64,000 bases of DNA from the NCBI GenBank assembly GCA_017452785.1, contig JAFTLT010000017.1, positions 1 to 64,000 of the forward strand. The letters are read 5' to 3'. The notes under the pieces are model-generated. The model did not search any database and was not told the DNA's origin. It saw only the letters and a list, made by a program, of their open reading frames with translations. This document shows positions 1-64,000 of this stretch, piece after piece. Position numbers and translations under genes: made by a program. This DNA comes from Clostridia bacterium (lineage in GTDB: Bacteria; Bacillota; Clostridia; Oscillospirales; Acutalibacteraceae). The first letter of the stretch is position 1, and every line of letters starts with the position of its first letter.

Positions 1-61
1 GGCTCTTTGTCAATAGTTGGGGTAAAGAGTTAAAACAGAAATATCAAACAAGCAGTTGTAT

Positions 62-1276
62 TTAAGCAGCTGCTTGATTTTTGTTTAGTCTTTGATGAGA
101 GAATATATGTAAAATACGGTTTCTGAAACGTCTGAAATTTTTGTAACCGTAAGCATTTCGTTTTAGAACTTTGATTTTGTTGTTGCAACCTTCGGTAAAT
201 CCATTAGTAATAGGTGAAGATAAGGAATTAATAATACCCGTATACCAATTTTGCATAGTTTTGGCACATCTTTCAAAAGGTTCTAAACTACAACATTCGG
301 CATTTTGTATCCATTCAATTAAAGCAGATTTTGCTTTCTCAGGCTCTTTTGAATCGAGTATTTTAAGGAAGGCTTCTTTGTACCAATGAGCTCGGCTGAT
401 ATTGACAGAATAATAAAGCATAACATTTACTTGTTGTTTTTCTTCATCTTTTAAACTGTCATATCTCTTAATCAATAATGATCGTGAGCGTTTAAAGTAT
501 TTTCTTAACTTAGGTTCAAGTTTCTTTTGTTCCTCTTTTCTGATTCTTTCAAATGCCCATATAGCCTGTCTTATCCAATGATATTTGTCAACAATCTGAG
601 TTGCGTTTTTAAACCATGTATCAGAAGTTTTGGAATAAGGCTTCCACATATCACTTACAAAGAACTCAACTTTATCCCGATCTTCTTTGGATAACTGTTT
701 AAAATAGCTTGTCAGATAGCTGTCATACCGTTTTGGTAATATATCAAGAACTATTTTGTTGACAGGATCGGTAAGTATACATTGATATTTATCTTCTCTT
801 GTATTACCTTTAAATTCATCGATAGATAAAACAGCAGGCAGTTTTGCTTTTGGATAAGAAACTTTATCGAATATTCTGATAACTGTTGTAACTGATAAGT
901 TTACTTCTCTTGAAACACTTGTAAAGGAGCGTTCATCAGTTAATTTGTTGATTACATAAGCAGAAAGTCTATTTGTCATTCTATGATATTTAGGAAGAAA
1001 AGAATTGTTTTCAAAAAATCGTTTTCCGCAATGAGGACATCTGTATCTTCGTTTTCTTAAAACAATGTTGACAAGTTTTCCAAAAGCAGGAATATCCTTA
1101 ATTATCTGTTTGCGATAGTCGTGAATTGTATCAGTTGCGGTACCGCAACTGATACAATTATGCTTTTTCCTTTCAAGTTCAGCATAAATTGTCAGTTCTT
1201 TTTCGTTGCTTTCAACTTTTGTTATGATTACCCCTTGCAATCCGAGTACTTCCTGTGTAAAATGTGTGTAGAGCAT
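62..1276 (-). CDS. ISL3-family DDE transposase
   Basis: A 404-aa transposase that cuts and rejoins the ends of its own element. Two zinc-knuckle CxxC pairs lie at C41/C44 and C80/C83 (CPHCG), followed by a helix-turn-helix region near residues 115-140. The catalytic acidic residues of the DDE/RNase H fold are likely D153 (SIDEF), D209 (FVSDMW) and E362 (NGFTEGCNNKIK); the last motif is typical of ISL3. The length is normal for the family and there is no frameshift, so the enzyme looks intact. The ATG at 1276 follows a CGGAGGG ribosome site. Codons 40-51 form a perfect 36-bp palindrome (see findings). Confidence 0.93.
   Translation of the reverse strand: MLYTHFTQEVLGLQGVIITKVESNEKELTIYAELERKKHNCISCGTATDTIHDYRKQIIKDIPAFGKLVNIVLRKRRYRCPHCGKRFFENNSFLPKYHRMTNRLSAYVINKLTDERSFTSVSREVNLSVTTVIRIFDKVSYPKAKLPAVLSIDEFKGNTREDKYQCILTDPVNKIVLDILPKRYDSYLTSYFKQLSKEDRDKVEFFVSDMWKPYSKTSDTWFKNATQIVDKYHWIRQAIWAFERIRKEEQKKLEPKLRKYFKRSRSLLIKRYDSLKDEEKQQVNVMLYYSVNISRAHWYKEAFLKILDSKEPEKAKSALIEWIQNAECCSLEPFERCAKTMQNWYTGIINSLSSPITNGFTEGCNNKIKVLKRNAYGYKNFRRFRNRILHIFSHQRLNKNQAAA
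1124..1159. repeat. Perfect 36-bp palindrome inside the transposase gene
   Basis: The two 18-base halves, 1124-1141 and 1142-1159, are exact reverse complements about the centre GGT|ACC. The palindrome falls in frame on transposase residues 40-51, across the first zinc knuckle. Confidence 0.9.
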
Positions 1277-1464
1277 ATTTGGTCCCTCCGTTCATGGTTT
1301 CTCGACAATTCCATTTTAACGGATTTTTACCAATTATGCTCTACTTTTTTTATTTTATTTTTTCAGTAGGCTCTATTGGTTACCCCAACATTTATTATAG
1401 AGCCGATAAAAATAAAAATCCTGCAATCTCACAGAGTGCAGGAAATATATCATCAAGTATTTGA

Positions 1465-1572
1465 TTAATCTTTATCTTCTTCAGGTGCTTCGGTGTTATC
1501 ACTGCTTTTGAAAAGAGCAACTAATTTCATAATAAAATCAATGATAATCTGAATAAGCTCAGAGTAATTCAC
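1465..1572 (-). CDS. 35-aa amphipathic small peptide
   Basis: A short gene with a GTG start at 1572 behind a GGGGGA ribosome site; the ATG two bases upstream is out of frame and meets an immediate stop. Residues 4-22 (SELIQIIIDFIMKLVALFK) form one amphipathic helix, followed by an acidic tail rich in E and D. There is no signal peptide. The helix aligns closely with that of the 34-aa peptide at 45559-45663, which supports a real family. Its own promoter lies at 1616-1644 and it stands alone. The function is unknown; a membrane-active, signalling or regulatory peptide is possible but unproven. Confidence 0.7.
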   Translation of the reverse strand: MNYSELIQIIIDFIMKLVALFKSSDNTEAPEEDKD

Positions 1573-1615
1573 ATTGGTTCCCCCTTATCTATAATTGTGG
1601 TCTAACTACAGTAAT

Positions 1616-1644
1616 AGTATAACGCAACATTTCAATTTTGTCAA
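1616..1644 (-). promoter_or_regulatory. Sigma-A promoter of the 35-aa peptide gene
   Basis: On the minus strand TTGACA (1639-1644) is followed by a 17-nt spacer and TATACT (1616-1621), about 45 bases before the GTG start. Confidence 0.75.
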
Positions 1645-1725
1645 CAGTTTGTTAAAAATTAATTTACTTTTTACTTGACATTTTTTGGCTTATTGATAAG
1701 TTTTTGCACTTTTATTGAAATATTT

Positions 1726-1754
1726 GGGCGACACCCTTAAACAAAGTGTCGCCC
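1726..1754. terminator. Hairpin after the lipid kinase gene
   Basis: GGGCGACAC (1726-1734) pairs with GTGTCGCCC (1746-1754). It lies just beyond the stop of the minus-strand kinase gene. The T tract on that strand is weak, so termination is likely but not certain. Confidence 0.5.
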
Positions 1755-1761
1755 TATTGCT

Positions 1762-2766
1762 TTATTTGCTTTTTTTGCGTCCTTTTGCCTTTTTGGGAGC
1801 TTCCGGCTCGCTTTTTGCTTCTTCTGTCTGTTCGGCAGCAGGTTCACTGTGTTTGACGAAAAGGGGGCTTTCGTTGGTGCAGATGCGCACTGCACGCTCA
1901 AGCACATGAATCATAACCTCGCTGTGGCTGCCGCCGTATTCACCGTCAAGAGTCCAGTCAACTTCCTCATAGGGGGAGGTGATTTTGATTTTACTTGTTC
2001 TGAGATAGATAACTCTCTTGCCGTCATAATCCTGCTTCTGTGCTTTTCTGATAGTGGGGATAATGTCAAACAGACCCATTTCAGGCACAAGCAAAACCTC
2101 AAATATACCGTCATTGAGACGAACATCGTCTTCTATGAGCTTAAACATGCCTGCAACTGAGGTGGAATTTGACACGGCACCGAAGGAAAACTTGCCTTCA
2201 ATAACACCGCCATCATGCTCAATTCTCATAAATATGCCATGAACATCTTTAACTTCACCAAGGGCGGTGAAAACATAAGCAGCATGACCGAAACGGTTCT
2301 TGAGCTTCTGTGGGGTAGCATAGGAGCATTTTGTGAACGCACCGAAGGAGGCAACATAAGAGAAATATCTGTTGTTGAAAAGACCTATATCATAGTCATT
2401 TGTGTTGCCGCTGATAATTATGTCAGTTGCCTTTTTAACATCGGAGGGGATGCCTAAGGTTGAGGCAAGGTCGCAGGTTGTGCCTGTGGGAATATAGCCG
2501 ATAGGCACACGCTTGGGCATATCCATAACGCCATTGATGGTTTCATTGAGAGTGCCGTCACCGCCGCAGCAGACTACTAAATCCTTGCCCTCAAGCTCTC
2601 TTTTAACTATATTTGTGGCATCGCCCTGACATGTGGTGGTGCGCACTGTAAATTCATAATCGTTGTTTGAAAATTTATCAACTATATCAAATGTACCGGT
2701 TCTTGATTTGTTTTTGCCGGCGCAAGGGTTGACAATGAGTAAAACTTTTTTTCTGTCATTTTCCAT
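1762..2766 (-). CDS. YegS/DagK-family lipid kinase
   Basis: A 334-aa soluble kinase of the diacylglycerol kinase catalytic family, which phosphorylates a membrane lipid with ATP. In Firmicutes the DgkB type recycles diacylglycerol released during lipoteichoic acid synthesis. Visible motifs are NPCAGKNKS near residue 13, the nucleotide-binding GGDGTLNE at 68-75, and GYIPTGTTCDLA near 94-105. The C-terminus carries a low-complexity tail of about 35 residues (acidic, then lysine rich) that is longer than usual. It appears monocistronic, with a hairpin just past the stop. Family assignment is firm; the exact lipid substrate is not decided by sequence. Confidence 0.88.
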   Translation of the reverse strand: MENDRKKVLLIVNPCAGKNKSRTGTFDIVDKFSNNDYEFTVRTTTCQGDATNIVKRELEGKDLVVCCGGDGTLNETINGVMDMPKRVPIGYIPTGTTCDLASTLGIPSDVKKATDIIISGNTNDYDIGLFNNRYFSYVASFGAFTKCSYATPQKLKNRFGHAAYVFTALGEVKDVHGIFMRIEHDGGVIEGKFSFGAVSNSTSVAGMFKLIEDDVRLNDGIFEVLLVPEMGLFDIIPTIRKAQKQDYDGKRVIYLRTSKIKITSPYEEVDWTLDGEYGGSHSEVMIHVLERAVRICTNESPLFVKHSEPAAEQTEEAKSEPEAPKKAKGRKKSK

Positions 2767-2857
2767 AATGTTACACCGTGCGAATTAGCTTCGCTGTTCC
2801 TTTCTTCTTAGGTTTTGTTTAGCGTGTTTGAAGATGATACACCCTTTCTTAATTAAA

Positions 2858-2887
2858 ATAGTGCGGCAGAAGCTACTGTCGCACTAT
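2858..2887 (-). terminator. Intrinsic terminator downstream of the acidic repeat protein
   Basis: ATAGTGCG (2858-2865) pairs with CGCACTAT (2880-2887), extended by CAG/CTG inside. On the minus strand the stem is followed by TTTTAATT. It would end transcription of the gene that stops at 2959. Confidence 0.7.
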
Positions 2888-2958
2888 CATTTTACACTAT
2901 GATATTATAAAAGTCAAATAGAAAATCTATTTGTTACTAAATTGACATAAACATACTG

Positions 2959-5133
2959 TTATATACCGCTGAAAAGACCTTCCTCGATGTCGTCAGTGTC
3001 ATAATCGTAGCTGTCAGGCTCTTCATCGGAGTAGTCCTCAGGTTCATCTGTTTCATCCTCTTGGCTGTAGTGCTGAGAGTCGCCGTCAGAGTCAGAGTCC
3101 TCTGCCTCATAGTAAGGCTCGGTGTCTTTATCTGACTTTTTAATTTTTGGCACTATAAGGCACAGTAAAACCGCAAGAATAAGCAGGAGTAAAACAGCAT
3201 CGATGATTATGTAGTTATCACTGACAGGAGCAAGAATTGTGCCAAGACCCTTGTAGGTTCTGACGATTGCACCGAGAGTGTCTTCTCGCAAAACAAGAAT
3301 TCTGCCTGCTTCATTTTCAGCAATAAAAAGCACGTCGCCTGTCAGGTTATAGGTGCTGCCGCTGTGCTTGCCTATCATAAATTTATGAGATTCGTGGCTG
3401 ACATAAACGAATGAGTCTCCCTCGGCGGCATAGCTGTCATAGTCTTCAGTGATAACAAGGTCGCCCGCGTCCACACCGCTGAGTGAGAAGCTCTGCTCAG
3501 CAGAGAAGGCTCTGTATTTGTCACCGAAAAGCTTGCCTGTGTCAACGGCAATAACATTGCCCAAAACAGTGACGAGGCCTGTGCAGGCAACGAGAATAAC
3601 AAGGGCAAGTGAAAGGAAAATCTTTGAAATGACTGCTCCCTTTTTCTTTTTGGGTGTGGGAACATGTTTCTCGTCATAGGATCGAGCGTAAACCTCTTCA
3701 GTCACGGCCTCGCTGTACTCTGCCGAGTCATCTTGCGAAGCTGTTTCGTCTTCTGTTTCACTCTCAAAATCACCGCTCCAGTTGCCGCCTGTGTAGCTAC
3801 GCTTGCTCTCATCGGTAACTGAGAAAATATCGTCAAAGACCATTCCTGCCGTGGGGGATTCCTCTTGTGGTTCTCCCTCTGCAGGATAGATTATTTCTTC
3901 TTCATCCTCAGTGGGATAGATAACGTCTTCTTCAGGCTCTGTAGGATAAACAACATCTTCTCCATGTTCCGTGGGATAAGTACCCTCATCGGGCTCTGTG
4001 GGGTAAGCACCTTCTTCGGGCTCGGTGGGATAAGTGTCTTCCTCAGGTTCTGTGGGGTAAGTACCCTCATCGGGCTCGGTGGAATAAGTACCATCTTCCG
4101 GTTCTGCCTGAATGGTGTCGGTTGTTTCTTCCCCGGAAATATCAACATGGGTTTCCTCGGCAATTTCGCCGTCTTCGCCGAAGTCAAAATCAGCCTCTAT
4201 ATAATCGTAAAGGCTAAGGGGAGCAGCTTCCTCACTCTGTTGAGCTTCGTCGGAAGGTGCTGCGGCTTCTGCTTCGGTATAGTCGGAATATATATCTGTG
4301 GTAGGTTCGGTTTCTTCGCTGTCAGATGTTTCTTCACTAAGCACTTCAGCTACAGGCTCCTGACGGCGTTTTTTGAGTTTTGACCAGAAGCGGCTTTTTT
4401 TAGGCTTTTGATAGTCTTCGTCATCATCATAATAGCTGTCATCGTCAGACATAACACGAAGGTATTCGTTTATGAGGTCATTTCTTGCTGTGCTTGTTAT
4501 GCGCACAGAAGGAGTAACTTCGGCTTTGGCAGGTGCCGAATAAACCTCGTGCTGGGCCTGCTCGGTGGCAGCTCTTCTTTGCTGCTGCTCGGTGATTGAA
4601 AAGTCAGCAGGTTCTTCCTGCACAGCTTCTATGGTTTCTTCCTGTGGAATTTCTGCAGGAACCTCTGCCTTCTGTACGGGTGCAGAAGCTTCTATATTTT
4701 CCAATGCCTTGGGCCTTGTAACTGTAACTGCAGGCTCGGCTGCAACTGCAAGGTCAGGCTGAGTCAGGCTGAGAGGAACATCGCTTTTTTCGTCTTCCTC
4801 AGCTTTTACGGGAGTATGATAAAGGCTCTGTATGCTTGGTGCAGGGCGCTTGAGTTCTTTAGGTGCAGCTTTTGCTTTGGGTTGCTCCGGTTTAGCATAT
4901 CGCTTTAAAAAGTCATTGGCAATGTCAGCTATCTGTGAGTCATAAAGTTCCGGCTTTTTAGCCTGTGAAGCCTGCTGCTTAAGTTCGTCAAAAATATTCT
5001 GTGAAGGCGCTTGGGCTTGCGGTGCCTCATCGCTCAGACTCTTTGAGCCCGCTTTTATTGCTCTTTGAGCCTGCATAGCCTTATCGTAAACCTGATTGAG
5101 CTCACTCAGGCTTTTGGGTCTGTGATTAGCCAA
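2959..5133 (-). CDS. Large acidic membrane protein with YPTEP-type tandem repeats
   Basis: A 724-aa protein I cannot assign to a named family. Residues 1-340 are hydrophilic and rich in E, A and P. Residues of about 345-418 hold roughly nine tandem repeats of 9-11 aa around the core YPTEPEE. A transmembrane segment lies at about 503-535 and a second at about 633-655, enclosing a compact domain of about 100 residues. The tail is very acidic, ending in EEGLFSGI. The gene is 48 bp downstream of a DivIVA-like gene and probably co-transcribed, which suggests a role at the pole or septum. It is an integral membrane protein with large cytoplasmic disordered arms. Confidence 0.75.
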   Translation of the reverse strand: MANHRPKSLSELNQVYDKAMQAQRAIKAGSKSLSDEAPQAQAPSQNIFDELKQQASQAKKPELYDSQIADIANDFLKRYAKPEQPKAKAAPKELKRPAPSIQSLYHTPVKAEEDEKSDVPLSLTQPDLAVAAEPAVTVTRPKALENIEASAPVQKAEVPAEIPQEETIEAVQEEPADFSITEQQQRRAATEQAQHEVYSAPAKAEVTPSVRITSTARNDLINEYLRVMSDDDSYYDDDEDYQKPKKSRFWSKLKKRRQEPVAEVLSEETSDSEETEPTTDIYSDYTEAEAAAPSDEAQQSEEAAPLSLYDYIEADFDFGEDGEIAEETHVDISGEETTDTIQAEPEDGTYSTEPDEGTYPTEPEEDTYPTEPEEGAYPTEPDEGTYPTEHGEDVVYPTEPEEDVIYPTEDEEEIIYPAEGEPQEESPTAGMVFDDIFSVTDESKRSYTGGNWSGDFESETEDETASQDDSAEYSEAVTEEVYARSYDEKHVPTPKKKKGAVISKIFLSLALVILVACTGLVTVLGNVIAVDTGKLFGDKYRAFSAEQSFSLSGVDAGDLVITEDYDSYAAEGDSFVYVSHESHKFMIGKHSGSTYNLTGDVLFIAENEAGRILVLREDTLGAIVRTYKGLGTILAPVSDNYIIIDAVLLLLILAVLLCLIVPKIKKSDKDTEPYYEAEDSDSDGDSQHYSQEDETDEPEDYSDEEPDSYDYDTDDIEEGLFSGI

Positions 5134-5181
5134 TTAATATCACTTCCTTTGCTTGGGGTGTCAAGGGTACTCAGGTGCAGA

Positions 5182-5613
5182 TTAATACTGCAGTCCTTTC
5201 TCAACAACAACGCTGATCATTTCGTTAATTGCTTTAAGGTTATTCATGATGGTTGTGTTCTGTGTTCTTATCTCAACGCTGTTTTCCATAGCCTGGCGTT
5301 TGATTTCTCTTGCCTGTTCCTGGGCTTTTTCTATTATTTCACGGTTTCTGCGGTCAGCCTCAGCCTTTGACTGAGCAACTGTTTTTGAAAGCTCGCTGAA
5401 AACATTGGCAATAACATCGCTCTGGTTTTCTTCTGTGATTGTGAAGTAAAGACCGTAATCGTCAATGCTTTTTTTCAGCTCTTCATATTTTCTTTCCATT
5501 TCTTCGCCCCATGCAACAGCATTTGCATACTCCTGCTGAATCATGGTGATATATTTATTAACTTCCGTAATGTCATAGCCACGCTCGGTAACGGTGAAAT
5601 TAATTTCGGACAT
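5182..5613 (-). CDS. DivIVA-domain coiled-coil protein
   Basis: A 143-aa protein with the DivIVA N-terminal signature: residues 8-30 include RGYDITEVNKYI, the membrane-binding turn and start of the coiled coil. The rest is mostly charged coiled coil. DivIVA proteins bind negatively curved membrane at poles and septa and recruit partners. This one is shorter than classical DivIVA (about 165-230 aa) and lacks an obvious tetramerising tail, so it may be a GpsB-like or accessory paralogue. It has a ribosome site GGGAGT and a promoter at 5661-5689, and leads the two-gene unit with the acidic membrane protein. Confidence 0.82.
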   Translation of the reverse strand: MSEINFTVTERGYDITEVNKYITMIQQEYANAVAWGEEMERKYEELKKSIDDYGLYFTITEENQSDVIANVFSELSKTVAQSKAEADRRNREIIEKAQEQAREIKRQAMENSVEIRTQNTTIMNNLKAINEMISVVVEKGLQY

Positions 5614-5660
5614 TTATAATTCACTCCCTAAAAAATAATCATAATAATCCATTCTTTAAA

Positions 5661-5689
5661 ATTATACCTTATTATGAGGGAAAATTCAA
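5661..5689 (-). promoter_or_regulatory. Promoter of the DivIVA-like operon
   Basis: On the minus strand TTGAAT (5684-5689), 17-nt spacer, TATAAT (5661-5666), about 48 bases before the start codon. Confidence 0.7.
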
Positions 5690-5733
5690 CCTAATTAACA
5701 TAAAATTTATTAAATGAAGTCTTATTTGTTGTT

Positions 5734-7545
5734 TTATTCCACAGTGACAGATTTTGCAAGATTTCTCGGCTTGTCAATATCGCAGCCTCTTTTCAAAGCT
5801 GTGTAGTAGCTCATAAGCTGCAGCGGTACCGCCCCGACAAAGGGTGTGAAAATATCGCTTTGCTCACTGCCTGACGCAATGACAAAATCGCAGTCGGTAA
5901 GATTGCTTTTCAGCTTATCGGTTGTAATGGCAATAACGTATGCACCTCTTGCTTTAACCTCTTTAATTGCAGACAGGGTCTTTTTGAATATATCTTCACG
6001 AAGGCACACAGCAATAACAGGTGTGCCTTTTTCTATGAGTGAGATAGTTCCGTGCTTGAGCTCGCCTGCAGGATAAGCCTCACAGTGGATATAGCTGATT
6101 TCTTTCATTTTCAGTGCACCTTCCATTGAAAGGGCATAGTCAGTGTTTCTGCCTATAAAATAAATATGCTCACTGTTTTTTAGCAGCTCAGCAGCAGAAA
6201 GCGCATTTTCGTTTTGAGAGAGCTCTTTTTCGGCAAGTCGGGGCAAAGAAAGAATATCAGGAAAAAATCTGCTGTGTATATATTCGGTTTTGTCTGAGAT
6301 AAAATAAGCCAGCATATATAGCACAGCAAGCTGACAGATATATGCCTTTGTGGTGGCGACGGAAATTTCTGCGCCTGCCTGAGTGTAAATGACATAGTCT
6401 GCTTTGAGAGCAATCGCAGAGTTTTTAACATTGACAATTGCCAGAGTTTTTGCACCCTCAGCCTTTGCAAGTAATAAGGCGGCAAGAGAATCTGCTGTTT
6501 CACCGCTTTGACTGATTATAACAACAAGGCTGTTTTTTGAAAGCACTGTTTTTTCATAACGGAATTCGCTTGCGATATGAGCTGAGGTGTCAAGGCTGCT
6601 CAGCTGAGTGAAAATATATTTTGCACAAAGGGCTGCGTGATAGGCTGAGCCGCATGCAACAAGGTGTATTCTGTCGATAGCTTTCAGTTCCTTTTCTGTC
6701 GGGTTGAAATTGGGAAAAATAACATCGCCGTCTTTTATATATGCACTCAGGGTGTCTTTCAGAGCTTTCGGCTGCTCGTAGATTTCTTTGAGCATATAGT
6801 GGGGGAAATCGCCTTTATCAGATGAAGCGGTGCTGCTTGAAATATAGTGGGGGACTTTAGATATAGGCTTGCCGTCTTCGCTGAAAAAGTCAGCTTTATC
6901 TTTGGTGACAAGGGCAAGCTCGCCGTCACTTAGAAGATAGTATGAGCTGATACGGTTTTGGGCTGCAAGGGTATCGGAAAAAACAAAAAAGCCCTCCTCC
7001 CCACGGGCAACAATAAGCGGACTCGACTTTTTTGCGCACAGAATAGTTCCGGGAAAATCTCTGTGAATTACAGCAACAGCAAAGGATCCTTCAAGAGAAG
7101 CTGCAGTTTCTTTAAGGCAGGCAAGAGGGTCGCCCTTATAGTTTTTTTCAAGCAGCTGACTTATAACCTCTGTGTCTGTGTCAGATAAAAAACTGTAGCC
7201 GTCTTTTCTGAGGTCTGACTTTATTTTGTCACAGTTTTCTATAATTCCGTTGTGTACCACTGCAAACATTCCGTTTTCGCTTAAATGAGGGTGAGCGTTA
7301 AGCTGTGAGGGCTCGCCGTGGGTTGCCCAGCGTGTGTGGCCTATGCCTGTGGTTGCAGAGAAGCCCTCTGTTACCGCTTCTTCCAACACGGAAACCTTGC
7401 CCTTACGCTTGATAACAGATATGCCGCTTTCGTCAATGAGGGCAATGCCTGCAGAGTCATAGCCTCTGTATTCAAGCTTATGAAGGCCCTGCAAAAGATA
7501 GGGCACAGCGTTATTTTTGCCTGTATATCCGATAATTCCGCACAT
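5734..7545 (-). CDS. glmS: Glutamine-fructose-6-phosphate aminotransferase (isomerizing)
   Basis: A 603-aa cytosolic enzyme making glucosamine-6-phosphate from fructose-6-phosphate and glutamine, the first step toward UDP-GlcNAc and the cell wall. The N-terminus MCGIIGYTG exposes the catalytic Cys2 of the class II glutaminase domain, followed by GIGHTRWATHG. Two SIS sugar-isomerase domains fill residues of about 280-600, and the C-terminus KPRNLAKSVTVE is the conserved GlmS end. The length is standard. The ATG has a GGGAGA ribosome site. The leader is only about 100 bp, shared with the divergent ydcF gene, and shows no glmS ribozyme. Confidence 0.97.
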   Translation of the reverse strand: MCGIIGYTGKNNAVPYLLQGLHKLEYRGYDSAGIALIDESGISVIKRKGKVSVLEEAVTEGFSATTGIGHTRWATHGEPSQLNAHPHLSENGMFAVVHNGIIENCDKIKSDLRKDGYSFLSDTDTEVISQLLEKNYKGDPLACLKETAASLEGSFAVAVIHRDFPGTILCAKKSSPLIVARGEEGFFVFSDTLAAQNRISSYYLLSDGELALVTKDKADFFSEDGKPISKVPHYISSSTASSDKGDFPHYMLKEIYEQPKALKDTLSAYIKDGDVIFPNFNPTEKELKAIDRIHLVACGSAYHAALCAKYIFTQLSSLDTSAHIASEFRYEKTVLSKNSLVVIISQSGETADSLAALLLAKAEGAKTLAIVNVKNSAIALKADYVIYTQAGAEISVATTKAYICQLAVLYMLAYFISDKTEYIHSRFFPDILSLPRLAEKELSQNENALSAAELLKNSEHIYFIGRNTDYALSMEGALKMKEISYIHCEAYPAGELKHGTISLIEKGTPVIAVCLREDIFKKTLSAIKEVKARGAYVIAITTDKLKSNLTDCDFVIASGSEQSDIFTPFVGAVPLQLMSYYTALKRGCDIDKPRNLAKSVTVE

Positions 7546-7650
7546 AAAATATCTCCCTGAAATAAAAAATAATAAAAAAAGACTTTTTCTGTTACTTATT
7601 TTATGTTATACTTTAATATAATATCCTGATTTGTTTTAGGAGGATGGTTT

Positions 7651-8211
7651 ATGAATATGATAAAAGGTATGGCTTTTCTTGCAGCAGCAGGCGTGGCAGC
7701 CTTTGCCGAGGCAGAGTTCAAGGCTTCTTTCGGCAACACCTTCACTGCTCCCGATGTGCTGCTGATACTCGGCTGCAGAGTTAAGGGCGACACTCCTGAA
7801 GAAACTCTGCAGATGAGAATAAATAAGGCGGCAGAGTACCTGAAGGATAATAAAAATGTTGTGGCAATTGCCTGCGGAGGCATAGTTCACGACGATCAGA
7901 CCAAAAGCGAGGCTCAGGCTATTTTTGAGGGTCTCACCCAAAGAGGTGTGGAGGCTGAAAGAATTATTCTTGAGGATAAATCCACCACCACAAAAGAGAA
8001 TTTTATCAATGCAAAAAAGATAATTGACTCAATGGGGGATAACCTTAGTGTGGCTATGCTTTCGAGTGAATTTCATCTTTTAAGGGCAGAGCTGCTTGCA
8101 AAAAAATGCGGCTTGAATGTTACAACTGTTGCTGCACCCAGCCCTAAGGATTTAAGAGCGAAAAACTATGTCAGGGAGCTTTTCTGCTTCCCTGAGCTTC
8201 TTAAGAAATAA
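7651..8211 (+). CDS. YdcF/DUF218-family protein
   Basis: A 186-aa protein of the DUF218 (YdcF/ElyC/SanA) family, often linked to envelope homeostasis; the biochemical activity is poorly known. The core DVLLILGCRVKGDTPEE near residues 30-47, the GGIVHDDQTKSEA segment and EDKSTTTKENF are family hallmarks. The first 25 residues are mildly hydrophobic and could anchor the protein. The ribosome site is AGGAGG, seven bases before the ATG. It begins a plus-strand run with the SecB-like and DUF1292 genes. Confidence 0.85.
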   Translation: MNMIKGMAFLAAAGVAAFAEAEFKASFGNTFTAPDVLLILGCRVKGDTPEETLQMRINKAAEYLKDNKNVVAIACGGIVHDDQTKSEAQAIFEGLTQRGVEAERIILEDKSTTTKENFINAKKIIDSMGDNLSVAMLSSEFHLLRAELLAKKCGLNVTTVAAPSPKDLRAKNYVRELFCFPELLKK

Positions 8212-8228
8212 AGATAAGGAGATTTATT

Positions 8229-8624
8229 ATGGCAAGTGTTCAGATGCAGGCCTATAAGGTCAGCGAGGTTCAGTTTATAAATAAGGTACAGGGCAAACAG
8301 CAGCTGAAATTCAGCAATAAGGTGTCGTATAATGTGAGATATTCAAATAAGCAGTTCTGTGAGGGAAATCTCACTGTTGAGGTGCTTGACAAGGAAAACC
8401 CTGACACAATAAATATCAAAGTTACTCTTGTGGGTGCTTTCAGAATACTCAAGGATGTGGAAAAGGAATTTTTGCATGTGGAAACCTTTAAGGAGCTTTT
8501 TCCTCTTGCAAAGGCTTTTGTGCTCAATCTTTCAGTCAATGCAGGAATTCCTCCCATATATCTTCAGAATGTAAATATAGAAAATCAGGAAATTTACAGA
8601 ATGGAAATGGGCGGCGGTCAGTGA
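8229..8624 (+). CDS. SecB-like protein
   Basis: A 131-aa protein resembling the SecB export chaperone fold: a beta-rich N-terminal part and a C-terminal helix region with ELFPLAKAFVLNLSVNAG followed by PPIYLQNVNI, matching the SecB LFPYAR...FPxLxLxPVNF pattern. Classical SecB is proteobacterial, but SecB-like proteins occur in Firmicutes and in toxin-antitoxin-chaperone systems; no toxin-antitoxin pair is adjacent here. It starts 17 bp after the ydcF stop with an AAGGAG ribosome site. The family call is good; a chaperone function is inferred. Confidence 0.7.
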   Translation: MASVQMQAYKVSEVQFINKVQGKQQLKFSNKVSYNVRYSNKQFCEGNLTVEVLDKENPDTINIKVTLVGAFRILKDVEKEFLHVETFKELFPLAKAFVLNLSVNAGIPPIYLQNVNIENQEIYRMEMGGGQ

Positions 8625-8660
8625 TGCCTTCGGCATCAGTGAAGTTTTTGCTTTGCAAAA
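8625..8660 (+). repeat. Two mini-hairpins between the secB-like and DUF1292 genes
   Basis: GATGCC-TTCG-GGCATC-type and TTTTGC-TTT-GCAAAA stems lie head to tail, spaced by a CAGTGAAG word. The style matches the iterated mini-hairpin repeats at 18061-18142 and 29915-29990. Confidence 0.5.
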
Positions 8661-8680
8661 GTTATGACAGGAGGAAGGTT

Positions 8681-8968
8681 ATGTCAGAATTACTTAATCA
8701 GCTTAAGGATGAGGAGCTTGATTTCACTGTTCGTTTCACCGACACTGACGGTGTTTACGGGGAGTATGAATTTCTCGATATAGTTCTTTATAAGGGCTGT
8801 GAATATGCAGTTGTGGCGCCTTTGGAGAATGACGGCTACGTGGATATTTTCCGCATAATGGCTGTGAATGATAAAGAGGTTTATGTCAGAGTCAAAGACG
8901 ATAATGACTTAGAAGAAATCTTTGAGATTTTCAGAATGAAAAACGAAGACGAATTTGATTTTGAGTGA
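8681..8968 (+). CDS. DUF1292-family small acidic protein
   Basis: A 95-aa acidic protein with the DUF1292 pattern: a short beta domain including FLDIVLYKGCEYAVVAPLE and an aspartate-glutamate-rich end. DUF1292 proteins are widespread in Firmicutes and of unknown function. I chose the ATG at 8681 because a GAGGAAGG ribosome site lies just before it; the open frame extends upstream to 8621, but that part has no ribosome site and overlaps two small hairpins. The next gene starts 10 bases after its stop. Confidence 0.8.
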   Translation: MSELLNQLKDEELDFTVRFTDTDGVYGEYEFLDIVLYKGCEYAVVAPLENDGYVDIFRIMAVNDKEVYVRVKDDNDLEEIFEIFRMKNEDEFDFE

Positions 8969-8978
8969 GGTTATAAAA

Positions 8979-10433
8979 ATGAAGACTTTAAGAAAAACTA
9001 TAGCTGTTATTCTTTCGGCAATTATGATTTTTGCTTGCTGCGGTAACGCTGCAGCGGCTGATATGACAAAAGAAGTGTGGGACACACGCTGGGCGGAAGA
9101 CACTAAAGAAATTTCTGCTGCAGTGACTATGTTCCCCGGTAGTGATGAAAATGACAGAAACATTGCATGGTACAGTGCCTCAGAGGATGGCTATGCACTG
9201 CTTTCAGGCATAAATGGCACAGAAAAAATAACTGCAGCTTCAAAAGAGACTGCTCAGGGTGATTACAGACTTTCAGTCAGCTTTACAGATTTGGCTGAGG
9301 GTGAATATACATATAAATGCGTAAGCGGTGACTTTGAAAGTGAAACATATTCTTTCAGCGTTAAGAGTGCTGACACCTTCACTGCCATGTATGTAACCGA
9401 TATTCACGTGGGCGAGGATGACGAAGATGTTTTTGCTGTACGTGATTCAGCCTTCAAAACAAATGAGACCTTTGCCACCGCATATAATAAGGCACAGCAA
9501 ACAGGCGACGGCCTTGATCTTATTATTTCATCAGGCGATCAGGCTTCTTTAGGTCTTCGCAGTGAATATGCGGGTCTTAGCTCAAATGTTTACACTAAGT
9601 CAATTCCTTTTGCAACGAGTATAGGTAACCACGACAGAAAAAGTGTGGACTATAAATATTACACAAACCTGCCTAACGAATCGGAAATAATCAACTTCAA
9701 GTCATATATCGGCACCGATTACTGGTTCAGACAGGGCGATGTGCTTTTCCTTATGTTTGACTCTAATAACACCAGTATGGCAGGTCACAGATATTTTGCA
9801 AAGCAGGCAGTAAGGGAAAACAAAGACTGCAAGTGGAGAGTAGCTGTTTTCCACCACGATCTTTACGGCGGCAGAATTCCTCACCGTGAAAGTGAAAATG
9901 CGCTTCTTCGTCTTTTGTGGGCACCTATGGCAGATGAATTCGGCTTCGACCTTTGCCTTTTAGGTCACAGCCATTACTACACTATGTCAAATGTACTTTA
10001 TAACAATAAGACAGTGGAAAGCATTGCAGGTAAAGACTCTGTTACCGATCCCAAGGGTACAATATTTATGGTGTCAGGCTCACTTAACAATCCCCGTGAC
10101 GACACAGATGAAGAGGGCAACGAGCCTCCCGTTGGTGAAAATATCGGTTACAGCTATCTCACAACAGAAATGATATATAATCTGCTTGAGTTCAGCGGCG
10201 ACAGCATAACAATAAAGTCCTACACTGTTGAAAGCGATGAACTTATAAACACCTTCACCATAAATAAAACAAGCAAAGAGGGCGGTCATAAATACAGAAC
10301 TGCTATGTCACTGCTGAATCCTCTTGTGCACTTCATCACAAGAATTGTCAATGTTATAAATAATATCGGCATGTATCAGGATTATAAGGATCAGGGACAT
10401 GATGTACCCTTCTTTGAGGGACTAATAGGCTGA
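8979..10433 (+). CDS. Secreted metallophosphoesterase, copy 1
   Basis: A 484-aa exported protein with a signal peptide (residues 1-27, AAA/AD cleavage). Residues 45-130 look like the fibronectin-type N-terminal domain of purple acid phosphatases. The calcineurin-like metal site is complete: D141 and H143 (TDIHVG), D187 (SGDQ), N217-H218-D219 (GNHD), H292-H293 and GHSH at 329-332. It probably hydrolyses phosphate esters outside the cell. The C-terminal 40 residues form an amphipathic helix (TRIVNVINNI) and a short tail shared with the paralogue at 20815-22272. I chose ATG 8979, where the signal peptide begins. A strong terminator follows. Confidence 0.88.
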   Translation: MKTLRKTIAVILSAIMIFACCGNAAAADMTKEVWDTRWAEDTKEISAAVTMFPGSDENDRNIAWYSASEDGYALLSGINGTEKITAASKETAQGDYRLSVSFTDLAEGEYTYKCVSGDFESETYSFSVKSADTFTAMYVTDIHVGEDDEDVFAVRDSAFKTNETFATAYNKAQQTGDGLDLIISSGDQASLGLRSEYAGLSSNVYTKSIPFATSIGNHDRKSVDYKYYTNLPNESEIINFKSYIGTDYWFRQGDVLFLMFDSNNTSMAGHRYFAKQAVRENKDCKWRVAVFHHDLYGGRIPHRESENALLRLLWAPMADEFGFDLCLLGHSHYYTMSNVLYNNKTVESIAGKDSVTDPKGTIFMVSGSLNNPRDDTDEEGNEPPVGENIGYSYLTTEMIYNLLEFSGDSITIKSYTVESDELINTFTINKTSKEGGHKYRTAMSLLNPLVHFITRIVNVINNIGMYQDYKDQGHDVPFFEGLIG

Positions 10434-10442
10434 CAAATAATT

Positions 10443-10475
10443 TCGGGACAGAATAAAAATCTGTCCCGATTTGCT
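10443..10475 (+). terminator. Terminator of metallophosphoesterase copy 1
   Basis: TCGGGACAGA (10443-10452) pairs perfectly with TCTGTCCCGA (10460-10469), followed by TTTGCTTT. Confidence 0.85.
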
Positions 10476-10485
10476 TTAATTTGTA

Positions 10486-10514
10486 TTGACCTATTACTTA
10501 TTATTTGATAAAAT
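10486..10514 (+). promoter_or_regulatory. Promoter of the GDPD-like gene
   Basis: TTGACC (10486-10491), 17-nt spacer, TAAAAT (10509-10514), 35 bases before the chosen start. Confidence 0.65.
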
Positions 10515-10548
10515 AACAAAGTATTATTTATCTTGCGGAGATGGTGTT

Positions 10549-11304
10549 ATGAAAACAGGCGCAAAGATCATAATAGGTGTTACTGCCGCTGCAATTGCAG
10601 GTGCAGCTATAACGGCAGGGTACATCTGTAAGGTGAAAAGCCTTAAGGCGGTTATCCCGGAGCGCTTCACTGTTACGGCGCATACGGGCTGCGAGGGCAC
10701 TGCGGATAACACTCTTGAAGCAATTAGTGCAGGTGCCACCGCAGGGGCAGATGTGGTGGAATTTGACCTTAACTTTAACGCAGACGGTGAGCCGGTTTTA
10801 GCTCACGACGAAGCGAAGAAAGACAGTGTCACTCTCAAAGAAGCCTTTAGAACAGTGGCGAAACACGAAAATCTTAAGGTCAATGTTGATGTGAAAACCA
10901 CTGACAATCTGAAAGTCGTTGTGCAAACGGCAAATGAGTGCGGTGTTTTTGACAGAATTTTTTATACGGGTATTGAGGCAAAGGATGTTGAAGCGGTAAA
11001 GCGTGACACACCTGAGGTTTCATATTATCTCAACACAGATATAGAAAAAAGCAAAAAGAACAGTGAAGAGTATATCCGTTCTCTTGTAAGTCTCACAAAA
11101 GAATCAGGTGCTGTGGGTATTAATATTCATTACAGCGGTGCATCAAAGAAAATGGTGGATATTTTTCACGGCGAGGCCTTGCAGGTGTCTGTGTGGACAG
11201 TGAATGATGAGCTTGCCATGCACAAGGTATTGGCTCTTGGCTGCGACAACATCACAACAAGACAGCCCACGAAGCTCATAGAAGTGATAAACAGTAAAAT
11301 ATGA
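10549..11304 (+). CDS. Glycerophosphodiester phosphodiesterase-like protein
   Basis: A 251-aa TIM-barrel protein of the GDPD family, with one N-terminal transmembrane anchor (residues about 5-25). The family cleaves glycerophosphodiesters to glycerol-3-phosphate and an alcohol. Preserved features are [24 protein letters not shown] and the closing [10 protein letters not shown]. The usual HRG is HTG and the usual ENT is DNT, so two conserved positions differ while both catalytic His and the metal-binding E/D are present. The start at 10549 follows GCGGAG. The isocitrate dehydrogenase gene begins 20 bp past its stop and may be co-transcribed. Confidence 0.78.
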
Positions 11305-11324
11305 ATTTTTCGGAGGAAAATATA

Positions 11325-12533
11325 ATGGAAAAAATCAAAATGAATAAAATCGTCGAGATGGACGGCGACGAGATGACAAGAATTATCTGGAAACAGATTA
11401 AGGATGAGCTCCTTTCACCTTATGTTGAGCTCAATACCGAATATTATGATCTGGGTCTTCCTTACCGTGATGAGACTAACGACCAGGTAAGCATTGATGC
11501 AGGTGAAGCAATTAAAAAGTACCACGTAGGCGTTAAGTGTGCAACAATCACACCTAATGCTCAGAGAGTGGAGGAGTATAAGCTCAAGGAAATGTGGAAG
11601 AGCCCTAACGGTACTATCCGTGCAATTCTTGACGGTACTGTTTTCCGCACACCTATACTTGTCAGCGGCATTAAGCCCACAGTCAGAACATGGAAAGAGC
11701 CTATCACAATTGCCCGTCACGCTTACGGTGATGTTTATAAGGCTAGTGAAATCCGCAACACAAAGCCCGGCAAGGCTGAGCTTGTTTTCACGTCTGCTGA
11801 CGGTGAAGAGGAAAGACTCACAATTTATGATTTCGAGTGTGGCGGCGTGCTTCAGGGCATGTATAACAAGGACACTTCAATTGAATCCTTTGCTCATTCA
11901 TGCTTTAAGTATGCAATAAGCACAAAGCAGGATTTGTGGTTCTCAACAAAAGACACAATCTCAAAGAAGTACGACCAGACCTTCAAGCTCATTTTTGAAG
12001 ACATCTATAACAAAAAATATAAAGAGGAATTTGAAAAGCTGGGTATTGAATATTTCTACACCCTTATTGACGATGCCGTTGCAAGAGTTATCCGTTCAAA
12101 GGGCGGTTACATCTGGGCTTGCAAAAACTATGACGGTGACGTTATGAGTGATATGGTTTCAACTGCTTTCGGTTCACTTGCTATGATGACAAGTGTACTC
12201 GTTTCACCTGACGGAAACTTTGAATATGAAGCCGCCCACGGCACCGTTACACGCCACTACTACCGTTATCTTGAGGGTGAAAAAACTTCAACCAACCCTG
12301 TTGCAACAATTTTTGCGTGGACAGGCGCACTTCGCAAGCGTGGTGAGCTTGACGGCAATAAGGAGCTTATGGAGTTTGCTGATAAACTTGACAAGGCCTG
12401 CCTTGACACAATTGAAAGCGGCAGGATGACAAAAGACCTTGTGGGACTCTGGGAGGGCAGTGAAGCAGTAGCACTGACAACTGAGGAGTTTATTATGGCT
12501 ATTAAGGCAGAGCTCGATAAGGCGATGGCGTGA
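11325..12533 (+). CDS. icd: NADP-dependent isocitrate dehydrogenase
   Basis: A 402-aa cytosolic enzyme oxidising isocitrate to 2-oxoglutarate with NADPH formation. The opening [11 protein letters not shown], the [14 protein letters not shown] segment and AHGTVTRHY mark the homodimeric subfamily II enzyme, the type shared with eukaryotes. Length is typical for that subfamily. The ATG at 11325 follows CGGAGG; an upstream ATG at 11301 overlaps the GDPD stop and lacks a ribosome site. With the aconitase-family gene at 18175 it could form the citrate-to-2-oxoglutarate arm used for glutamate synthesis. Confidence 0.95.
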
Positions 12534-12583
12534 GCGCTTTGCTAAGATAACAGATAATAAAGAATATTGAATAGATATTATGG

Positions 12584-12616
12584 GGGAGGAAGGAGACGTC
12601 CTCCCTTTGCTTTTTG
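12584..12616 (+). terminator. Terminator of isocitrate dehydrogenase
   Basis: GGGAGGA (12584-12590) pairs with TCCTCCC (12599-12605), then TTTGCTTTTTG. Confidence 0.8.
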
Positions 12617-12646
12617 TTATATTAAGTATGAATTTAACAATCGAGG

Positions 12647-12675
12647 TTGATTGTTAAGATGTTGTGTGGTAAAAT
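12647..12675 (+). promoter_or_regulatory. Promoter of the DUF3842 gene
   Basis: TTGATT (12647-12652), 17-nt spacer, TAAAAT (12670-12675), 39 bases before the start codon. Confidence 0.65.
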
Positions 12676-12713
12676 GAGCTCGACAAATAAGAACTTGCAG
12701 AGGTGACATTGAT

Positions 12714-13127
12714 ATGAACTTACTTGTAATTGATGGACAGGGCGGTCAGTTAGGCAGTCAGGTTATAAAAGCTATCCACACCCGTTATAATGATATTCAT
12801 ATTGTTGCAGTCGGAACTAATGCCGCAGCAACCACATCGATGATTAAGGCAGGTGCCAATCAGGGAGCGACAGGTGAAAACCCTGTAATTGTTGCATCAC
12901 GGAAAGCAGACGTAATAATCGGGCCTGTGGGAATTGTTATTGCAGATGCACTTTTAGGTGAAATTACGCCCGAAATGGCAGTTGCTGTGGGTCAGAGTAA
13001 TGCCACAAAAATTCTTATTCCGATAAATAAATGTGAAAATATAGTTGCCGGTGTTCCAAACCTTACAACAACTGATCTTATTGACGATACTCTTAATAAA
13101 TTGCAGGGGATAATCAATAAAAACTGA
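12714..13127 (+). CDS. DUF3842 family protein
   Basis: A 137-aa cytosolic protein with a Rossmann-like start, MNLLVIDGQGGQLG, the GANQGATGENP segment and a C-terminal VGQSNATKILIPINKC. This is the pattern of DUF3842, found in Clostridia and often next to transporters; no activity is known. It is followed by an ECF transporter S component with its own promoter and leader, so the two are neighbours rather than a clear operon. The start has a GAGGTGA ribosome site. Confidence 0.75.
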   Translation: MNLLVIDGQGGQLGSQVIKAIHTRYNDIHIVAVGTNAAATTSMIKAGANQGATGENPVIVASRKADVIIGPVGIVIADALLGEITPEMAVAVGQSNATKILIPINKCENIVAGVPNLTTTDLIDDTLNKLQGIINKN

Positions 13128-13136
13128 CTTCGACAC

Positions 13137-13165
13137 TTGAAATCTGACATTTTTTGTGATAAAAT
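13137..13165 (+). promoter_or_regulatory. Promoter upstream of the ECF transporter gene
   Basis: TTGAAA (13137-13142), 17-nt spacer, TAAAAT (13160-13165). The predicted start leaves a leader of about 130 nt. Confidence 0.6.
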
Positions 13166-13243
13166 CATTTCAGTTATTCAGAAGAATAATGTTGAACAGA
13201 AGTTCGTTTTCATATTCACTATATTAATTTTTACGATACTATG

Positions 13244-13283
13244 AAGGTGTTGTTTTCTCAGAAGAGATAACTGCACCTTTTTT
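13244..13283 (+). promoter_or_regulatory. Possible attenuator in the ECF transporter leader
   Basis: AAGGTG (13244-13249) pairs with CACCTT (13274-13279) with an inner CTC/GAG stem, and the helix runs into TTTTTT. The hairpin lies inside the leader, 20 bases before the start codon, so it could stop transcription before the transporter gene in response to a signal. I recognise no known riboswitch class. Confidence 0.5.
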
Positions 13284-13302
13284 GTGTGGAAAGGATGCTT
13301 CT

Positions 13303-13845
13303 ATGAAAAACAAAAACCTCATATTAAATGTTTCTTTTTCAGGTATGTTTCTGGCTCTTGCGTATGTTTTGCCATTTCTTACGGGTCAGATTCCTGAAAT
13401 CGGCTCAAGACTCTGCCCGATGCATATTCCTGTTTTGCTTTGCGGATTTGTTTGTGGCGCACCCTATGGATTGATTGTAGGTTTTGCTGCGCCATTACTT
13501 CGTTCTCTGATATTTGGTATGCCGCATCTTTTTCCGAATGCAACGGCTATGGCTTTTGAGCTTGCAGCTTACGGACTGATGGCAGGACTTCTCTATAAAG
13601 CATTGCCTAAAAAGAAAATCTGTATCTATGCTTCGCTTGTCGGTGCAATGATTGTTGGTCGCATTGTCTGGGGTGTTGTAATGTTCTGTATTATGGGCTT
13701 TAACGCTGAGAAATTCGGCTTGGCAGCCTTTTGGGCAGGAGCATTTGTTAATGCACTTCCCGGAATTATTACACAGCTTATTCTCGTTCCGATGATTGTG
13801 ATACTTTTAGAAAAAGTAAAGATTATGCCAAATAAAAAGAAATGA
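13303..13845 (+). CDS. ECF transporter S component
   Basis: A 180-aa integral membrane protein with five or six hydrophobic segments, fitting the substrate-binding (S) subunit of energy-coupling-factor vitamin transporters: LSFSGMFLALAYVLP-like first helix, CPMHIPVLLCGF loop and a C-terminal AFVNALPGIITQLILVP. S components give specificity and share the EcfA-A'-T energising module, which is not in the window. The substrate is not evident. The ATG at 13303 follows GGAAAGGATG. A convergent terminator follows. Confidence 0.83.
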   Translation: MKNKNLILNVSFSGMFLALAYVLPFLTGQIPEIGSRLCPMHIPVLLCGFVCGAPYGLIVGFAAPLLRSLIFGMPHLFPNATAMAFELAAYGLMAGLLYKALPKKKICIYASLVGAMIVGRIVWGVVMFCIMGFNAEKFGLAAFWAGAFVNALPGIITQLILVPMIVILLEKVKIMPNKKK

Positions 13846-13939
13846 CTAAAGCAGAACCTACGATTAAAGGCTTTTCCTACCGCCATTCTGTTATGCGAAT
13901 GGCATAATCAGTCAGATATCTTCCATTTTCACAACAAAA

Positions 13940-13985
13940 AAGCAGCAGACACCAAAAAGGTAATCTGCTGCTTGAAATTTTTTGA
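13940..13985 (+). terminator. Terminator of the ECF transporter gene
   Basis: AAGCAGCAGA (13940-13949) pairs perfectly with TCTGCTGCTT (13964-13973), followed by GAAATTTTTT. Confidence 0.8.
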
Positions 13986-14003
13986 GTGAATTGCCTGACG
14001 GTC

Positions 14004-14035
14004 ATAAAAAAACAAAACCACCGTTTCACGGTGGT
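14004..14035 (-). terminator. Terminator of the rpsF-ssb-rpsR operon
   Basis: On the minus strand ACCACCGT pairs with ACGGTGGT (14017-14024 with 14028-14035), then TTTGTTTTTTTATG. A textbook intrinsic terminator 13 bases past the rpsR stop. Confidence 0.9.
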
Positions 14036-14048
14036 AATTTGTTTTTAA

Positions 14049-14291
14049 TTAGTCAGCTGTGTAAGCCATGAGTGCTACCTGACGAGCTCTCTTGATAGCT
14101 GTTGTGAGTTCACGCTGGTGACGAGCACATGTGCCTGTTACACGGCGGGGGAGAATCTTAGCTCTGTCTGATGTGAACTTGCGAAGTTTCTGAACGTCCT
14201 TGTAGTCGATGCATTCAGCCTTTTCTACGCAGAATGCGCAAACCTTCTTGCGTGACTTTCTGCCGGGACGTGCGCCTTTTTCGTATGCCAT
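14049..14291 (-). CDS. rpsR: 30S ribosomal protein S18
   Basis: An 80-aa S18, last gene of the rpsF-ssb-rpsR operon. It binds next to S6 on the platform of the small subunit. Recognised by [10 protein letters not shown], the basic [12 protein letters not shown] segment and length. The N-terminal VCAFCVEK keeps a CxxC pair seen in zinc-type S18. The ribosome site is CAGGAGG. Confidence 0.96.
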
Positions 14292-14318
14292 GAGAATTGC
14301 CTCCTGTTAATATTTTAG

Positions 14319-14753
14319 TTAAAAGGGTAAATCTTCGTCGTCTTCGATTTCTTCAAAATCTGAGGGAGCAGCTGTCTGATAGGTGGGAGCCTGCTGAGGT
14401 GCTGCTGCAGCGGGAGCTACAGTGCCTGTTTCGGCTCTTGAACCGCAGAATGAAACTTCTCTTGCGATAACCTCAAAAGCAGTTCTCTTATTGCCGTTTT
14501 TATCCTCATAAGGACGGGTCTGAATCTGACCCTGAATGGCAATCATTGAACCCTTTGAGAAATATCTGCTGATAAAGTTTGCAGTGCTTTCCCAAGCGAC
14601 GATGTTGATGAAGTCAGTCTGTCTCTGCTCGCCTGCCTTTGCGTAGGAACGGTCAACTGCAAGTGAGAATGTGCAGACAGATCTGCCTGTTGTGGTGGTA
14701 CGGACTTCGGGGTCAGCTGTAAGGCGACCCATAAGTGTTACGCAGTTAAGCAT
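14319..14753 (-). CDS. ssb: Single-stranded DNA-binding protein
   Basis: A 144-aa SSB: OB-fold at residues 1-105 (MLNCVTLMGRLTADPEVR, VDRSYA, TDFINIVAWE), then an Ala/Pro/Gln-rich linker and the protein-interaction tip DDEDLPF. It protects single-stranded DNA in replication and repair. It sits between rpsF and rpsR, the conserved Gram-positive arrangement, with a GGAGAGG ribosome site. Confidence 0.97.
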   Translation of the reverse strand: MLNCVTLMGRLTADPEVRTTTTGRSVCTFSLAVDRSYAKAGEQRQTDFINIVAWESTANFISRYFSKGSMIAIQGQIQTRPYEDKNGNKRTAFEVIAREVSFCGSRAETGTVAPAAAAPQQAPTYQTAAPSDFEEIEDDEDLPF

Positions 14754-14766
14754 AAGTTACCTCTCC

Positions 14767-15057
14767 TTACTTTCTGATTGTAAGAACACGAAGAACGCCG
14801 TCTGTAATCTTAGCGATACGTTCGAGCTCAGCGGGGAATTCGGGAGCAGATGCATAGTTCATAAGAATGTATGCGCCTGTTGTTTCGTCTTCGATAGCAT
14901 AAGCAAGGTTGCGAACGCCGTCGTTGCCGCCGAAAGGTGCTGAACTTTCAAGAGTGCCGTTCTTAGCGATGAGAGCAGTAAACTTCTCTTCGAGAGCTTT
15001 TACGCCTTCTTCACCCTTCTTGACTGAAAATACGAACATTGTCTCATAATTGTTCAT
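14767..15057 (-). CDS. rpsF: 30S ribosomal protein S6
   Basis: A 96-aa S6, first gene of the operon. The start MNNYETMFVFSVKKGEE, the YAIEDETTGAYILMNY strand and the basic end fit the family. S6 forms a dimer with S18 on 16S rRNA. The ribosome site GGAGG sits nine bases before the ATG. The leader of about 85 nt carries short stems that may be the S6:S18 autoregulatory site. Confidence 0.96.
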   Translation of the reverse strand: MNNYETMFVFSVKKGEEGVKALEEKFTALIAKNGTLESSAPFGGNDGVRNLAYAIEDETTGAYILMNYASAPEFPAELERIAKITDGVLRVLTIRK

Positions 15058-15143
15058 GTCATTTTACCTCCTTTTGGTCTCTGGCCCCATACTGAACTAT
15101 GGAGCAAGGAATGTGCCATTTGGCGCTTCACGCACTGACACAA
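15058..15143 (-). promoter_or_regulatory. rpsF leader, possible S6:S18 binding site
   Basis: The leader can form CCATA-GTTCAG-TATGG and a GTGC...GCAC stem. Many bacteria regulate rpsF through an S6:S18-binding leader RNA; I see compatible hairpins but did not verify the conserved bulge. Confidence 0.35.
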
Positions 15144-15149
15144 TTAAGA

Positions 15150-15178
15150 ATTATAGCAGTTCCTGTCTTTTAAGTCAA
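15150..15178 (-). promoter_or_regulatory. Promoter of the rpsF operon
   Basis: On the minus strand TTGACT (15173-15178), 17-nt spacer, TATAAT (15150-15155): near consensus. Confidence 0.8.
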
Positions 15179-15249
15179 GTGAAAAGTTAAAAATTCCCTT
15201 ATATTGTCTATCTTGCTATAGTACGTGGGGGAATGAGATGAGTTTTTTG

Positions 15250-15278
15250 TTGCAAACTACCGCTAATGGTGATATAAT
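15250..15278 (+). promoter_or_regulatory. Promoter of the lipoprotein gene
   Basis: TTGCAA (15250-15255), 17-nt spacer, TATAAT (15273-15278). Confidence 0.6.
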
Positions 15279-15321
15279 TCAGGGGTGAAATGTGTCAAAA
15301 CTCTTATAGGCAGGTGAATTT

Positions 15322-16215
15322 ATGCTTAAAAGAAGTCTCGTATTTATAACTATAATAATGTGTGTGCTTTGCCTTTCTTCATGCGGCAGCAATAAGGCAG
15401 ATGTAAAAATAGGGGGAGAAAAAATACCCGTAGGCGTGTATAACTATTTTTATGCCCGGACACCCGAAGACAGTGAAGACCGCACCGCTTCGGCAGAGTA
15501 CCTGTGTAAAAAATATATTGCAGCTGAGCATCTTATGGGAAAGGAAGGCATCAGTCTGAGCACAAACCTCAAAAGAGAAGCGGCAGAAGAAACGGAAAAG
15601 CTGTGGAGTCTGTTTTCGGCATATTATGAAAGCATTGATGTGTCAAAGCAGGATATTGCAAAAATCAAAACCTATGAAATGAGCAAGAAGGCACTGTTGA
15701 ATTTTTATTACGGTGCAGGCGGCAGAGGTGAAGTGAGCGAAGACAAGCTCCGTGAGGAATTTGCCAAGACTTATGTCGGCTTTAAGGCTGTGGAGGCATC
15801 TTTCATAAAGCAGGACACAATAGGCGAAAGCGTGGAAATGGCTGAGAGCGAAAAGAAAGCGCTGCGAAGCACCTTTAAGACTATGGCAAAAAAGGTGAAC
15901 GGCGGCGAGGATATAGACAGTGTGAATGAAAGCTATAACGAGAGCCTGGGTCTTATTGTTACACAGCCCCTGAGCCTTAATGTTATAAAGGCAGATGACC
16001 CACTTTACGGTGAGGATTTCTTTTCTGAGGTTGCAGAGCTGTCTTACGGCAAAGCGGCGGTAATTGAAAGCGGCAGCAGTATATATATGCTGGAGCGTGT
16101 GCGCATTGACAGGGATGATGAGACCTTTGTGCTTTATGCTGAAGATGTGCTGGAAGATATGAAAATGGCAAGTGTGGAGAAGAAAATAGAAAAAATTATG
16201 AATGAGAATTTATGA
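15322..16215 (+). CDS. Lipoprotein with SurA/PrsA-like layout
   Basis: A 297-aa predicted lipoprotein: signal peptide with lipobox LSSC (Cys21), then a helical domain beginning VKIGGEKIPVGVYNYFY, similar to the first strand and helix of SurA/PrsA-type foldases. The remaining sequence is charged and helical. I see no clear parvulin active-site block, so isomerase activity is doubtful; a chaperone-like or unknown role is more likely. It stands alone between its own promoter and a strong terminator. Confidence 0.65.
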   Translation: MLKRSLVFITIIMCVLCLSSCGSNKADVKIGGEKIPVGVYNYFYARTPEDSEDRTASAEYLCKKYIAAEHLMGKEGISLSTNLKREAAEETEKLWSLFSAYYESIDVSKQDIAKIKTYEMSKKALLNFYYGAGGRGEVSEDKLREEFAKTYVGFKAVEASFIKQDTIGESVEMAESEKKALRSTFKTMAKKVNGGEDIDSVNESYNESLGLIVTQPLSLNVIKADDPLYGEDFFSEVAELSYGKAAVIESGSSIYMLERVRIDRDDETFVLYAEDVLEDMKMASVEKKIEKIMNENL

Positions 16216-16308
16216 ATTATGGTCGTGGGTACACTTTTCGCTGACAAGTAAGTTTTACCCACAGAGACGGTAATAAATAAATGCCGACTCTTATGATTAT
16301 AAAAGATG

Positions 16309-16346
16309 AGCAGGACACTACAGTTTGGATGTGTCCTGCTTTTTAT
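16309..16346 (+). terminator. Terminator of the lipoprotein gene
   Basis: AGCAGGACAC (16309-16318) pairs perfectly with GTGTCCTGCT (16331-16340), then TTTTATT. Confidence 0.85.
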
Positions 16347-16404
16347 TGTGGGGTTTTTTTATGTTTTTCGTTTTGGACAAATATAATTATTTCACTTTAA
16401 ACTC

Positions 16405-16433
16405 TTGAAAGTATCTATATTTAATTGTATAAT
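16405..16433 (+). promoter_or_regulatory. Promoter of malQ
   Basis: TTGAAA (16405-16410), 17-nt spacer, TATAAT (16428-16433). Confidence 0.7.
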
Positions 16434-16474
16434 ATATATTTGTTATATTTGAAAAAATACAGGAGTACCCCAAA

Positions 16475-17980
16475 ATGGAAAACAAACGCAGAGCAGGTGT
16501 TCTCATGCACATAACCTCACTGCCGGGTAAATACGGCACAGGTGTTATGGGCAAGGATGCCCGTGAGTTTATAGACAGCCTTAATGAAATGGGTTTTCGC
16601 TATTGGCAGGTGTTGCCCCTCAACCCTACCGATGACAGCGGCTCGCCCTATTGTTCATACAGTGCCTTTGCAGGCAATATTTCACTTATCGACCCCGACG
16701 GTCTTTTTGAAAAAGGCTTTGTCAGTGAAGCTGATATAAAAGAGTGTGAATATGACGGCAGCATCTACTGCACAAATCACGAATTTGCTTACAGCACGAG
16801 AATGACTCTTCTTAAAAAAGCCTTTACTGATATCGACTGTGATACGGCTGCACTTATCAGAATTTTCAGAGAGCAGAACACATGGGCAGAGGATTATGCC
16901 TACTTTATGGCACTTCGTGATTTTTATGACAAAAAGCCTTGGTGGGAATGGGATGAAAAACACGCCCGTTACTCTGAGGCGCAGAAGTGCAAAGGTGATT
17001 TTGCAGAAACTATTGCTTTTTATGTCTTCACTCAGTATGTTTTCTTCACTCAGTGGAGAAGCCTTAAGGAATATGCCAACTCAAAGAATGTGTTTATATT
17101 AGGCGATATGCCTATATATGTCAGCCGAGACAGCGCTGATGTGTGGAGTGATACTGATAGCTTTGAGATAAATCCGAAAAGCCTTCAGCCTGAAGCTGTT
17201 GCAGGTGTGCCACCCGACTATTTTTCCGAAGACGGTCAGCTTTGGGGCAACCCCCTTTATAACTGGAAAAAAATGAAAAAAGACGGCTACAAGTGGTGGA
17301 TTAACCGCCTTGAGTGTTCGCTCAAGCTTTATGACAAGGTGAGAATTGACCACTTCAGAGCCTTTGCCTCATATTGGACAGTGCCTGCCGACAGCAAAAC
17401 TGCAAAAACCGGTGAGTGGCGTGACGGCCCCGGAATGGATTTATTTAATGCAGTAAAGGAAAAGCTACCCGATGCGGATATTATTGCAGAGGACTTAGGC
17501 ACCTTCGGCGAGGATGTAATAAAGCTGCTTGAAGATACCCGGTTCCCCGGCATGAGAGTCATACAGTTCGGCTTTGACCCTATGGGTGACAGCACACATC
17601 TGCCCCATAATTATCCTAAAAATTCGACCGCTTATGTTGGTACCCACGACAACAACACAATTCTCGGTTGGCTATGGGATGCCGCACCTGACGAAAGAGC
17701 CTATGCACTTCGCTACTGCTGCTATGGCGGAAGCAATTGGGGTGACGGTGGAGCATATAGCGGCTCATGCAGAGCTGTTATTGAAACAGTGTGGAAAAGT
17801 GCAGCCGACACGGCAATAGTTGCAGTGCAGGATATGTGCGGCTACGGCAAGGATGCGAGAATGAATATCCCCGGCACGACGGAAAACAACTGGAGCTTCA
17901 GAATAAGCCACGACGGACTTAATTCCATTGATAAGAATTACTACAGAGAGATAAATCATATTTACAGACGCTATTATTAA
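16475..17980 (+). CDS. malQ: 4-alpha-glucanotransferase (amylomaltase)
   Basis: A 501-aa GH77 enzyme transferring alpha-1,4-glucan chains between maltodextrins in the cytosol. Family motifs are visible: RRAGVLMHITSLPGKYG at the start, QVLPLNPTDDSGSPY, VRIDHFRAF with the nucleophile Asp, IAEDLGTFGEDV with the acid Glu, and GTHDNNT. Length is typical. The ATG follows ACAGGAG. No other glycogen or maltose genes are adjacent, so it appears to act as a stand-alone unit. Confidence 0.96.
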   Translation: MENKRRAGVLMHITSLPGKYGTGVMGKDAREFIDSLNEMGFRYWQVLPLNPTDDSGSPYCSYSAFAGNISLIDPDGLFEKGFVSEADIKECEYDGSIYCTNHEFAYSTRMTLLKKAFTDIDCDTAALIRIFREQNTWAEDYAYFMALRDFYDKKPWWEWDEKHARYSEAQKCKGDFAETIAFYVFTQYVFFTQWRSLKEYANSKNVFILGDMPIYVSRDSADVWSDTDSFEINPKSLQPEAVAGVPPDYFSEDGQLWGNPLYNWKKMKKDGYKWWINRLECSLKLYDKVRIDHFRAFASYWTVPADSKTAKTGEWRDGPGMDLFNAVKEKLPDADIIAEDLGTFGEDVIKLLEDTRFPGMRVIQFGFDPMGDSTHLPHNYPKNSTAYVGTHDNNTILGWLWDAAPDERAYALRYCCYGGSNWGDGGAYSGSCRAVIETVWKSAADTAIVAVQDMCGYGKDARMNIPGTTENNWSFRISHDGLNSIDKNYYREINHIYRRYY

Positions 17981-18142
17981 CAGCGCGTTTTTGGTAACTT
18001 TTTGGGCGCCAGCAAAAAGTTACGCCTGCCCGGCGAGGGCGAAAGAAACAAGGAATGATGAATTGACCCTGAGGGTCATGAATTGGATTCGCCATGAATT
18101 GCATCTGCGATGCATGAATTGAAGCTTCGCTTCATTGAATTT
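17981..18142 (+). repeat. Composite hairpin repeat, copy A
   Basis: Begins with a GTAACTTTTTGG / CAAAAAGTTAC stem and a GCCCGGCGAGGGC stem, followed from 18061 by four short stem-loops separated by ATGAATT words: GACC/GGTC, TGG/CCA, GCATC/GATGC and GAAGC/GCTTC. The same layout recurs at 29844-29990. It fills the malQ-aconitase gap and may also terminate malQ. Confidence 0.8.
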
Positions 18143-18174
18143 TAGTTTAAATCAAATCGAAAGGGACGATACAA

Positions 18175-20451
18175 ATGATAGAAATTATCAATCACGGTGT
18201 ACACCTTGTTGACGGCAGAGAGCTTGTTGACGGTACAGCCGAACAGCAGAAAGCAAAGCTCAGCTCAATGGGTCTGAGAGCAAGAGAAGACAGAAACGGC
18301 ACAATTGCCTATTCAATTTTAAATTCACACAACACCACTCCCGATGCTGAAAAAATGAGAGTCAAGTTCGACTCACTTATTTCACATGACATCACATATG
18401 TTGGCATAATTCAGACTGCAAGAGCAAGCGGACTTAAGAAGTTTCCTCTGCCCTATGCAATGACAAACTGCCACAACAGCCTTTGCGCCGTTGGCGGTAC
18501 CATTAACGAGGATGACCATGTTTTCGGTCTGTCTGCCGCTAAAAAATACGGAGGTATTTATGTGCCTGCAAATCAGGCAGTTATTCACCAGTACGCAAGA
18601 GAAATGATGTCAAAGTGCGGCAATATGCTCCTTGGTTCAGACAGCCACACACGTTACGGTGCCCTTGGTACTATGGGCGTTGGTGAAGGTGGCCCTGAGC
18701 TCGTTAAGCAGCTGCTCTCTAACACATGGGATATTACACCTCCTCAGGTTGTGCTCGTTTATCTTGAAAATGCTCCTAAGAGAGGCATAGGCCCCCACGA
18801 CGTTGCAATTGCACTTTGCGGTGCAGTGTTCAAAGATGGACTTGTAACAAACAAGGTGCTCGAATTCGTTGGCCCCGGTGTGAAAAATCTCAGCATGGAT
18901 TTCCGTATCGGCATCGATGTTATGACAACTGAAACTGCCTGCCTTTCATCAATATGGGAAACAGACGAAAAGGTTAAGGATTTCTATACCGTACACGGCA
19001 GACCTCAGGATTATAAAGAACTCTCTCCCGAAAAGGTTGCTTATTACGACATGGCAATCAAGATTGACCTTGCCAAAATGGAAAGTATGATTGCTCTTCC
19101 CTTCCACCCCTCAAACGCTTATACCATCCACGAGCTGCAGCAGAATCCCGAAATTCTTCGTGAGGTTGAAAAAGCTGCTAAGGCTCAGTTCGGTGATAAG
19201 GTTGATTTTAAACTTATGGATAAGGTCGTTGACGGAAAAATCCACATTGACCAGGGTGTTATTGCAGGCTGTGCAGGCGGTATGTTTGAAAATATCTGCG
19301 AAGCTGCTGCAATTCTTGACGGCAAGAGCACAGGCGACGGTTACTTCAACCTTTCTGTTTATCCCTCAAGTGTACCCGTTAACCTTGCACTTATCAGAAA
19401 CGGAGTTCAGGGCAAGCTCCTTGAGGCAGGTGCGGTCTTCAAGCCTTGCTTCTGCGGCCCCTGCTTCGGTGCAGGTGATGTGCCTGCAAATAACGGCCTT
19501 TCAATCAGACACACAACACGAAACTTCCCCAACAGAGAAGGCAGCAAGCCCGGTGACGGTCAGCTTTCAGGTGTTGCACTTGTTGATTCACGTTCAATTG
19601 CTGCAACTGCTCTTAATAAGGGTGTGCTCACAGCTGCAACTGATGTGGCAATTCCCGAATATGACAGCGCTTACAGCTTCGAGAGGGGTGTGTATGAAAA
19701 GAGAGTTTACCAGGGCTTTGGCAAGGCAGATGAAAGCGCTGAGCTGAAATTCGGCCCCAACATCACAGACTGGCCTAAGATGTACGCACTTGAGGATAAC
19801 CTCTTAGTAAAGCTTGCCTGCGTAATTCACGATGATGTTACTACAACCGACGAGCTTATTCCCTCAGGTGAAACCTCATCCTACCGTTCAAATCCCCTTC
19901 GTCTTTCAGAATATGCACTCTCACGCCGTGAGCCTCAGTATGTTCCCAGAGCAAAGGCAGTGGCTGCTGAGGAAGCAAAGAGACGTGAGGATAACTCATC
20001 AGATGAAGTTATCAGCGTGCTTGCAAAGGTTTGCACCAATGCAGAAGAAACAGCAAAGCACACTCAGTTTGGCTCATGTGTTTTTGCAAGACGCCCCGGT
20101 GACGGCTCAGCAAGAGAGCAGGCAGCATCATGCCAGAAGGTACTTGGCGGCTTTGCAAATATCTGCTATGAGTTTGCAACAAAGCGTTACAGAAGCAACT
20201 GTATCAACTGGGGTATTCTTCCCTTTACGCTTGACAAGGAAAGAGAGTTCAACTACTCAGACGGTGATTATGTTTTCGTGCCCGGCATCAGAGAAGCAAT
20301 CAAAAATGGAGTGGAGGAAATTCCCGGCAAGGTTATCACCAAAGACAGCGTCGAGGATATCACACTTTATGTTAAGGGCCTGACAGAAGAAGAAAAGACA
20401 ATTATTCTTGACGGCTGTCTTATGAATTATTACAAGGCTCAGATGCAATAA
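18175..20451 (+). CDS. Aconitase-family hydratase (probable aconitate hydratase)
   Basis: A 758-aa enzyme of the aconitase superfamily, which isomerises citrate and isocitrate through a 4Fe-4S cluster. Likely cluster ligands are in TNCHNSLC, in GCAGGMFENI and in CFCGPCFGAGD, although the last is richer in Cys than in standard aconitases. LLGSDSHTRYGALGTMGVGEGG is strongly conserved. The C-terminal swivel domain is present (ASCQKVLGGFANICYEFATKRYRSNC). The overall type is close to the YbhJ-like hydratases, so the substrate is inferred from the isocitrate dehydrogenase gene 6 kb away. The ribosome site is AAAGGGACG. Confidence 0.85.
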   Translation: MIEIINHGVHLVDGRELVDGTAEQQKAKLSSMGLRAREDRNGTIAYSILNSHNTTPDAEKMRVKFDSLISHDITYVGIIQTARASGLKKFPLPYAMTNCHNSLCAVGGTINEDDHVFGLSAAKKYGGIYVPANQAVIHQYAREMMSKCGNMLLGSDSHTRYGALGTMGVGEGGPELVKQLLSNTWDITPPQVVLVYLENAPKRGIGPHDVAIALCGAVFKDGLVTNKVLEFVGPGVKNLSMDFRIGIDVMTTETACLSSIWETDEKVKDFYTVHGRPQDYKELSPEKVAYYDMAIKIDLAKMESMIALPFHPSNAYTIHELQQNPEILREVEKAAKAQFGDKVDFKLMDKVVDGKIHIDQGVIAGCAGGMFENICEAAAILDGKSTGDGYFNLSVYPSSVPVNLALIRNGVQGKLLEAGAVFKPCFCGPCFGAGDVPANNGLSIRHTTRNFPNREGSKPGDGQLSGVALVDSRSIAATALNKGVLTAATDVAIPEYDSAYSFERGVYEKRVYQGFGKADESAELKFGPNITDWPKMYALEDNLLVKLACVIHDDVTTTDELIPSGETSSYRSNPLRLSEYALSRREPQYVPRAKAVAAEEAKRREDNSSDEVISVLAKVCTNAEETAKHTQFGSCVFARRPGDGSAREQAASCQKVLGGFANICYEFATKRYRSNCINWGILPFTLDKEREFNYSDGDYVFVPGIREAIKNGVEEIPGKVITKDSVEDITLYVKGLTEEEKTIILDGCLMNYYKAQMQ

Positions 20452-20465
20452 ATGCGAAATTGTGG

Positions 20466-20684
20466 ATAACCCCTCAGTCAAAACCTAAAGGTTTTGCCGG
20501 CTTTTACTTTGTAAACGGGCACCCTTTTGTCTGCTTTGCAGTCATTTTCTCTAACAGGGGAATTACCTTTAAGTGGAGCCGAGATTATTGCGGCACCTGG
20601 CGGTGCATTTTTGTCAAAGGATGAAATGAGCGCCGTAAAATAGAAGAGTCTTTTAATTAGCCTTCCCTTTCACACGGGAAGGCT
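20466..20684. repeat. Intergenic repeat of the CCCTCAGTCA type, copy 1
   Basis: After the hydratase gene there is no ORF for 363 bp. The segment opens with AACCCCTCAGTCA (20468-20480), an AAACCT/AGGTTT hairpin, a GGAGCCGAGA word, and a GGCACCTGGCGGTGC stem, and ends with AGCCTTCCC (20659-20667) paired to GGGAAGGCT (20676-20684). Copy 2 lies at 34436-34545. It probably also serves as the terminator. Confidence 0.6.
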
Positions 20685-20750
20685 ATTGAATTTAGAAGAA
20701 AAATTCGTCAGTTATATTTTTAAGGTATGCCATTATTTTAGAAAATTTAA

Positions 20751-20779
20751 TAGACAAAAAATAACAAGTTTGCTATAAT
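20751..20779 (+). promoter_or_regulatory. Promoter of metallophosphoesterase copy 2
   Basis: TAGACA (20751-20756), 17-nt spacer, TATAAT (20774-20779). Confidence 0.7.
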
Positions 20780-20814
20780 ATACCACAAGACAAACTTGAA
20801 ACGGAGATGTTGAA

Positions 20815-22272
20815 ATGAAAACAATGAAAAAATCAATCAGTATTCTTTTGGCACTTCTTATGCTTATTTCCTGCTTCGGCACTGCTTCGGCAGCGGATGT
20901 GACTGAGCAGCAGTGGAATGACAGCTGGAATGCACAGGACTCAGAATACCTTGCGGCAGTGACAATGTTCCCCGGCAGCGATGAAAGTGAAAGATATGTG
21001 GCATGGTACAGTGAAAGTGCTGACGGCTATGTTGAGCTTACCTCTTCAAAGGGTACTGAGAAAATTGCTGCTGCAGCAAACGCTGCTCCTGAGGGAGATT
21101 ACAGACTCAGCGCACTTATCACAGGTCTTACAGAAGGCTCTTACAGCTACAGATGTGTAAGCGGTGATTACACATCAGAAACCTATGAATTCACAGTTGA
21201 AAACTACGACAGCTTCACAGCTCTTTATGTTTCCGATATTCACTCAAGCAACAATGATGAGAGTAACGCAAACAGACTCAGAGACACAAACTACAACTAC
21301 AACAGAATGCTCGAAAAGGCTAAAGAGAAAGCTCTTTCAAAGGGCACAACACTCGATCTGATTGTTTCAGGCGGCGATCAGGCAGGCGAAGGCCTCAGAT
21401 GTGAGTTTGAGGGTCTCAGCTCACCTGAAATGATGAAGGAATATCCCTTTGCTATTGCAGTCGGCAACCATGACAGAAAGAGTGTAGGCTATAAATATTA
21501 CACTGCTGTGCCCAATGAATCCGAAACTATGAATTTCAAGTCATATATCGGCAACGACTATTGGTTCAGACAGGGAAATGCCCTTTTCCTTATGCTTGAC
21601 TCATGCAATACTTCAATGCCCGGTCACTATCTGTTTATGAAAAAGGCAGTGAAAGAAAATCCTGATGCAAAGTGGATAATTGCAGTTATGCACCACGATA
21701 TGTTCGGCGGCAGAGAGGAATGGCTCTATAGTGAAAATGCACTTCTTCGCCTTCTCTGGACTCCTCTTTTCGATGAATTCGGTGTTGATCTTTGCCTTTA
21801 CGGTCACAGCCACTACTACAGTGTTTCAAATGTAATTTATGATAACAAGACAGTTCAGGGTCTTGCAGGTGCAAGCAAAATCAAAAATCCTGAAGGAACA
21901 ATCTATCTTTCTTCTGGTGCTATAAATAATCTTGCACCCCTTCTCACAGATGAGGGCGAAATTCCTCCCATTGGTGAAAATGCAGCCTTTACCTTCCTTG
22001 AAGAAGAGATTATCTATAATCTTCTTGATTTTAGCGGTGACAGCCTCACAATCAAATCATATACCGTTGACAGTGATGAAGAATTCTATTCACTTGAAAT
22101 TGAAAAGACAGGCAATCAGGGCGGACATCAGCTGCGCAACTCCAAGCCTCTTGTCAAACTCCTTTTCTGGGTAACAAGAATAGTAAATGTTATCAACAAT
22201 ATTGATATGTATAACAGATATAAAGAGCAGGGCTTTGATGTTTCACTCAAAGAAGGCTTAATCGGTTCATAA
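20815..22272 (+). CDS. Secreted metallophosphoesterase, copy 2
   Basis: A 485-aa paralogue of the protein at 8979-10433, colinear from signal peptide to C-terminus. It keeps every metal-site motif: SDIHSS, SGGDQ, GNHDRK, MHHDMFGG and GHSHYY. The N-terminal fibronectin-like domain has the same MFPGSDE...AWYSES pattern. The C-terminal helix TRIVNVINNI and the ending EGLIGS are nearly identical to copy 1. It has its own promoter and terminator. The pair probably arose by duplication; substrate difference cannot be told from sequence. Confidence 0.88.
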   Translation: MKTMKKSISILLALLMLISCFGTASAADVTEQQWNDSWNAQDSEYLAAVTMFPGSDESERYVAWYSESADGYVELTSSKGTEKIAAAANAAPEGDYRLSALITGLTEGSYSYRCVSGDYTSETYEFTVENYDSFTALYVSDIHSSNNDESNANRLRDTNYNYNRMLEKAKEKALSKGTTLDLIVSGGDQAGEGLRCEFEGLSSPEMMKEYPFAIAVGNHDRKSVGYKYYTAVPNESETMNFKSYIGNDYWFRQGNALFLMLDSCNTSMPGHYLFMKKAVKENPDAKWIIAVMHHDMFGGREEWLYSENALLRLLWTPLFDEFGVDLCLYGHSHYYSVSNVIYDNKTVQGLAGASKIKNPEGTIYLSSGAINNLAPLLTDEGEIPPIGENAAFTFLEEEIIYNLLDFSGDSLTIKSYTVDSDEEFYSLEIEKTGNQGGHQLRNSKPLVKLLFWVTRIVNVINNIDMYNRYKEQGFDVSLKEGLIGS

Positions 22273-22277
22273 AATAT

Positions 22278-22310
22278 ATTCCCGAAGTTTAGTGCTTCGG
22301 GAATTTTTTA
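22278..22310 (+). terminator. Terminator of metallophosphoesterase copy 2
   Basis: ATTCCCGAAG (22278-22287) pairs with CTTCGGGAAT (22295-22304), then TTTTTT. Confidence 0.9.
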
Positions 22311-22321
22311 ATAAAAAAGAA

Positions 22322-22349
22322 AACCTCTTTGCGTGAAAGCAAAGAGGTA
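22322..22349 (-). terminator. Terminator of the tandem small-peptide genes
   Basis: ACCTCTTTGC pairs with GCAAAGAGGT around a short loop, just beyond the stop of the 33-aa peptide gene on the minus strand. Confidence 0.7.
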
Positions 22350-22360
22350 AACTTTTAAAA

Positions 22361-22462
22361 TCAGTTATCCATCTTGAAAACTGTATCCAAGAATTTAAAG
22401 AAACCATCAAAAATTCTTGAAAATGCAAGATAGATTTTTTCAACAAGTTCTGCCCATTCCAT
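22361..22462 (-). CDS. 33-aa amphipathic small peptide
   Basis: A very short gene, second of two in tandem on the minus strand. The ATG at 22462 follows GGAAGGAGA. The peptide opens MEWAELVEKIYL and continues as one amphipathic helix rich in Phe (IFDGFFKFLDTVF), ending KMDN. There is no signal peptide or cysteine. It lies 36 bp downstream of the 49-aa peptide gene and shares its promoter at 22718-22746 and the terminator at 22322-22349. Function unknown; two-peptide bacteriocin, membrane-active or regulatory roles are possibilities only. Confidence 0.7.
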   Translation of the reverse strand: MEWAELVEKIYLAFSRIFDGFFKFLDTVFKMDN

Positions 22463-22498
22463 AGTAAATTCTCCTTCCTAAAAAATAGGTAAAAACAA

Positions 22499-22648
22499 TT
22501 AAGCTGTTGTTGTCTCGTCGTCGATGTTGGGATAGTCTTCGGGAGGCCATTCGCCGTTTGCAAATAAGAACTGAAGCCACTGAATTACGCGGTCCATAAA
22601 TGCAAGGAATTCATCCCAAACGTTAAGGAAAGCATTCATATCGATCAT
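22499..22648 (-). CDS. 49-aa amphipathic small peptide with acidic tail
   Basis: First of two tandem peptide genes. The ATG at 22648 follows AAGGAGA. Residues 5-29 form an amphipathic, Trp/Phe-rich helix (FLNVWDEFLAFMDRVIQWL), followed by a proline-rich acidic tail with EWPPEDYP and DDE, reminiscent of the acidic tail of the 35-aa peptide at 1465-1572. There is no signal sequence. It is driven by a consensus promoter. Confidence 0.7.
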   Translation of the reverse strand: MIDMNAFLNVWDEFLAFMDRVIQWLQFLFANGEWPPEDYPNIDDETTTA

Positions 22649-22717
22649 ATTGCGTTTCTCCTTTCGCAAGATTGGTAATTAAAAATAGAGATAATAACCC
22701 TATTTAGAGTCAAACAC

Positions 22718-22746
22718 ATTGTACTATCAAATGTGTTTTTTGTCAA
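22718..22746 (-). promoter_or_regulatory. Promoter of the tandem small-peptide genes
   Basis: On the minus strand TTGACA (22741-22746), 17-nt spacer, TACAAT (22718-22723); start codon 70 bases downstream. The rest of 22750-22960 is AT rich with no ORF. Confidence 0.8.
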
Positions 22747-22963
22747 CACGTTTTAACTAAATTTTAAATTTTCGTGAAGTTGCACATAATTTGTCTTTAT
22801 TTTTCATTAAGGTTTCTAAATGAAATTACCAATTCAGCAAATAAAATTTTGGTAAGTTCTCACAAAAAAGACAGATATTATATATTTGTCAACAACAGTT
22901 TTTTTTAATTAATTATGAATAATGCACAATTCACAGTCAACTCAACATTAGTGAAAATGTCCT

Positions 22964-22992
22964 TTGAAAGTGCTGCAAATTGATGATATAAT
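22964..22992 (+). promoter_or_regulatory. Promoter of the CarD-like gene
   Basis: TTGAAA (22964-22969), 17-nt spacer, TATAAT (22987-22992). Confidence 0.75.
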
Positions 22993-23027
22993 ATAATAGT
23001 AATAATATCACCCTACGGAGGCCGATT

Positions 23028-23543
23028 ATGAGCGAAAAGTATACAGCCGGCACATTTCTTGTCTATGACACATACGGCATTTGCAAAATAAGTGAAGTGA
23101 AAAAGATGACATTTTTAAAGGGCACACCCTTGCAGACCTATTATGTGCTCTCACCGCTGAATTCACCGTCTTCCACATTTTATGTGCCTGCAGATAACGA
23201 AACTCTTGCCGGCAAGCTGAGAGAACCGATGAGCGAAAGAGAAATAAAGGGGCTTCTCAGTGAGAGTGAAAAAATATCTCTTGACTGGATTGATAACAGA
23301 CAAACCAGAAACGAAAACTTCCGCCGCATACTCGATGGCGGCATTACACCTGAGCTGATTGCTCTGATAAGATGCCTTTATTCAAGGAAAACACAGCTGC
23401 AGGAAAACGGCAAAAAGCTCAGCGGTACCGACGAAGGTATATTCACTTCAGCTGAAAAGCTGGTGAAAGAGGAATTTGCTTTTTCACTGAAAATTGAAAG
23501 CGAAAAGGTTGCAGAATATATTCAAAGCTATCTTGAAAGCTGA
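23028..23543 (+). CDS. CarD/CdnL-family transcription factor
   Basis: A 171-aa regulator with the CarD N-terminal RNA-polymerase-interaction domain: YTAGTFLVYDTYGICKI, YYVLSPLNSPSSTFYVPADN. Residues 70-171 form the helical DNA-contacting part. CarD proteins bind the beta subunit and stabilise open promoter complexes; this fold also occurs at the start of Mfd. It lies alone between its own promoter and a terminator. The ribosome site is ACGGAGG. Confidence 0.88.
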   Translation: MSEKYTAGTFLVYDTYGICKISEVKKMTFLKGTPLQTYYVLSPLNSPSSTFYVPADNETLAGKLREPMSEREIKGLLSESEKISLDWIDNRQTRNENFRRILDGGITPELIALIRCLYSRKTQLQENGKKLSGTDEGIFTSAEKLVKEEFAFSLKIESEKVAEYIQSYLES

Positions 23544-23550
23544 GCCCTGC

Positions 23551-23587
23551 CCGTACCCCTGACAAAAATAGGGGTGCGGATTTTGTT
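23551..23587 (+). terminator. Terminator of the CarD-like gene
   Basis: CCGTACCCCT (23551-23560) pairs with AGGGGTGCGG (23570-23579, one mismatch), then ATTTTGTTT. Confidence 0.8.
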
Positions 23588-23598
23588 TATATTATATA

Positions 23599-23628
23599 TT
23601 GATAAGGGCAGTTTTTTTGTTGTATAAT
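23599..23628 (+). promoter_or_regulatory. Promoter of the cytidylate-kinase-like gene
   Basis: TTGATA (23599-23604), 18-nt spacer, TATAAT (23623-23628). Confidence 0.65.
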
Positions 23629-23660
23629 ATAAGAGAGAAAACCACAAAGAGGTGACAGAA

Positions 23661-24257
23661 ATGAAAAAGATTATTACAATTTCGAGAGAGTTCGGCTCAG
23701 GCGGCAGAAGCATAGGAAAGCTGGTTGCCGATAAGCTGGGTTATGAATATTATGACAGCGAGCTTGCACAAAGAGTTGCCAAGGAAACAGGTTTTGACCC
23801 TGAGTATATTGCCGATGCAGGTGAGTATGCGCCGGGAAGAAGTATGCTGTCTTATGCTTTTTCTTCATCGGTGCCTCAGGCTCACAGCAGCACAATGAAC
23901 GCCAATGACTACCTCTGGTCTGCACAGTGCAGGATTATTCTCGAACTTGCCGAAAAGGGAGACTGTGTTATAGTGGGCAGATGTGCAGACTATATTCTTC
24001 GTGAAAGAGACGACTGCCTCAATGTTTTCATTCACGCCGCCACTGACTATAAAGCTAAGAGAATTGTTGAGCTTTACGGCGTGACAGACAAGAGCCCCGA
24101 AAAGCGCCTTAGTGACAAGGATGCCAAGAGACGGGTCAACTATAAATATTTCACAGGCAGAGAATGGGGCGACACTGCCAACTATCATCTTTGCCTTGAC
24201 AGCTCATATTTCGGCCAGGATGAGTGTGCAGATATTATAGTGAGCCTTGCAAAATAA
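23661..24257 (+). CDS. Cytidylate-kinase-like family protein
   Basis: A 198-aa P-loop protein of the cytidylate-kinase-like family common in gut Clostridia. The nucleotide-binding start is ISREFGSGGRSIGKLVADKLG, followed by YYDSEL; VIVGRCADYILRE and the basic YKAKRIVELYG are the lid and base regions. True Cmk is usually a separate gene, so the substrate is uncertain; it may be a second nucleoside monophosphate kinase. I prefer the ATG at 23661 (AGAGGTG ribosome site) over the GTG at 23652. Confidence 0.82.
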   Translation: MKKIITISREFGSGGRSIGKLVADKLGYEYYDSELAQRVAKETGFDPEYIADAGEYAPGRSMLSYAFSSSVPQAHSSTMNANDYLWSAQCRIILELAEKGDCVIVGRCADYILRERDDCLNVFIHAATDYKAKRIVELYGVTDKSPEKRLSDKDAKRRVNYKYFTGREWGDTANYHLCLDSSYFGQDECADIIVSLAK

Positions 24258-24267
24258 AATATTTTTG

Positions 24268-24300
24268 GGACGCGGGTGAGTGCCTGCGTTCTTTTTTTTG
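24268..24300 (+). terminator. Terminator after the cytidylate-kinase-like gene
   Basis: GACGCGGG pairs imperfectly with CCTGCGTTC, followed by TTTTTTTT. Confidence 0.65.
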
Positions 24301-24513
24301 TGATGCCGCCGAAAAGATTTCATATAGATTACACAGAGGGTTATTAAAATTGGCGGACATTTTAATAATTTTTAATTGTTACTTTTTTAAGTAAATGGAA
24401 ACTTTATATATAGGAGAGGGTTATTTGACAGATAATAGAAAAGGATGTGATAAAGTATTATTTGATTATAAACCCTAAAACAAAGAAAACAAAATAACGA
24501 AGGAGTAACATTT

Positions 24514-26895
24514 ATGAAAAAGGTTGAAAAAGTAATAAGCATATTTGCAATAGTTTTAATGTTGTTATCATTTGTGCCAAATTCGATAGCAGTTAACGAG
24601 AATTATACATATAGTGATGAGGACGAGTTTGTTTTAGATGATATTCCCGATGAAAATCAAATAGATGCTTTTGGCACGATTTCATATGAACCTATACAAA
24701 CTCCGCAGTATGCTCCGGATATGAGCGATATTGTTTTTGAAGAGGATATGGATGGCGGCATATCGACATTTGCTGTTAAGGTTCCGGGAGAAACGATTGA
24801 TCAAACGGCAACACTTAATCCGTTATCCGGAACTAATTGTGAAAACGATACCGGAAACTATGTAAACGACACAATTGCTTCCTCAAGAGGCTTCGAAAAT
24901 ATTTTGTCAATGACAAGAGATGCGTTTATGACTGTACTGGCAAATAATGGTTTTGAAGCAAAAACAAAGGGCTATTTAAATGCGGTTCTTCAAGGTGGTT
25001 GTACCGACGGAACAAATATGTATTATGCATATTTGGTGTATGATGGTAGTGGAGATGAAAAGATACAGCTTGGTGTATGCATAGTAACAGGGCATTTTGT
25101 AATAACAAAAGTTGAGGCAACAGATGAAAATGGGGAAACGATAAAAATAAAGCAGAGTGAATTCATAGTTGATAACTATAGATTTGGAAATGATAAGGTT
25201 AATCCTGAACTTAAAGAATTAAACCATATGAACGGTATGACATACAACAGTTTAGAAAATACAATAGTTTTTTCTTGCAGGTCTACAAAACGCAGTGAAC
25301 CTCTTTGTGTCATAAACGCCAATTATTTTACTCAAGACGGAGTAGAATTAAAAATGGATTTTTATGATGTAAGCTGTCGTTTTTCAAGTATTGCCTATAA
25401 TGAAACTTTAAACAGGTATATTGTAAATGTAGCAGGACAGGTTTATTATTTCTGTATTTTAGATAGTAACTTTAATATCGTTGGTGTTATCAAAAACGAA
25501 ACCTATGGTGACACTGTAAATATAGGCACTGTCGATAATGGTTCTGATGATGAGGTGAAAAATGTATCACTCGCTGGCTTAACTTGTGATGACAATTACA
25601 TTTATGCCGCTTATTACCTTCAAGGAATTTCTGACTTTAAAGAACCTGTTCAAAATGTTGTTGCCATATTGGATTGGAGCGGCAACATGGTAAAGGAAAT
25701 TAATTTAAGTATAGACAGAACAGCTGCTTTGAGTAACCAAATTACTTACGAGATTGAAAACATAAGTATTATGGGTAAAAAAATACTTTTAGGCTTTAAT
25801 TGTCTTTATAAGAAAACTTCTGAAACAAAGAGATTAGTGCGTTCATATCATTACGATCTCTCAAATGAATTTTTTAATATTCAATATTGTGAGGATGAGG
25901 ATGTTGATAAGCATCTTGAGGCTACAACAAAAAAAACAAGCAATGTGTTGGAGGGAACATCAACAAGAACTTTAATAAATACCTTTAAAAAACCAGGCTA
26001 TAAATTTGTTGGCTGGAATCTTTATTCACCTGCAAGTAAGCGTTGGTTTTGTGAACTTAAAAGTGGCGGATCTAGAGGTTGGTGTTCACAAGCTTTCTTA
26101 GAGGATAATGATGATTATGTAAAAGTTGTTTACGGAAATGGTCAAAGAGTTTCGGAAACTGTTTCTAAAAACGGAACGGTTCTTTTCTGTGCTGTTTGGG
26201 AAGAAAGCAAAAATGAATATAGAATTTCGTTTGATTCAAATGGTGGTAGCGGAACGATAGAACCTACTAAAGGTTCTACAATTTCCGGTTTTACAATGCC
26301 GGCAAACAGTTTTACAAAATCAGCAAACGGAACAGTTTTTCAGGGTTGGATGGTTTATGATGTTCAGCAGGCAAAATGGCTTTTCTATAATGTAGAAGGT
26401 AGTGATGTTCGTTGGGCTAAAGATGGTGAAGCCAGCACTGGTTACCAGAAAAAAATATATTCACCGGGGGAAACTTTTAACATAACTGTAGATGAGGGAA
26501 CAGATCTTGTCTTGTTTGCGGTGTGGAATGAATTTATCATATATTATGATTCAAATGGCGCTAAAATAACTGCTAACAATATTAAAGCTCCGTCTATTGC
26601 CGTTACAAATGGCAACAATACCATCAGAACGTTCTCTTCAAGTGATATTTATACGAGTGCAACTTCTGCCAACTTTTTAGGTTACAATCAGCACAGAATT
26701 GAAATAGATAAGTGGAGATATGCTTCTCCGAGTGGTTCGGATGTTCGGTGGTTGTATCCTAAGGTTAAAGAAGAATCCTATCCTACTTATGATTTATATT
26801 TGTTTGAAGGATCTACGGTATCGCAGACTTGTCCTTCGGGAAGATCGGTAGTCTTTATTGCCGTATGGGATAAAGAACTGTCTGGCGAAGTATAA
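24514..26895 (+). CDS. Secreted surface protein with InlB-like repeats
   Basis: A 793-aa exported protein. The signal peptide covers residues 1-26. Residues of about 90-460 form a beta-rich domain I do not recognise, rich in short strands such as ITYEIENISIMGK. From about residue 480 there are three InlB/Listeria-Bacteroides-type units marked by GYKFVGW, FDSNGGSGTIEP and YYDSNGAKI, each ending with FxAVW. No LPxTG or dockerin is visible. The gene is more AT rich than its neighbours, as is the next one; the pair may be a transferred or fast-evolving surface module. A TTGACA lies at 24425-24430. Confidence 0.75.
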   Translation: MKKVEKVISIFAIVLMLLSFVPNSIAVNENYTYSDEDEFVLDDIPDENQIDAFGTISYEPIQTPQYAPDMSDIVFEEDMDGGISTFAVKVPGETIDQTATLNPLSGTNCENDTGNYVNDTIASSRGFENILSMTRDAFMTVLANNGFEAKTKGYLNAVLQGGCTDGTNMYYAYLVYDGSGDEKIQLGVCIVTGHFVITKVEATDENGETIKIKQSEFIVDNYRFGNDKVNPELKELNHMNGMTYNSLENTIVFSCRSTKRSEPLCVINANYFTQDGVELKMDFYDVSCRFSSIAYNETLNRYIVNVAGQVYYFCILDSNFNIVGVIKNETYGDTVNIGTVDNGSDDEVKNVSLAGLTCDDNYIYAAYYLQGISDFKEPVQNVVAILDWSGNMVKEINLSIDRTAALSNQITYEIENISIMGKKILLGFNCLYKKTSETKRLVRSYHYDLSNEFFNIQYCEDEDVDKHLEATTKKTSNVLEGTSTRTLINTFKKPGYKFVGWNLYSPASKRWFCELKSGGSRGWCSQAFLEDNDDYVKVVYGNGQRVSETVSKNGTVLFCAVWEESKNEYRISFDSNGGSGTIEPTKGSTISGFTMPANSFTKSANGTVFQGWMVYDVQQAKWLFYNVEGSDVRWAKDGEASTGYQKKIYSPGETFNITVDEGTDLVLFAVWNEFIIYYDSNGAKITANNIKAPSIAVTNGNNTIRTFSSSDIYTSATSANFLGYNQHRIEIDKWRYASPSGSDVRWLYPKVKEESYPTYDLYLFEGSTVSQTCPSGRSVVFIAVWDKELSGEV

Positions 26896-26970
26896 CAAAT
26901 GCTTAGAAATAATTTCATGTAGATTTCACATAAAGGGAATATTATGTAATAAATAAAGGAGGCAAAATCA

Positions 26971-28386
26971 ATGAAAAAATTAATTAAAACACTAACCTTA
27001 ACATTTGTGTTGTTTCTTTGCTTTATATTATCTGCAAGTGCTGAAAATGAAAGTGAAAAGGTAACATATCAAATTATACCCGAAACAGGCATAATGATTG
27101 TCAGCGGCGAGGGTAGAGTCGGAAAACTTCTTACAGGCTTTTGTGAAAAACTTAATTACGATGGCTATTATGGTGAAGATATATACGATGAGGATTATTC
27201 AAGTTTATATGAAATAAAAACAATAATTATTGAAGAAGGTATAACACAAATAGGTCACTGTGCATTTTTAGGGAAACTTGAAGATGTGGAGCTTTTAAAA
27301 AATCTTGAAACAGTTGTATTGCCCGAAAGTCTCGTAGAAATAGAGGACTACGCATTTTATAATTGTGAGAAGCTGACGAAAATTTATCTGCCGTCAGAAT
27401 TGAAAAAGATAGGTAGTTATGCTCTTTCCGGAACTAACATAAAGCAAATTCATATTCCTGACAGTGTTGAAACTATCGGATATGGTGCTTTTGCAAATAC
27501 AAAAATTAAAAACCTTACAGTGCCGGAAACCGTAACGGAAATTAGAGAAATTTGCAATGGTTGCGATAACCTTAAAACGCTCTCTTTCACAAATGCAACC
27601 TGCTTAGTCAGGGGATGTGATAATCTGACAAAAATCTCTTATTCTGCACCGTTGACAAAGGTTGAAATAATAGCTGAAAACTGTCCGGCTTTGCAAGAAG
27701 TAGTTTTTGACGGTGCAAGTAGTGACAAAAAAATTAAAATTGCCGCAGCAGATATTGATAAATTCTTGCCCGGATGTCCCGAAGCAACATTATATCTCAA
27801 TGAAAATATAATTGATGAGCTCGAAGAAAAAAATATCAGTTATGCAGTGATTACCGAAGCTGTGTCAAAACTCAGTAATGTTAAGAATCTTAGGTTCAAG
27901 CAGAATAACACGAGAATACTTTCTTGGTCTCCCGTAAGCGGTGCAGGTTATTATCAGGTATATGAGCAGAGTGGTGGTGTATGGACTCGCATATACAGTG
28001 GTGCTAAAACAAGCATTGCAATTGAAAAATCAGGCAAATACAGAGTGAGAGCCGTAAATTATGACGGTGAAAAACGTGTTTACAGCAAATATACAACTAT
28101 TAATGTTACTGTTGTAGGATATGCTGATTTATACGAAACAAAGGCCGACGGTAACAAAGCTGTGCTTCAATGGAGTAAGGCCGAAAATGCAACCGGCTAT
28201 CAGATATACTATTCGAATACTGACAGCAAGTCCGGATTCAAAAAACTTACAAATACAAGTTCAACTAAATACACTGTAACAAATTTAAAGGATAAGCCTT
28301 ATTACTTTAAGGTAAGAGCATACTATAAGGCAAAAGACGGAACATATCAGTACAGTACTTTCTCATATGTGAGAAAAGTTAAATGA
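26971..28386 (+). CDS. Secreted leucine-rich repeat protein with fibronectin-like domains
   Basis: A 471-aa exported protein: signal peptide 1-24 (LSASAE), then BspA/TpLRR-type leucine-rich repeats (LRR_5) over about 70-290, recognisable from VVLPESLVEIEDYAFYNC, IYLPSELKKIGSYAL and IHIPDSVETIGYGAF. Two fibronectin type III-like domains follow (LRFKQNNTRILSWSPVSGAGYYQVY, ADLYETKADG then AVLQWSKAENATGYQIYY). Such proteins mediate adhesion or protein binding in gut Clostridia. It lies 75 bp after the InlB-type gene and is likely in the same unit. AT-rich codon use. Confidence 0.82.
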   Translation: MKKLIKTLTLTFVLFLCFILSASAENESEKVTYQIIPETGIMIVSGEGRVGKLLTGFCEKLNYDGYYGEDIYDEDYSSLYEIKTIIIEEGITQIGHCAFLGKLEDVELLKNLETVVLPESLVEIEDYAFYNCEKLTKIYLPSELKKIGSYALSGTNIKQIHIPDSVETIGYGAFANTKIKNLTVPETVTEIREICNGCDNLKTLSFTNATCLVRGCDNLTKISYSAPLTKVEIIAENCPALQEVVFDGASSDKKIKIAAADIDKFLPGCPEATLYLNENIIDELEEKNISYAVITEAVSKLSNVKNLRFKQNNTRILSWSPVSGAGYYQVYEQSGGVWTRIYSGAKTSIAIEKSGKYRVRAVNYDGEKRVYSKYTTINVTVVGYADLYETKADGNKAVLQWSKAENATGYQIYYSNTDSKSGFKKLTNTSSTKYTVTNLKDKPYYFKVRAYYKAKDGTYQYSTFSYVRKVK

Positions 28387-28441
28387 TAACTGAACCGAGT
28401 TTTCAAATTCTATATAGGGACTGGTGATGTCTCTCTCATTC

Positions 28442-28464
28442 GGCGGGCTTCGGCTCGCCTTTTT
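28442..28464 (+). terminator. Terminator of the surface-protein pair
   Basis: GGCGGGC-TTCG-GCTCGCC (one GU pair) followed by TTTTTG, from 28442. Confidence 0.85.
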
Positions 28465-28492
28465 GTTTTGCCCCGACGCGTACAAAATATAT

Positions 28493-28521
28493 TTGATTTT
28501 TTTTATCTTATATAGTATAAT
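28493..28521 (+). promoter_or_regulatory. Promoter of obgE
   Basis: TTGATT (28493-28498), 17-nt spacer, TATAAT (28516-28521). Confidence 0.7.
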
Positions 28522-28563
28522 AAATTGATTATGCCAAACTATGTGTAAAAAGGAGGCTTTTTA

Positions 28564-29835
28564 ATGTTTATAGATAAAGCCGTGATTAAAATTAAAGCAG
28601 GTGACGGCGGCAACGGTGCAGTTGCTTTTCACCGTGAAAAATATGTTGCTTCGGGCGGTCCCGACGGCGGTGACGGCGGCAAGGGCGGAGATATTGTCTT
28701 TGTGGTTGACGATAACCTGTCAACTCTTGCAGACTTCAAGTATAAAAGAAAATATAAAGCACCAAACGGCATGGACGGACAGGGTGGCAGACGAAACGGC
28801 AAAAAAGGCGAAGACCTTGTTATCCGTGTGCCCAGAGGCACTGTTATAAAAGAAAAGGAAAGCGGCACCCTTATGGCCGATATGTCAGACGATGACTCCT
28901 TTATTGCTGCAAAAGGCGGCAGAGGCGGCTGGGGCAACAGCCACTTTGCAACCCCAACAAGACAGACTCCCCGTTTTGCTAAAAGCGGCAACCCCGGTGA
29001 AGAATGGGAAGTAGTGCTTGAATTAAAGCTCCTTGCCGATGTGGGACTCTTAGGCTTCCCCAATGTAGGAAAGAGCAGCTTTATTTCCGTTGTCAGTCAG
29101 GCAAAGCCCATTATTGCCGACTATCATTTCACAACAATCACCCCCGTTTTAGGTGTTGTTTCCATGGGTGAGGGCACATCATTTGTTATTGCCGATATTC
29201 CCGGTCTCATTGAGGGCGCAAGTGAGGGCGTAGGTCTCGGACATGCCTTTCTTCGCCATGTTGACCGCTGCAGAATGCTCGTTCACATTGTTGACGTTGC
29301 AGGCAGTGAGGGCAGAGACCCCATAGAGGATTTTGAGAAAATTAACCTTGAGCTTGAGCGCTTCAACCCTGAGCTTGCCGAAAGACCGCAGATAGTTGTG
29401 GCAAACAAAATTGACCTTGCCACAGATGAACAGAGAGAGCGTTTCAGAGCTTATATTGAAGAGCAGGGATATAAATATTTTGAAATGTGCGCACCTATAG
29501 TTGAGGGCACAAAAGAGGTTATTGATGCTGTGGCTGCTATGCTCAGTACCCTGCCGCCTGTGAGAAGATATGAGAGTGAGGAAATTCCTCTTGAAACACT
29601 GCTGAGTAAGCAGAATACAGGCTTTGAAATTACAGTTGAAGACGATGTTTATATTGTTGAGGCTCCCTGGCTTATCAAGATTATCTGCCGCACAGACCTT
29701 GACGACTATGAATCCCTGCAATATTTCCAGAGAGTTCTCATTTCAAGCGGAATTATTGATGCACTTCGTGAAAAGGGAATTCAGGAAGGCGATATTGTCA
29801 GCGTTTATGATTATGAATTTGAATTTGTGAATTAA
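28564..29835 (+). CDS. obgE: GTPase Obg/CgtA
   Basis: A 423-aa ribosome-associated GTPase needed for 50S assembly and linked to sporulation and stress. The glycine-rich Obg domain spans 1-157 (AGDGGNGAVAFHREKY, KGGRGGWGN). The G domain has the P-loop GFPNVGKSS, switch TTITPVLG, DIPGLIEGA and NKID. A C-terminal OCT domain is present (about 345-423). In many Firmicutes obgE follows rplU-rpmA, but here it is separate, with its own promoter and an AAGGAGG ribosome site. Confidence 0.97.
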   Translation: MFIDKAVIKIKAGDGGNGAVAFHREKYVASGGPDGGDGGKGGDIVFVVDDNLSTLADFKYKRKYKAPNGMDGQGGRRNGKKGEDLVIRVPRGTVIKEKESGTLMADMSDDDSFIAAKGGRGGWGNSHFATPTRQTPRFAKSGNPGEEWEVVLELKLLADVGLLGFPNVGKSSFISVVSQAKPIIADYHFTTITPVLGVVSMGEGTSFVIADIPGLIEGASEGVGLGHAFLRHVDRCRMLVHIVDVAGSEGRDPIEDFEKINLELERFNPELAERPQIVVANKIDLATDEQRERFRAYIEEQGYKYFEMCAPIVEGTKEVIDAVAAMLSTLPPVRRYESEEIPLETLLSKQNTGFEITVEDDVYIVEAPWLIKIICRTDLDDYESLQYFQRVLISSGIIDALREKGIQEGDIVSVYDYEFEFVN

Positions 29836-29843
29836 AAAAACAT

Positions 29844-29990
29844 CAGCGTGTTTTTGGTTACTTTTTTGGTGCTAGCAAAAAGTAACGCCTGCCCGGCGAG
29901 GGCAAAAGAAATAAATTGACCTTACGGTCATGAATTGGCTTCGCCATGAATTGAAGCTGTCGCTTCATGAATTGCACCTGCTGTGCATGC
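29844..29990 (+). repeat. Composite hairpin repeat, copy B
   Basis: Same design as 17981-18142: a GTTACTTTTTTGG / CAAAAAGTAAC stem, GCCCGGCGAGGGC, then GACC/GGTC, TGGC/GCCA, GAAGC/GCTTC and GCA/TGC stem-loops separated by ATGAATT. The order of the last two units is swapped relative to copy A. Confidence 0.8.
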
Positions 29991-30002
29991 AAAGGAATGT
30001 AT

Positions 30003-30395
30003 ATGGAAAGATTTATAAACACAGAATGTAATGTAAAAATGCTCAGCCCACTTAATCTTGCTTTTGTGGGTGACACGGTTTTTGACCTGTTTGTCAGAGA
30101 GACTTTAGTCTGTGAGGCAAACAGACCTGTCAACAAGCTCCATAAAGAGGCAACCAAAATGGTTAAGGCTCAGGCTCAGGCTCAGGCGGCACAGAAAATT
30201 TTGCCGCTTCTGACAGAAGAGGAGCTTAGTGTATTTAAACGTGGCAGAAATGCCCATACTAACCACAAAGCAAAAAATGCAAGTGAGGGAGACTATCACT
30301 ACGCAACGGCTGTGGAAGCACTTTTCGGATATTTATATCTCAAAGGTGAAATTGACCGTCTGCGTGAGCTGTTTTCGGTGATGACAGCTGAGTAA
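30003..30395 (+). CDS. mrnC: Mini-ribonuclease III
   Basis: A 130-aa RNase III catalytic domain without a double-stranded RNA-binding domain, as in Mini-III, which matures 23S rRNA in Firmicutes. The catalytic motifs NLAFVGDTVFDLFVRE and ASEGDYHYATAVEALFGYLYL are intact. I placed the start at 30003 behind AAGGAA; an ATG two codons upstream at 29997 overlaps that site. The composite repeat ends directly before it. A yitT gene follows 27 bp later. Confidence 0.9.
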   Translation: MERFINTECNVKMLSPLNLAFVGDTVFDLFVRETLVCEANRPVNKLHKEATKMVKAQAQAQAAQKILPLLTEEELSVFKRGRNAHTNHKAKNASEGDYHYATAVEALFGYLYLKGEIDRLRELFSVMTAE

Positions 30396-30422
30396 CCCTT
30401 CACCTTGTAGGTGGTTATGTGA

Positions 30423-31265
30423 TTGAAAATTAAACGAACACTGTGGGATATATTTTTATGGATGATAGGCAGCGCTGTTTTCAGTGTTTCTGTCAATATG
30501 TTTTCAGCACCCAATAACATTGTGCAGGGCGGTCTGACAGGCATAGCCACGGTGATAAATTATCTTGTGCCGTCTTTACCTATAGGCACAGCTATATTTA
30601 TAATGAACATCCCATTGTTTCTGCTTGCGTGGAAATATCTCAAAGGCGGATTTCTTGTCAGGACAGTCTGCGCCACAGCAGTGTTCACAGCATTTATTGA
30701 TTTAGGCTCTTTTGTTATTATGCCGTATAAAGGGGACACACTTTTAGGATGCATCTTCTGCGGTGTGCTCTCAGGCATAGGTCTTGCTCTTGTGTTTATG
30801 ACAGGTGCAACCACAGGGGGCACGGATATAATTGCAATGCTGCTGAGAAAGAAAAATCCGAGATTTTCAATGGGCAGAGTGATTTTATTTATTGATTTTG
30901 CTATTGTACTGCTCAGCTTTGCGGTTTACGGCGAAATTGAAAGCATAATGTATGCTATCATTGTTATATTTTTATCCTCAAAGGTGATTGATACCGTTCT
31001 TTACGGCAGTGACCACTCTAAAATAGTGTTTATTATCACAGAGCAGGGCGAGGATATAATTTCTGCCATATTCCGTGAAATTGGCAGAGGCGCAACGGTG
31101 CTGCCTGTCAAAGGCGGCTACACTCAAAAAGAAAAAGAACTTATTTTATGTGCTGCAAAGAAAATGCAGATAAGAAATATATTGCGGCTTATATCCCAAA
31201 AAGACCCGAAGGCATTCACTGTTGTATGTGATGCCGGTGAGGTTCTGGGGGAAGGGTTCAGGTAA
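30423..31265 (+). CDS. YitT-family membrane protein
   Basis: A 280-aa protein with five or six N-terminal membrane segments (DUF161) and a C-terminal soluble DUF2179 domain (about residues 200-280: VFIITEQGEDIISAIF...RGATVLPVKGGYT). The segment SVNMFSAPNNIVQGGLTGIATVI is the YitT hallmark. The transported substrate is not established. The start is TTG at 30423 with AGGTGG eight bases upstream. Confidence 0.9.
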   Translation: MKIKRTLWDIFLWMIGSAVFSVSVNMFSAPNNIVQGGLTGIATVINYLVPSLPIGTAIFIMNIPLFLLAWKYLKGGFLVRTVCATAVFTAFIDLGSFVIMPYKGDTLLGCIFCGVLSGIGLALVFMTGATTGGTDIIAMLLRKKNPRFSMGRVILFIDFAIVLLSFAVYGEIESIMYAIIVIFLSSKVIDTVLYGSDHSKIVFIITEQGEDIISAIFREIGRGATVLPVKGGYTQKEKELILCAAKKMQIRNILRLISQKDPKAFTVVCDAGEVLGEGFR

Positions 31266-31285
31266 AACGCCGGAGGGCGTTTTAT

Positions 31286-31441
31286 AATTAGTAATTAGCA
31301 ATTAGCAATGTCGGGTCGCTTCGCTCCTGCTTTACAATCGACGGCACTTGCATGTTATGAGTTTTACCTGTGCGGGCAGAAAGTTTAAGGTTAATAGGCA
31401 ATGTCCACGCGACCGCAATTGCTAATTGCTAATTACTAATT
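31286..31441. repeat. MITE-like foldback repeat
   Basis: A 156-bp non-coding element bounded by perfect 24-bp inverted repeats (31286-31309 and 31418-31441) built of the word AATTAGC/TAATTAG, with an inner GGTCGC/GCGACC pair. No ORF. It separates yitT from yhaM; nothing else is seen in this gap. Confidence 0.75.
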
Positions 31442-31467
31442 GCTAATTTAAGAAAAGGATGATGTAT

Positions 31468-32418
31468 ATGGCAAACACAACAGACGGCTTTTGGCTTGTG
31501 AAAACAGCAGACAAAAAGGCTAATGTTAAAGGAGCTGCCTATCTTGATATGGTTTTATGCAGCAAGACAGGCGAGATAAACGGCAAGCTCTGGGATTACA
31601 GTGAGCTCACTCACGGTATATATGCACCGGGTGACCTTGTAAAGATCAGAGGCAGTGTCACTCAGTTTAACGGAAACGATCAGCTGAGAGTTGAAAAGAT
31701 AAGACACGTAAATGACAATGATGGTGTGAGTGTAACAGACTTTGTTCCCACGGCAGAGTACAGCGGTGAAATGATGCTCGGTCAGGTGATGAATATTATC
31801 GCCTCGGTTAAGGATGAGGATTTAAAGCAGCTTACATACGCCCTTGTTAAAGACAGAGAAAAGGAGCTTCTTTTCTGGCCTGCAGCATTTAAACTGCACC
31901 ACGCTATAAGAGGCGGACTTCTTTATCACACCTTGTCAATCATAAGACTTGCCGAGGGTGTGTGCAAAATTTATCCCAGTGTGGATAAGGATCTGCTCAT
32001 GTGCGGAATTATTGTTCACGACCTTTGCAAGATTGATGAGTTTCAGATAAGCCCTGCAGGTCTTGCAGCGGGCTACAGCGTAAAGGGTGAGCTCATAGGT
32101 CATCTTGTTATGGGCGCAGTTAAAATTGAAATGAAGGCAAAGGAGCTTGGCATAAACGAGGATAAGGCAATGCTGCTGCAGCATATGGTTATTTCACACC
32201 ATGGCGAGCCTGATTTCGGTGCAGCAGTCAGACCTATGTTCCTTGAAGCTGAGATTTTAAGTCAGCTCGACACTCTTGATGCCACAATTTATGAAATAAC
32301 AAGCGCAGTGGGTGATGTCAAGACAGGGGAATTCACGCCCAGACAGTGGGCTCTTGACAACAGAAAGCTCTATAACCATGGCAGAAAAGAGGTTGCCCCC
32401 AAGGCAGAATTAGAGTAA
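31468..32418 (+). CDS. yhaM: 3'-5' exoribonuclease YhaM family
   Basis: A 316-aa protein with an N-terminal OB-fold (AAYLDMVLCSKTGEINGKLWD, VKIRGSVTQFNG) and a C-terminal HD domain (LHHAIRGGLLYHTLSI, GIIVHDLCKIDEF, HHGEPDFG). This is the layout of YhaM/CbfA exonucleases, which trim RNA and DNA 3' ends. Length matches the family (about 314 aa). Of three in-frame ATGs I chose 31468, eight bases after AAGGA. Confidence 0.92.
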   Translation: MANTTDGFWLVKTADKKANVKGAAYLDMVLCSKTGEINGKLWDYSELTHGIYAPGDLVKIRGSVTQFNGNDQLRVEKIRHVNDNDGVSVTDFVPTAEYSGEMMLGQVMNIIASVKDEDLKQLTYALVKDREKELLFWPAAFKLHHAIRGGLLYHTLSIIRLAEGVCKIYPSVDKDLLMCGIIVHDLCKIDEFQISPAGLAAGYSVKGELIGHLVMGAVKIEMKAKELGINEDKAMLLQHMVISHHGEPDFGAAVRPMFLEAEILSQLDTLDATIYEITSAVGDVKTGEFTPRQWALDNRKLYNHGRKEVAPKAELE

Positions 32419-32569
32419 AATATATATTCTGAATTGTGTTATTCGGTAAAAATTCCCTATTATAAATAGTAATTTTAAGTAAAAAAGTAGAAATTAGGCA
32501 AATAGTGTTGATTTTTTTATCAAAAAATGTGATAATGTATCATAAGTAATTATGTCAAGGAGGGTTCTA

Positions 32570-33118
32570 ATGAGAGTTATCACGGGTTCTGCACGAGGCA
32601 GAAAGCTTATCACCCTTGAGGGTGAGGACGTAAGACCTACCACAGACATAGTTAAAGAAGCGCTTTTCAGTATCATTCAGTTTGAAATTGAAGGCAGAAA
32701 GGTTCTTGATCTTTTCGGCGGCAGCGGTCAGCTTGCAATAGAAGCTCTTTCAAGAGGGGCAGACAGTGCAGTTATCGTTGACATGTCAAAAAAGAGTATA
32801 GATGTTATCAAGCAAAATCTGGAGCACACCGGCTTTTCAAAAAAGGCTGTGGTTGTCTGCAGTGATGCACTTTCCTTTCTGGCAAGACGAATTGAAAAAT
32901 ATGACATTGCTTTTCTCGACCCGCCTTATTCAGTGGGAATAATTGAAAAAGCACTGGAAAAGACGACAGAAGTTATGAATGAAGGCGGCGTGATAATCTG
33001 CGAGGCTCCCTTTAAGGATGAGCTTCCCGATTTGGCAGGCACTTTCAGACTTCAGAAAAAGTACAGATACGGCAAAACAGGACTGTTCCTTTACAGAAGG
33101 GACACTCAGGAGGACTGA
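32570..33118 (+). CDS. rsmD: 16S rRNA (guanine966-N2)-methyltransferase
   Basis: A 182-aa Rossmann methyltransferase. MRVITGSARGRKL, VRPTTDIVKEALFSII, LDLFGGSGQLAIEALSRGA (SAM site) and the catalytic AFLDPPY are typical of RsmD. It ends three bases before coaD, the usual pairing in Firmicutes. The ATG follows AAGGAGGG. Confidence 0.95.
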   Translation: MRVITGSARGRKLITLEGEDVRPTTDIVKEALFSIIQFEIEGRKVLDLFGGSGQLAIEALSRGADSAVIVDMSKKSIDVIKQNLEHTGFSKKAVVVCSDALSFLARRIEKYDIAFLDPPYSVGIIEKALEKTTEVMNEGGVIICEAPFKDELPDLAGTFRLQKKYRYGKTGLFLYRRDTQED

Positions 33119-33121
33119 GTT

Positions 33122-33616
33122 ATGAAACAGAGAATTGCCATTTATCCCGGTAGCTTTGACCCTATAACTATAGGTCACCTGGATATAATTAAGAGAAGCG
33201 CAAAGCTTTTTGATAAGGTTATTGTGGTTGTTATGTCTAACTACCGCAAGGCAGGCTCCCATGCTTTCAGCGTTGAGGAAAGAGTTGAGCTTGTTAAAAA
33301 GTGCACCGAGGGTCTCGATAATGTGGAAACAGATTCCTATATGGGTCTGCTTGCCGACTATGCAAGACAGCAGGGTGCAGTTGCAATCGTCAAGGGTCTG
33401 AGAGCTGTTTCAGACTTTGAGGATGAATTTCAGCAGGCACTTATCAACAAAAAACTCAATGGTGAAATCGAAACGGTATTCATGGCTGCAAGCAGCGAGA
33501 ATATGTTTTTGAGCTCAAGCGTGATAAAACAGGTTTGTATGCTCGGCGGTGATGTAACACCTTTTATCCCAAAGGAAGTATCAGAAGAAATTATTGATAA
33601 ATTAATGAAAGGATGA
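33122..33616 (+). CDS. coaD: Phosphopantetheine adenylyltransferase
   Basis: A 164-aa nucleotidyltransferase making dephospho-CoA from 4'-phosphopantetheine and ATP. The motifs YPGSFDPITIGHLDII (with the TxGH nucleotide site) and MAASSENMFLSSSVIKQ are present; length is standard. It is translationally close to rsmD (stop and start three bases apart). Confidence 0.97.
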   Translation: MKQRIAIYPGSFDPITIGHLDIIKRSAKLFDKVIVVVMSNYRKAGSHAFSVEERVELVKKCTEGLDNVETDSYMGLLADYARQQGAVAIVKGLRAVSDFEDEFQQALINKKLNGEIETVFMAASSENMFLSSSVIKQVCMLGGDVTPFIPKEVSEEIIDKLMKG

Positions 33617-33623
33617 CAAAGAT

Positions 33624-34421
33624 ATGGCAACTTATGATATCGAAGATCTTGAAGTAGAAGACGTAGAAGGTTCAGACGATTACATGGATGATTCTTATGA
33701 AGAAGAGGAATATGAGGAAGTAAGAGAATTCGGTCCTTATAACCATGACGAAGCAGAGGAAAGATGGAAGGATCTTGACTTTGAGCAGCTCGTTGAGCAG
33801 ATGTCACTTTATGTGTCAAATGCAAAGAAGTTCTTCTTCTCAAAGAGCAAGAGAATAGTTAACGGCCGTGATGTTGACACACTTGTTCAGTTCATGCAGG
33901 AAAAATTCCCTGAGGAGTTCCTTAAGTCAAAGGACATTATCACAAGAGAAGCAACTATCATTTCTGATGCTAATGACAAGGCAGACAAGCTTGTTTCAGA
34001 TGCTCAGAATTACAAAAACGAAACCACAGCAAAGTCACAGGCTTATTATAACGATGTTGTTAAAAAGGCACAGGCTGACGCTGAGGCAATTATTGCCCGT
34101 GCAAACAATCAGGCTGCAGAGCTTGTTAAGGAGCACAACATCACAAGAATGGCAAGAGAAGAATCTGAGAGAATCAAGGCTGAAACAGAAAAGACTGTTC
34201 AGGCTATGATTGCAAAGACAACTGCTGACTGCAACGAATATAAGAAGCAGGCTAATGACTATGCAAAGGGCATTGTTCAGGGCGCTTACAACTTTATCAC
34301 AGGCGGTCTTGCAGGCTATCAGAGCATTGCTGCAAAGAACCTTGACGAAATCAACAAGGTTAACATGACATTCCAGCAGGAATATGCTGTTCAGGTTAAG
34401 AACCTGGGCATTGATAAGTAA
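33624..34421 (+). CDS. Coiled-coil protein downstream of coaD
   Basis: A 265-aa soluble protein with a very acidic N-terminus (DYMDDSYEEEEYEEV) and a long Ala/Lys/Glu-rich coiled coil over about 105-230, similar in composition to ATP-synthase b subunits and DivIVA-like proteins. It has no membrane segment. The gene is seven bases after coaD and so co-transcribed. Similar genes occur behind coaD in related Clostridia. Function unknown; a structural or cell-division role is a guess. Ribosome site AAAGGATG. Confidence 0.72.
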   Translation: MATYDIEDLEVEDVEGSDDYMDDSYEEEEYEEVREFGPYNHDEAEERWKDLDFEQLVEQMSLYVSNAKKFFFSKSKRIVNGRDVDTLVQFMQEKFPEEFLKSKDIITREATIISDANDKADKLVSDAQNYKNETTAKSQAYYNDVVKKAQADAEAIIARANNQAAELVKEHNITRMAREESERIKAETEKTVQAMIAKTTADCNEYKKQANDYAKGIVQGAYNFITGGLAGYQSIAAKNLDEINKVNMTFQQEYAVQVKNLGIDK

Positions 34422-34435
34422 TTATGAAGGCGGAA

Positions 34436-34545
34436 TAACCCCTCAGTCACAAGTTCAGGAGTGAACTTGTGCCAGCTCCCCTTTCAGGAGAGCCGAGAAT
34501 AAGGTGGCATCTGACGATGCGCTTATCGGAATCGCGGGGGACACT
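34436..34545. repeat. Intergenic repeat of the CCCTCAGTCA type, copy 2
   Basis: Contains AACCCCTCAGTCA, an AAGTTC/GAACTT hairpin, GAGCCGAGA and a GGCATCTGACGATGC stem, in the same order as at 20466-20640. Confidence 0.6.
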
Positions 34546-34558
34546 GTGGAGGAAACGG

Positions 34559-34632
34559 CACTTTTCCCGCCGAGGAAAATTCAGCAAAACAAAAATTAAG
34601 GCACAGAGGGTTTTCTTCTGTGTCTTTTTTAT
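34559..34632 (+). repeat. Terminator-bearing repeat, copy 1
   Basis: CACTTTTCCCGCCG, TTCAGCAAA, AAAATTAAGGCACAGAGG and a CACAGA/TCTGTG stem followed by TTTTTT. Nearly the same sequence is at 35075-35147, so the two copies bracket the small XRE gene. Each copy ends in a working-looking terminator. Confidence 0.75.
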
Positions 34633-34634
34633 GA

Positions 34635-34680
34635 GTAAACAGGGATATTTGTACGTTTAGGCACAAATATCCCTGCTTAC
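34635..34680. repeat. Strong inverted repeat upstream of the XRE gene
   Basis: The arm 34635-34652 pairs with 34663-34680 over 17 of 18 positions (core CAGGGATATTTGT / ACAAATATCCCTG). There is no T tract after it. It could be an operator, a hairpin or a residue of a mobile end. Confidence 0.7.
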
Positions 34681-34734
34681 TTTGGTCTTAATACTTCGGT
34701 TGATGTGGTAAACTTTAGCAAAAGTGTGTCTCGC

Positions 34735-34824
34735 AACCGAATATTCGGTTTTGTTGTTGCAACATCAGAATTATACCGCAAAATGCAGTAAAAGTCAATA
34801 CCTCATTTTGCAGTATGATATAAT
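34735..34824 (+). promoter_or_regulatory. Operator/promoter region of the XRE gene
   Basis: AACCGAATATTCGGTT (34735-34750) is a perfect palindrome. GCAAAATG (34778-34785) and CATTTTGC (34804-34811) form an inverted repeat ending just before a -10 TATAAT (34819-34824). Such placement fits autorepression by the downstream XRE protein. Confidence 0.55.
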
Positions 34825-34841
34825 TTTTTCCGGTGATTAAC

Positions 34842-35042
34842 ATGAAGTTTGACAGAATCAGAGAGCTGCGTGAAGATAAAGATTTAACTCAAAAGCAGAT
34901 GGCAGCCATTCTGAATTGTTCACAGCAAGTGTATAGCAACTATGAGTTGGGGCAAAGAGAGATACCGCTGCAGACCCTGATTGCCTTGGCTAAGTTTTAT
35001 AATGTAACAACAGACTATATTTTGGGAATAAGTGATAAGTAA
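34842..35042 (+). CDS. Small XRE-family transcriptional regulator
   Basis: A 66-aa protein that is almost only a Cro/C1-type helix-turn-helix (about residues 5-58): IRELREDKDLTQKQMAAIL, recognition helix QVYSNYELGQREIP, and the common ending FYNVTTDYILGIS. No effector domain. It probably represses its own promoter. The ribosome site is weak; a GTG at 34833 would add three residues. It is flanked by two copies of a terminator-bearing repeat. Confidence 0.85.
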   Translation: MKFDRIRELREDKDLTQKQMAAILNCSQQVYSNYELGQREIPLQTLIALAKFYNVTTDYILGISDK

Positions 35043-35074
35043 ACTGCGGTGAGAATATTGTGTAGAGTAAACAT

Positions 35075-35147
35075 CACTTTTCCCGCCGGGGATTTTTCAG
35101 CAAAGCTAAAATTAAAGGCACAGAGGATTTTCTTCTGTGTCTTTTTT
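35075..35147 (+). repeat. Terminator-bearing repeat, copy 2
   Basis: Matches 34559-34632 with few differences; the CACAGA...TCTGTG stem and TTTTTT terminate the XRE gene. Confidence 0.75.
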
Positions 35148-35215
35148 GCTTGTGTGTCAGGTGTTAATGTGTTATAATTCAGGGGAAAAGATTTTATGAT
35201 TATTCAGGTGGTCAA

Positions 35216-36052
35216 ATGGTAGGAATTATTGATGTTGGCGGTGGCTGGAGAGGAATTTACACCGGCGGAGTTTATGATTATCTTCTTGACAATTCAATTG
35301 ATATTGACTATTGTCTGGGTGTTTCTGCGGGCAGTGCAAACCTTATTACTTATGTCGCCGGGCAAAGAGGCAGGCTTAAAAGATTTTATGAAGAGTATTC
35401 TTTTGAAAAGCAATATCTGAGTATAGGCAATTATTTCAATAAAGGTATGCTTATAGACCTTGATTATATATATTCGGATATTACAAACAGCACGGGAAAA
35501 GATCCTCTTGATTTTGACGCCGTAATGAAATCACAAAAGCAGTTTGTTGCCGTTGCAACAGAGGCTAAGACGGGAAAAGCGAAATATTTTTCAAAAAGTG
35601 ATATGAGCTTCGACGAGTTCACCTTGCTGAAAGCGAGCTGTGCAATACCTATTGTATGCCGCAAGCCGATTGCTTTTAAAGGTGAAAAATACTTCGACGG
35701 CGGGCTGTCTGACCCTATTCCTTATAAAAAAGCCTTTGCAGACGGTTGTGACAGGCTGATTATATGTCTGACTTTGCCTGTTGACTATAAAAAATCCGCT
35801 ATGCCGGAAGCGTTTGTCAGATTTTTGCTTAAAAAATATCCTGAAATAAGTGAGCATGTTATTTCTTCACACATAACATATAACAAACAGATAGAAGAAA
35901 TTATTGAGCTGGAAAAGCAAGGCAATGTCCTTATTCTTTATCCTGAAGACTGTTTTGGAATTAAAACTATATCAAGGGAAAAAGAGGGACTGAGAAAGCT
36001 TTATGAGCTGGGCTACAAGGACGCTAAAAAAATCGAGGCTTTTCTGAAATAA
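35216..36052 (+). CDS. Patatin-like phospholipase
   Basis: A 278-aa lipid acyl hydrolase of the bacterial patatin family. The oxyanion segment VGGGWRGIYTGG opens the protein, the nucleophile Ser37 sits in GVSAGS, and the catalytic Asp is in YFDGGLSDPIPY. No signal peptide, so it acts on the cytoplasmic face of the membrane. Length is usual. The ribosome site is AGGTGG. No effector partner genes are adjacent. Confidence 0.92.
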   Translation: MVGIIDVGGGWRGIYTGGVYDYLLDNSIDIDYCLGVSAGSANLITYVAGQRGRLKRFYEEYSFEKQYLSIGNYFNKGMLIDLDYIYSDITNSTGKDPLDFDAVMKSQKQFVAVATEAKTGKAKYFSKSDMSFDEFTLLKASCAIPIVCRKPIAFKGEKYFDGGLSDPIPYKKAFADGCDRLIICLTLPVDYKKSAMPEAFVRFLLKKYPEISEHVISSHITYNKQIEEIIELEKQGNVLILYPEDCFGIKTISREKEGLRKLYELGYKDAKKIEAFLK

Positions 36053-36193
36053 AACATCTTGCCTAAGCGGCAGAGTACGACGGGACTCATTAACAATTTG
36101 TTTATATTTAACAATAAACGGGGGCCGAAAATGGGTTTCAAAAGTCGAGTTTTAGCTATACTGCACAAAATAAAATTTGTTTGTTAAAAACTA

Positions 36194-36223
36194 TTGACAA
36201 ATAGCACAAGGATAATATATAAT
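36194..36223 (+). promoter_or_regulatory. Promoter of the large noncoding RNA
   Basis: TTGACA (36194-36199), 18-nt spacer, TATAAT (36218-36223); predicted start near 36226-36231. Confidence 0.75.
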
Positions 36224-36227
36224 AAGG

Positions 36228-36811
36228 GTGCAACAAAGAGAAAGGGGTGTTACCAATGTACTGTTTAGTATAAACCGTACGATTTGATAAGTATCTGTAA
36301 AAATTAAATTTAATAAGCGGTTTGTGTAAAGAAATAAACCGAAATATCCTTTGACGGAAATGGCCGTCCGGGAATAACTGAAAGAGATAAAATCAAGTCG
36401 TATCAGACGAAAATTTATATATATATAGCAAAGGCTGAGAGTATAATGAGTACAAAAAGCCGGAGCAAAAATTCATAAGTGTAAAGAAACTTATGAAGTC
36501 TTATCAGAGCTTTCAGGTAGGTAAGAGGTCGGTCGGATGTAGTGACTGACGAAAGCTATCATAAGACAAAAAAGGAAAACGTCAACTGTGTCTGAAAAGA
36601 GTAAGGCTTAAACATTCACGGAGAAATTCAGTAGCAGAGGATGCTGAAGTGAATTAAAAAGAAAAACTTAAAGCAGTGAAAAAGAACTGCAATGCTTCAT
36701 AAAAAGATTAAATATAGAAGAAAACAAAAAAGACACAGAATAAGCAAACGAAAAATTCCTTCAGAATAAAAAGTGTATACCACCTGTATTGTCATGCAGG
36801 TGGTATTTTTT
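36228..36811 (+). ncRNA. Large structured noncoding RNA, about 580 nt, ROOL-like candidate
   Basis: A transcription unit with consensus promoter and perfect terminator but no ORF. Paired segments seen by eye: 36258-36267/36271-36280; 36318-36323/36336-36341; 36353-36357/36364-36368; a perfect 9-bp stem 36472-36480/36489-36497; a triple-nested arm 36498-36504/36561-36567, 36508-36514/36551-36557, 36528-36534/36544-36550; 36614-36619/36649-36654 with 36627-36631/36644-36648 inside; 36673-36677/36686-36690; and a perfect long-range 8-bp helix 36586-36593/36731-36738 enclosing the last two. Linkers are A rich. Size, lone position and A-rich multi-helix style fit the large ornate RNAs (ROOL, GOLLD, OLE). 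ROOL is nearest in length (about 580 nt). The class name is my inference; no OLE-associated protein gene is nearby. Confidence 0.75.
36777..36811 (+). terminator. Terminator of the large noncoding RNA
   Basis: ATACCACCTG (36777-36786) pairs perfectly with CAGGTGGTAT (36797-36806), then TTTTT. Confidence 0.92.
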
Positions 36812-36818
36812 GCGAAGT

Positions 36819-37346
36819 TTATGAAACAAGAATCATAAAATTTCTTGCTGTTTCTTCGGGGGAAAACTCCATTTTTTTATCGCTGCACCATTTTATCACG
36901 GCACAAAAGCTGCTTATGAGATGGTTAAGCAAAAAGTCATCAGGCACATCTTTATTAAAATCCTTAAGGTGCAGGGTGAAAAGCTCACGGAGATAGCCTC
37001 TTATATAGCCCATAAATAAATCTGCACTTTCACAGGATAAAAGTCCTGTGATGTCTTTTTTGTGGTCTCTCAGATGCCAGAGAATGTGAGCTAACTTTTC
37101 TTCCAAAGAGTGAGTCTGACCCGGATAATTGCACATATCTCCCTTAAAGATGTGGTCAAAAATATCACTGCATATTGCATAGAGCAGTGCATCCTTGGTT
37201 TCAAAGTGAGAATAAAAGGTGCTTCTGCCAACATCAGCTTTGTCAATAATATCCTGCACGGTTATGTTTTCATAGCGTCTGTGCTGCAGCAGCTCACGAA
37301 AGGCGCTGAATATAGCTTCTCTTGTTTTTCTTTGTCTTCTGTCCAT
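36819..37346 (-). CDS. TetR-family transcriptional regulator
   Basis: A 175-aa repressor. The N-terminal helix-turn-helix is standard: KTREAIFSAFRELL, ITVQDIIDKADVGRSTFYSHFETKDALL. The C-terminal ligand domain (about 60-175) includes HLRDHKKDITGLL and DFLLNHLISSFCAVIKWC. It is divergent from the cation diffusion facilitator gene, and a 35-bp palindrome lies between them, so it probably represses that exporter and perhaps itself. The inducer is unknown. Confidence 0.9.
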   Translation of the reverse strand: MDRRQRKTREAIFSAFRELLQHRRYENITVQDIIDKADVGRSTFYSHFETKDALLYAICSDIFDHIFKGDMCNYPGQTHSLEEKLAHILWHLRDHKKDITGLLSCESADLFMGYIRGYLRELFTLHLKDFNKDVPDDFLLNHLISSFCAVIKWCSDKKMEFSPEETARNFMILVS

Positions 37347-37432
37347 AACATTTAACTGTACAATTCAGCAGTTTTGTTCAGTAACAAACAAGAACCCTGA
37401 AAAATATGTTGTTTTTTCACCTGCCTAGGTAT

Positions 37433-37467
37433 AATATATTATTGAACAAGATGTTCGATAATATATT
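37433..37467. promoter_or_regulatory. Operator palindrome between tetR and the CDF gene
   Basis: A 35-bp near-perfect palindrome: 10-bp AATATATTAT/ATAATATATT outer arms and GAACA/TGTTC inner arms, 30 of 34 positions paired about a central G. It overlaps the end of a TATAAT (37430-37435) in front of the CDF gene, a good repressor position. Confidence 0.78.
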
Positions 37468-37509
37468 GATTGTATATTTAAATGGCATAAAAGTCAAGAG
37501 GAGGTCACT

Positions 37510-38403
37510 ATGAAAAGTGAAAAGAAAATTTTAACGGCATTTATTCTCAATTTTGCCTTTTCCGTGTTTGAGTTTTTCGGCGGAATTTTTACGGGCAGTG
37601 TTGCCATACTTTCCGATGCTCTTCACGATGTGGGTGATGCGGCAAGCATAGGCATATCATATTTCCTTGAAAAAAAGAGCAAAAAGCAGCCTGATGAAAA
37701 ATACACTTACGGCTATGGCAGGTACTCTGTGCTGGGCGGTGTTATAACCACTGTCATATTGCTTTTCGGCTCAGTAGCTGTTATTGTGGGTGCGGTGAAA
37801 AGAATAATAAGTCCCACAGAAATAAACTATAACGGAATGATAGTTTTTGCTGTTGTGGGCGCTGTCACTAACTTTCTTGCAGCCTATTTTACACATGGCG
37901 GTCACAGTGTAAACCAAAAGGCAGTTAACCTTCATATGCTTGAGGATGTGCTTGGTTGGATAGTGGTGCTTATAGGTGCACTTGTTATGCGCTTTACTGA
38001 TTTCAGAATAATAGACCCTCTTATGTCTATTAGTGTGGCTGTTTTCATCTTTATAAATGCAGCAAAAAATCTTAAGGAAATTGCAGATATTTTTCTTGAG
38101 AAAACTCCCGAAGGAGCAAACATAGCTGAGCTTAAAGAGCATATCACGGGTGTTGAGGGTGTTATAGATGTTCACCATATTCATCTGTGGAGTATGAACG
38201 GTGAAAACACCTATGGCACAATGCATATTGTTGCCCAAGGCGATTTCCATAAGATAAAAGAAAAAGTCAGAGAAGAGCTTAAAGAGCACGGCATAGTGCA
38301 CGCTACACTTGAAACCGAGACTCCCGATGAGCACTGCCACGAAGAAAGCTGCAGTGTCAGGGAAGAACACGGGCACACTTCACATCACCACCATCATCAT
38401 TAA
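37510..38403 (+). CDS. Cation diffusion facilitator family metal exporter with native polyhistidine tail
   Basis: A 297-aa membrane protein with six predicted helices and a cytoplasmic C-terminal domain. The metal site residues are in SDALHDVGD (helix 2) and HMLEDVLG (helix 5), typical of Zn/Cd/Co exporters driven by proton exchange. The C-terminal domain has IDVHHIHLWSMNG. The last 18 residues are His rich and end in six consecutive His, likely a cytosolic metal-binding tail. The start follows GAGGAGG. The divergent TetR protein is its probable regulator. Confidence 0.93.
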   Translation: MKSEKKILTAFILNFAFSVFEFFGGIFTGSVAILSDALHDVGDAASIGISYFLEKKSKKQPDEKYTYGYGRYSVLGGVITTVILLFGSVAVIVGAVKRIISPTEINYNGMIVFAVVGAVTNFLAAYFTHGGHSVNQKAVNLHMLEDVLGWIVVLIGALVMRFTDFRIIDPLMSISVAVFIFINAAKNLKEIADIFLEKTPEGANIAELKEHITGVEGVIDVHHIHLWSMNGENTYGTMHIVAQGDFHKIKEKVREELKEHGIVHATLETETPDEHCHEESCSVREEHGHTSHHHHHH

Positions 38404-38661
38404 AATGCAGAATGCAGAATTGTGGTTGCGGATTTACCTTTCGCCAACATTAAGCCACTCCCCGCAGAGCTAAAGCTCAGCAACTTGAAGTTTTATCAAT
38501 CTTAAATAAACGGCAGGTCACTACCAAATTGGTAATGACCTGCTTAACTTTTCTTTGGGTGTTTGGCGGGTTAGAATTTTAGTTTTGCAATAAACCAAAA
38601 CGGATATAATCCGGAGCTTTGCTCCCCTCAATTCTGCACTCTGCACTCTGCATTCTGCATT
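38404..38661. repeat. Foldback repeat with GCAGAAT-type ends
   Basis: Left end AATGCAGAATGCAGAATTG (38404-38422) and right end 38629-38661, built of CTCTGCA/TTCTGCA words, are inverted relative to each other. In the middle, GCAGGTCA...TGACCTGC with inner ACCAAATTGGT (38513-38543) makes a strong hairpin that may terminate the CDF gene. No ORF. A single related end is at 52470-52500. Confidence 0.65.
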
Positions 38662-38686
38662 CAAAAACAGTGGGACGGTTTTTGGG

Positions 38687-40078
38687 TTACTTGCCAATTT
38701 TCCTGAGAATTTCCGGGTCGCAGGTGTCGGCAACCTTGCCGATCTTTTCCCAAAGAGCATCTGCTTTTGCTTTCCATGCAAAATAGCCTGCAGGTGAATC
38801 GGGATATTCATCATAGAGCTTGCCCACTTCACCGCTTTGCATAAGACCCTTGACGGTCTTTTTAACATTTGACATTCTGATGTTGCCTGTTGCAACACCC
38901 TTGAGAATGCCTGCAACCATTTTTGCAATATCTCCGCCTGTAAGGTTAAGATCCTGACCCATGCCGCCAAGAATTTTCTGACAGAAGATAATGTCATTTT
39001 TAAACATGTATTCAGCTTCTTTATAGTCGTATCCTATAATGCCGATAAGCAGAGGACGAAGTGAGTCGAAATCCTTGCCCTGCACCTGAATGTAACGCTT
39101 GTTGATTGACCACATATTTTCTTTTGTCAGTGGCTTGCCCTCTTTAAGGAGCTTTGAGATAACTTCAACAGCAATTTCAGCCTGGTAAAGAGAGGATGTG
39201 CAGCCTTCGCCGCAGGTGGGCTTTGTGAGGAATGCAGTGTCACCCATTGCAATAAAGCCGTCTTCAACAAAGGAGTAAAGTGTTCTGTGATAGGGGGTCA
39301 TGCCCTTTTCAACCTTTTCAACTGTATATTTTGGCCAAGGCACATTCTTTCTTACATCCTTGAAAATTTCCTCTGCATAAGCATAGTCATAGTTTGCACC
39401 GATGCCGAGAATTGCGCCGTGGTCGTCACCGCTGGGTGCTGACCATGACTTATACTGCATAAAGAAGCCGTGAAGATCAAGCGGATTGATTTTCTGATCG
39501 GTATATTTTGCATAATAAAGCACAACATAGAAAATGTCAGCGGGGGAAAGTGCAAAGTTTTCAACATATGCATTGTCGGGCAGCTTTCTTCTTGCTGCTG
39601 AAGGGATGCCTGTGCAGTCGGCAATAAGTTTTGCCTCAACCTGCTGTTCACCCTCGTCAGTTATGTATTTTGCACCGATAATTTTGCCTTTTTCATCCTT
39701 GAGGAAATCATTGAAGGCAGCACCGTAGATGATTTTAGCACCTGCAGCTTCAGCCTGACGGTTCATTTTCATAATGAATTCATGCTTGTGCATACCTACA
39801 ACAGTTTCTTTGCCGTATTTGGAATAGTTGCCATAGGGGGAGTAGCTTCTGCCTGAGGTGAAAACAAAGCCGTAATCATCGTCGCCCTCTTTCGGAATGT
39901 CAAGACCGAATCTTTCCATTTCAGCTTTGCCCATATGGAAGATGTCATATTCTCTTGACACATTTTCTGCCTGCTGCTTTTCAATGACAAGCACGCTGTG
40001 ACCTGCTTCTGCCATTTTTTTTGCAAACCATGCACCTGTGGTTGATGCGCCTGCAACGAGGATGTCAAATTTTTCCAT
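38687..40078 (-). CDS. FAD-dependent oxidoreductase, geranylgeranyl reductase/FixC-like
   Basis: A 463-aa flavoprotein. The N-terminal dinucleotide fold is FDILVAGASTTGAWFAKKMAEAGHSVLVIEK; a second FAD contact is FIAMGDTAFLTKPTCGEGCTSSLYQAEIAVEVI, close to the GDAA...GEGI motif of the geranylgeranyl reductase and FixC family. Residues beyond 370 form a helical cap. The substrate is not evident; members reduce isoprenoid double bonds or pass electrons to quinones. ATG 40078 has an AAGGAGA ribosome site; the upstream extension of the frame has none. Confidence 0.82.
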   Translation of the reverse strand: MEKFDILVAGASTTGAWFAKKMAEAGHSVLVIEKQQAENVSREYDIFHMGKAEMERFGLDIPKEGDDDYGFVFTSGRSYSPYGNYSKYGKETVVGMHKHEFIMKMNRQAEAAGAKIIYGAAFNDFLKDEKGKIIGAKYITDEGEQQVEAKLIADCTGIPSAARRKLPDNAYVENFALSPADIFYVVLYYAKYTDQKINPLDLHGFFMQYKSWSAPSGDDHGAILGIGANYDYAYAEEIFKDVRKNVPWPKYTVEKVEKGMTPYHRTLYSFVEDGFIAMGDTAFLTKPTCGEGCTSSLYQAEIAVEVISKLLKEGKPLTKENMWSINKRYIQVQGKDFDSLRPLLIGIIGYDYKEAEYMFKNDIIFCQKILGGMGQDLNLTGGDIAKMVAGILKGVATGNIRMSNVKKTVKGLMQSGEVGKLYDEYPDSPAGYFAWKAKADALWEKIGKVADTCDPEILRKIGK

Positions 40079-40178
40079 TATTAATCTCTCCTTAATAATA
40101 TTTTCTTCGTTTATAATCATATCATTATTAAGGCTCAGTTTCAATAGTTAAATATATTAATAAAAATTATTTTTCAGT

Positions 40179-40790
40179 TTATTTTTGAGAAGAAAAATAG
40201 TTTTTTATATCATAATACTTTTCAACCAGCCAGAAGCGCACCTCATATTCAGGCTTTGATAAAACTAACTTCATCTCTTTGTCTGACAGCACATCACTTA
40301 ATATATCCTCTTTTTTGCAGGCACCGGGAAGACACAGTGACGGGAACATTACGCACCACCAATTTTGTCCCTTGCCTTCGCCTATAATTATTTTCAGAGC
40401 GTCGTAATAGCCTGCAGGCAGGGTTATGTTTTCATACACCCTTGTGGGGAAATAGCTTTTCCCGAAGGCTACCTTAACACTGTAAGAGTACCCCTCATTA
40501 TAAACTGCATTTTGCGCTGTCTGCTTTAAAAAGAGAAGAGATGTGCCGAGAATTTTTTCGGCAGAAATAATATCCTCACAGTCAGTGAAAAGGTTTTCAC
40601 TTTTTTTCAGAATGCTGTCTCTTACCTTGAGCTTCAGTGCCTGATCTTTTGCTGAATCGGAATTTGCTATAACGTGAAGACGCAGAATATCCTCTCTTAC
40701 ATCCTTGCAGGTGCTTTCAAACGAGACAGCTGCACCGATGCATATAATCAAGGTAATAAACACGGCAATGTCAATGGCTTTGAGTTTCAT
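40179..40790 (-). CDS. spoIIR: Stage II sporulation protein R
   Basis: A 203-aa secreted signalling protein made in the forespore that triggers SpoIIGA processing of pro-sigma-E in the mother cell. The N-terminal membrane segment/signal (about 5-23) precedes LRLHVIANSDSAKDQALKLKVRD, the SpoIIR hallmark; NWWCVMFPSLCLP is the second conserved block. Length fits. It shows that the organism is spore forming, or descended from spore formers. I started at 40790, after AAGGAG. Confidence 0.94.
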   Translation of the reverse strand: MKLKAIDIAVFITLIICIGAAVSFESTCKDVREDILRLHVIANSDSAKDQALKLKVRDSILKKSENLFTDCEDIISAEKILGTSLLFLKQTAQNAVYNEGYSYSVKVAFGKSYFPTRVYENITLPAGYYDALKIIIGEGKGQNWWCVMFPSLCLPGACKKEDILSDVLSDKEMKLVLSKPEYEVRFWLVEKYYDIKNYFSSQK

Positions 40791-40891
40791 AATATGTATG
40801 CTCCTTTGTAAGGCGTAGTTTTTTATAAAAAAAGCATTGACAAAGAAAAAGAGCAATATACAAAAATTACCTTTAAAGTTCAGGCTATCAC

Positions 40892-40920
40892 TTGAGAAAT
40901 ACTAATTAATATGATAATAT
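40892..40920 (+). promoter_or_regulatory. Promoter of the acyl carrier protein gene
   Basis: TTGAGA (40892-40897), 17-nt spacer, TAATAT (40915-40920). Confidence 0.55.
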
Positions 40921-40936
40921 AGTCAGGAGAAATGAT

Positions 40937-41164
40937 ATGGACACATTAAGCAAAATCAAAGAAATTATCTGTGAGCGGACGGATATCAAGCCGGAGCTTC
41001 TCACTGAAGAAACAACCTTGGAGGAAACAGGTGCAGACAGTATAGATATAATTGAAATACTTATGGCACTCGAAGATGCATTCGATATTGATATACCTGA
41101 CAGTGATGCTGAAAGGCTCAGAAATATCGGTGAGCTAAAAGAGTATATCGAAGAAAAATTGTAA
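40937..41164 (+). CDS. Acyl carrier protein
   Basis: A 75-aa acidic four-helix carrier. The phosphopantetheine site is Ser35 in GADSIDIIEILMALED; the usual DSLD is DSID. It carries acyl chains as thioesters in fatty-acid or related synthesis. No fab genes are adjacent, so it may be a second, specialised ACP; the downstream neighbours are a HAD phosphatase and glycerate kinase. Ribosome site CAGGAGA. Confidence 0.9.
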   Translation: MDTLSKIKEIICERTDIKPELLTEETTLEETGADSIDIIEILMALEDAFDIDIPDSDAERLRNIGELKEYIEEKL

Positions 41165-41214
41165 TTGGGAAAGTACTGCCGCAGATTTTCGGACAAACAG
41201 ACGGGAGAAAGAAA

Positions 41215-41859
41215 ATGAAATATAAATATATAATGTGGGATTGGAACGGAACGATACTTGACGATTTGCAGATAAATTTTGAAATAGAAAACACTCTGCT
41301 GTCAAGGCGTGGCAAAAAGCCGTTAAAAAGTCTTGAAGAATATCATCAGATATTCGGGTTCCCGATAATCACGTTTTATGAAAAAATGGGCTTCGATCTT
41401 GAAAATGAAAGGTTTGAAGATATTGCAAAGGACTATGTTTTCGAGTATGACGAAAGATTTCCTGAGGCTGAAATTTTTTCTGATGCTGAGAGTGCTCTTC
41501 GTGAATTCAAATGGGAGGGCATAAGGCAGATTATACTTTCTGCCACAGAGCAGAAATTTCTTGAAAAGCAGGTGCGAAGCCACGATATAGACTATCTGTT
41601 TACGGATATTCTGGGCACAAAGGATGTTTATGCAAAAAGCAAGGTGGATGTGGCTCTCAGGTGGATAAGCGAAAATGATATTGACTCTGCCGATGTGCTT
41701 TTCGTGGGGGATACTACCCACGATTTCGAGGTTGCAGAAAACATAGGCTGTGACTGTGTGCTGATTGCAAGGGGTCATAATTCATATGAAAGACTTCTTG
41801 CAACAGGTGCCACTGTTTTAGAAGATATTGAAGAATTAAGGAAGTTGGTGTTAAGATGA
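41215..41859 (+). CDS. HAD-family hydrolase, phosphoglycolate-phosphatase-like
   Basis: A 214-aa HAD phosphatase. Motif I is WDWNGTILDD with nucleophile Asp9; the usual second Asp is Asn11, as in a subgroup with the DWNGT signature. Motif II is ILSAT, motif III K131-region KSKV, and motif IV FVGDTTHDFEVA. A cap domain lies between about 20 and 95. The last bases overlap the glycerate kinase start (ATGA-type overlap), so the two are translationally coupled; phosphoglycolate or a phosphoglycerate-related compound is a reasonable but unproven substrate. Confidence 0.85.
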   Translation: MKYKYIMWDWNGTILDDLQINFEIENTLLSRRGKKPLKSLEEYHQIFGFPIITFYEKMGFDLENERFEDIAKDYVFEYDERFPEAEIFSDAESALREFKWEGIRQIILSATEQKFLEKQVRSHDIDYLFTDILGTKDVYAKSKVDVALRWISENDIDSADVLFVGDTTHDFEVAENIGCDCVLIARGHNSYERLLATGATVLEDIEELRKLVLR

Positions 41860-42962
41860 AAAAAGTTGTAATTGCACCCGATTCTTTTAAGGGTACTCTT
41901 TCTTCTGCTGAGGTTTGCGGTATCGTAAAAGATGTGCTGATTAAAAAGTTCGGCAATATTGAAGTAGTGGAAATTCCCATTGCTGACGGTGGTGAAGGAA
42001 TGACAGACAGCTTCCTTTACGCTTTCCCCGGCTCCGAAAAGATATATATGACAGCTAAAAGTCCTCTTGGCAGAGATATTGAGGTTTACTACGGCATTAT
42101 TGAGGGGGACACTGCCGTTATAGAAATGGCAGCGGCTTCAGGTATAACTATAGAAGAAAAGAACGATGCTCTCAGAGCTTCAACCTACGGCACAGGGGAA
42201 ATGATAAAGCATGCCCTTGATAAGGGAATAAGAAAATTTGTTATCGGCATAGGCGGCAGTGCAACAACCGACGGTGGTATAGGCTGCACCGGTGCACTGG
42301 GCGGAATATTCCTTGACAGTGACGGAAAAGAAGTATCTCTTTGCGGTGAGGGACTCGTAAGCATAGACAGTATTGACTTGTCGGGTCTTGACAGCAGAAT
42401 AAAGGAATGTGAAATAACGGTGCTGTGTGATGTTAAAAATCCTCTTTACGGCAAAAACGGTGCCGCTTACATATACGGCCCACAGAAGGGAGCCAACCCT
42501 AACATGGTGCTTTTCCTTGACAGCGGACTCTTAAATCTTGCAAAAAAGTCGCAGGAGTACCTGAAAAAAGACTTTTCACAGCATGAGGGTGCAGGTGCAG
42601 CTGGCGGTCTGGGCTTTGCTCTGGTGGCATTTTTCGGTGCAGAGCTGAAAAGGGGAATAGAGGCTATTCTTGATATAACTCATTTTGAAGAAAAAACAAA
42701 GGGAGCAGACCTTGTTATAACGGGCGAAGGCAAAATGGATGAGCAGAGCCTTATGGGCAAGGTGCCTTTCGGAATAGCGTCAAGAAGCAAGGGCGAAAAG
42801 ACAATTGCAATAGTCGGTCTTAATATGGCTGATATGAATAAGGTGAGAGCTTCGGGCATAAGTGAAGTGATTGAAACTAACCCCGAACATCTGCCTTTTG
42901 ATGAAATCAAGGCGAACGCCAAAGAGGATTTAGCTTTGGCAGTAGAAAAAATTATACTGTAA
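41856..42962 (+). CDS. Glycerate kinase
   Basis: A 368-aa kinase of the GlxK/GarK family phosphorylating D-glycerate, usually at position 2 in this class. VVIAPDSFKGTLSSAEV opens the protein; IADGGEGMTDSF, GIGGSATTDGGIGC and GAGAAGGLGF are family blocks, and ITGEGKMDEQSLMGKVP is near the C-terminus. Its start overlaps the stop of the HAD gene by four bases. Confidence 0.94.
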   Translation: MKKVVIAPDSFKGTLSSAEVCGIVKDVLIKKFGNIEVVEIPIADGGEGMTDSFLYAFPGSEKIYMTAKSPLGRDIEVYYGIIEGDTAVIEMAAASGITIEEKNDALRASTYGTGEMIKHALDKGIRKFVIGIGGSATTDGGIGCTGALGGIFLDSDGKEVSLCGEGLVSIDSIDLSGLDSRIKECEITVLCDVKNPLYGKNGAAYIYGPQKGANPNMVLFLDSGLLNLAKKSQEYLKKDFSQHEGAGAAGGLGFALVAFFGAELKRGIEAILDITHFEEKTKGADLVITGEGKMDEQSLMGKVPFGIASRSKGEKTIAIVGLNMADMNKVRASGISEVIETNPEHLPFDEIKANAKEDLALAVEKIIL

Positions 42963-43050
42963 ATTAAGAAAAACTATTGATTTATTAAAAGAAATATGGC
43001 TTAATATAAGGTAGTGTAAAAAATCTAATTAAAAGTTAGGAGCAAATAAA

Positions 43051-44574
43051 ATGGCACAGATCAAAAGATTAAAGTATTTTGTAGACGGTCAATGGCTTGA
43101 GTCAAAGACAGAAAAGTATATGCCTGTTTACAACCCCAGCACCGGTGAAGTTATTGCTGAAACTCCCTGCTGCACAGCAGACGAGGTTGAAGCAGCTATC
43201 GCTTCGGCAAAGGCAGCTTTCCCTGCATGGTCAAACACACCTGTTATGAAAAGAGTTCAGGTGCTTTACAAATTCCGTGAGCTTCTCATTGAGCATATGG
43301 ACGAGCTTGCAGAGCTTTGCGCAACTGAGCACGGCAAGGTTCTCTCAGAAGCAAAGGGTGACATTCTCAAGGTTAAAGAACCTGTTGAGCACGCTCTGAG
43401 TGCTCCCTCACTCACAATGGGTGACTGCATGAGAGACACATCAAGCGGCTATGACACAACACTTTATTATGAACCCGTCGGCGTTTTCGCAGGCATCGTA
43501 CCGTTCAACTTCCCCGGTATGATTCCTATGGGCTGGATGGTGCCCTGCTGCATTGCTTGCGGCAACACAATCGTGCTCAAGCTCGCTTCAATGACCCCCA
43601 TGACAGCTATGAGACTTAACGACCTTCTCATTGAAGCAGGTCTTCCCAAGGGTGTTGTTAACCTTGTTACCTGCTCAAGAGTTGAAGCTGACATTCTTCT
43701 CAAGCACCCCGATGTTAAGGGCATCACCTTTGTTGGTTCAACTAAGGTTGGTCTTCATGTTTATAAAGAAGCATCAGCAACCGGCAAGAGAGTTCAGGCT
43801 CTTTGTGAAGCTAAGAACCATGCTCTCGTTCTTGAAGATGCTGCACTTGAAAGAAGCGCAAGAGGTATCATCAACTCCTCATTCGGTTGCGCAGGCGAAA
43901 GATGTATGGCTCTGCCCGTTGTTGTGGCTCAGGAAAGCATTGCTGACAAGCTTGTGGCACTTCTTAAGCAGTACGCTCAGGAGCTTAAGCTCGGCCCCGC
44001 ATATTGCCCTGAATCAACTCTCGGCCCCGTTGTAACAGCAGAGCATAAACAGAGTGTAATTAACTGGATCAACAAGGGTATCGAAGAAGGTGCAACTCTT
44101 GTTCTTGACGGCAGAGATGCTAAGGTTGAAGGTTATGAAAACGGCTTCTATGTCGGCCCCACAATTCTTGATAACGTTACAGAGGAAATGACTGTCGGTA
44201 CTCAGGAAATCTTTGGCCCCGTGCTCTGCATCAAGAGAGTCAAGAACTTTGAAGAAGGTCTTGCTCTTATGAACCGTAACCCCTATGCTAACGGCTCAGT
44301 TATTTTCACACAGAACGGCTACTATGCAAGAGAATTTGCAAAGAGAACAGATGGTGGTATGGTCGGCGTTAATGTTGGTATCCCCGTACCCGTTGGTGTG
44401 TTCCCCTTCACAGGCCACAAGCTCTCATTCTTCGGCAATCTCCACTGCCTCGGCAAGGATGCATTCCGCTTCTTCACAGAAACTAAGGCTGTAACAACAC
44501 GCTGGTTTGACGAAGAGGAAATGAAGGCTACAACTGTTGACACATGGGACGGCTCAGTTGGCGGCGGCGTGTAA
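43051..44574 (+). CDS. Methylmalonate-semialdehyde dehydrogenase (CoA-acylating) type aldehyde dehydrogenase
   Basis: A 507-aa ALDH. VPFNFPGMIPMGWMVPCCIACGNT and FGCAGERCMALPVVV with catalytic Cys are the MMSDH/MmsA pattern, distinct from generic ALDHs. It would convert malonate- or methylmalonate-semialdehyde to acetyl- or propionyl-CoA with NAD. No inositol or valine catabolic genes are in the window. The codon use is strongly biased, like the ribosomal genes, suggesting high expression. Ribosome site TTAGGAG. Confidence 0.88.
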   Translation: MAQIKRLKYFVDGQWLESKTEKYMPVYNPSTGEVIAETPCCTADEVEAAIASAKAAFPAWSNTPVMKRVQVLYKFRELLIEHMDELAELCATEHGKVLSEAKGDILKVKEPVEHALSAPSLTMGDCMRDTSSGYDTTLYYEPVGVFAGIVPFNFPGMIPMGWMVPCCIACGNTIVLKLASMTPMTAMRLNDLLIEAGLPKGVVNLVTCSRVEADILLKHPDVKGITFVGSTKVGLHVYKEASATGKRVQALCEAKNHALVLEDAALERSARGIINSSFGCAGERCMALPVVVAQESIADKLVALLKQYAQELKLGPAYCPESTLGPVVTAEHKQSVINWINKGIEEGATLVLDGRDAKVEGYENGFYVGPTILDNVTEEMTVGTQEIFGPVLCIKRVKNFEEGLALMNRNPYANGSVIFTQNGYYAREFAKRTDGGMVGVNVGIPVPVGVFPFTGHKLSFFGNLHCLGKDAFRFFTETKAVTTRWFDEEEMKATTVDTWDGSVGGGV

Positions 44575-44626
44575 GCGCTTCGCTAAAAGAATAAAGAATA
44601 GAGAAGAAAGAATAAATAATAATTTA

Positions 44627-44656
44627 AGCGGCAGATTTTTGGTCTGCCGCTTTTGC
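44627..44656. terminator. Terminator between aldehyde dehydrogenase and XRE genes
   Basis: AAGCGGCAGA pairs with TCTGCCGCTT around a short loop, then TTGC. The same AAGCGGCAG-type stem recurs after 45663 and 46570. Confidence 0.75.
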
Positions 44657-44659
44657 TAT

Positions 44660-44875
44660 TTATTTTTTACTGTATGGTTTAACTTCGTCGGTTCTGTCCA
44701 TTAAATAGTCAAGGCTTGTTTTATAGAAATCTGCAAGGATAATCAGGTTTTCTGTTGTGGGCATCAGGTCGCCACGCTCATATTTTGAAAGTATGCTTTG
44801 GGAAATGCCGGTTTCCATTTGCACCTTCAGCTGTGTATATTCATTCAGAACACGTATCAATTTAATATTCTTCAT
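44660..44875 (-). CDS. Small XRE-family transcriptional regulator
   Basis: A 71-aa Cro/C1-type protein, nearly all helix-turn-helix: IRVLNEYTQLKVQMETGISQSILSKYERGDLMPTTENL, ending ADFYKTSLDYLMDRTDEVKPY. It is divergent from the zinc-ribbon membrane protein gene. A near-perfect palindrome at 44940-44960 lies between them and is the likely operator. Confidence 0.85.
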   Translation of the reverse strand: MKNIKLIRVLNEYTQLKVQMETGISQSILSKYERGDLMPTTENLIILADFYKTSLDYLMDRTDEVKPYSKK

Positions 44876-44939
44876 ATCGTCACCTCTATATTCAAATTTA
44901 TCATAAAATATGCTTAACTTTCATAATTGTTTTGAATAT

Positions 44940-44960
44940 AATATTCATATTGTGAATATT
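44940..44960. promoter_or_regulatory. Probable XRE operator
   Basis: AATATTCA (44940-44947), 5-bp centre, TGAATATT (44953-44960): perfect 8-bp arms in the divergent promoter region. Confidence 0.6.
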
Positions 44961-44991
44961 TACTCTTATTGTGAAAATTATGGAGGTAAAA

Positions 44992-45360
44992 ATGAAATAC
45001 TGTCAGAATTTTGGAAACGCTATGCTCAATGAAGAAACAGTCTGCTCGCAATGCGGAATATCTCAGGTGCCTGTAGCAGAGACTGTGACTGCCGATGAAG
45101 ATGAGGGCAGTAAAATAGGATACGGAATACTAGGCTTTTTTATTCCTGTTGTAGGACTCATTCTTTATATTCTTTGGAAAAAGGAAAAGCCTTCCACGGC
45201 AAAGGCGGTGGGAAGAGGCGCATTGGTAAGCTTTGTGCTTGGGATAATTTTCTATATTGTTGTGATGGTGTGTTCCATTCTGTTTATCGATTCGGAATTC
45301 AGTGAAATGGAAGACTATATGTATGAAGACTACCTTGTTGAAGAAGTCTGCATGAGATAA
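44992..45360 (+). CDS. Zinc-ribbon membrane protein
   Basis: A 122-aa protein: an N-terminal zinc ribbon (KYCQNFGNAM ... VCSQCG), two transmembrane helices (about 45-65 and 85-110) and an acidic tail. The first knuckle normally reads CxxCG; here the second Cys is Phe (CQNFG), so only three of four ligands remain. Start at 44992 after GGAGG. Function unknown; the divergent XRE gene may control it. Confidence 0.75.
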   Translation: MKYCQNFGNAMLNEETVCSQCGISQVPVAETVTADEDEGSKIGYGILGFFIPVVGLILYILWKKEKPSTAKAVGRGALVSFVLGIIFYIVVMVCSILFIDSEFSEMEDYMYEDYLVEEVCMR

Positions 45361-45391
45361 TTCTTTCACTGTAGCCTGCTGCAAATAGGGC

Positions 45392-45470
45392 GGGCGGCTC
45401 CATAGCCGAACAGAGTTCGGCTCGGCAAAATTTGCCGTAAAATCGCTTTGCGATTTTAATGGAGCCGCCC
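45392..45470. repeat. Compact four-stem junction repeat
   Basis: Outer stem GGGCGGCTCCAT (45392-45403) with ATGGAGCCGCCC (45459-45470) encloses three hairpins in a row: GCCGAAC/GTTCGGC (45405-45421), CGGCAAA/TTTGCCG (45423-45437) and AAAATCGC/GCGATTTT (45439-45457). All arms are perfect. Almost every base is paired, like a cloverleaf, but it is not a tRNA. Confidence 0.85.
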
Positions 45471-45494
45471 TACCTGCATCCTGCCGCTTTTATC

Positions 45495-45523
45495 TTGACT
45501 TGCTGCGTAGGTAGTGCTATAAT
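45495..45523 (+). promoter_or_regulatory. Promoter of the 34-aa peptide gene
   Basis: TTGACT (45495-45500), 17-nt spacer, TATAAT (45518-45523). Confidence 0.8.
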
Positions 45524-45558
45524 CGAATTACAACAGAAACTTTTTGGAGGAATATATT

Positions 45559-45663
45559 ATGAAAAACAGCGAGAAAAGCAGCATAACCGTAACTGAGCTT
45601 CTGGATATGATCAAGAATTTCGTTGACAATATTATTGCCATGCTCAAAAGTCTCTTTGAATAA
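45559..45663 (+). CDS. 34-aa amphipathic small peptide
   Basis: A short gene with a TGGAGG ribosome site and its own promoter and terminator. After a polar start (MKNSEKSSI) the peptide is one amphipathic helix, TELLDMIKNFVDNIIAMLKS, ending LFE. This helix aligns without gaps to residues 4-23 of the 35-aa peptide at 1465-1572, with most differences conservative. No signal peptide or cysteine. It stands as a single-gene unit. Function unknown. Confidence 0.75.
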   Translation: MKNSEKSSITVTELLDMIKNFVDNIIAMLKSLFE

Positions 45664-45676
45664 TGTTTAACAATAT

Positions 45677-45709
45677 AAAAGCGGTGGGCCTTATGCCTGC
45701 CGCTTTTGT
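45677..45709 (+). terminator. Terminator of the 34-aa peptide gene
   Basis: AAAGCGG and GGGC pair with GCC and CCGCTTT across 45678-45706, then TTGTTGTTTT. Confidence 0.75.
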
Positions 45710-45868
45710 TGTTTTAGCCCTGTGTGTCAATAAAACCTTAACATAACTTAATTTTTCCTAATTAATTGTTTACAAAACAAAATCCTTGTAAAAACAAACT
45801 ATCATTAAATTTTTAACATTACTCTTTTAAAATTACACCATAATAAAAAACGAAAGAGGTAATGTAAA

Positions 45869-46216
45869 ATGAAAAACAATGACAAAGAATTTCTCGTAGA
45901 ACAGATCAGAACAAAATATTCTGAGAAAGAGTACACACAGCTTGACAAATTAAAGGCTCTCGATAAAAAGGTCAGCAAGCCTGCCAACGTTTTCGCCTAT
46001 GTTTTCGGTACTGTTTCAGCTCTGGTGCTGGGAACAGGTATGAGCTTCGCAATGAAGGTTATCGGTGCCAGCATGGCTATGGGTATAGTTATCGGTCTTG
46101 TGGGCATACTAATGGCTGTTATCAATTATCCTATTTACAAGAAAATTCTTGCTTCTCGCAGAAAAAAGTATGCTGCCGAAATAATGAAGCTCAGCGACGA
46201 GCTCCTTAATAAATAA
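45869..46216 (+). CDS. Small two-helix membrane protein
   Basis: A 115-aa protein with a charged N-terminal helix (residues 1-40), two transmembrane segments (about 43-63 and 66-90) and a basic C-terminal helix. Homologous proteins are common in gut Clostridia and sometimes carry unconvincing enzyme names; I see no catalytic motif. First of three closely spaced genes. Ribosome site AAAGAGG. Confidence 0.72.
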   Translation: MKNNDKEFLVEQIRTKYSEKEYTQLDKLKALDKKVSKPANVFAYVFGTVSALVLGTGMSFAMKVIGASMAMGIVIGLVGILMAVINYPIYKKILASRRKKYAAEIMKLSDELLNK

Positions 46217-46228
46217 GAGGTGACAACG

Positions 46229-46477
46229 ATGTTGAATTTTTTTAAGAAGGCTTTCAGTGATATGAAAGAAAGCGCAAAGGCACAGCATGAGGTTGATAAG
46301 GCAAATTTTGCCGCCGTCAAAGCTGAGTCAAAGGCACAGTGGGAAGAAGCTAAGGCAATGGGCAGACCTGAAACCTATCAGAAAATAATGGAGGCTGAGC
46401 GCCTTGAAAAAATCAGGGAAGCAAATGAACGCATTGCCGATGCAGAAGCAAGAATTAACGAGGCTAAGAATAAATAA
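46229..46477 (+). CDS. Small coiled-coil protein
   Basis: An 82-aa, highly charged, all-helical protein (FFKKAFSDMKESAKAQHEVD, then EERIADAEARINEAK-type heptads). No membrane segment. It follows the two-helix membrane protein by 12 bp and precedes a 26-aa membrane peptide by 12 bp, so the three form an operon, perhaps a small membrane-associated complex. The ATG at 46229 follows AGAGGTG. Function unknown. Confidence 0.7.
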   Translation: MLNFFKKAFSDMKESAKAQHEVDKANFAAVKAESKAQWEEAKAMGRPETYQKIMEAERLEKIREANERIADAEARINEAKNK

Positions 46478-46489
46478 GGAGGCAGTATA

Positions 46490-46570
46490 ATGAAAAAGGC
46501 AATAATTCCTGCAGCTGTTGTTGCAGTTGTAGCAGCTGTTGCTGTTATTATCAAGAAGAAGAGTAAATAA
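46490..46570 (+). CDS. 26-aa membrane micropeptide
   Basis: A tiny gene with a strong AAGGAGG ribosome site. The peptide is MKKAII, then a 14-residue Ala/Val helix, and a basic end IIKKKSK: a single transmembrane segment flanked by lysines. It is the last gene of the three-gene unit 45869-46570 and is followed by a terminator. Function unknown. Confidence 0.65.
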   Translation: MKKAIIPAAVVAVVAAVAVIIKKKSK

Positions 46571-46574
46571 AAAT

Positions 46575-46612
46575 CAAAAGCGGCAGGCGTAATACCTACC
46601 GCTTAACTTTTT
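46575..46612 (+). terminator. Terminator of the micropeptide operon
   Basis: AAGCGGCAGG pairs with CCTACCGCTT, followed by AACTTTTTT. Confidence 0.75.
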
Positions 46613-46679
46613 TAGTGCACTCGCCGTGCAGGCATTACTTTCTTGAAAGAAAGTAATCAAAGAACTTTACCTGTCTATT

Positions 46680-47681
46680 TTATAGCAGCTCTGCACCGTG
46701 CTCTTTGCAATACTTGATTGTTTCTTCATCCCAATAAGATGACTGCACCTCACCGATGTGAGCCTTGCGAAGGAAGAACAGGCACATTCTCGACTGACCG
46801 ATGCCGCCGCCGATAGTGTAGGGGAGCTCACCGTTGAGGAGTGCCTTGTGGAAAGGAAGTGACTTTCTGTCTTCGCAGCCGCTTTCCTTGAGCTGACGCT
46901 CCATAGCCTCCTCGTCAACACGAATGCCCATTGATGAAAGCTCAAGAGCAATGTCAAGCAGGGGATAGTAAACAATAATATCGCCGTTGAGAGTCCAGTC
47001 GTCATAGTCGGGGGCTCTGCCGTCGTGGGGCTTGCCGTCTTTAAGCTTTGTGCCGATCTTCATAAGGAAGATTGCGCCATATTCTTTTACGGCAGCGTAC
47101 TCACGCTCTTTGCGGCTCAGGTCGGGATATTTTTCTTCAAGCTCGTCTGAGGTGATAAAGGTAATCTTTTCAGGCAGAAGTGAGCCGATGAAGTTGTATT
47201 CCTTGGTTATGTAATATTCTGTGTGGCGAAGTGCTGAGTAAATGAGCTTGACTGTCTTTTTGAGAGTGTGCTCGTTTCTTTCATCCTTGCCAATGATTTT
47301 TTCCCAGTCCCACTGGTCAACGAAAATGGAGTGGATGTTGTCGGTGTCTTCGTCACGGCGTATAGCATTCATATCAGTGTAAAGTCCTTCACCCTGCTCA
47401 AAGCCGTACATATTAAGTGCGAAGCGCTTCCATTTAGCCAGTGAGTGAACTATTTCAAATTTTTTGCCGCTGAAAACGTCAAAGGAAACAGGTCTTTCGG
47501 TACCGCTGAGATTGTCGTTAAGACCGCTTTCGGTGTCAACAAAAAGGGGAGCAGAAACTCTTGTCAGATTCAGCTCAATTGCAAGGTCTCTTTCAAAAAA
47601 GTCCTTAACCTTTTTAATTGCTACTTCTGTTTCACGCAGTGACAGATGAGGCACATAATCCTCAGGTATATAATGTGACAT
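46680..47681 (-). CDS. asnA: Aspartate-ammonia ligase
   Basis: A 333-aa AsnA making asparagine from aspartate, ammonia and ATP; class II synthetase-like fold. The conserved blocks are RVSAPLFVDTESGLNDNLSG, MNAIRRDEDTDNIHS, FVDQWDWEKII and GGGIGQSRMC. Length matches E. coli AsnA (330 aa). The ribosome site is GGAGGG and a near-consensus promoter lies upstream. No T-box is seen in the short leader. Confidence 0.97.
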   Translation of the reverse strand: MSHYIPEDYVPHLSLRETEVAIKKVKDFFERDLAIELNLTRVSAPLFVDTESGLNDNLSGTERPVSFDVFSGKKFEIVHSLAKWKRFALNMYGFEQGEGLYTDMNAIRRDEDTDNIHSIFVDQWDWEKIIGKDERNEHTLKKTVKLIYSALRHTEYYITKEYNFIGSLLPEKITFITSDELEEKYPDLSRKEREYAAVKEYGAIFLMKIGTKLKDGKPHDGRAPDYDDWTLNGDIIVYYPLLDIALELSSMGIRVDEEAMERQLKESGCEDRKSLPFHKALLNGELPYTIGGGIGQSRMCLFFLRKAHIGEVQSSYWDEETIKYCKEHGAELL

Positions 47682-47721
47682 AGGAAAACCCTCCTAAGGT
47701 CTTTGAATTGATACAGCAATA

Positions 47722-47751
47722 ATTATAGCAAAACAGACACCTAAATGTCAA
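47722..47751 (-). promoter_or_regulatory. Promoter of asnA
   Basis: On the minus strand TTGACA (47746-47751), 18-nt spacer, TATAAT (47722-47727). Confidence 0.75.
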
Positions 47752-47865
47752 TAATAACTTTTTATGGTGAAAGCAGTCCCACTTCGTCATATTGCACAAA
47801 AACATACAACTTTTTTCTGACAAATTGACAACAGAGTAGAATCGGATTTTTTTGCGAAAAAACTC

Positions 47866-47894
47866 TTGATTTTTTGTTTTTCATAGTGTATTAT
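47866..47894 (+). promoter_or_regulatory. Promoter upstream of the aroK leader
   Basis: TTGATT (47866-47871), 17-nt spacer, TATTAT (47889-47894); predicted start near 47901. Confidence 0.65.
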
Positions 47895-47900
47895 ATGGAC

Positions 47901-48030
47901 GTACTCAAGAGAGAGTACAAAAGAGAATGAAAAGTTCTCACCTTAAAATGCTTACTCCACTATAATGTTTTCTTCATATTTTCTCCTTTTAAAAGCACTC
48001 GGTTTTCTCCCCGGGTGTTTTTAATTTTTC
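47901..48030 (+). ncRNA. Candidate small RNA or attenuated leader before aroK
   Basis: From the promoter start, GTACTC/GAGTAC forms a first hairpin (47901-47918). A 12-codon frame (47927-47965) could be a leader peptide. Pyrimidine-rich words TTTCTCCTTTT and TTTTCTCCCC resemble anti-Shine-Dalgarno seeds of Firmicutes small RNAs. CACTCGG (47996-48002) and CCGGGTG (48011-48017) form a terminator followed by TTTTTAATTTTT. TTCTCACC (47935-47942) can pair perfectly with GGTGAGAA (48050-48057), a helix enclosing the terminator. It is either a terminated small RNA or a transcription-attenuating leader. Confidence 0.5.
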
Positions 48031-48107
48031 CGGACACGGATAAATAAATGGTGAGAAGTAAGAGGGAACAGTGAAGATGTACCAAAAAAATAAAAAGGGT
48101 GTATATA

Positions 48108-48605
48108 ATGAAAAGCAATATTGTTCTTATAGGAATGCCTGCAGCAGGCAAGAGTACCGTTGGGGTACTGCTGGCGAAATCTTTTCTCAAAGACTTTGTA
48201 GATACTGACCTGATTATACAGAGCAGGTACGGCTGTACGCTTAGCAGTATAATAGAAAAAGAAGGCACAGATGCATTCCTTAAAATAGAAAATGACAGCA
48301 TATGCTCACGTGAATATTCCTCGTGCGTTATTGCAACAGGCGGCAGTGCCGTTTATGGCGAACAGGCTATGGAGCATCTTAAAAAAGACGGCATAGTTGT
48401 TTATCTTGAAATTTCACTCGGCGAAATAGAAAAGCGCATAGGCAACATCACAACGAGAGGTGTTGCCATAAAAAACGGTGAGTCCCTTGCCGAACTTTAT
48501 AACAAGAGAGTGCCCCTATATAATAAGTATGCAGATATTACGGTTAATTGTGAGGGGTACTCTGCCGAGGAATGTGTTGAGAAAATTATAAACAGTCTGA
48601 ACTGA
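48108..48605 (+). CDS. aroK: Shikimate kinase
   Basis: A 165-aa P-loop kinase phosphorylating shikimate in aromatic amino acid synthesis. The Walker A is GMPAAGKSTVG; FVDTDLIIQ binds shikimate, ATGGSAVY is the conserved GG loop, and the lid has TTRGVAIK. The usual lid reads RPLL, so this is a divergent member, of the type adjacent to unlinked genes in Clostridia. It is the only aro gene in the window. The start at 48108 follows AAGGGTG. Confidence 0.8.
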   Translation: MKSNIVLIGMPAAGKSTVGVLLAKSFLKDFVDTDLIIQSRYGCTLSSIIEKEGTDAFLKIENDSICSREYSSCVIATGGSAVYGEQAMEHLKKDGIVVYLEISLGEIEKRIGNITTRGVAIKNGESLAELYNKRVPLYNKYADITVNCEGYSAEECVEKIINSLN

Positions 48606-48681
48606 TTTTTCAGGCTTTATTGACATATAGCAAAAAAAGGTGTAGTCTTATACATAGACCTTAAGAAAGGAATTAACTGTT

Positions 48682-49326
48682 ATGAAATTCGCTAAAAAAC
48701 TTCTGTGCTTTATTCTTGCGATGACAATATGTCTTTCAATGGCACCTATGGCTTTAGCCGGCAACACCAAAGCAAAAGATGATATTGTGGCTGCTTTTTA
48801 TGTTTATGTTATGGAAACGGATATTCACCCCGTAGGTCATATGTGGGTTTATCTTGAAAATCTGACTGACAAGCCGATGAAGGTCGGGCTTTACACGGTA
48901 CCGCCATATGAGGGTGTATCAATCGGTGTTTTCTGCCGCAAAGACGGCTTAGGTATATATTATAATGTAGAGGCTTACACCTACGGTGTTTACGGAATGA
49001 AAAATCAGATGTGTCTGGCAGAATTTATCACTGCCGATAAGGTGGAGGATATCTCTGACGCATTGATAAACTATAATAATCATTGGGACCCTATTTTCAA
49101 CTGCATGTATTTTGCTTTCAGCATATGGAACAGCGGTTGCAGTGCAAAAAACAAGCTGATACATCTTGTCTGGCCTCCTTTTGGTACTCGTCAGATTAAG
49201 AGGAGGAATTATCTTCTTAACGAGCCTATGAAGAGTGTGCCGCAGAATAAGACTTACCGTCAGGTGGGTTCAGGCAAGGATGCCTATCTCAAGCCTGCAA
49301 CATTGAAAAGTCTTGGCAGAATATAA
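48682..49326 (+). CDS. Secreted protein with a permuted papain-like signature
   Basis: A 214-aa exported protein: signal peptide 1-26 (MALAG). His53 lies in VGHMWVYLEN and Cys141 in NCMYFAFSIWNS; His before Cys is the order seen in permuted NlpC/P60-like (LRAT, PPPDE, YiiX-type) hydrolases. The C-terminus is basic. It may be a secreted amidase or peptidase, but the assignment rests on two motifs. It is a single gene followed by a bidirectional terminator. Confidence 0.6.
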   Translation: MKFAKKLLCFILAMTICLSMAPMALAGNTKAKDDIVAAFYVYVMETDIHPVGHMWVYLENLTDKPMKVGLYTVPPYEGVSIGVFCRKDGLGIYYNVEAYTYGVYGMKNQMCLAEFITADKVEDISDALINYNNHWDPIFNCMYFAFSIWNSGCSAKNKLIHLVWPPFGTRQIKRRNYLLNEPMKSVPQNKTYRQVGSGKDAYLKPATLKSLGRI

Positions 49327-49333
49327 AAAATCA

Positions 49334-49378
49334 AACTCCCGACTGTTTATGTTAACGGCAGTCGGGAGTTATTTATTT
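49334..49378. terminator. Bidirectional terminator
   Basis: AACTCCCGACTG (49334-49345) pairs perfectly with CAGTCGGGAGTT (49359-49370). It serves the plus-strand secreted protein gene and overlaps the end of the minus-strand XRE gene. Confidence 0.85.
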
Positions 49379-49647
49379 TCATAGGTTTCGCTGTAAAGGC
49401 GTTTGATTTTTCGGGCGAAGATTAAATCTTCGGAGTAGGTTGAGGGCATATCCTTAAGCTCAAAGAGTTCGTTCAGGTCAATGCTTAAGATTTCGGCTAT
49501 GCGCTTGAGCTGAAACATGCTTGGGTCTTGCACATTGCGCTCGATTTTGGAATAGTTGGACTGATTCATAGGGATGAGGGAGGCCATTTGCTCCTGAGTA
49601 TAGTCCAGATCTTCACGCATGTTTCGTATTTTCTTGCCTATATCCAC
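49369..49647 (-). CDS. XRE-family transcriptional regulator
   Basis: A 92-aa Cro/C1-type regulator: KKIRNMREDLDYTQEQMASLI, recognition helix NQSNYSKIERNVQDP, and RIAEILSIDLNELFEL. I prefer the GTG start at 49647 (ribosome site CGGAG eight bases before) to the ATG at 49665. It is divergent from the large CHAP-domain surface protein, and repeated TTTAGTTA/TAACTAAA words between them are likely binding sites. Confidence 0.82.
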   Translation of the reverse strand: MDIGKKIRNMREDLDYTQEQMASLIPMNQSNYSKIERNVQDPSMFQLKRIAEILSIDLNELFELKDMPSTYSEDLIFARKIKRLYSETYENK

Positions 49648-49708
49648 TGTCTTCACTCCGATCATTAATGTTATTCTAGTTCTTTTATAACAAATTTAAC
49701 TAAGCAAC

Positions 49709-49757
49709 TTGACAAAATCAACTAAAAGGAATAAAATTTAGTTAGTTTTTAACTAAA
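49709..49757 (+). promoter_or_regulatory. Promoter and probable operator of the CHAP surface protein gene
   Basis: TTGACA (49709-49714), 17-nt spacer, TAAAAT (49732-49737). TTTAGTTA (49737-49744) and TAACTAAA (49750-49757) form an inverted repeat just after the -10, with further AACTAA words at 49698-49702 and 49720-49725. Confidence 0.7.
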
Positions 49758-49782
49758 AATAATAATTTTAGGAGGTTTTACA

Positions 49783-52362
49783 GTGAAAATTGGAAAGAAA
49801 ATTTTAAGTTTGGTGCTTGTGCTGATTATGTGCTTGGGTACTCTGCCGATGACTGATATTGGTCTTGAGGCGAGTGCGGCAACACAGTCAACAGTTAAGA
49901 TAACATCAAGTGGACAAGTTGTTGATACTTTCAACGGAGTACAAGCAATGTATATACCGGAAACCGGCAATTCAGATGATGATACAACATATAGTTGCGC
50001 TGCATATGTCAAAAGGTTTTATTCATCTGTTTATGGGGTGGATGTTTGGAATCTCCTTACAGGAAAAACACCTTTGGCGGGTAGCGGCAGCTTTAGTGTT
50101 ACTTCTTCACCCCAACCAGGTGATATTGGATATCAGACTAATTCAGGTGGTTCTGGTCACTGGTTTATAATAAAAGAGGTGAATTCAAACGGAACTTATA
50201 GCATAATAGAACAAAACTGGAAATGGGCATCAGGTGGAGCCACATATTGTTATATTAACAGAAATGTTTCATATTCATCTACTTCTAATTTTAAAGTTTT
50301 CAGATGGTCAGAGGCTCCGAGTGGAGGAGTTACAGGCTCCGACTTTGTAACATGTATAGACCAAGCTCCTTCTGATTGGCAGACTTTTGACAAAGCGACA
50401 ACATCAAGTTTCACGCTTGCTGGTTGGGCGTTCAGAACAAATAATGTATCAACAAGCGTTTATTATAATTTTGATGGTGGTGAATATATTAAATTAACTA
50501 GAATAGACAGGCAAGATGTTCTTGATGCATATGGGAACACTCAGCTTGATTGTGGCTTTAATCAGCAAATTGATATAACAGGACTTTCTGTAGGAGATCA
50601 CACGCTTAAAGTTTGGGCGACAAGTAACGGTATAGATTATGATATGCATTATGTGGGAATACACATAACAAATTCTGAAGGAACTACAACTAGTCCAAAT
50701 GGAATACAATATCACGATATGTCCATTTCAGATATATCGACCAAAGATGCTACAATTACTTCATGGATATCCAATCCTACCGGAAAAACAATTTGGAGTA
50801 CGGGTTTTTGGCTTGGCACAGATCCAGATAATCTGTCTTTATATGTGGTATATACGAATATAAATTGGACGGACTTCTGTTGTAACTATCAAATAAGCAA
50901 GTATTGTGGTGAATTATCGCCAGGTATAACTTACTATTACAGATTTTATGTTGTAGAGGAAGAAAACTTCTATTATACTCAAAGCAATACTTATTCTTTT
51001 ACTACTTACGGAACAGCCAATGTTCGTTTTGACTATGAAGAAACTGTTGCTGTAAGTAGCTTAGATGCAACTATTTCTGCGTGGGCTTGGAATGATAATG
51101 GCTACACAATTTCATCCTGCGGTTTTTGTTTTGGCGAAACCCCAGCATTGATGGAAAAATATGAAGTTTATAGCAACATTGAGTGGACAAATTTTCACAC
51201 AAAGGTAGATGTAGCAAACTACACTGGAGTGTTGACACCAGGAAAAACATACTATTATCGGTTTTATGCAATAATAGATACTGTCTATTATAGTGATGTC
51301 TATTATTTTACAAGTGATTCCACATTGCCCACATATATCTTAACTTTCGATGCAAATGGTGGTTCGTGTTCAACAGCAAGCAAAACTGTAACATATAGCA
51401 ACAATTACGGCACTCTTCCTACGCCAACAAGAAGCGGATATACCTTTAATGGTTGGTATACTACTGCAATAGGGGGTACAAAAGTAACATCGTCATCAGT
51501 TATGAATGAAATAGGTGACCATACTCTCTATGCACACTGGACTTGCAATCACAGCGCAACCGAAATCAGAAATGCAAAGGATGCTTCTTGCACGGCAGAG
51601 GGTTACACAGGCGATACATATTGCAAGACCTGTTCTGCAAAAATCAAGACAGGTACATCAATTGCAAAACTTTCTCATAGCTACACTGAGACAGTAACCA
51701 CTCAACCCACCTGCACAACACAGGGCTTTACAACCTATTTATGTTCTGTTTGCGGTGATAAATACACAGAGAATATAAAAGCTCCGACAGGACATAGCTA
51801 TATGAGTGTTGTTACTGCTCCTACTTGCACCACAGCGGGTTACACAACTTACACCTGCGCTTGTGGCCACAGCTATAAAGGCAATGAAACTGCAAAAATA
51901 GCTCACACCGAAGTAGTTGATAAAGCAGTTGCTGCAACCTGCACAAAGACAGGCTTAACTGAGGGTAAGCACTGTTCAGTATGTAACACAGTTATCGTTG
52001 CTCAGCAGACAGTTGCAAAGAAAGCTCACACCGAAGTAGTTGATAAAGCAGTTGCCGCAACCTGCACAAAAACAGGTTTAACTGAAGGAAAGCATTGCTC
52101 AGTATGTAACACAGTAATTGTTGCTCAGCAGACAGTTGCGGTTAAAGGTCACAAGGACACAAATGGCGACTATAAGTGTGACCACGGTTGCGGTTATGAA
52201 TATGAAAAGCCTGCGCCTGAGATACCCTCTGACCCGTCAGAAAATTGCGGTTGCAACTGCCACAAGGGTGGTATAGCAGGATTCTTCTTCAAGATTATTA
52301 TTTTCTTCCAGAAGCTGTTTAAAACAAATAAAGTCTGTGATTGTGGCGCAGCGCATTATTAA
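49783..52362 (+). CDS. Secreted CHAP-domain surface protein with Cys-rich repeats
   Basis: An 859-aa exported protein from a GTG start behind GGAGG. Signal peptide 1-32; CHAP-type cysteine amidase domain over about 40-170 with Cys72 (YSCAAYV), His126 (GHWFII) and E143-Q144-N145. Then a carbohydrate-binding-like region (180-300), two repeated beta domains (each with YYYRFY), one InlB-like repeat (FDANGG...[10 protein letters not shown]...LYAHW), and five Cys-rich units (TCTxxGxT...C..C). The last two 40-residue units are almost identical. The C-terminus has [10 protein letters not shown], a hydrophobic helix [14 protein letters not shown] and CDCGAAHY. Likely a cell-wall hydrolase attached to the envelope. 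Confidence 0.8.
51903..52146 (+). repeat. Tandem 120-bp coding repeat
   Basis: Two nearly identical units, each starting GCTCACACCGAAGTAGTTG (51902 and 52025), encode the [14 protein letters not shown] repeat of the CHAP protein. Few, mostly synonymous differences indicate recent duplication or gene conversion. Confidence 0.85.
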
Positions 52363-52469
52363 TAATTGTATAAACAAGGGATCGGATCGTCGAGGACGCC
52401 GGTCTCTGCGTTTTTGTGGGGCTTATTCGGCGGGTGAAAACTTGCCTTTTCGGCAGAGTACACCTGCGA

Positions 52470-52501
52470 TTTTGCACTCTGCACTCTGCGTTCTGCATTT
52501 T
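52470..52501. repeat. CTCTGCA-word repeat end
   Basis: TTGCACTCTGCACTCTGCG and TTCTGCATTTT match the right end of the foldback at 38629-38661. The rest of 52363-52660 has no ORF that I can support. Confidence 0.5.
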
Positions 52502-52662
52502 CTCACGCTTTTTCGGGTGTTTGCATGCGTTTTAAACTGTTAAAATGTCAAAGCGGCGAAACTGTATCTAGTGCCGTAAAGCCTTATAAACACAAGACTT
52601 TGTGGCGATTTTAGGTGCGAAAAAAATCTGCATTTTTAACAAACTTTTTTTGCAAAAATCGT

Positions 52663-52691
52663 TGACATTTAACAAAGGCTGTAGTATAATA
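52663..52691 (+). promoter_or_regulatory. Promoter of the S10-spc ribosomal operon
   Basis: TTGACA (52663-52668), 17-nt spacer, TATAAT (52686-52691): fully consensus. Confidence 0.9.
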
Positions 52692-52697
52692 TCACTC

Positions 52698-53034
52698 GTA
52701 TGTTGAGATAGTTTGGGTATAACTATGTCTTGACAGACCACAATGATATGCGATGACGCGGGAGGTGGCTGCCCTTGGAGGCAGGGAATTTCCGCCGAGT
52801 ATGTCCGATTTCAAACCGGGCGGTCTATATTCACTTGCTAACGTTGTTCTTGCGTTAAGCGTTGGGGGAGCTCTGCGCTCTTTCAGCCTTAAACAGCGTA
52901 TAGGGTGAACTGTGCTTTAAAGCGTCTTTCCGGAAATAAGAATTTGTTTCCGGTTTTTTAATGAAGGGGTTGAAAACACCCGGATGAGCGTTGAAAAAGC
53001 ACCGCCGCTAATTATCATTAGGAGGCAAACAATA
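52698..53034 (+). promoter_or_regulatory. Long structured leader of the S10 operon with intrinsic terminator
   Basis: About 340 nt lie between the transcription start and rpsJ. CCGGAAA (52930-52936) pairs perfectly with TTTCCGG (52947-52953) and runs into TTTTTT (52954-52959), a complete terminator 75 bases before rpsJ. Upstream are several GC-rich stem candidates such as GAGC/GCTC (52869-52880) and ACC...GGT pairs. This fits transcription attenuation by a ribosomal protein; L4 does this in E. coli, but the regulator here is not shown by sequence. Confidence 0.65.
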
Positions 53035-53346
53035 ATGGCAGTTAAGGAAAAGATGCGTATCAGACTTAAGGGTTATGACCACAACCTTGTTGACAAGGCA
53101 GCGGAAATGATCGTTGAAACTGCAAAGCGTACAAATGCTCAGGTTTCAGGTCCCATTCCTCTTCCCACTGAAAAGGAAGTAGTTACAATCCTTCGTGCTG
53201 TTCATAAGTATAAGGACAGCCGTGAGCAGTTTGAGCAGAGAACTCATAAGAGACTCATCGACATCATCAGACCTACACCCAAGACGGTTGAGGCTCTGAC
53301 AAATCTCGAAATTCCCGCAAGTGTTGAAATCGAAATCAAGCTTTGA
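53035..53346 (+). CDS. rpsJ: 30S ribosomal protein S10
   Basis: A 103-aa S10, first gene of the operon; part of the 3' head of the small subunit and the NusE transcription antitermination factor. [26 protein letters not shown] and [19 protein letters not shown] are conserved. The ATG at 53035 follows AGGAGG; an upstream in-frame ATG at 52984 lacks a ribosome site. Confidence 0.98.
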
Positions 53347-53427
53347 TTTCTATACCCGATTGAACATAAGCAGGAAAACAGGTCAAGTTGCCGCATGGGC
53401 AACCAATAACCAAAGGAGGACAAAACA

Positions 53428-54063
53428 ATGAAAAAAGGTCTTATCGGAAGAAAGATCGGCATGACTCAGGTTTTTGACGAAAAGGGTAACGTAATCCCCG
53501 TAACAGTTGTAGAACTTGGTCCTTGCGCAGTAGTCCAGAAGAAGACAGTAGAGAATGACGGCTACAATGCTGTTCAGCTCGGCTTCGAGGACAAGAAAGT
53601 AACAAAAACAAACAAGCCTATGGCAGGACACTTCAAGAAGGCTGATGTAGCTCCCAAGAAGTTCCTCAGAGAGTTCAGACTCGAAGATGACAGCGCTATC
53701 AACGTTGGCGACATCATCAAGGCAGACATCTTTGCAGCCGGTGAAAAGGTAGACGTAATCGGCACAAGCAAGGGTAAGGGCACAGCAGGTGCCATCAAGA
53801 GATGGAATTTCTCAAGACTCAAGGAATCCCACGGTACAGGTCCTGTTGCAAGACACGCAGGTTCACTGGGTGCTTGTTCAGACCCCTCAAGAGTTTACAA
53901 AGGAAAGAAGCTCGCAGGTCACCTCGGTGCTGAAAGAGTTACAATCCAGAATTTAGACGTTGTTAAGGTTGATGCAGAAAACAACCTCATCGCTATCAAG
54001 GGCGCAATCCCCGGTCCCAAGAAGGGCATCGTAATGGTAGTAAACAGCGTAAAGAAAGCATAA
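53428..54063 (+). CDS. rplC: 50S ribosomal protein L3
   Basis: A 211-aa L3, an early assembly protein whose loop reaches the peptidyl transferase centre. Typical segments are LIGRKIGMTQVFDEKGNVIPVTV, GTSKGKGTAGAIKRW and the extended loop near HAGSLGACSDPSRVYKGKKL. Ribosome site AAAGGAGG, 82 bp after rpsJ. Confidence 0.98.
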   Translation: MKKGLIGRKIGMTQVFDEKGNVIPVTVVELGPCAVVQKKTVENDGYNAVQLGFEDKKVTKTNKPMAGHFKKADVAPKKFLREFRLEDDSAINVGDIIKADIFAAGEKVDVIGTSKGKGTAGAIKRWNFSRLKESHGTGPVARHAGSLGACSDPSRVYKGKKLAGHLGAERVTIQNLDVVKVDAENNLIAIKGAIPGPKKGIVMVVNSVKKA

Positions 54064-54080
54064 GAAAGGAGCCCTAAGAA

Positions 54081-54704
54081 ATGCCTAGCGTATCAGTATT
54101 CGACGTAAACGGAAAGAAAGTTTCAGATATTGACCTTGCTGACGGTATCTTTGGTATCGAACCCAACACCTCAGCTATGCATCTTGTAGTTGTCAACTAT
54201 CTGGCAAACCAGCGTCAGGGCACACAGTCAACCCTGACTCGCTCAGAAGTAAGCGGCGGCGGCAAGAAGCCTTGGAGACAAAAAGGTACAGGCCGCGCAA
54301 GACAGGGCTCAACAAGAGCTCCCCAGTGGTACCACGGCGGTATCGCACACGGCCCGAAGCCCCGTGATTACGGCTTCTCAGTAAACAAGAAGGTAAGAAG
54401 ACTTGCTATGAAGTCAGCTCTTTCTTCAAAGGTTGCTGCAAACGAAATGATCGTTCTCGATTCACTTTCACTTGACGCAATCAAAACCAAGGAAATCGTT
54501 AAGGTTCTCTCAAACCTCGAAACAGGCAAGAAGACACTTATCGTTCTTCCTGAAAAGAATGACATCATCTACAGAAGTGCAAGAAACATTGCAGGCGTTA
54601 AGACAACACTTGTAAACACACTTAATGTTTATGATATTCTTAACTGCAACAGCATCGTTGTTCTCAAGGACGCAGTTGCTAAGATCGAGGAGGTATATGC
54701 ATAA
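54081..54704 (+). CDS. rplD: 50S ribosomal protein L4
   Basis: A 207-aa L4, which lines the exit tunnel and in many bacteria represses its own operon. The extended loop [31 protein letters not shown] and [17 protein letters not shown] are conserved. Its stop overlaps the rplW start by one base (TAATG). Confidence 0.98.
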
Positions 54705-55000
54705 TGAGTAAATTAGCACATGACATCATCCTCAAGCCTATCATCACAGAAGAATCAATGATGGGCACAGCCTTCAAAAAGTACACCTTCAAGGTTGCTA
54801 AGGATGCAAACAAGGCTGAAATCAAGAGCGCTATTGAAGAAGTATTCGGCGTAAAGGTAGCTAAGGTTAACACCATGAACTGCAAGGGTCACCTTAGAAG
54901 ATACGGTCGTTTCCAGGGTTACACACCTTCATGGAAAAAGGCAATCGTTACTCTTACAGAGGATTCAGACACAATCGACTTCTTCGACGGTCTTCTTTAA
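54704..55000 (+). CDS. rplW: 50S ribosomal protein L23
   Basis: A 98-aa L23, at the tunnel exit where trigger factor and SRP dock. ILKPIITEESM, YTFKVAKDANKAEIKSAIEEVFGVKV and VNTMNCKGHLRR are typical. Coupled to rplD. Unusually, a 276-bp gap follows before rplB. Confidence 0.98.
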   Translation: MSKLAHDIILKPIITEESMMGTAFKKYTFKVAKDANKAEIKSAIEEVFGVKVAKVNTMNCKGHLRRYGRFQGYTPSWKKAIVTLTEDSDTIDFFDGLL

Positions 55001-55276
55001 TTGATAACCAACTCCTGGTTTGTCGGCACATATCTCGACAGCATATTTCCCGACGGTCAGCCCGAAGCTCCTTGCTAATACATCAAGTATTAGCTGCGAA
55101 TCTTCAAACAGACCGACAAGAAATCTGCAAGTCGATATAAGCACCTTCAAATCACTCGTAGGTTATTAAGAATTTCAAATGCACTATTATACAATAGTAT
55201 AACAATTCAAATCCCGATGGAAATGTATGGAGGTTATGACAATCCTCCGCTAAACCAATAAGGAGTGTGAACAAAA
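55001..55276 (+). promoter_or_regulatory. Structured intercistronic region between rplW and rplB
   Basis: In most bacteria rplW and rplB are nearly adjacent. Here 276 nt contain AACCA/TGGTT (55006-55020), a long-range TTGTCGG/CCGACAA helix (55020-55026 with 55113-55119), a perfect GCTAATAC/GTATTAGC hairpin (55074-55094), ACTATT/AATAGT (55183-55198) and GGAGG/CCTCC (55229-55248). A candidate regulatory RNA for rplB and downstream genes. No credible ORF on the plus strand. Confidence 0.55.
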
Positions 55277-56110
55277 ATGTCAATCAGAGTTTTTAAGCCT
55301 GTAACAAACGGCACAAGAAACATGTCAGTTACAGACTACTCAGCACTTTCAAAGTGCGGTCCTGAGAGAAGCCTCCTTGCTCCTCTCAACAAAAAGAGTG
55401 GCCGTAACAGCTACGGTCGCATCACTGTTCGTCACAGAGGTGGCGGAAACAGAAGAAAGTATCGTATCATCGATTTCAAGAGAGATAAGTTTGATGTAAA
55501 GGCAACAGTTGCTACTCTTGAGTACGATCCCAACAGATCAGCTCACATCGCTCTTCTTCAGTATGAAGACGGCGAAAAGAGATACATCCTTGCTCCCGCC
55601 GGCCTCAAGGTAGGCGATGTTGTTGAAGCAGGTCCTTCAGCTGACATCAAGGCAGGTAACGCACTTGCTCTTAAAGATATGCCCGTTGGTACAGTTATCC
55701 ACAACGTAGAGCTGTATCCCGGCAGAGGCGGCCAGCTTGCAAGAGCAGCCGGTAACTCAGCACAGCTTATGGCTAAAGAAGGCGGCTACGCACTTCTCAG
55801 ACTTCCCTCAGGCGAACTTCGTAAGGTTCCCGAAGCTTGTATGGCAACTGTTGGTACAGTAGGCAACGAAGATCACGAAAACGTGAAGATCGGTAAGGCC
55901 GGCCGTACACGTCACATGGGTATCAGACCTACAGTTCGTGGTTCAGTTATGAACCCCTGCGACCATCCTCACGGTGGTGGTGAAGGTAAATCACCCATCG
56001 GTCGTCCCGGTCCTGTTACACCTTGGGGCAAGCCTGCTCTTGGCTACAAGACTCGTGCTAAGAAGAATCGTTCAGACAAGCTTATTGTTAAGCGTCGTAA
56101 CGACAAATAA
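55277..56110 (+). CDS. rplB: 50S ribosomal protein L2
   Basis: A 277-aa L2, needed for subunit association and peptidyl transfer. [38 protein letters not shown] and the catalytic-region block [20 protein letters not shown] are intact. Ribosome site AAGGAG. Confidence 0.98.
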
Positions 56111-56134
56111 GGTCGATGAAAGGAGCTAAGAATA

Positions 56135-56416
56135 ATGAGCAGAAGCACTAAGAAAGGATTCTACGTACAGCCTAAGCTTTACGATAGAGTCGTTAAGATG
56201 AACGAAAAGGGCGAAAAAATCGTTCTTAAGACATGGAGCCGCAGCTCCACAATCTTCCCCGAATTCGTTGGCCACACCTTCGCAGTACATGACGGTCGTA
56301 AGCACGTTCCCGTATATGTAACAGAAGACATGATCGGCCACAAGCTCGGCGAATTTGCACCGACAAGAACCTTCAGAGGTCACGCCGGTTCAAAAACCTC
56401 AAACAACGGTAAATAA
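56135..56416 (+). CDS. rpsS: 30S ribosomal protein S19
   Basis: A 93-aa S19, which contacts S13 in the head of the small subunit. [41 protein letters not shown] and [13 protein letters not shown] are diagnostic. It lies 24 bp after rplB, with ribosome site AAAGGAG. Confidence 0.98.
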
Positions 56417-56436
56417 GTCGAAAGGAGTGTATTAAA

Positions 56437-56769
56437 ATGGAAGCAACAGCAAAAGTTACTTTCGTGCGTATCGCACCTCGTAAGGTTCAGATCGTTCTCG
56501 ACCTTATCCGTAATCAGCCTGCTGACAAGGCAATGGCAATTCTCAAATACACGCCTAAGGCTGCGTGTGAGGTTGTTTCAAAGCTTTTAAAGTCTGCAAT
56601 GGCTAACGCAGAGAACAAAGATATGGATATGTCAAAGCTCTATGTAGCTGAGTGCTATGTAGGTCAGGGTCCCACTCTCAAGAGAATCAGACCCAGAGCT
56701 CAGGGCCGCGCATTCCGCATCAACAAAAAGACATCACACATCACCCTTGTACTCAAGGAAGCAGAATAA
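56437..56769 (+). CDS. rplV: 50S ribosomal protein L22
   Basis: A 110-aa L22 lining the exit tunnel; its beta-hairpin is the macrolide-resistance hot spot. [22 protein letters not shown] and [31 protein letters not shown] are typical. Ribosome site AAAGGAG. Confidence 0.98.
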
Positions 56770-56790
56770 TCTAGAAGGAGGTAAAACACA

Positions 56791-57495
56791 ATGGGCCAGA
56801 AAATTAACCCCACCGGTCTTCGTATCGGCGTAATTAAGGATTGGGAATCTCGTTGGTATGCAAAGAAGGCTGACTTCGGCGATACTCTCGTAGAGGACTA
56901 TGAACTTCGTGAATATCTCCTTGAGACACTTGCTCCCGCCGGAGTACCCAAGGTTGAGATTGAACGTACAGCAAAGCGTGTACGCATCAACATTCACGTT
57001 GCAAAGCCCGGCATGGTAATCGGCCGTGGCGGTGCAGAGATCGAAAAGCTCAAGGCTACTCTTGAAAAGAAGCTTGGCAAAGAAGTATCTCTCAACATTA
57101 TCGAAATCAAGAACCCTGATGTAAACGCTCAGCTTGTTGCTGAAAGCATTGCTCTTCAGCTCGAAAAGAGAATCAGTTTCCGTCGTGCTCTCAAGCAGGC
57201 TATCGGCCGTGCTATGAAGCTTGGCGCAAAGGGTATCAAGTGTCAGGTTTCAGGTCGTGTAGGCGGCGCTGAAATCGCAAGAAGCGAAACATACAAAGAG
57301 GGTACAATTCCTCTTCAGACAATCCGTGCTGACATTGACTACGGTTTCGCAGAAGCAAAGACAACTTACGGCCGTATCGGCGTAAAAGTATGGATCTACA
57401 CAGGTGAAGTGCTTCAGGTTTCAAACAACGAAAACCGTCAGAAGCCCGCTCGTCGCAGACCCAGAAGAGAAAACAGAGAAGGAGGAGCTAAATAA
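56791..57495 (+). CDS. rpsC: 30S ribosomal protein S3
   Basis: A 234-aa S3 at the mRNA entry channel. [13 protein letters not shown], the KH domain with [13 protein letters not shown], and the basic C-terminus [14 protein letters not shown] are present. Its stop overlaps the rplP ATG by one base. Confidence 0.98.
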
Positions 57496-57926
57496 TGTTA
57501 TTACCTAAGCGCGTTAAACGTCGTAAAGTGCAGCGTGGCCGTCTTAAGGGCGCAGCTCACAAGGGCAACACAGTAACATACGGTGATTACGGTCTCGTAG
57601 CTCTCGAACCTTCATGGATCACTTCCAGACAGATCGAGGCAGCCCGTATCGCTATGACACGTTACATCAAGCGTGGCGGTCAGGTTTGGATCAAGATCTT
57701 CCCTGATAAGCCCATCACTCAGAAGCCCGCTGAAACCCGAATGGGTTCAGGTAAAGGCTCACCCGAATATTGGGTAGCAGTTGTTAAGCCCGGCAGAGTT
57801 ATGTTTGAAATTGCCGGTGTTGATGAGGAACTTGCTCGTGAGGCTATGCGTCTTGCAGCTATGAAGCTCCCCATCAAGTGTAAATTTGTTACTAAAGCAG
57901 AACAGGAAAAGGACGGTGTGCAGTAA
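57495..57926 (+). CDS. rplP: 50S ribosomal protein L16
   Basis: A 143-aa L16, which helps place tRNA in the A and P sites. [39 protein letters not shown] and [20 protein letters not shown] are conserved. Overlaps rpsC and rpmC by single bases, so translation is coupled. Confidence 0.98.
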
Positions 57927-58129
57927 TGAAAGCAAGTGAAATCAGAAAACTGTCCGCCGCAGAGATGGACGCAAAGCTCGCTGAGCTTAAGAAAGAGCTT
58001 TTCAATCTTCGCTTCCAGCAGGCTGTTAACCAGCTTGACAACCCCATGAGAATAAGCGCAGTTAAGAAAGATATCGCAAGAATTAAGACAGTTCAGCGTG
58101 ACATCGTTCTTCACGGCCAGAATTCTTAA
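57926..58129 (+). CDS. rpmC: 50S ribosomal protein L29
   Basis: A 67-aa helical hairpin protein at the tunnel exit. [38 protein letters not shown] and the RRDIARIKT-type end match L29. Starts at the last base of the rplP stop. Confidence 0.97.
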
Positions 58130-58147
58130 GAAAGGGAGGACTGAACA

Positions 58148-58405
58148 ATGAGCGAAAGAAATCTCAGAAAGACACAGGTTGGCATCGTATCAAGCGATAA
58201 GATGGACAAGACTGTTGTTGTTACAATCAAGGATAAGGTAAGACATCCGCTTTACAAGAAGATCGTTAACCGTACCGTTAAGGTAAAGGCTCACGACGAA
58301 AACAATGTTTGCGGCGTAGGCGACCGTGTTCTTATTATGGAAACTCGCCCTCTTTCTAAGGATAAGAGATGGCGTGTAGTAGAAATTATCGAAAAAGCCA
58401 AATAA
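58148..58405 (+). CDS. rpsQ: 30S ribosomal protein S17
   Basis: An 85-aa OB-fold protein binding 16S rRNA early in assembly. [42 protein letters not shown] and [11 protein letters not shown] are typical. Ribosome site GGGAGG. Confidence 0.98.
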
Positions 58406-58433
58406 TTGGTGCAGCTAAAGGAGGCCAAATACA

Positions 58434-58802
58434 ATGATCCAGCAGCAGACTTATCTTAAGGTAGCTGACAACACAGGTGCTAAAGAGCTTATGTGCATTC
58501 GTGTTCTTGGCGGTACCGGAAGAAGATATGCTAACATCGGCGACGTCATTGTTGCTTCTGTTAAGAAAGCAGCACCCGGCGGAGTCGTTAAAAAGGGCGA
58601 CGTTGTTAAGGCAGTAGTTGTACGTACTGCAACAGGCGTTCGCCGTGATGACGGCACATACATTCGTTTCGACGAAAATGCAGCCGTAATCATCAGAGAA
58701 GATAAAAACCCCAGAGGTACTCGTATCTTTGGACCCGTAGCAAGAGAGCTTCGTGATAAGGACTATCTTAAGATTCTCTCACTTGCTCCGGAAGTACTTT
58801 AA
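58434..58802 (+). CDS. rplN: 50S ribosomal protein L14
   Basis: A 122-aa L14 at the subunit interface, binding site of the silencing factor Rsf[41 protein letters not shown] and [15 protein letters not shown] are diagnostic. Ribosome site AAAGGAGG. Confidence 0.98.
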
Positions 58803-58814
58803 GGAGGTGTCACG

Positions 58815-59141
58815 ATGAGTAAAGTTCATGTTAAATCAGGCGACACAGTAGCTGTTATCAGCGGTAAAGATCGTGGCGCAAGAGGTAAAGTAATGCAGGT
58901 TAGCCCCTCAGAAGGCAAGGTTATTGTCGAGAAGGTAAACGTTGTTAAGAAGCACGTTAAGCCTCGCAAGATGGGCGAACAGGGCGGCATTATCGAGGCA
59001 GAGGCAGCTCTTTACGCAAGTAAGGTTCAGCTCGTTTGCCCCAAGTGCGGCAGACCCACAAGAGTAGGTCACGTAATCAACGAAAAGGGCAAGAAGATGC
59101 GTGCTTGCAAACACAGCGACTGCCTTGCTCAGTTTGAATAA
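58815..59141 (+). CDS. rplX: 50S ribosomal protein L24
   Basis: A 108-aa L24, assembly initiator of the large subunit. The KOW motif is [18 protein letters not shown]. The C-terminal part keeps a [13 protein letters not shown] knuckle followed by a later CKHSDC pair with altered spacing, so zinc binding is possible. Ribosome site AAGGAGG within the rplN stop. Confidence 0.97.
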
Positions 59142-59159
59142 TAAGGGAGGAACATGACA

Positions 59160-59699
59160 ATGGCAAGATTAAAAGAAGCTTACGTCAATGAGGTTGCACC
59201 TCAGATGATGAAGAAGTTCGGTTACAAAAGCGTTATGCAAATCCCTAAGCTTGATAAGGTAGTTATCAACGTAGCTTGCGGCGAAGCAAGAGATAACTCA
59301 AAGGTTCTCGATGCTATCGTTGCTGACATCAGAGCTATCACAGGTCAGCAGCCTGTGCTCTGTAAGGCTAAAAAGTCAGTTGCTAATTTCAAGCTTCGTG
59401 AGGGCATGGTAATCGGCGTAAAGGTTACCCTTCGTGGCGATAAGATGTACGAATTCGTTGACAGATTCTTCAATCTGGCACTTCCCAGAGTTCGTGACTT
59501 CAGAGGTATCAACCCCAACGCATTCGACGGCAGAGGTAACTACTCAATCGGTATCAAGGAACAGCTTATTTTCCCTGAAATCGAATACGACAAGATTGAC
59601 AAGGTTCGTGGTATGGACATCTGCTTCGTTACCACATCCAAGACAGACGAAGAAGCAAGAGAGCTCCTTTCACTTATGGGCGCTCCCTTTGAGAAATAA
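59160..59699 (+). CDS. rplE: 50S ribosomal protein L5
   Basis: A 179-aa L5, part of the 5S rRNA complex, contacting P-site t[43 protein letters not shown] and [17 protein letters not shown] are conserved. Of two ATGs I chose 59160, better spaced from GGGAGG than 59154. Confidence 0.97.
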
Positions 59700-59717
59700 T
59701 TAAGGAGGTAAGTTAAA

Positions 59718-59903
59718 ATGGCAAAAACCGCTATGAAAGTAAAGCAGCAGAGACCTGCTAAGTACTCAACAAGAGCATATAACAGATGCAAAATCTGCGG
59801 CAGACCGCACGCTTATCTCCGTAAGTACGGAGTATGCCGTATCTGCTTCAGAGAGCTGGCACACGCAGGACAGATTCCCGGCGTAAAGAAAGCAAGCTGG
59901 TAA
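59718..59903 (+). CDS. rpsN: 30S ribosomal protein S14, zinc type
   Basis: A 61-aa type Z S14 with both knuckles intact: [20 protein letters not shown]. Zinc-type S14 is the ancestral form in Firmicutes. [20 protein letters not shown] precedes it. Ribosome site AAGGAGG. Confidence 0.98.
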
Positions 59904-59935
59904 GCAATTGCAAATTTTAAGGAGGTAAAGGAATA

Positions 59936-60334
59936 ATGCAAGTAACAGACGCTATCGCTGATATGCTTACAAGAATTCGTAACGCTAACTCAGCAAAACA
60001 CGATTCAGTTAAAATTCCTGCATCCAACATGAAGAAGGCAATTGCTCAGATTCTTGTGGATGAAGGATACATCAAGGGCTTCACCGTTGAAGAAGACGGT
60101 AAGCAGGGTATCATTGACGTACAGCTTAAGTACGGCCCCAACAAGTCACAGGTTATCACAGGTCTCAGAAGAGTATCTAAGCCCGGCTTGAGAATTTACA
60201 CAAATGTTGAAGATATGCCTAAGGTAATGAAGGGTCTCGGCATCGCTATCCTTTCAACACCCCAGGGTATCATGACTGACAAGGACGCACGCAAGGCAAA
60301 TGTCGGCGGTGAAGTTCTTGCATTCATCTGGTAA
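59936..60334 (+). CDS. rpsH: 30S ribosomal protein S8
   Basis: A 132-aa S8, a primary 16S rRNA binder that in E. coli also represses the spc operon. [42 protein letters not shown] and [20 protein letters not shown] are typical. Ribosome site AAGGAGG. Confidence 0.98.
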
Positions 60335-60346
60335 GGAGGTGCTGAC

Positions 60347-60886
60347 ATGTCAAGAATTGGTAGAGCTCCCATTGCAATTCCCGCAGGAGTAGACGTTGTT
60401 GTTGACGGCAGCACAGTTACAGTTAAGGGTGCTAAGGGCACACTTACCAGAACAATGCACAGCAACATCACAATCACAAAGGACGGCGACACAATCAACG
60501 TTACACGTCCTAACGATAACAAAGAAAACAGATCACTTCACGGTCTTACACGTACCCTCATTGCTAACATGATCGAAGGTGTTTCCAACGGCTATAAGAA
60601 GGAACTTGAGATCAACGGTATCGGTTACCGTGCAGAAGTAAAGGGTAACACTCTTGTAATGAAAATCGGTTTCTCACATGACGTTAACATGGAAGCTCCC
60701 GAAGGCATTACAGTTGAAGTTAACGGTAACAAGGTTATCGTTAGCGGTGCAGACAAGCAGAAGGTTGGTCAGTTTGCAGCAGAAATTCGTGAAAAGAGAC
60801 CTCCCGAACCTTATAAGGGCAAGGGAATCAAGTATGTTGACGAATATATCCGCCGCAAAGAAGGTAAAGCCGGTAAAGGTAAATAA
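60347..60886 (+). CDS. rplF: 50S ribosomal protein L6
   Basis: A 179-aa L6 near the factor-binding site. [39 protein letters not shown] and [20 protein letters not shown] are conserved. It begins 12 bp after rpsH. Confidence 0.98.
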
Positions 60887-60910
60887 GATAGGTAAAGGAG
60901 TGATATTCCA

Positions 60911-61270
60911 ATGGTTAGTAAACAAGACAGCAATAAAGCAAGAAAGAAGAGACAAAAGAGAGTACGTGCTAAGATCAGCGGTACCGCAACTTGTCCTCGT
61001 CTGAATGTTTACCGTTCACTCAGCCATATCTACGCTCAGCTTATCGATGATGTTAATGGTGTAACTCTTGCATCAGCATCAAGCACTGAGAAGGATTTTA
61101 CAGAGTACGGCGGTAACAAAGCAGCAGCTCACAAGGTGGGCGAAACATTAGCACAGCGCGCCAAGGATAAGGGCATTGAAGAATGCGTATTCGACAGAGG
61201 CGGCTATATCTATCACGGTCGTGTACAGGAGCTCGCAGAAGGCGCTCGTGCCGGCGGCCTGAAGTTCTAA
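60911..61270 (+). CDS. rplR: 50S ribosomal protein L18
   Basis: A 119-aa L18, 5S rRNA-binding partner of L5. [37 protein letters not shown], and the [20 protein letters not shown] end are diagnostic. Ribosome site AAAGGAG. Confidence 0.98.
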
Positions 61271-61288
61271 GCAAGGAGGAAATTAATT

Positions 61289-61789
61289 ATGACTAAAATT
61301 GATGCATCAGCTTATGAACTTACAGAACGTGTTGTAGCCATCAACCGTGTTTCAAAGACAGTTAAGGGTGGTAGAATTTTCAAGTTCGCTGCTCTCGTAG
61401 TTGTTGGTGATGGCAATGGCATCATCGGATTCGGTCTTGGCAAGTCAGGTGAAGTTCCCGACGCTATCCGCAAGGGTATTGAAGATGCTAAGAAGAATCT
61501 TATGAAGGTTGCTCTTAAGGGAACAACAATTCCCCACGAAATTATCGGTAAGTTCGGCGCAGGCGTAGTTCTTCTTAAGCCTGCTGCACCCGGTACCGGT
61601 GTTATCGCAGGCGGCCCCGTTCGTGCCGTTGTTGAAACAGTAGGTATCAAGGATATTCGTACAAAGGCTCTTCGTTCAAACAACCCCTGCAACGTAGTAA
61701 GAGCTACAATCGACGGTCTTTCAAAGCTTCGCAACGCAGAAGAGGTTGCTGAGATTCGTGGTAAGACTGCAAAAGAAATCTTAGGTTAA
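61289..61789 (+). CDS. rpsE: 30S ribosomal protein S5
   Basis: A 166-aa S5, involved in decoding accuracy and mRNA unwinding. [40 protein letters not shown] and [19 protein letters not shown] are typical. Ribosome site AAGGAGG. Confidence 0.98.
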
Positions 61790-61803
61790 GGAGGGCGTAC
61801 AAG

Positions 61804-61983
61804 ATGGCAGACATTAAGGTAAAGCTTGTTAAGAGCCTTATCGGTTCAAAGAAAGATCAGATTGCTACAGCCCAGGCTCTTGGTCTTAAGAAAATCGGCG
61901 ACGTTTCAGTTCAGCCGAACAACCCCCAGACTCAGGGTAAGGTAAAGAAGATTTCTCACCTTATCGAAACGAGCGAAGCTTAA
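61804..61983 (+). CDS. rpmD: 50S ribosomal protein L30
   Basis: A 59-aa L30 in its usual place between rpsE and rplO. The sequence DIKVKLVKSLIGSKKDQIA, ALGLKKIGDVSVQPNNPQT and KVKKISHLIET match the family. ATG at 61804 after AAGGAGG. Confidence 0.96.
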   Translation: MADIKVKLVKSLIGSKKDQIATAQALGLKKIGDVSVQPNNPQTQGKVKKISHLIETSEA

Positions 61984-62001
61984 TTTGAGGAGGTGCGTAA
62001 A

Positions 62002-62445
62002 ATGAAATTGCACGAACTTTCACCTGCAGCCGGCTCAACCAAAGAGCGCAAGCGTATTGGTCGTGGCGCAGGTTCCGGCCAGGGTAAGACAGCCGGTAAA
62101 GGTCACAAAGGTCAAAAGGCACGTGCCGGCAGAGGTATGCGCCCCGGCTTTGAAGGCGGTCAGATGCCCCTTCAGAGAAGAGTTCCGAAAAGAGGTTTCA
62201 ACAACATCTTCAGAACAGAAATGGCAATCGTAAATGTTGCTGCTCTCGAAGCTAACTATGAAGCTGGCGCAGTGGTAACAATCGATTCACTCATCGAAAA
62301 GGGCCTTGTTAAGAAGGTACTCGATGGCGTTAAGGTTCTTGGTTACGGTGAAATCACTAAGGCTCTCACAGTACAGGCTAACGCTATCAGCGAATCTGCA
62401 AAGCAGAAGATTGAGGCAGCAGGCGGAAAGATCGAGGTGATCTGA
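62002..62445 (+). CDS. rplO: 50S ribosomal protein L15
   Basis: A 147-aa L15, a late assembly protein. [20 protein letters not shown], the basic [18 protein letters not shown] and [12 protein letters not shown] are typical. I chose ATG 62002, eight bases after GGAGG, over the GTG at 61993 that overlaps the ribosome site. SecY starts two bases past its stop. Confidence 0.97.
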
Positions 62446-62446
62446 T

Positions 62447-63772
62447 ATGATTAGTACTTTCATAAATGCTTGGAAAGTTGCAGACCTTCGTAAGAAGATG
62501 CTCTTCACAGCACTTATAGTATTGATTTTCAGAATCGGTGCCGCTATCCCTGTTCCTTTCACAAACATTTCAGGTGACAACGGTATCATCGATCCCACAG
62601 GCGAAACCTTCATGAACTATCTTTCAATGATGACAGGTGAAGCCTTCGCATACGGTACAATTTTTGCACTGTCAATTACACCGTATATCAACAGCTCAAT
62701 CATTATCCAGCTTCTTGGTGTCGTTATTCCCGCCCTTGAGAAACTCTCAAAGGAAGGCGAAGAAGGCAGAAAGAAGATTGCTACAATCACACGTTACACC
62801 ACAGTTGCTCTTGCTCTCTTACAGAGTACAGCATACTTCATCTACCTCAGAGCTCAGGGTTATGTAGTAACTGATGCAAACGGCGAACTCTTCACAGGCT
62901 TCGCAGCAGTGCTTCAGGGTCTTGCAGTTATCCTTTGCCTCACAGCCGGCTCATGCTTCGTTATGTGGCTGGGCGAACAGGTTAACGATAAGGGTATCGG
63001 TAACGGTATCTCAATCATCCTTTTCGCAGGTATCGTATCACGTATTCCCACACTGGTTTACATGATGTACGCTTACATTCTTCAGGGCGGTGCTTACTAT
63101 GCACTCGTACCCATCGTCGTTATCTGCCTGCTTGCAATGATCGCTTTCATTGTATGGATGGATAATGCCGAAAGAAGAATCCCCGTACAGTACGCTAAGA
63201 GAGTAGTTGGCCGTAAGATGTACGGCGGTCAGAGCACACATATTCCCATCAAGGTTAATATGTCAGGTGTTCTTCCTGTTATCTTTGCGTCATCAATTCT
63301 TTCTCTTCCTCCCACGGTTGAGATGTTCCTTGACGAAAGCAAGATCACAGGCACATTCTGGGAGACCTTCTTCGGTTGGTTCTCCACAAGCCACTGGGTA
63401 TATTCAGTTATCTATTTCTTCCTGATTCTCTTCTTTGCTTACTTCTATGCAAGCATTCAGTATAATCCGGTTGAAATGGCTAACAACATCAGAAAGAACA
63501 GCGGTATGATCCCCGGTCTTCGTCCGGGCAAACCCACATCGGATTACATCAAAAAGATTCTTGGCAGAATGACTCTTCTGGGCGCACTTCTCCTTTCAGT
63601 TGTTGCACTTTTCCCCAACATCATCACTCTGTTTACAGATCTTATCGGTTCACCGATGACTCTTTCACTCGGCGGCACATCACTTATCATCGTTGTCGGT
63701 GTTGCTCTTGAAACAGTTAAGCAGCTTGAAAGCCAGATGATGATGAGACATTACAAGGGCTTCCTTGACTAA
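62447..63772 (+). CDS. secY: Protein translocase subunit SecY
   Basis: A 441-aa ten-helix membrane protein, the channel of the Sec translocon. RKKMLFTALIVLIFRIGAAI, the plug region, YINSSIIIQLLGVVIPALEK, GNGISIILFAGI and the SecA-contact loop PGLRPGKPTSDYIKKIL are conserved. It is nearly fused to rplO (one-base gap), so translation is coupled. Confidence 0.98.
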   Translation: MISTFINAWKVADLRKKMLFTALIVLIFRIGAAIPVPFTNISGDNGIIDPTGETFMNYLSMMTGEAFAYGTIFALSITPYINSSIIIQLLGVVIPALEKLSKEGEEGRKKIATITRYTTVALALLQSTAYFIYLRAQGYVVTDANGELFTGFAAVLQGLAVILCLTAGSCFVMWLGEQVNDKGIGNGISIILFAGIVSRIPTLVYMMYAYILQGGAYYALVPIVVICLLAMIAFIVWMDNAERRIPVQYAKRVVGRKMYGGQSTHIPIKVNMSGVLPVIFASSILSLPPTVEMFLDESKITGTFWETFFGWFSTSHWVYSVIYFFLILFFAYFYASIQYNPVEMANNIRKNSGMIPGLRPGKPTSDYIKKILGRMTLLGALLLSVVALFPNIITLFTDLIGSPMTLSLGGTSLIIVVGVALETVKQLESQMMMRHYKGFLD

Positions 63773-63778
63773 TATTGA

Positions 63779-64000
<222 letters not shown>

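Follow-up and report, generated by a model that had tools for sequence, protein, structure and literature searches.

Introduction

Several ways in which an RNA can occupy, or be occupied by, a large molecular machine are familiar from bacteria. 6S RNA titrates RNA polymerase; the STAB-SD elements of Firmicutes keep a ribosome close to the 5' terminus of a transcript, which is thereby protected from 5' exonuclease; and the lambda bar minigenes consist of a very short open reading frame (ORF) behind a strong Shine-Dalgarno (SD) sequence.

Among the large RNAs, ROOL is described as adopting a P1-P19 fold that assembles into an octameric RNA-only cage and as occurring in phages or prophages, frequently close to tRNA arrays; OLE has been proposed to bind RpsU, and GOLLD is reported to bind ribosomes (PMC12286853). 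A ROOL member, the lncRNA of L. salivarius, is about 520 nt long, megaplasmid-borne and very abundant (PMC5643018). With regard to translation starts, extended, start-codon-proximal SD pairing has been established in S. aureus, the sites described there serving protein genes and the extension amounting to two base pairs (PMC13009471). Finally, the yfr6/Downstream-peptide RNA of cyanobacteria was once called non-coding and contains a short ORF, its conserved structure being the 5' UTR of that ORF (PMC2864571).

The DNA considered here, referred to as the window, is a stretch of 64,000 nt (positions 1–64,000, forward strand, of contig JAFTLT010000017.1) from the Clostridia bacterium assembly GCA_017452785.1. 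It contains a candidate RNA gene of about 580 nt, for which the reading that we favour, with somewhat more confidence than doubt, is that of a structured RNA that docks on ribosomes via its 5' end and belongs to a family not yet listed among the catalogued RNAs.

Transcription unit and overall fold

The original prediction for this locus was of a large, structured RNA gene, about 580 nt long, bracketed by a consensus promoter and a perfect terminator and placed between a patatin gene and tetR. These elements were all recovered, as were the helices that it had named (a perfect 9-bp hairpin, a nested arm and an 8-bp long-range helix, located below). The promoter is of the sigma-70 type (TTGACA-18-TATAAT, 36194–36223, + strand) with 12 of 12 consensus matches, and the same promoter type was read by eye 5' of the homologues. 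The intrinsic terminator (36777–36811, +) consists of a 13-bp stem and a T run, with two compensatory changes in the stem with respect to the orthologue L005. With the start set from the promoter and the end from the terminator, the RNA would span 36230–36811 (+), and the two predicted signals would make it a stand-alone transcript, the transcription of which is probably strong. Pfam assigns the flanking genes to the patatin-like, TetR and cation-efflux families, the TetR gene being convergent.

The calculated fold of 36226–36815 has an energy of −148 kcal/mol versus −103 ± 5 kcal/mol for shuffled sequences (z −8.36; equalled by 0 of 100 shuffles), and the reverse strand of the unit gives a weaker value (z −5.83). 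No ORF of at least 60 aa was found to overlap the unit, and ATG ORFs on the two strands of the RNA reach at most 32 aa. The description of the unit as ORF-free holds for frames of at least 60 aa and fails for a five-codon frame (36256–36273) that lies behind a very strong SD and is found in 18 of 18 copies; this ORF and the adjoining block complementary to 16S rRNA, both of which had been overlooked, are the most conserved parts of the RNA. A coding RNA was considered and rejected, in that the longest ATG ORFs of the copies (16–79 codons) lie in differing places and on differing strands, and none was seen to be conserved.

Comparison with catalogued RNA families

Rfam 15 (4227 models, GOLLD, OLE, HEARO and raiA being assumed to be among them) gave no match at gathering score in the whole 64-kb window and, for positions 36050–36850 at E ≤ 10, only three chance matches, none of them to ROOL. 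GOLLD, OLE, HEARO and raiA were rejected on this basis. Sixteen homologue loci searched against Rfam at E ≤ 1 yielded nothing relevant, and neither these four models nor ROOL matched at the loci of other genera that were scanned. The ROOL model (RF03087) was also run on 99 genomes, under stricter filters, and was found in none of the 35 genomes of the window's genus. That the model works is indicated by a 338.9-bit match in the single positive genome of the 99 (G094, of the same order as the window genome), which serves as a positive control; the matching segment, G094:C1:557024–557579 (L101), is a ROOL RNA in another family of the order.

The original prediction had leaned towards ROOL or a divergent relative of it, and had suggested running the ROOL, GOLLD, OLE, HEARO and raiA models around the unit. 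None of them matches there, and the identification with ROOL had to be given up in view also of the absence of RF03087 from all 35 genus genomes. The similar length, the A-rich linkers and the occurrence in gut Firmicutes do recall ROOL. However, with no ROOL match even at E ≤ 10, with 0 of 35 genus genomes positive against 338.9 bits in G094, and with ordinary chromosomal genes as the flanks, no tRNA found in the 64-kb window and no phage or plasmid match obtained, it is extremely improbable that the window RNA is ROOL or a divergent ROOL. The phage and plasmid collections searched contain no DNA similar to the RNA, and a scan of viral contigs for the 5' motif gave 0 matches. A phage- or plasmid-borne element was rejected because of these missing matches.

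A further option of the original prediction, a new class, fits what was found, namely a family within one genus that has a conserved structure and no Rfam entry. By sequence comparison, the window RNA is a member of an RNA family absent from Rfam 15. No description of such a family was found among the literature matches listed, in which few subscription papers were covered.

Distribution and genomic settings in the genus

A DNA search with the window RNA gave matches in 16 of 99 genomes including its own; 15 are in the genus, and the one outside is a short, weak match. The orthologue L005 is 86% identical to the window RNA, and 16 further copies were collected in the genus. Across the genus an alignment is possible only for the first 75 nt or so, the body evolving fast and being for the most part unalignable. 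A model of the 5' end (R1), built from 17 copies, all of the window's genus, identified 18 copies in 15 of the 35 genus genomes (8 of the 15 good-quality ones). The RNA is not essential to the genus, since 20 of the 35 genomes (7 of the 15 good-quality ones) gave no copy. A 19th match of R1, the third in the window's own genome (contig C48), falls within an ORF of 114 codons and was taken for a chance match.

The motif was also found in 21 named contigs, 15 of which are metagenome-assembled genomes (MAGs) of Clostridia or Oscillospiraceae, 12 of these with ruminant cecum or rectum named in the title. The other six were set aside as unrelated non-Clostridia, in which the motif reads as a KGVLPMH/KEVLPMH-type peptide, inside frames of 545–700 codons in four cases and of 27 and 51 codons in two. 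With this family, MAGs of ruminant-gut bacteria yield a structured RNA that Rfam 15 does not list.

The neighbourhoods of the 17 copies differ. Seven copies share one, with genes that we take to be FAD-dehydrogenase-like, PHP-like or phosphoesterase-like, four share another, the window RNA and L005 a third, and L002 and L021 a fourth; the RNA has accordingly been inherited vertically in parts and relocated in others. The window's own genome contains the family twice, the other copy being L002 (G000:C4:74119), which lies about 54 kb from 6S RNA and differs in its diverged ORF (MHCVA) and in the way P1 is paired; L021 (G008) is of the same type.

These data bear on the reading of the unit as the 5' leader or attenuator of a neighbouring gene. 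A short ORF combined with alternative helices does resemble attenuation, but the next gene, TetR, is convergent, the neighbours change between copies, and a script located a terminator in 16 of the 17 full copies, with that of L002 read by eye, all of which makes a leader highly improbable.

Helices and their conservation

Two helices are associated with the 5' end. P0 (36258–36280, +) is a hairpin over the short ORF, the 3' arm of which competes with the outer pairs of P1; P1 joins 36277–36288 (core 36280–36288) to 36392–36403 (core 36392–36400), both on the + strand. P0 is invariant in 15 sequences and therefore gives no covariation signal, so that the constraint on the ORF and that on P0 are inseparable. 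The minimum-energy fold of the full-length RNA lacks P0 and favours an extended P1 together with another small hairpin. In the 15 sequences, 98.5% of the P1 cells are paired, with one pair changing from G-C to A-U in four sequences. Taken jointly, P0 and P1 have 99.2% of their cells paired versus 20–37% when the 3' partners are slid, and both the covariation score and the number of paired cells are above those of 500 of 500 shuffles; the pairs with two-sided change (one) and the further pair types (seven) do not exceed the shuffles. In L015–L018, the 3' strand of P1 was located by complementarity, a placement that favours P1 in this test. In 14 of 15 sequences, an alignment-free comparison placed the best complement of the P1 5' strand at this block or its counterpart, with single significance at p ≤ 0.05 in eight of the 15.

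The long-range helix P2 pairs 36586–36593 with 36731–36738 (+) through 8 bp in the window RNA, and a seeded search, run without a shuffle control, recovered at least 7 bp of it in 15 of 17 copies. Its letters are CUGUGUCU/AGACACAG in the window and GUAUCYC/GRGAUAC elsewhere, with other letters in L006 and in the L002 type; a C-G to U-A exchange is present among the 11 tabulated sequences. The two L002-type copies, in which P1 is paired differently, were left out of the P1 test and of the P2 table; the latter also leaves out the window RNA, L005, L006 and L007, and L013, cut by a contig end, was left out of all structure work.

Within the P1 domain, a hairpin with a GUAAAGAA octaloop (36319–36340, +) shows two swapped pairs and the loss of two outer pairs between the window RNA and L005, and a second hairpin (36347–36373, +) belongs to the predicted fold. 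They are followed by the perfect 9-bp hairpin, again with a GUAAAGAA octaloop (36472–36497, +), and by the nested arm (36498–36567, +; z −4.05), which ends in a tip hairpin (36528–36550) with a GGAUGUAGU loop; the 7-bp stem of the latter is kept, with compensatory changes, in four of the four copies examined (the window RNA, L005, L006 and L007). Inside the P2 domain, the predicted fold contains a hairpin with AGAGGA (36614–36654, +) and another at 36673–36690 (+).

Both occurrences of the 11-mer GTGTAAAGAAA in the window lie inside the RNA, with the octaloop GUAAAGAA at 36324–36334 and 36479–36489, and the octaloop recurs in L005, L009, L011, L053, L133 and L138. The octaloop was dropped as a family hallmark, and no weight is placed on it, because the terminators of another RNA type carry the same one.

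Of the 149 pairs predicted for the window RNA, comparison with L005 left 125 unchanged, 6 kept via one change and 5 via two, 10 broken and 3 gapped, the pairs kept by swaps including those of the 36319–36340 hairpin and of the terminator. RNAalifold analysis of the clade L015–L018 (four sequences) returned 114 pairs, 11 of them with two-sided compensatory change. As judged from these sequences, the structure is kept partly by compensatory change, in P1, in P2 and in several hairpins.

The presence of GGA in hairpin loops, as in GGAUGUAGU and AGAGGA, would be expected of a CsrB-type sponge binding CsrA. Such a function is very unlikely, given that CsrA (PF02599) was found in 0 of the 35 genus genomes, the control being positive in 3 of 14 named genomes, and that GGA is not enriched over the 17 RNAs (122 observed, 133 expected), only L016 being clearly above expectation (z 2.3). 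A sponge for CsrA was rejected on these two grounds; another protein might bind.

The five-codon ORF and the block complementary to 16S rRNA

The block complementary to the 3' end of 16S rRNA (36237–36256, +) is an extended SD and forms the one strong site of its kind in the window RNA. It reaches the five-codon ORF ATG TAC TGT TTA GTA TAA (36256–36273, +; MYCLV*). All 18 copies have an ATG, four sense codons and a TAA, the encoded peptide being MYCLV in five, MYCLM in 10, MHCVA in two and MYRLV in one. In the 17 full copies the SD energy lies between −12.7 and −15.3 kcal/mol, pairing being still strong in the core variants L012 and L016. The SD of the window RNA is stronger than that of 34 of the 35 long ORFs of the window, even though for each of these the most favourable ATG within its first 80 codons was used.

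All duplexes with the tail of 16S rRNA were calculated with UUGGAUCACCUCCUUUCU, which we assume to be its 3' end in Firmicutes. Against this assumed tail, the block 36237–36256 yields −18.8 to −20.4 kcal/mol, covers most of the tail and is the strongest such site in each of the 17 RNAs. None of 150 permuted tails binds as well as the −18.8 kcal/mol duplex; when the 61-nt 5' end was scanned, 13 of 150 permuted tails gave one site under the cut-off, none as strong. The A or G that follows CC in 18 of 18 copies would be explained by the ability of both to pair with a U of the 16S tail. A search for the canonical 16S 3' end was negative in all of 18 look-ups (0/6 and 0/12) covering 16 genomes, even in the one-contig genome among them, so that rRNA genes seem to be missing from the genome collection.

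The duplex energy alone is not unique, in that many unrelated 22-mers of the window also reach −19. Another start in the window, at 60896, which is presumably that of ribosomal protein L18, carries a similar 16S-complementary block. For these reasons, the block of the window RNA may be just a strong start site. Its unpaired probability (0.53) is slightly above the mean of the RNA (0.45), a difference of the same sign being found in 14 of 17 RNAs.

That the pentapeptide MYCLV/MYCLM is the product of a dual-function or peptide-encoding RNA is improbable. An MYC start is found in 15 of the 18 genus copies and in several RNAs of other genera, but two copies encode MHCVA and one MYRLV, differing short peptides of 3–26 residues follow similar start sites elsewhere, and the residues overlap P0. 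Moreover, none of the neighbours (patatin-like, TetR, cation-efflux) is known to process peptides.

Short-ORF RNAs in other genera and their relation to 6S RNA

Outside the genus, R1 gave 21 matches among 250 genomes searched, all of them weak (best 7e-5 per genome). Rfam scans of the 21 loci identified five as stand-alone short-ORF RNAs near 6S RNA, with R1 E values from 7e-5 to 4e-3 per genome, the match in L062 being to a 3' copy of the block; two more are starts of DUF1292-type genes preceding 6S (one checked with Pfam). The 5' block that the window RNA shares with the 6S-linked short-ORF RNAs comprises an extended SD, an AUG and, often, UAC UGU. A wider model (R2), built with these RNAs included, was positive in 67 of 398 genomes at E ≤ 1e-3. 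Among 14 further loci scanned, eight have 6S nearby, one of these on a match below gathering score, and adjacency to 6S was found in all, with L136, in 14 genomes of eight genera. At E ≤ 1e-4, an order-wide search with R2 was positive in 13 of 394 genomes, and seven of the 11 loci read outside the window's own genome start ORFs of 3–5 codons.

In 21 short-ORF loci hand-picked from the R2 and R1 matches, the first ORF has 9–26 codons, a terminator lies 155–1026 nt downstream in 20, and the strict promoter pattern is present in nine. No body shared between the window RNA and the outside short-ORF RNAs was seen by eye. In the window's genome, 6S is located at G000:C4:19882–20067 in a neighbourhood of protein ORFs, and neither family copy adjoins it.

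Weak outside matches at the start or in the leader of an ordinary gene (DUF1292 preceding 6S, a secreted protein, a presumed Hsp20) were excluded from the count of RNAs. In L132 (G000:C13) and L135 (G009:C51), a similar start-site block and a tiny ORF lie in the 5' leader of a protein gene, which we take to encode a secreted protein in the former and, behind a CIRCE-like repeat, an Hsp20-like protein in the latter.

Several outside RNAs contain repeated elements, either GGUGAGUCC without AUG or GGUGGUUCCGAUGUACAAAUAA with a 3-codon ORF. With the assumed tail, 12 16S-tail sites were counted in L136 (shuffle mean 0.8), nine in L137 (0.6), five in L054 (0.1), four in L131 (0.5), three each in L113 and L115, and two each in L111, L112 and L122. 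Overall, nine of the 11 outside short-ORF RNAs scanned have 2–12 sites versus shuffle means of their own of 0.1–0.8, and L121 and L116 show no clear excess over shuffles. The site count was compared with permuted tails for six RNAs and was reached by 0 of 80 (L136) or 0 of 150 (the others); the best single duplex energy in the same six was matched by 0–2 permuted tails. L136 (G442:C12:45500–49000) appears by eye to be an RNA of about 1.1 kb, near 6S, with several ORFs of the form AUG UAC AAA/AAG UAA, and L137 (G523:C43) has nine elements and no 6S in the stretch examined.

A second RNA type was encountered in several families of the order (L133 in G033:C58, L134 in G017:C13, L138, L142, L144–L147 and L152). 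At the 5' end it has a GGUGAUACC-type block and a 3-codon ORF (MYR, MNR, MFR or MYK), followed by a non-coding middle, an SD with a conserved short ORF near MLDIKSEQK, and then a terminator; no Rfam family matched in the loci scanned.

Taken together with the window RNA, the outside RNAs allow a broader and only tentative proposal, which we hold to be possible rather than likely. The window RNA would be the structured branch of a widespread uncatalogued RNA class of the order that binds the free 3' end of 16S rRNA by means of 1–12 extended-SD elements, with or without ORFs of 2–26 codons, and captures 30S subunits by docking on or titrating them; in eight other genera (one on the basis of the sub-threshold 6S match), such RNAs would stand beside 6S as side-by-side regulators of transcription and translation. 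If it is true that the 16S-tail arrays of these apparent relatives capture 30S subunits, they would be RNAs controlling ribosomes as 6S controls RNA polymerase.

Proposed mechanism

In the reading that we favour for the window RNA, a 30S subunit would land on the 5' block, using it as an extended SD, and initiate; the ribosome would read five codons and stop inside P0, beside P1; and the RNA would thereby be retained on ribosomes or pass through them repeatedly. The remainder of the molecule would be a non-coding body that evolves fast, with one domain closed by P1 and another by P2. Both ribosome docking and expression of the window RNA are inferred. With one strong site and no array, the window RNA may instead be anchored by the ribosome, or have its structured body protected by it. 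That it titrates or regulates 30S subunits is speculative and is suggested by analogy with the multi-copy RNAs of other genera.

In a different assignment of roles, the folded body of an ornate-type RNA does the work, as a scaffold or RNA-only complex, and the 5' SD and ORF park a ribosome against 5' exonuclease. The SD, no more than about 20 nt away from the inferred 5' end, would be appropriately placed, and the strong fold, the long-range helices, the A-rich linkers and the promoter and terminator of its own are features of such RNAs. However, a stabiliser should not need an AUG, a fixed five-codon ORF and a CCRA part kept in 18 of 18 copies, a working body would not be expected to be mostly too variable to align across the genus, and the outside RNAs with a similar 5' block carry repeated blocks far from the 5' end. 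We regard this assignment as rather unlikely, though worth keeping in mind. Docking via the 5' end would offer a concrete, testable handle on large RNAs of unknown function.

Comparison with known systems

The window RNA and ROOL (RF03087) are alike in being large, structured, stand-alone RNAs of gut or rumen Firmicutes. They differ in that the window RNA gives no sequence or model match to ROOL, is chromosomal, shows no sign of linkage to phage or tRNA, and carries an SD with a five-codon ORF. OLE and GOLLD are, similarly, large RNAs of the ornate type, from which the window RNA is set apart by the lack of an Rfam or phage match. The lncRNA of L. salivarius is also long and stand-alone; the window RNA is, by contrast, chromosomal.

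With the extended SD start sites of Firmicutes, the window RNA has in common a pairing with the 16S tail that extends past the usual SD and lies close to the start codon. Unlike those sites, it continues from a five-codon ORF into a structured tail of about 530 nt. In yfr6 the conserved structure precedes the short ORF, whereas the window RNA has its long-range helices 3' of it; and with respect to the lambda bar minigenes, in which a very short ORF also lies behind a strong SD, the difference is the conserved structured RNA that follows the ORF.
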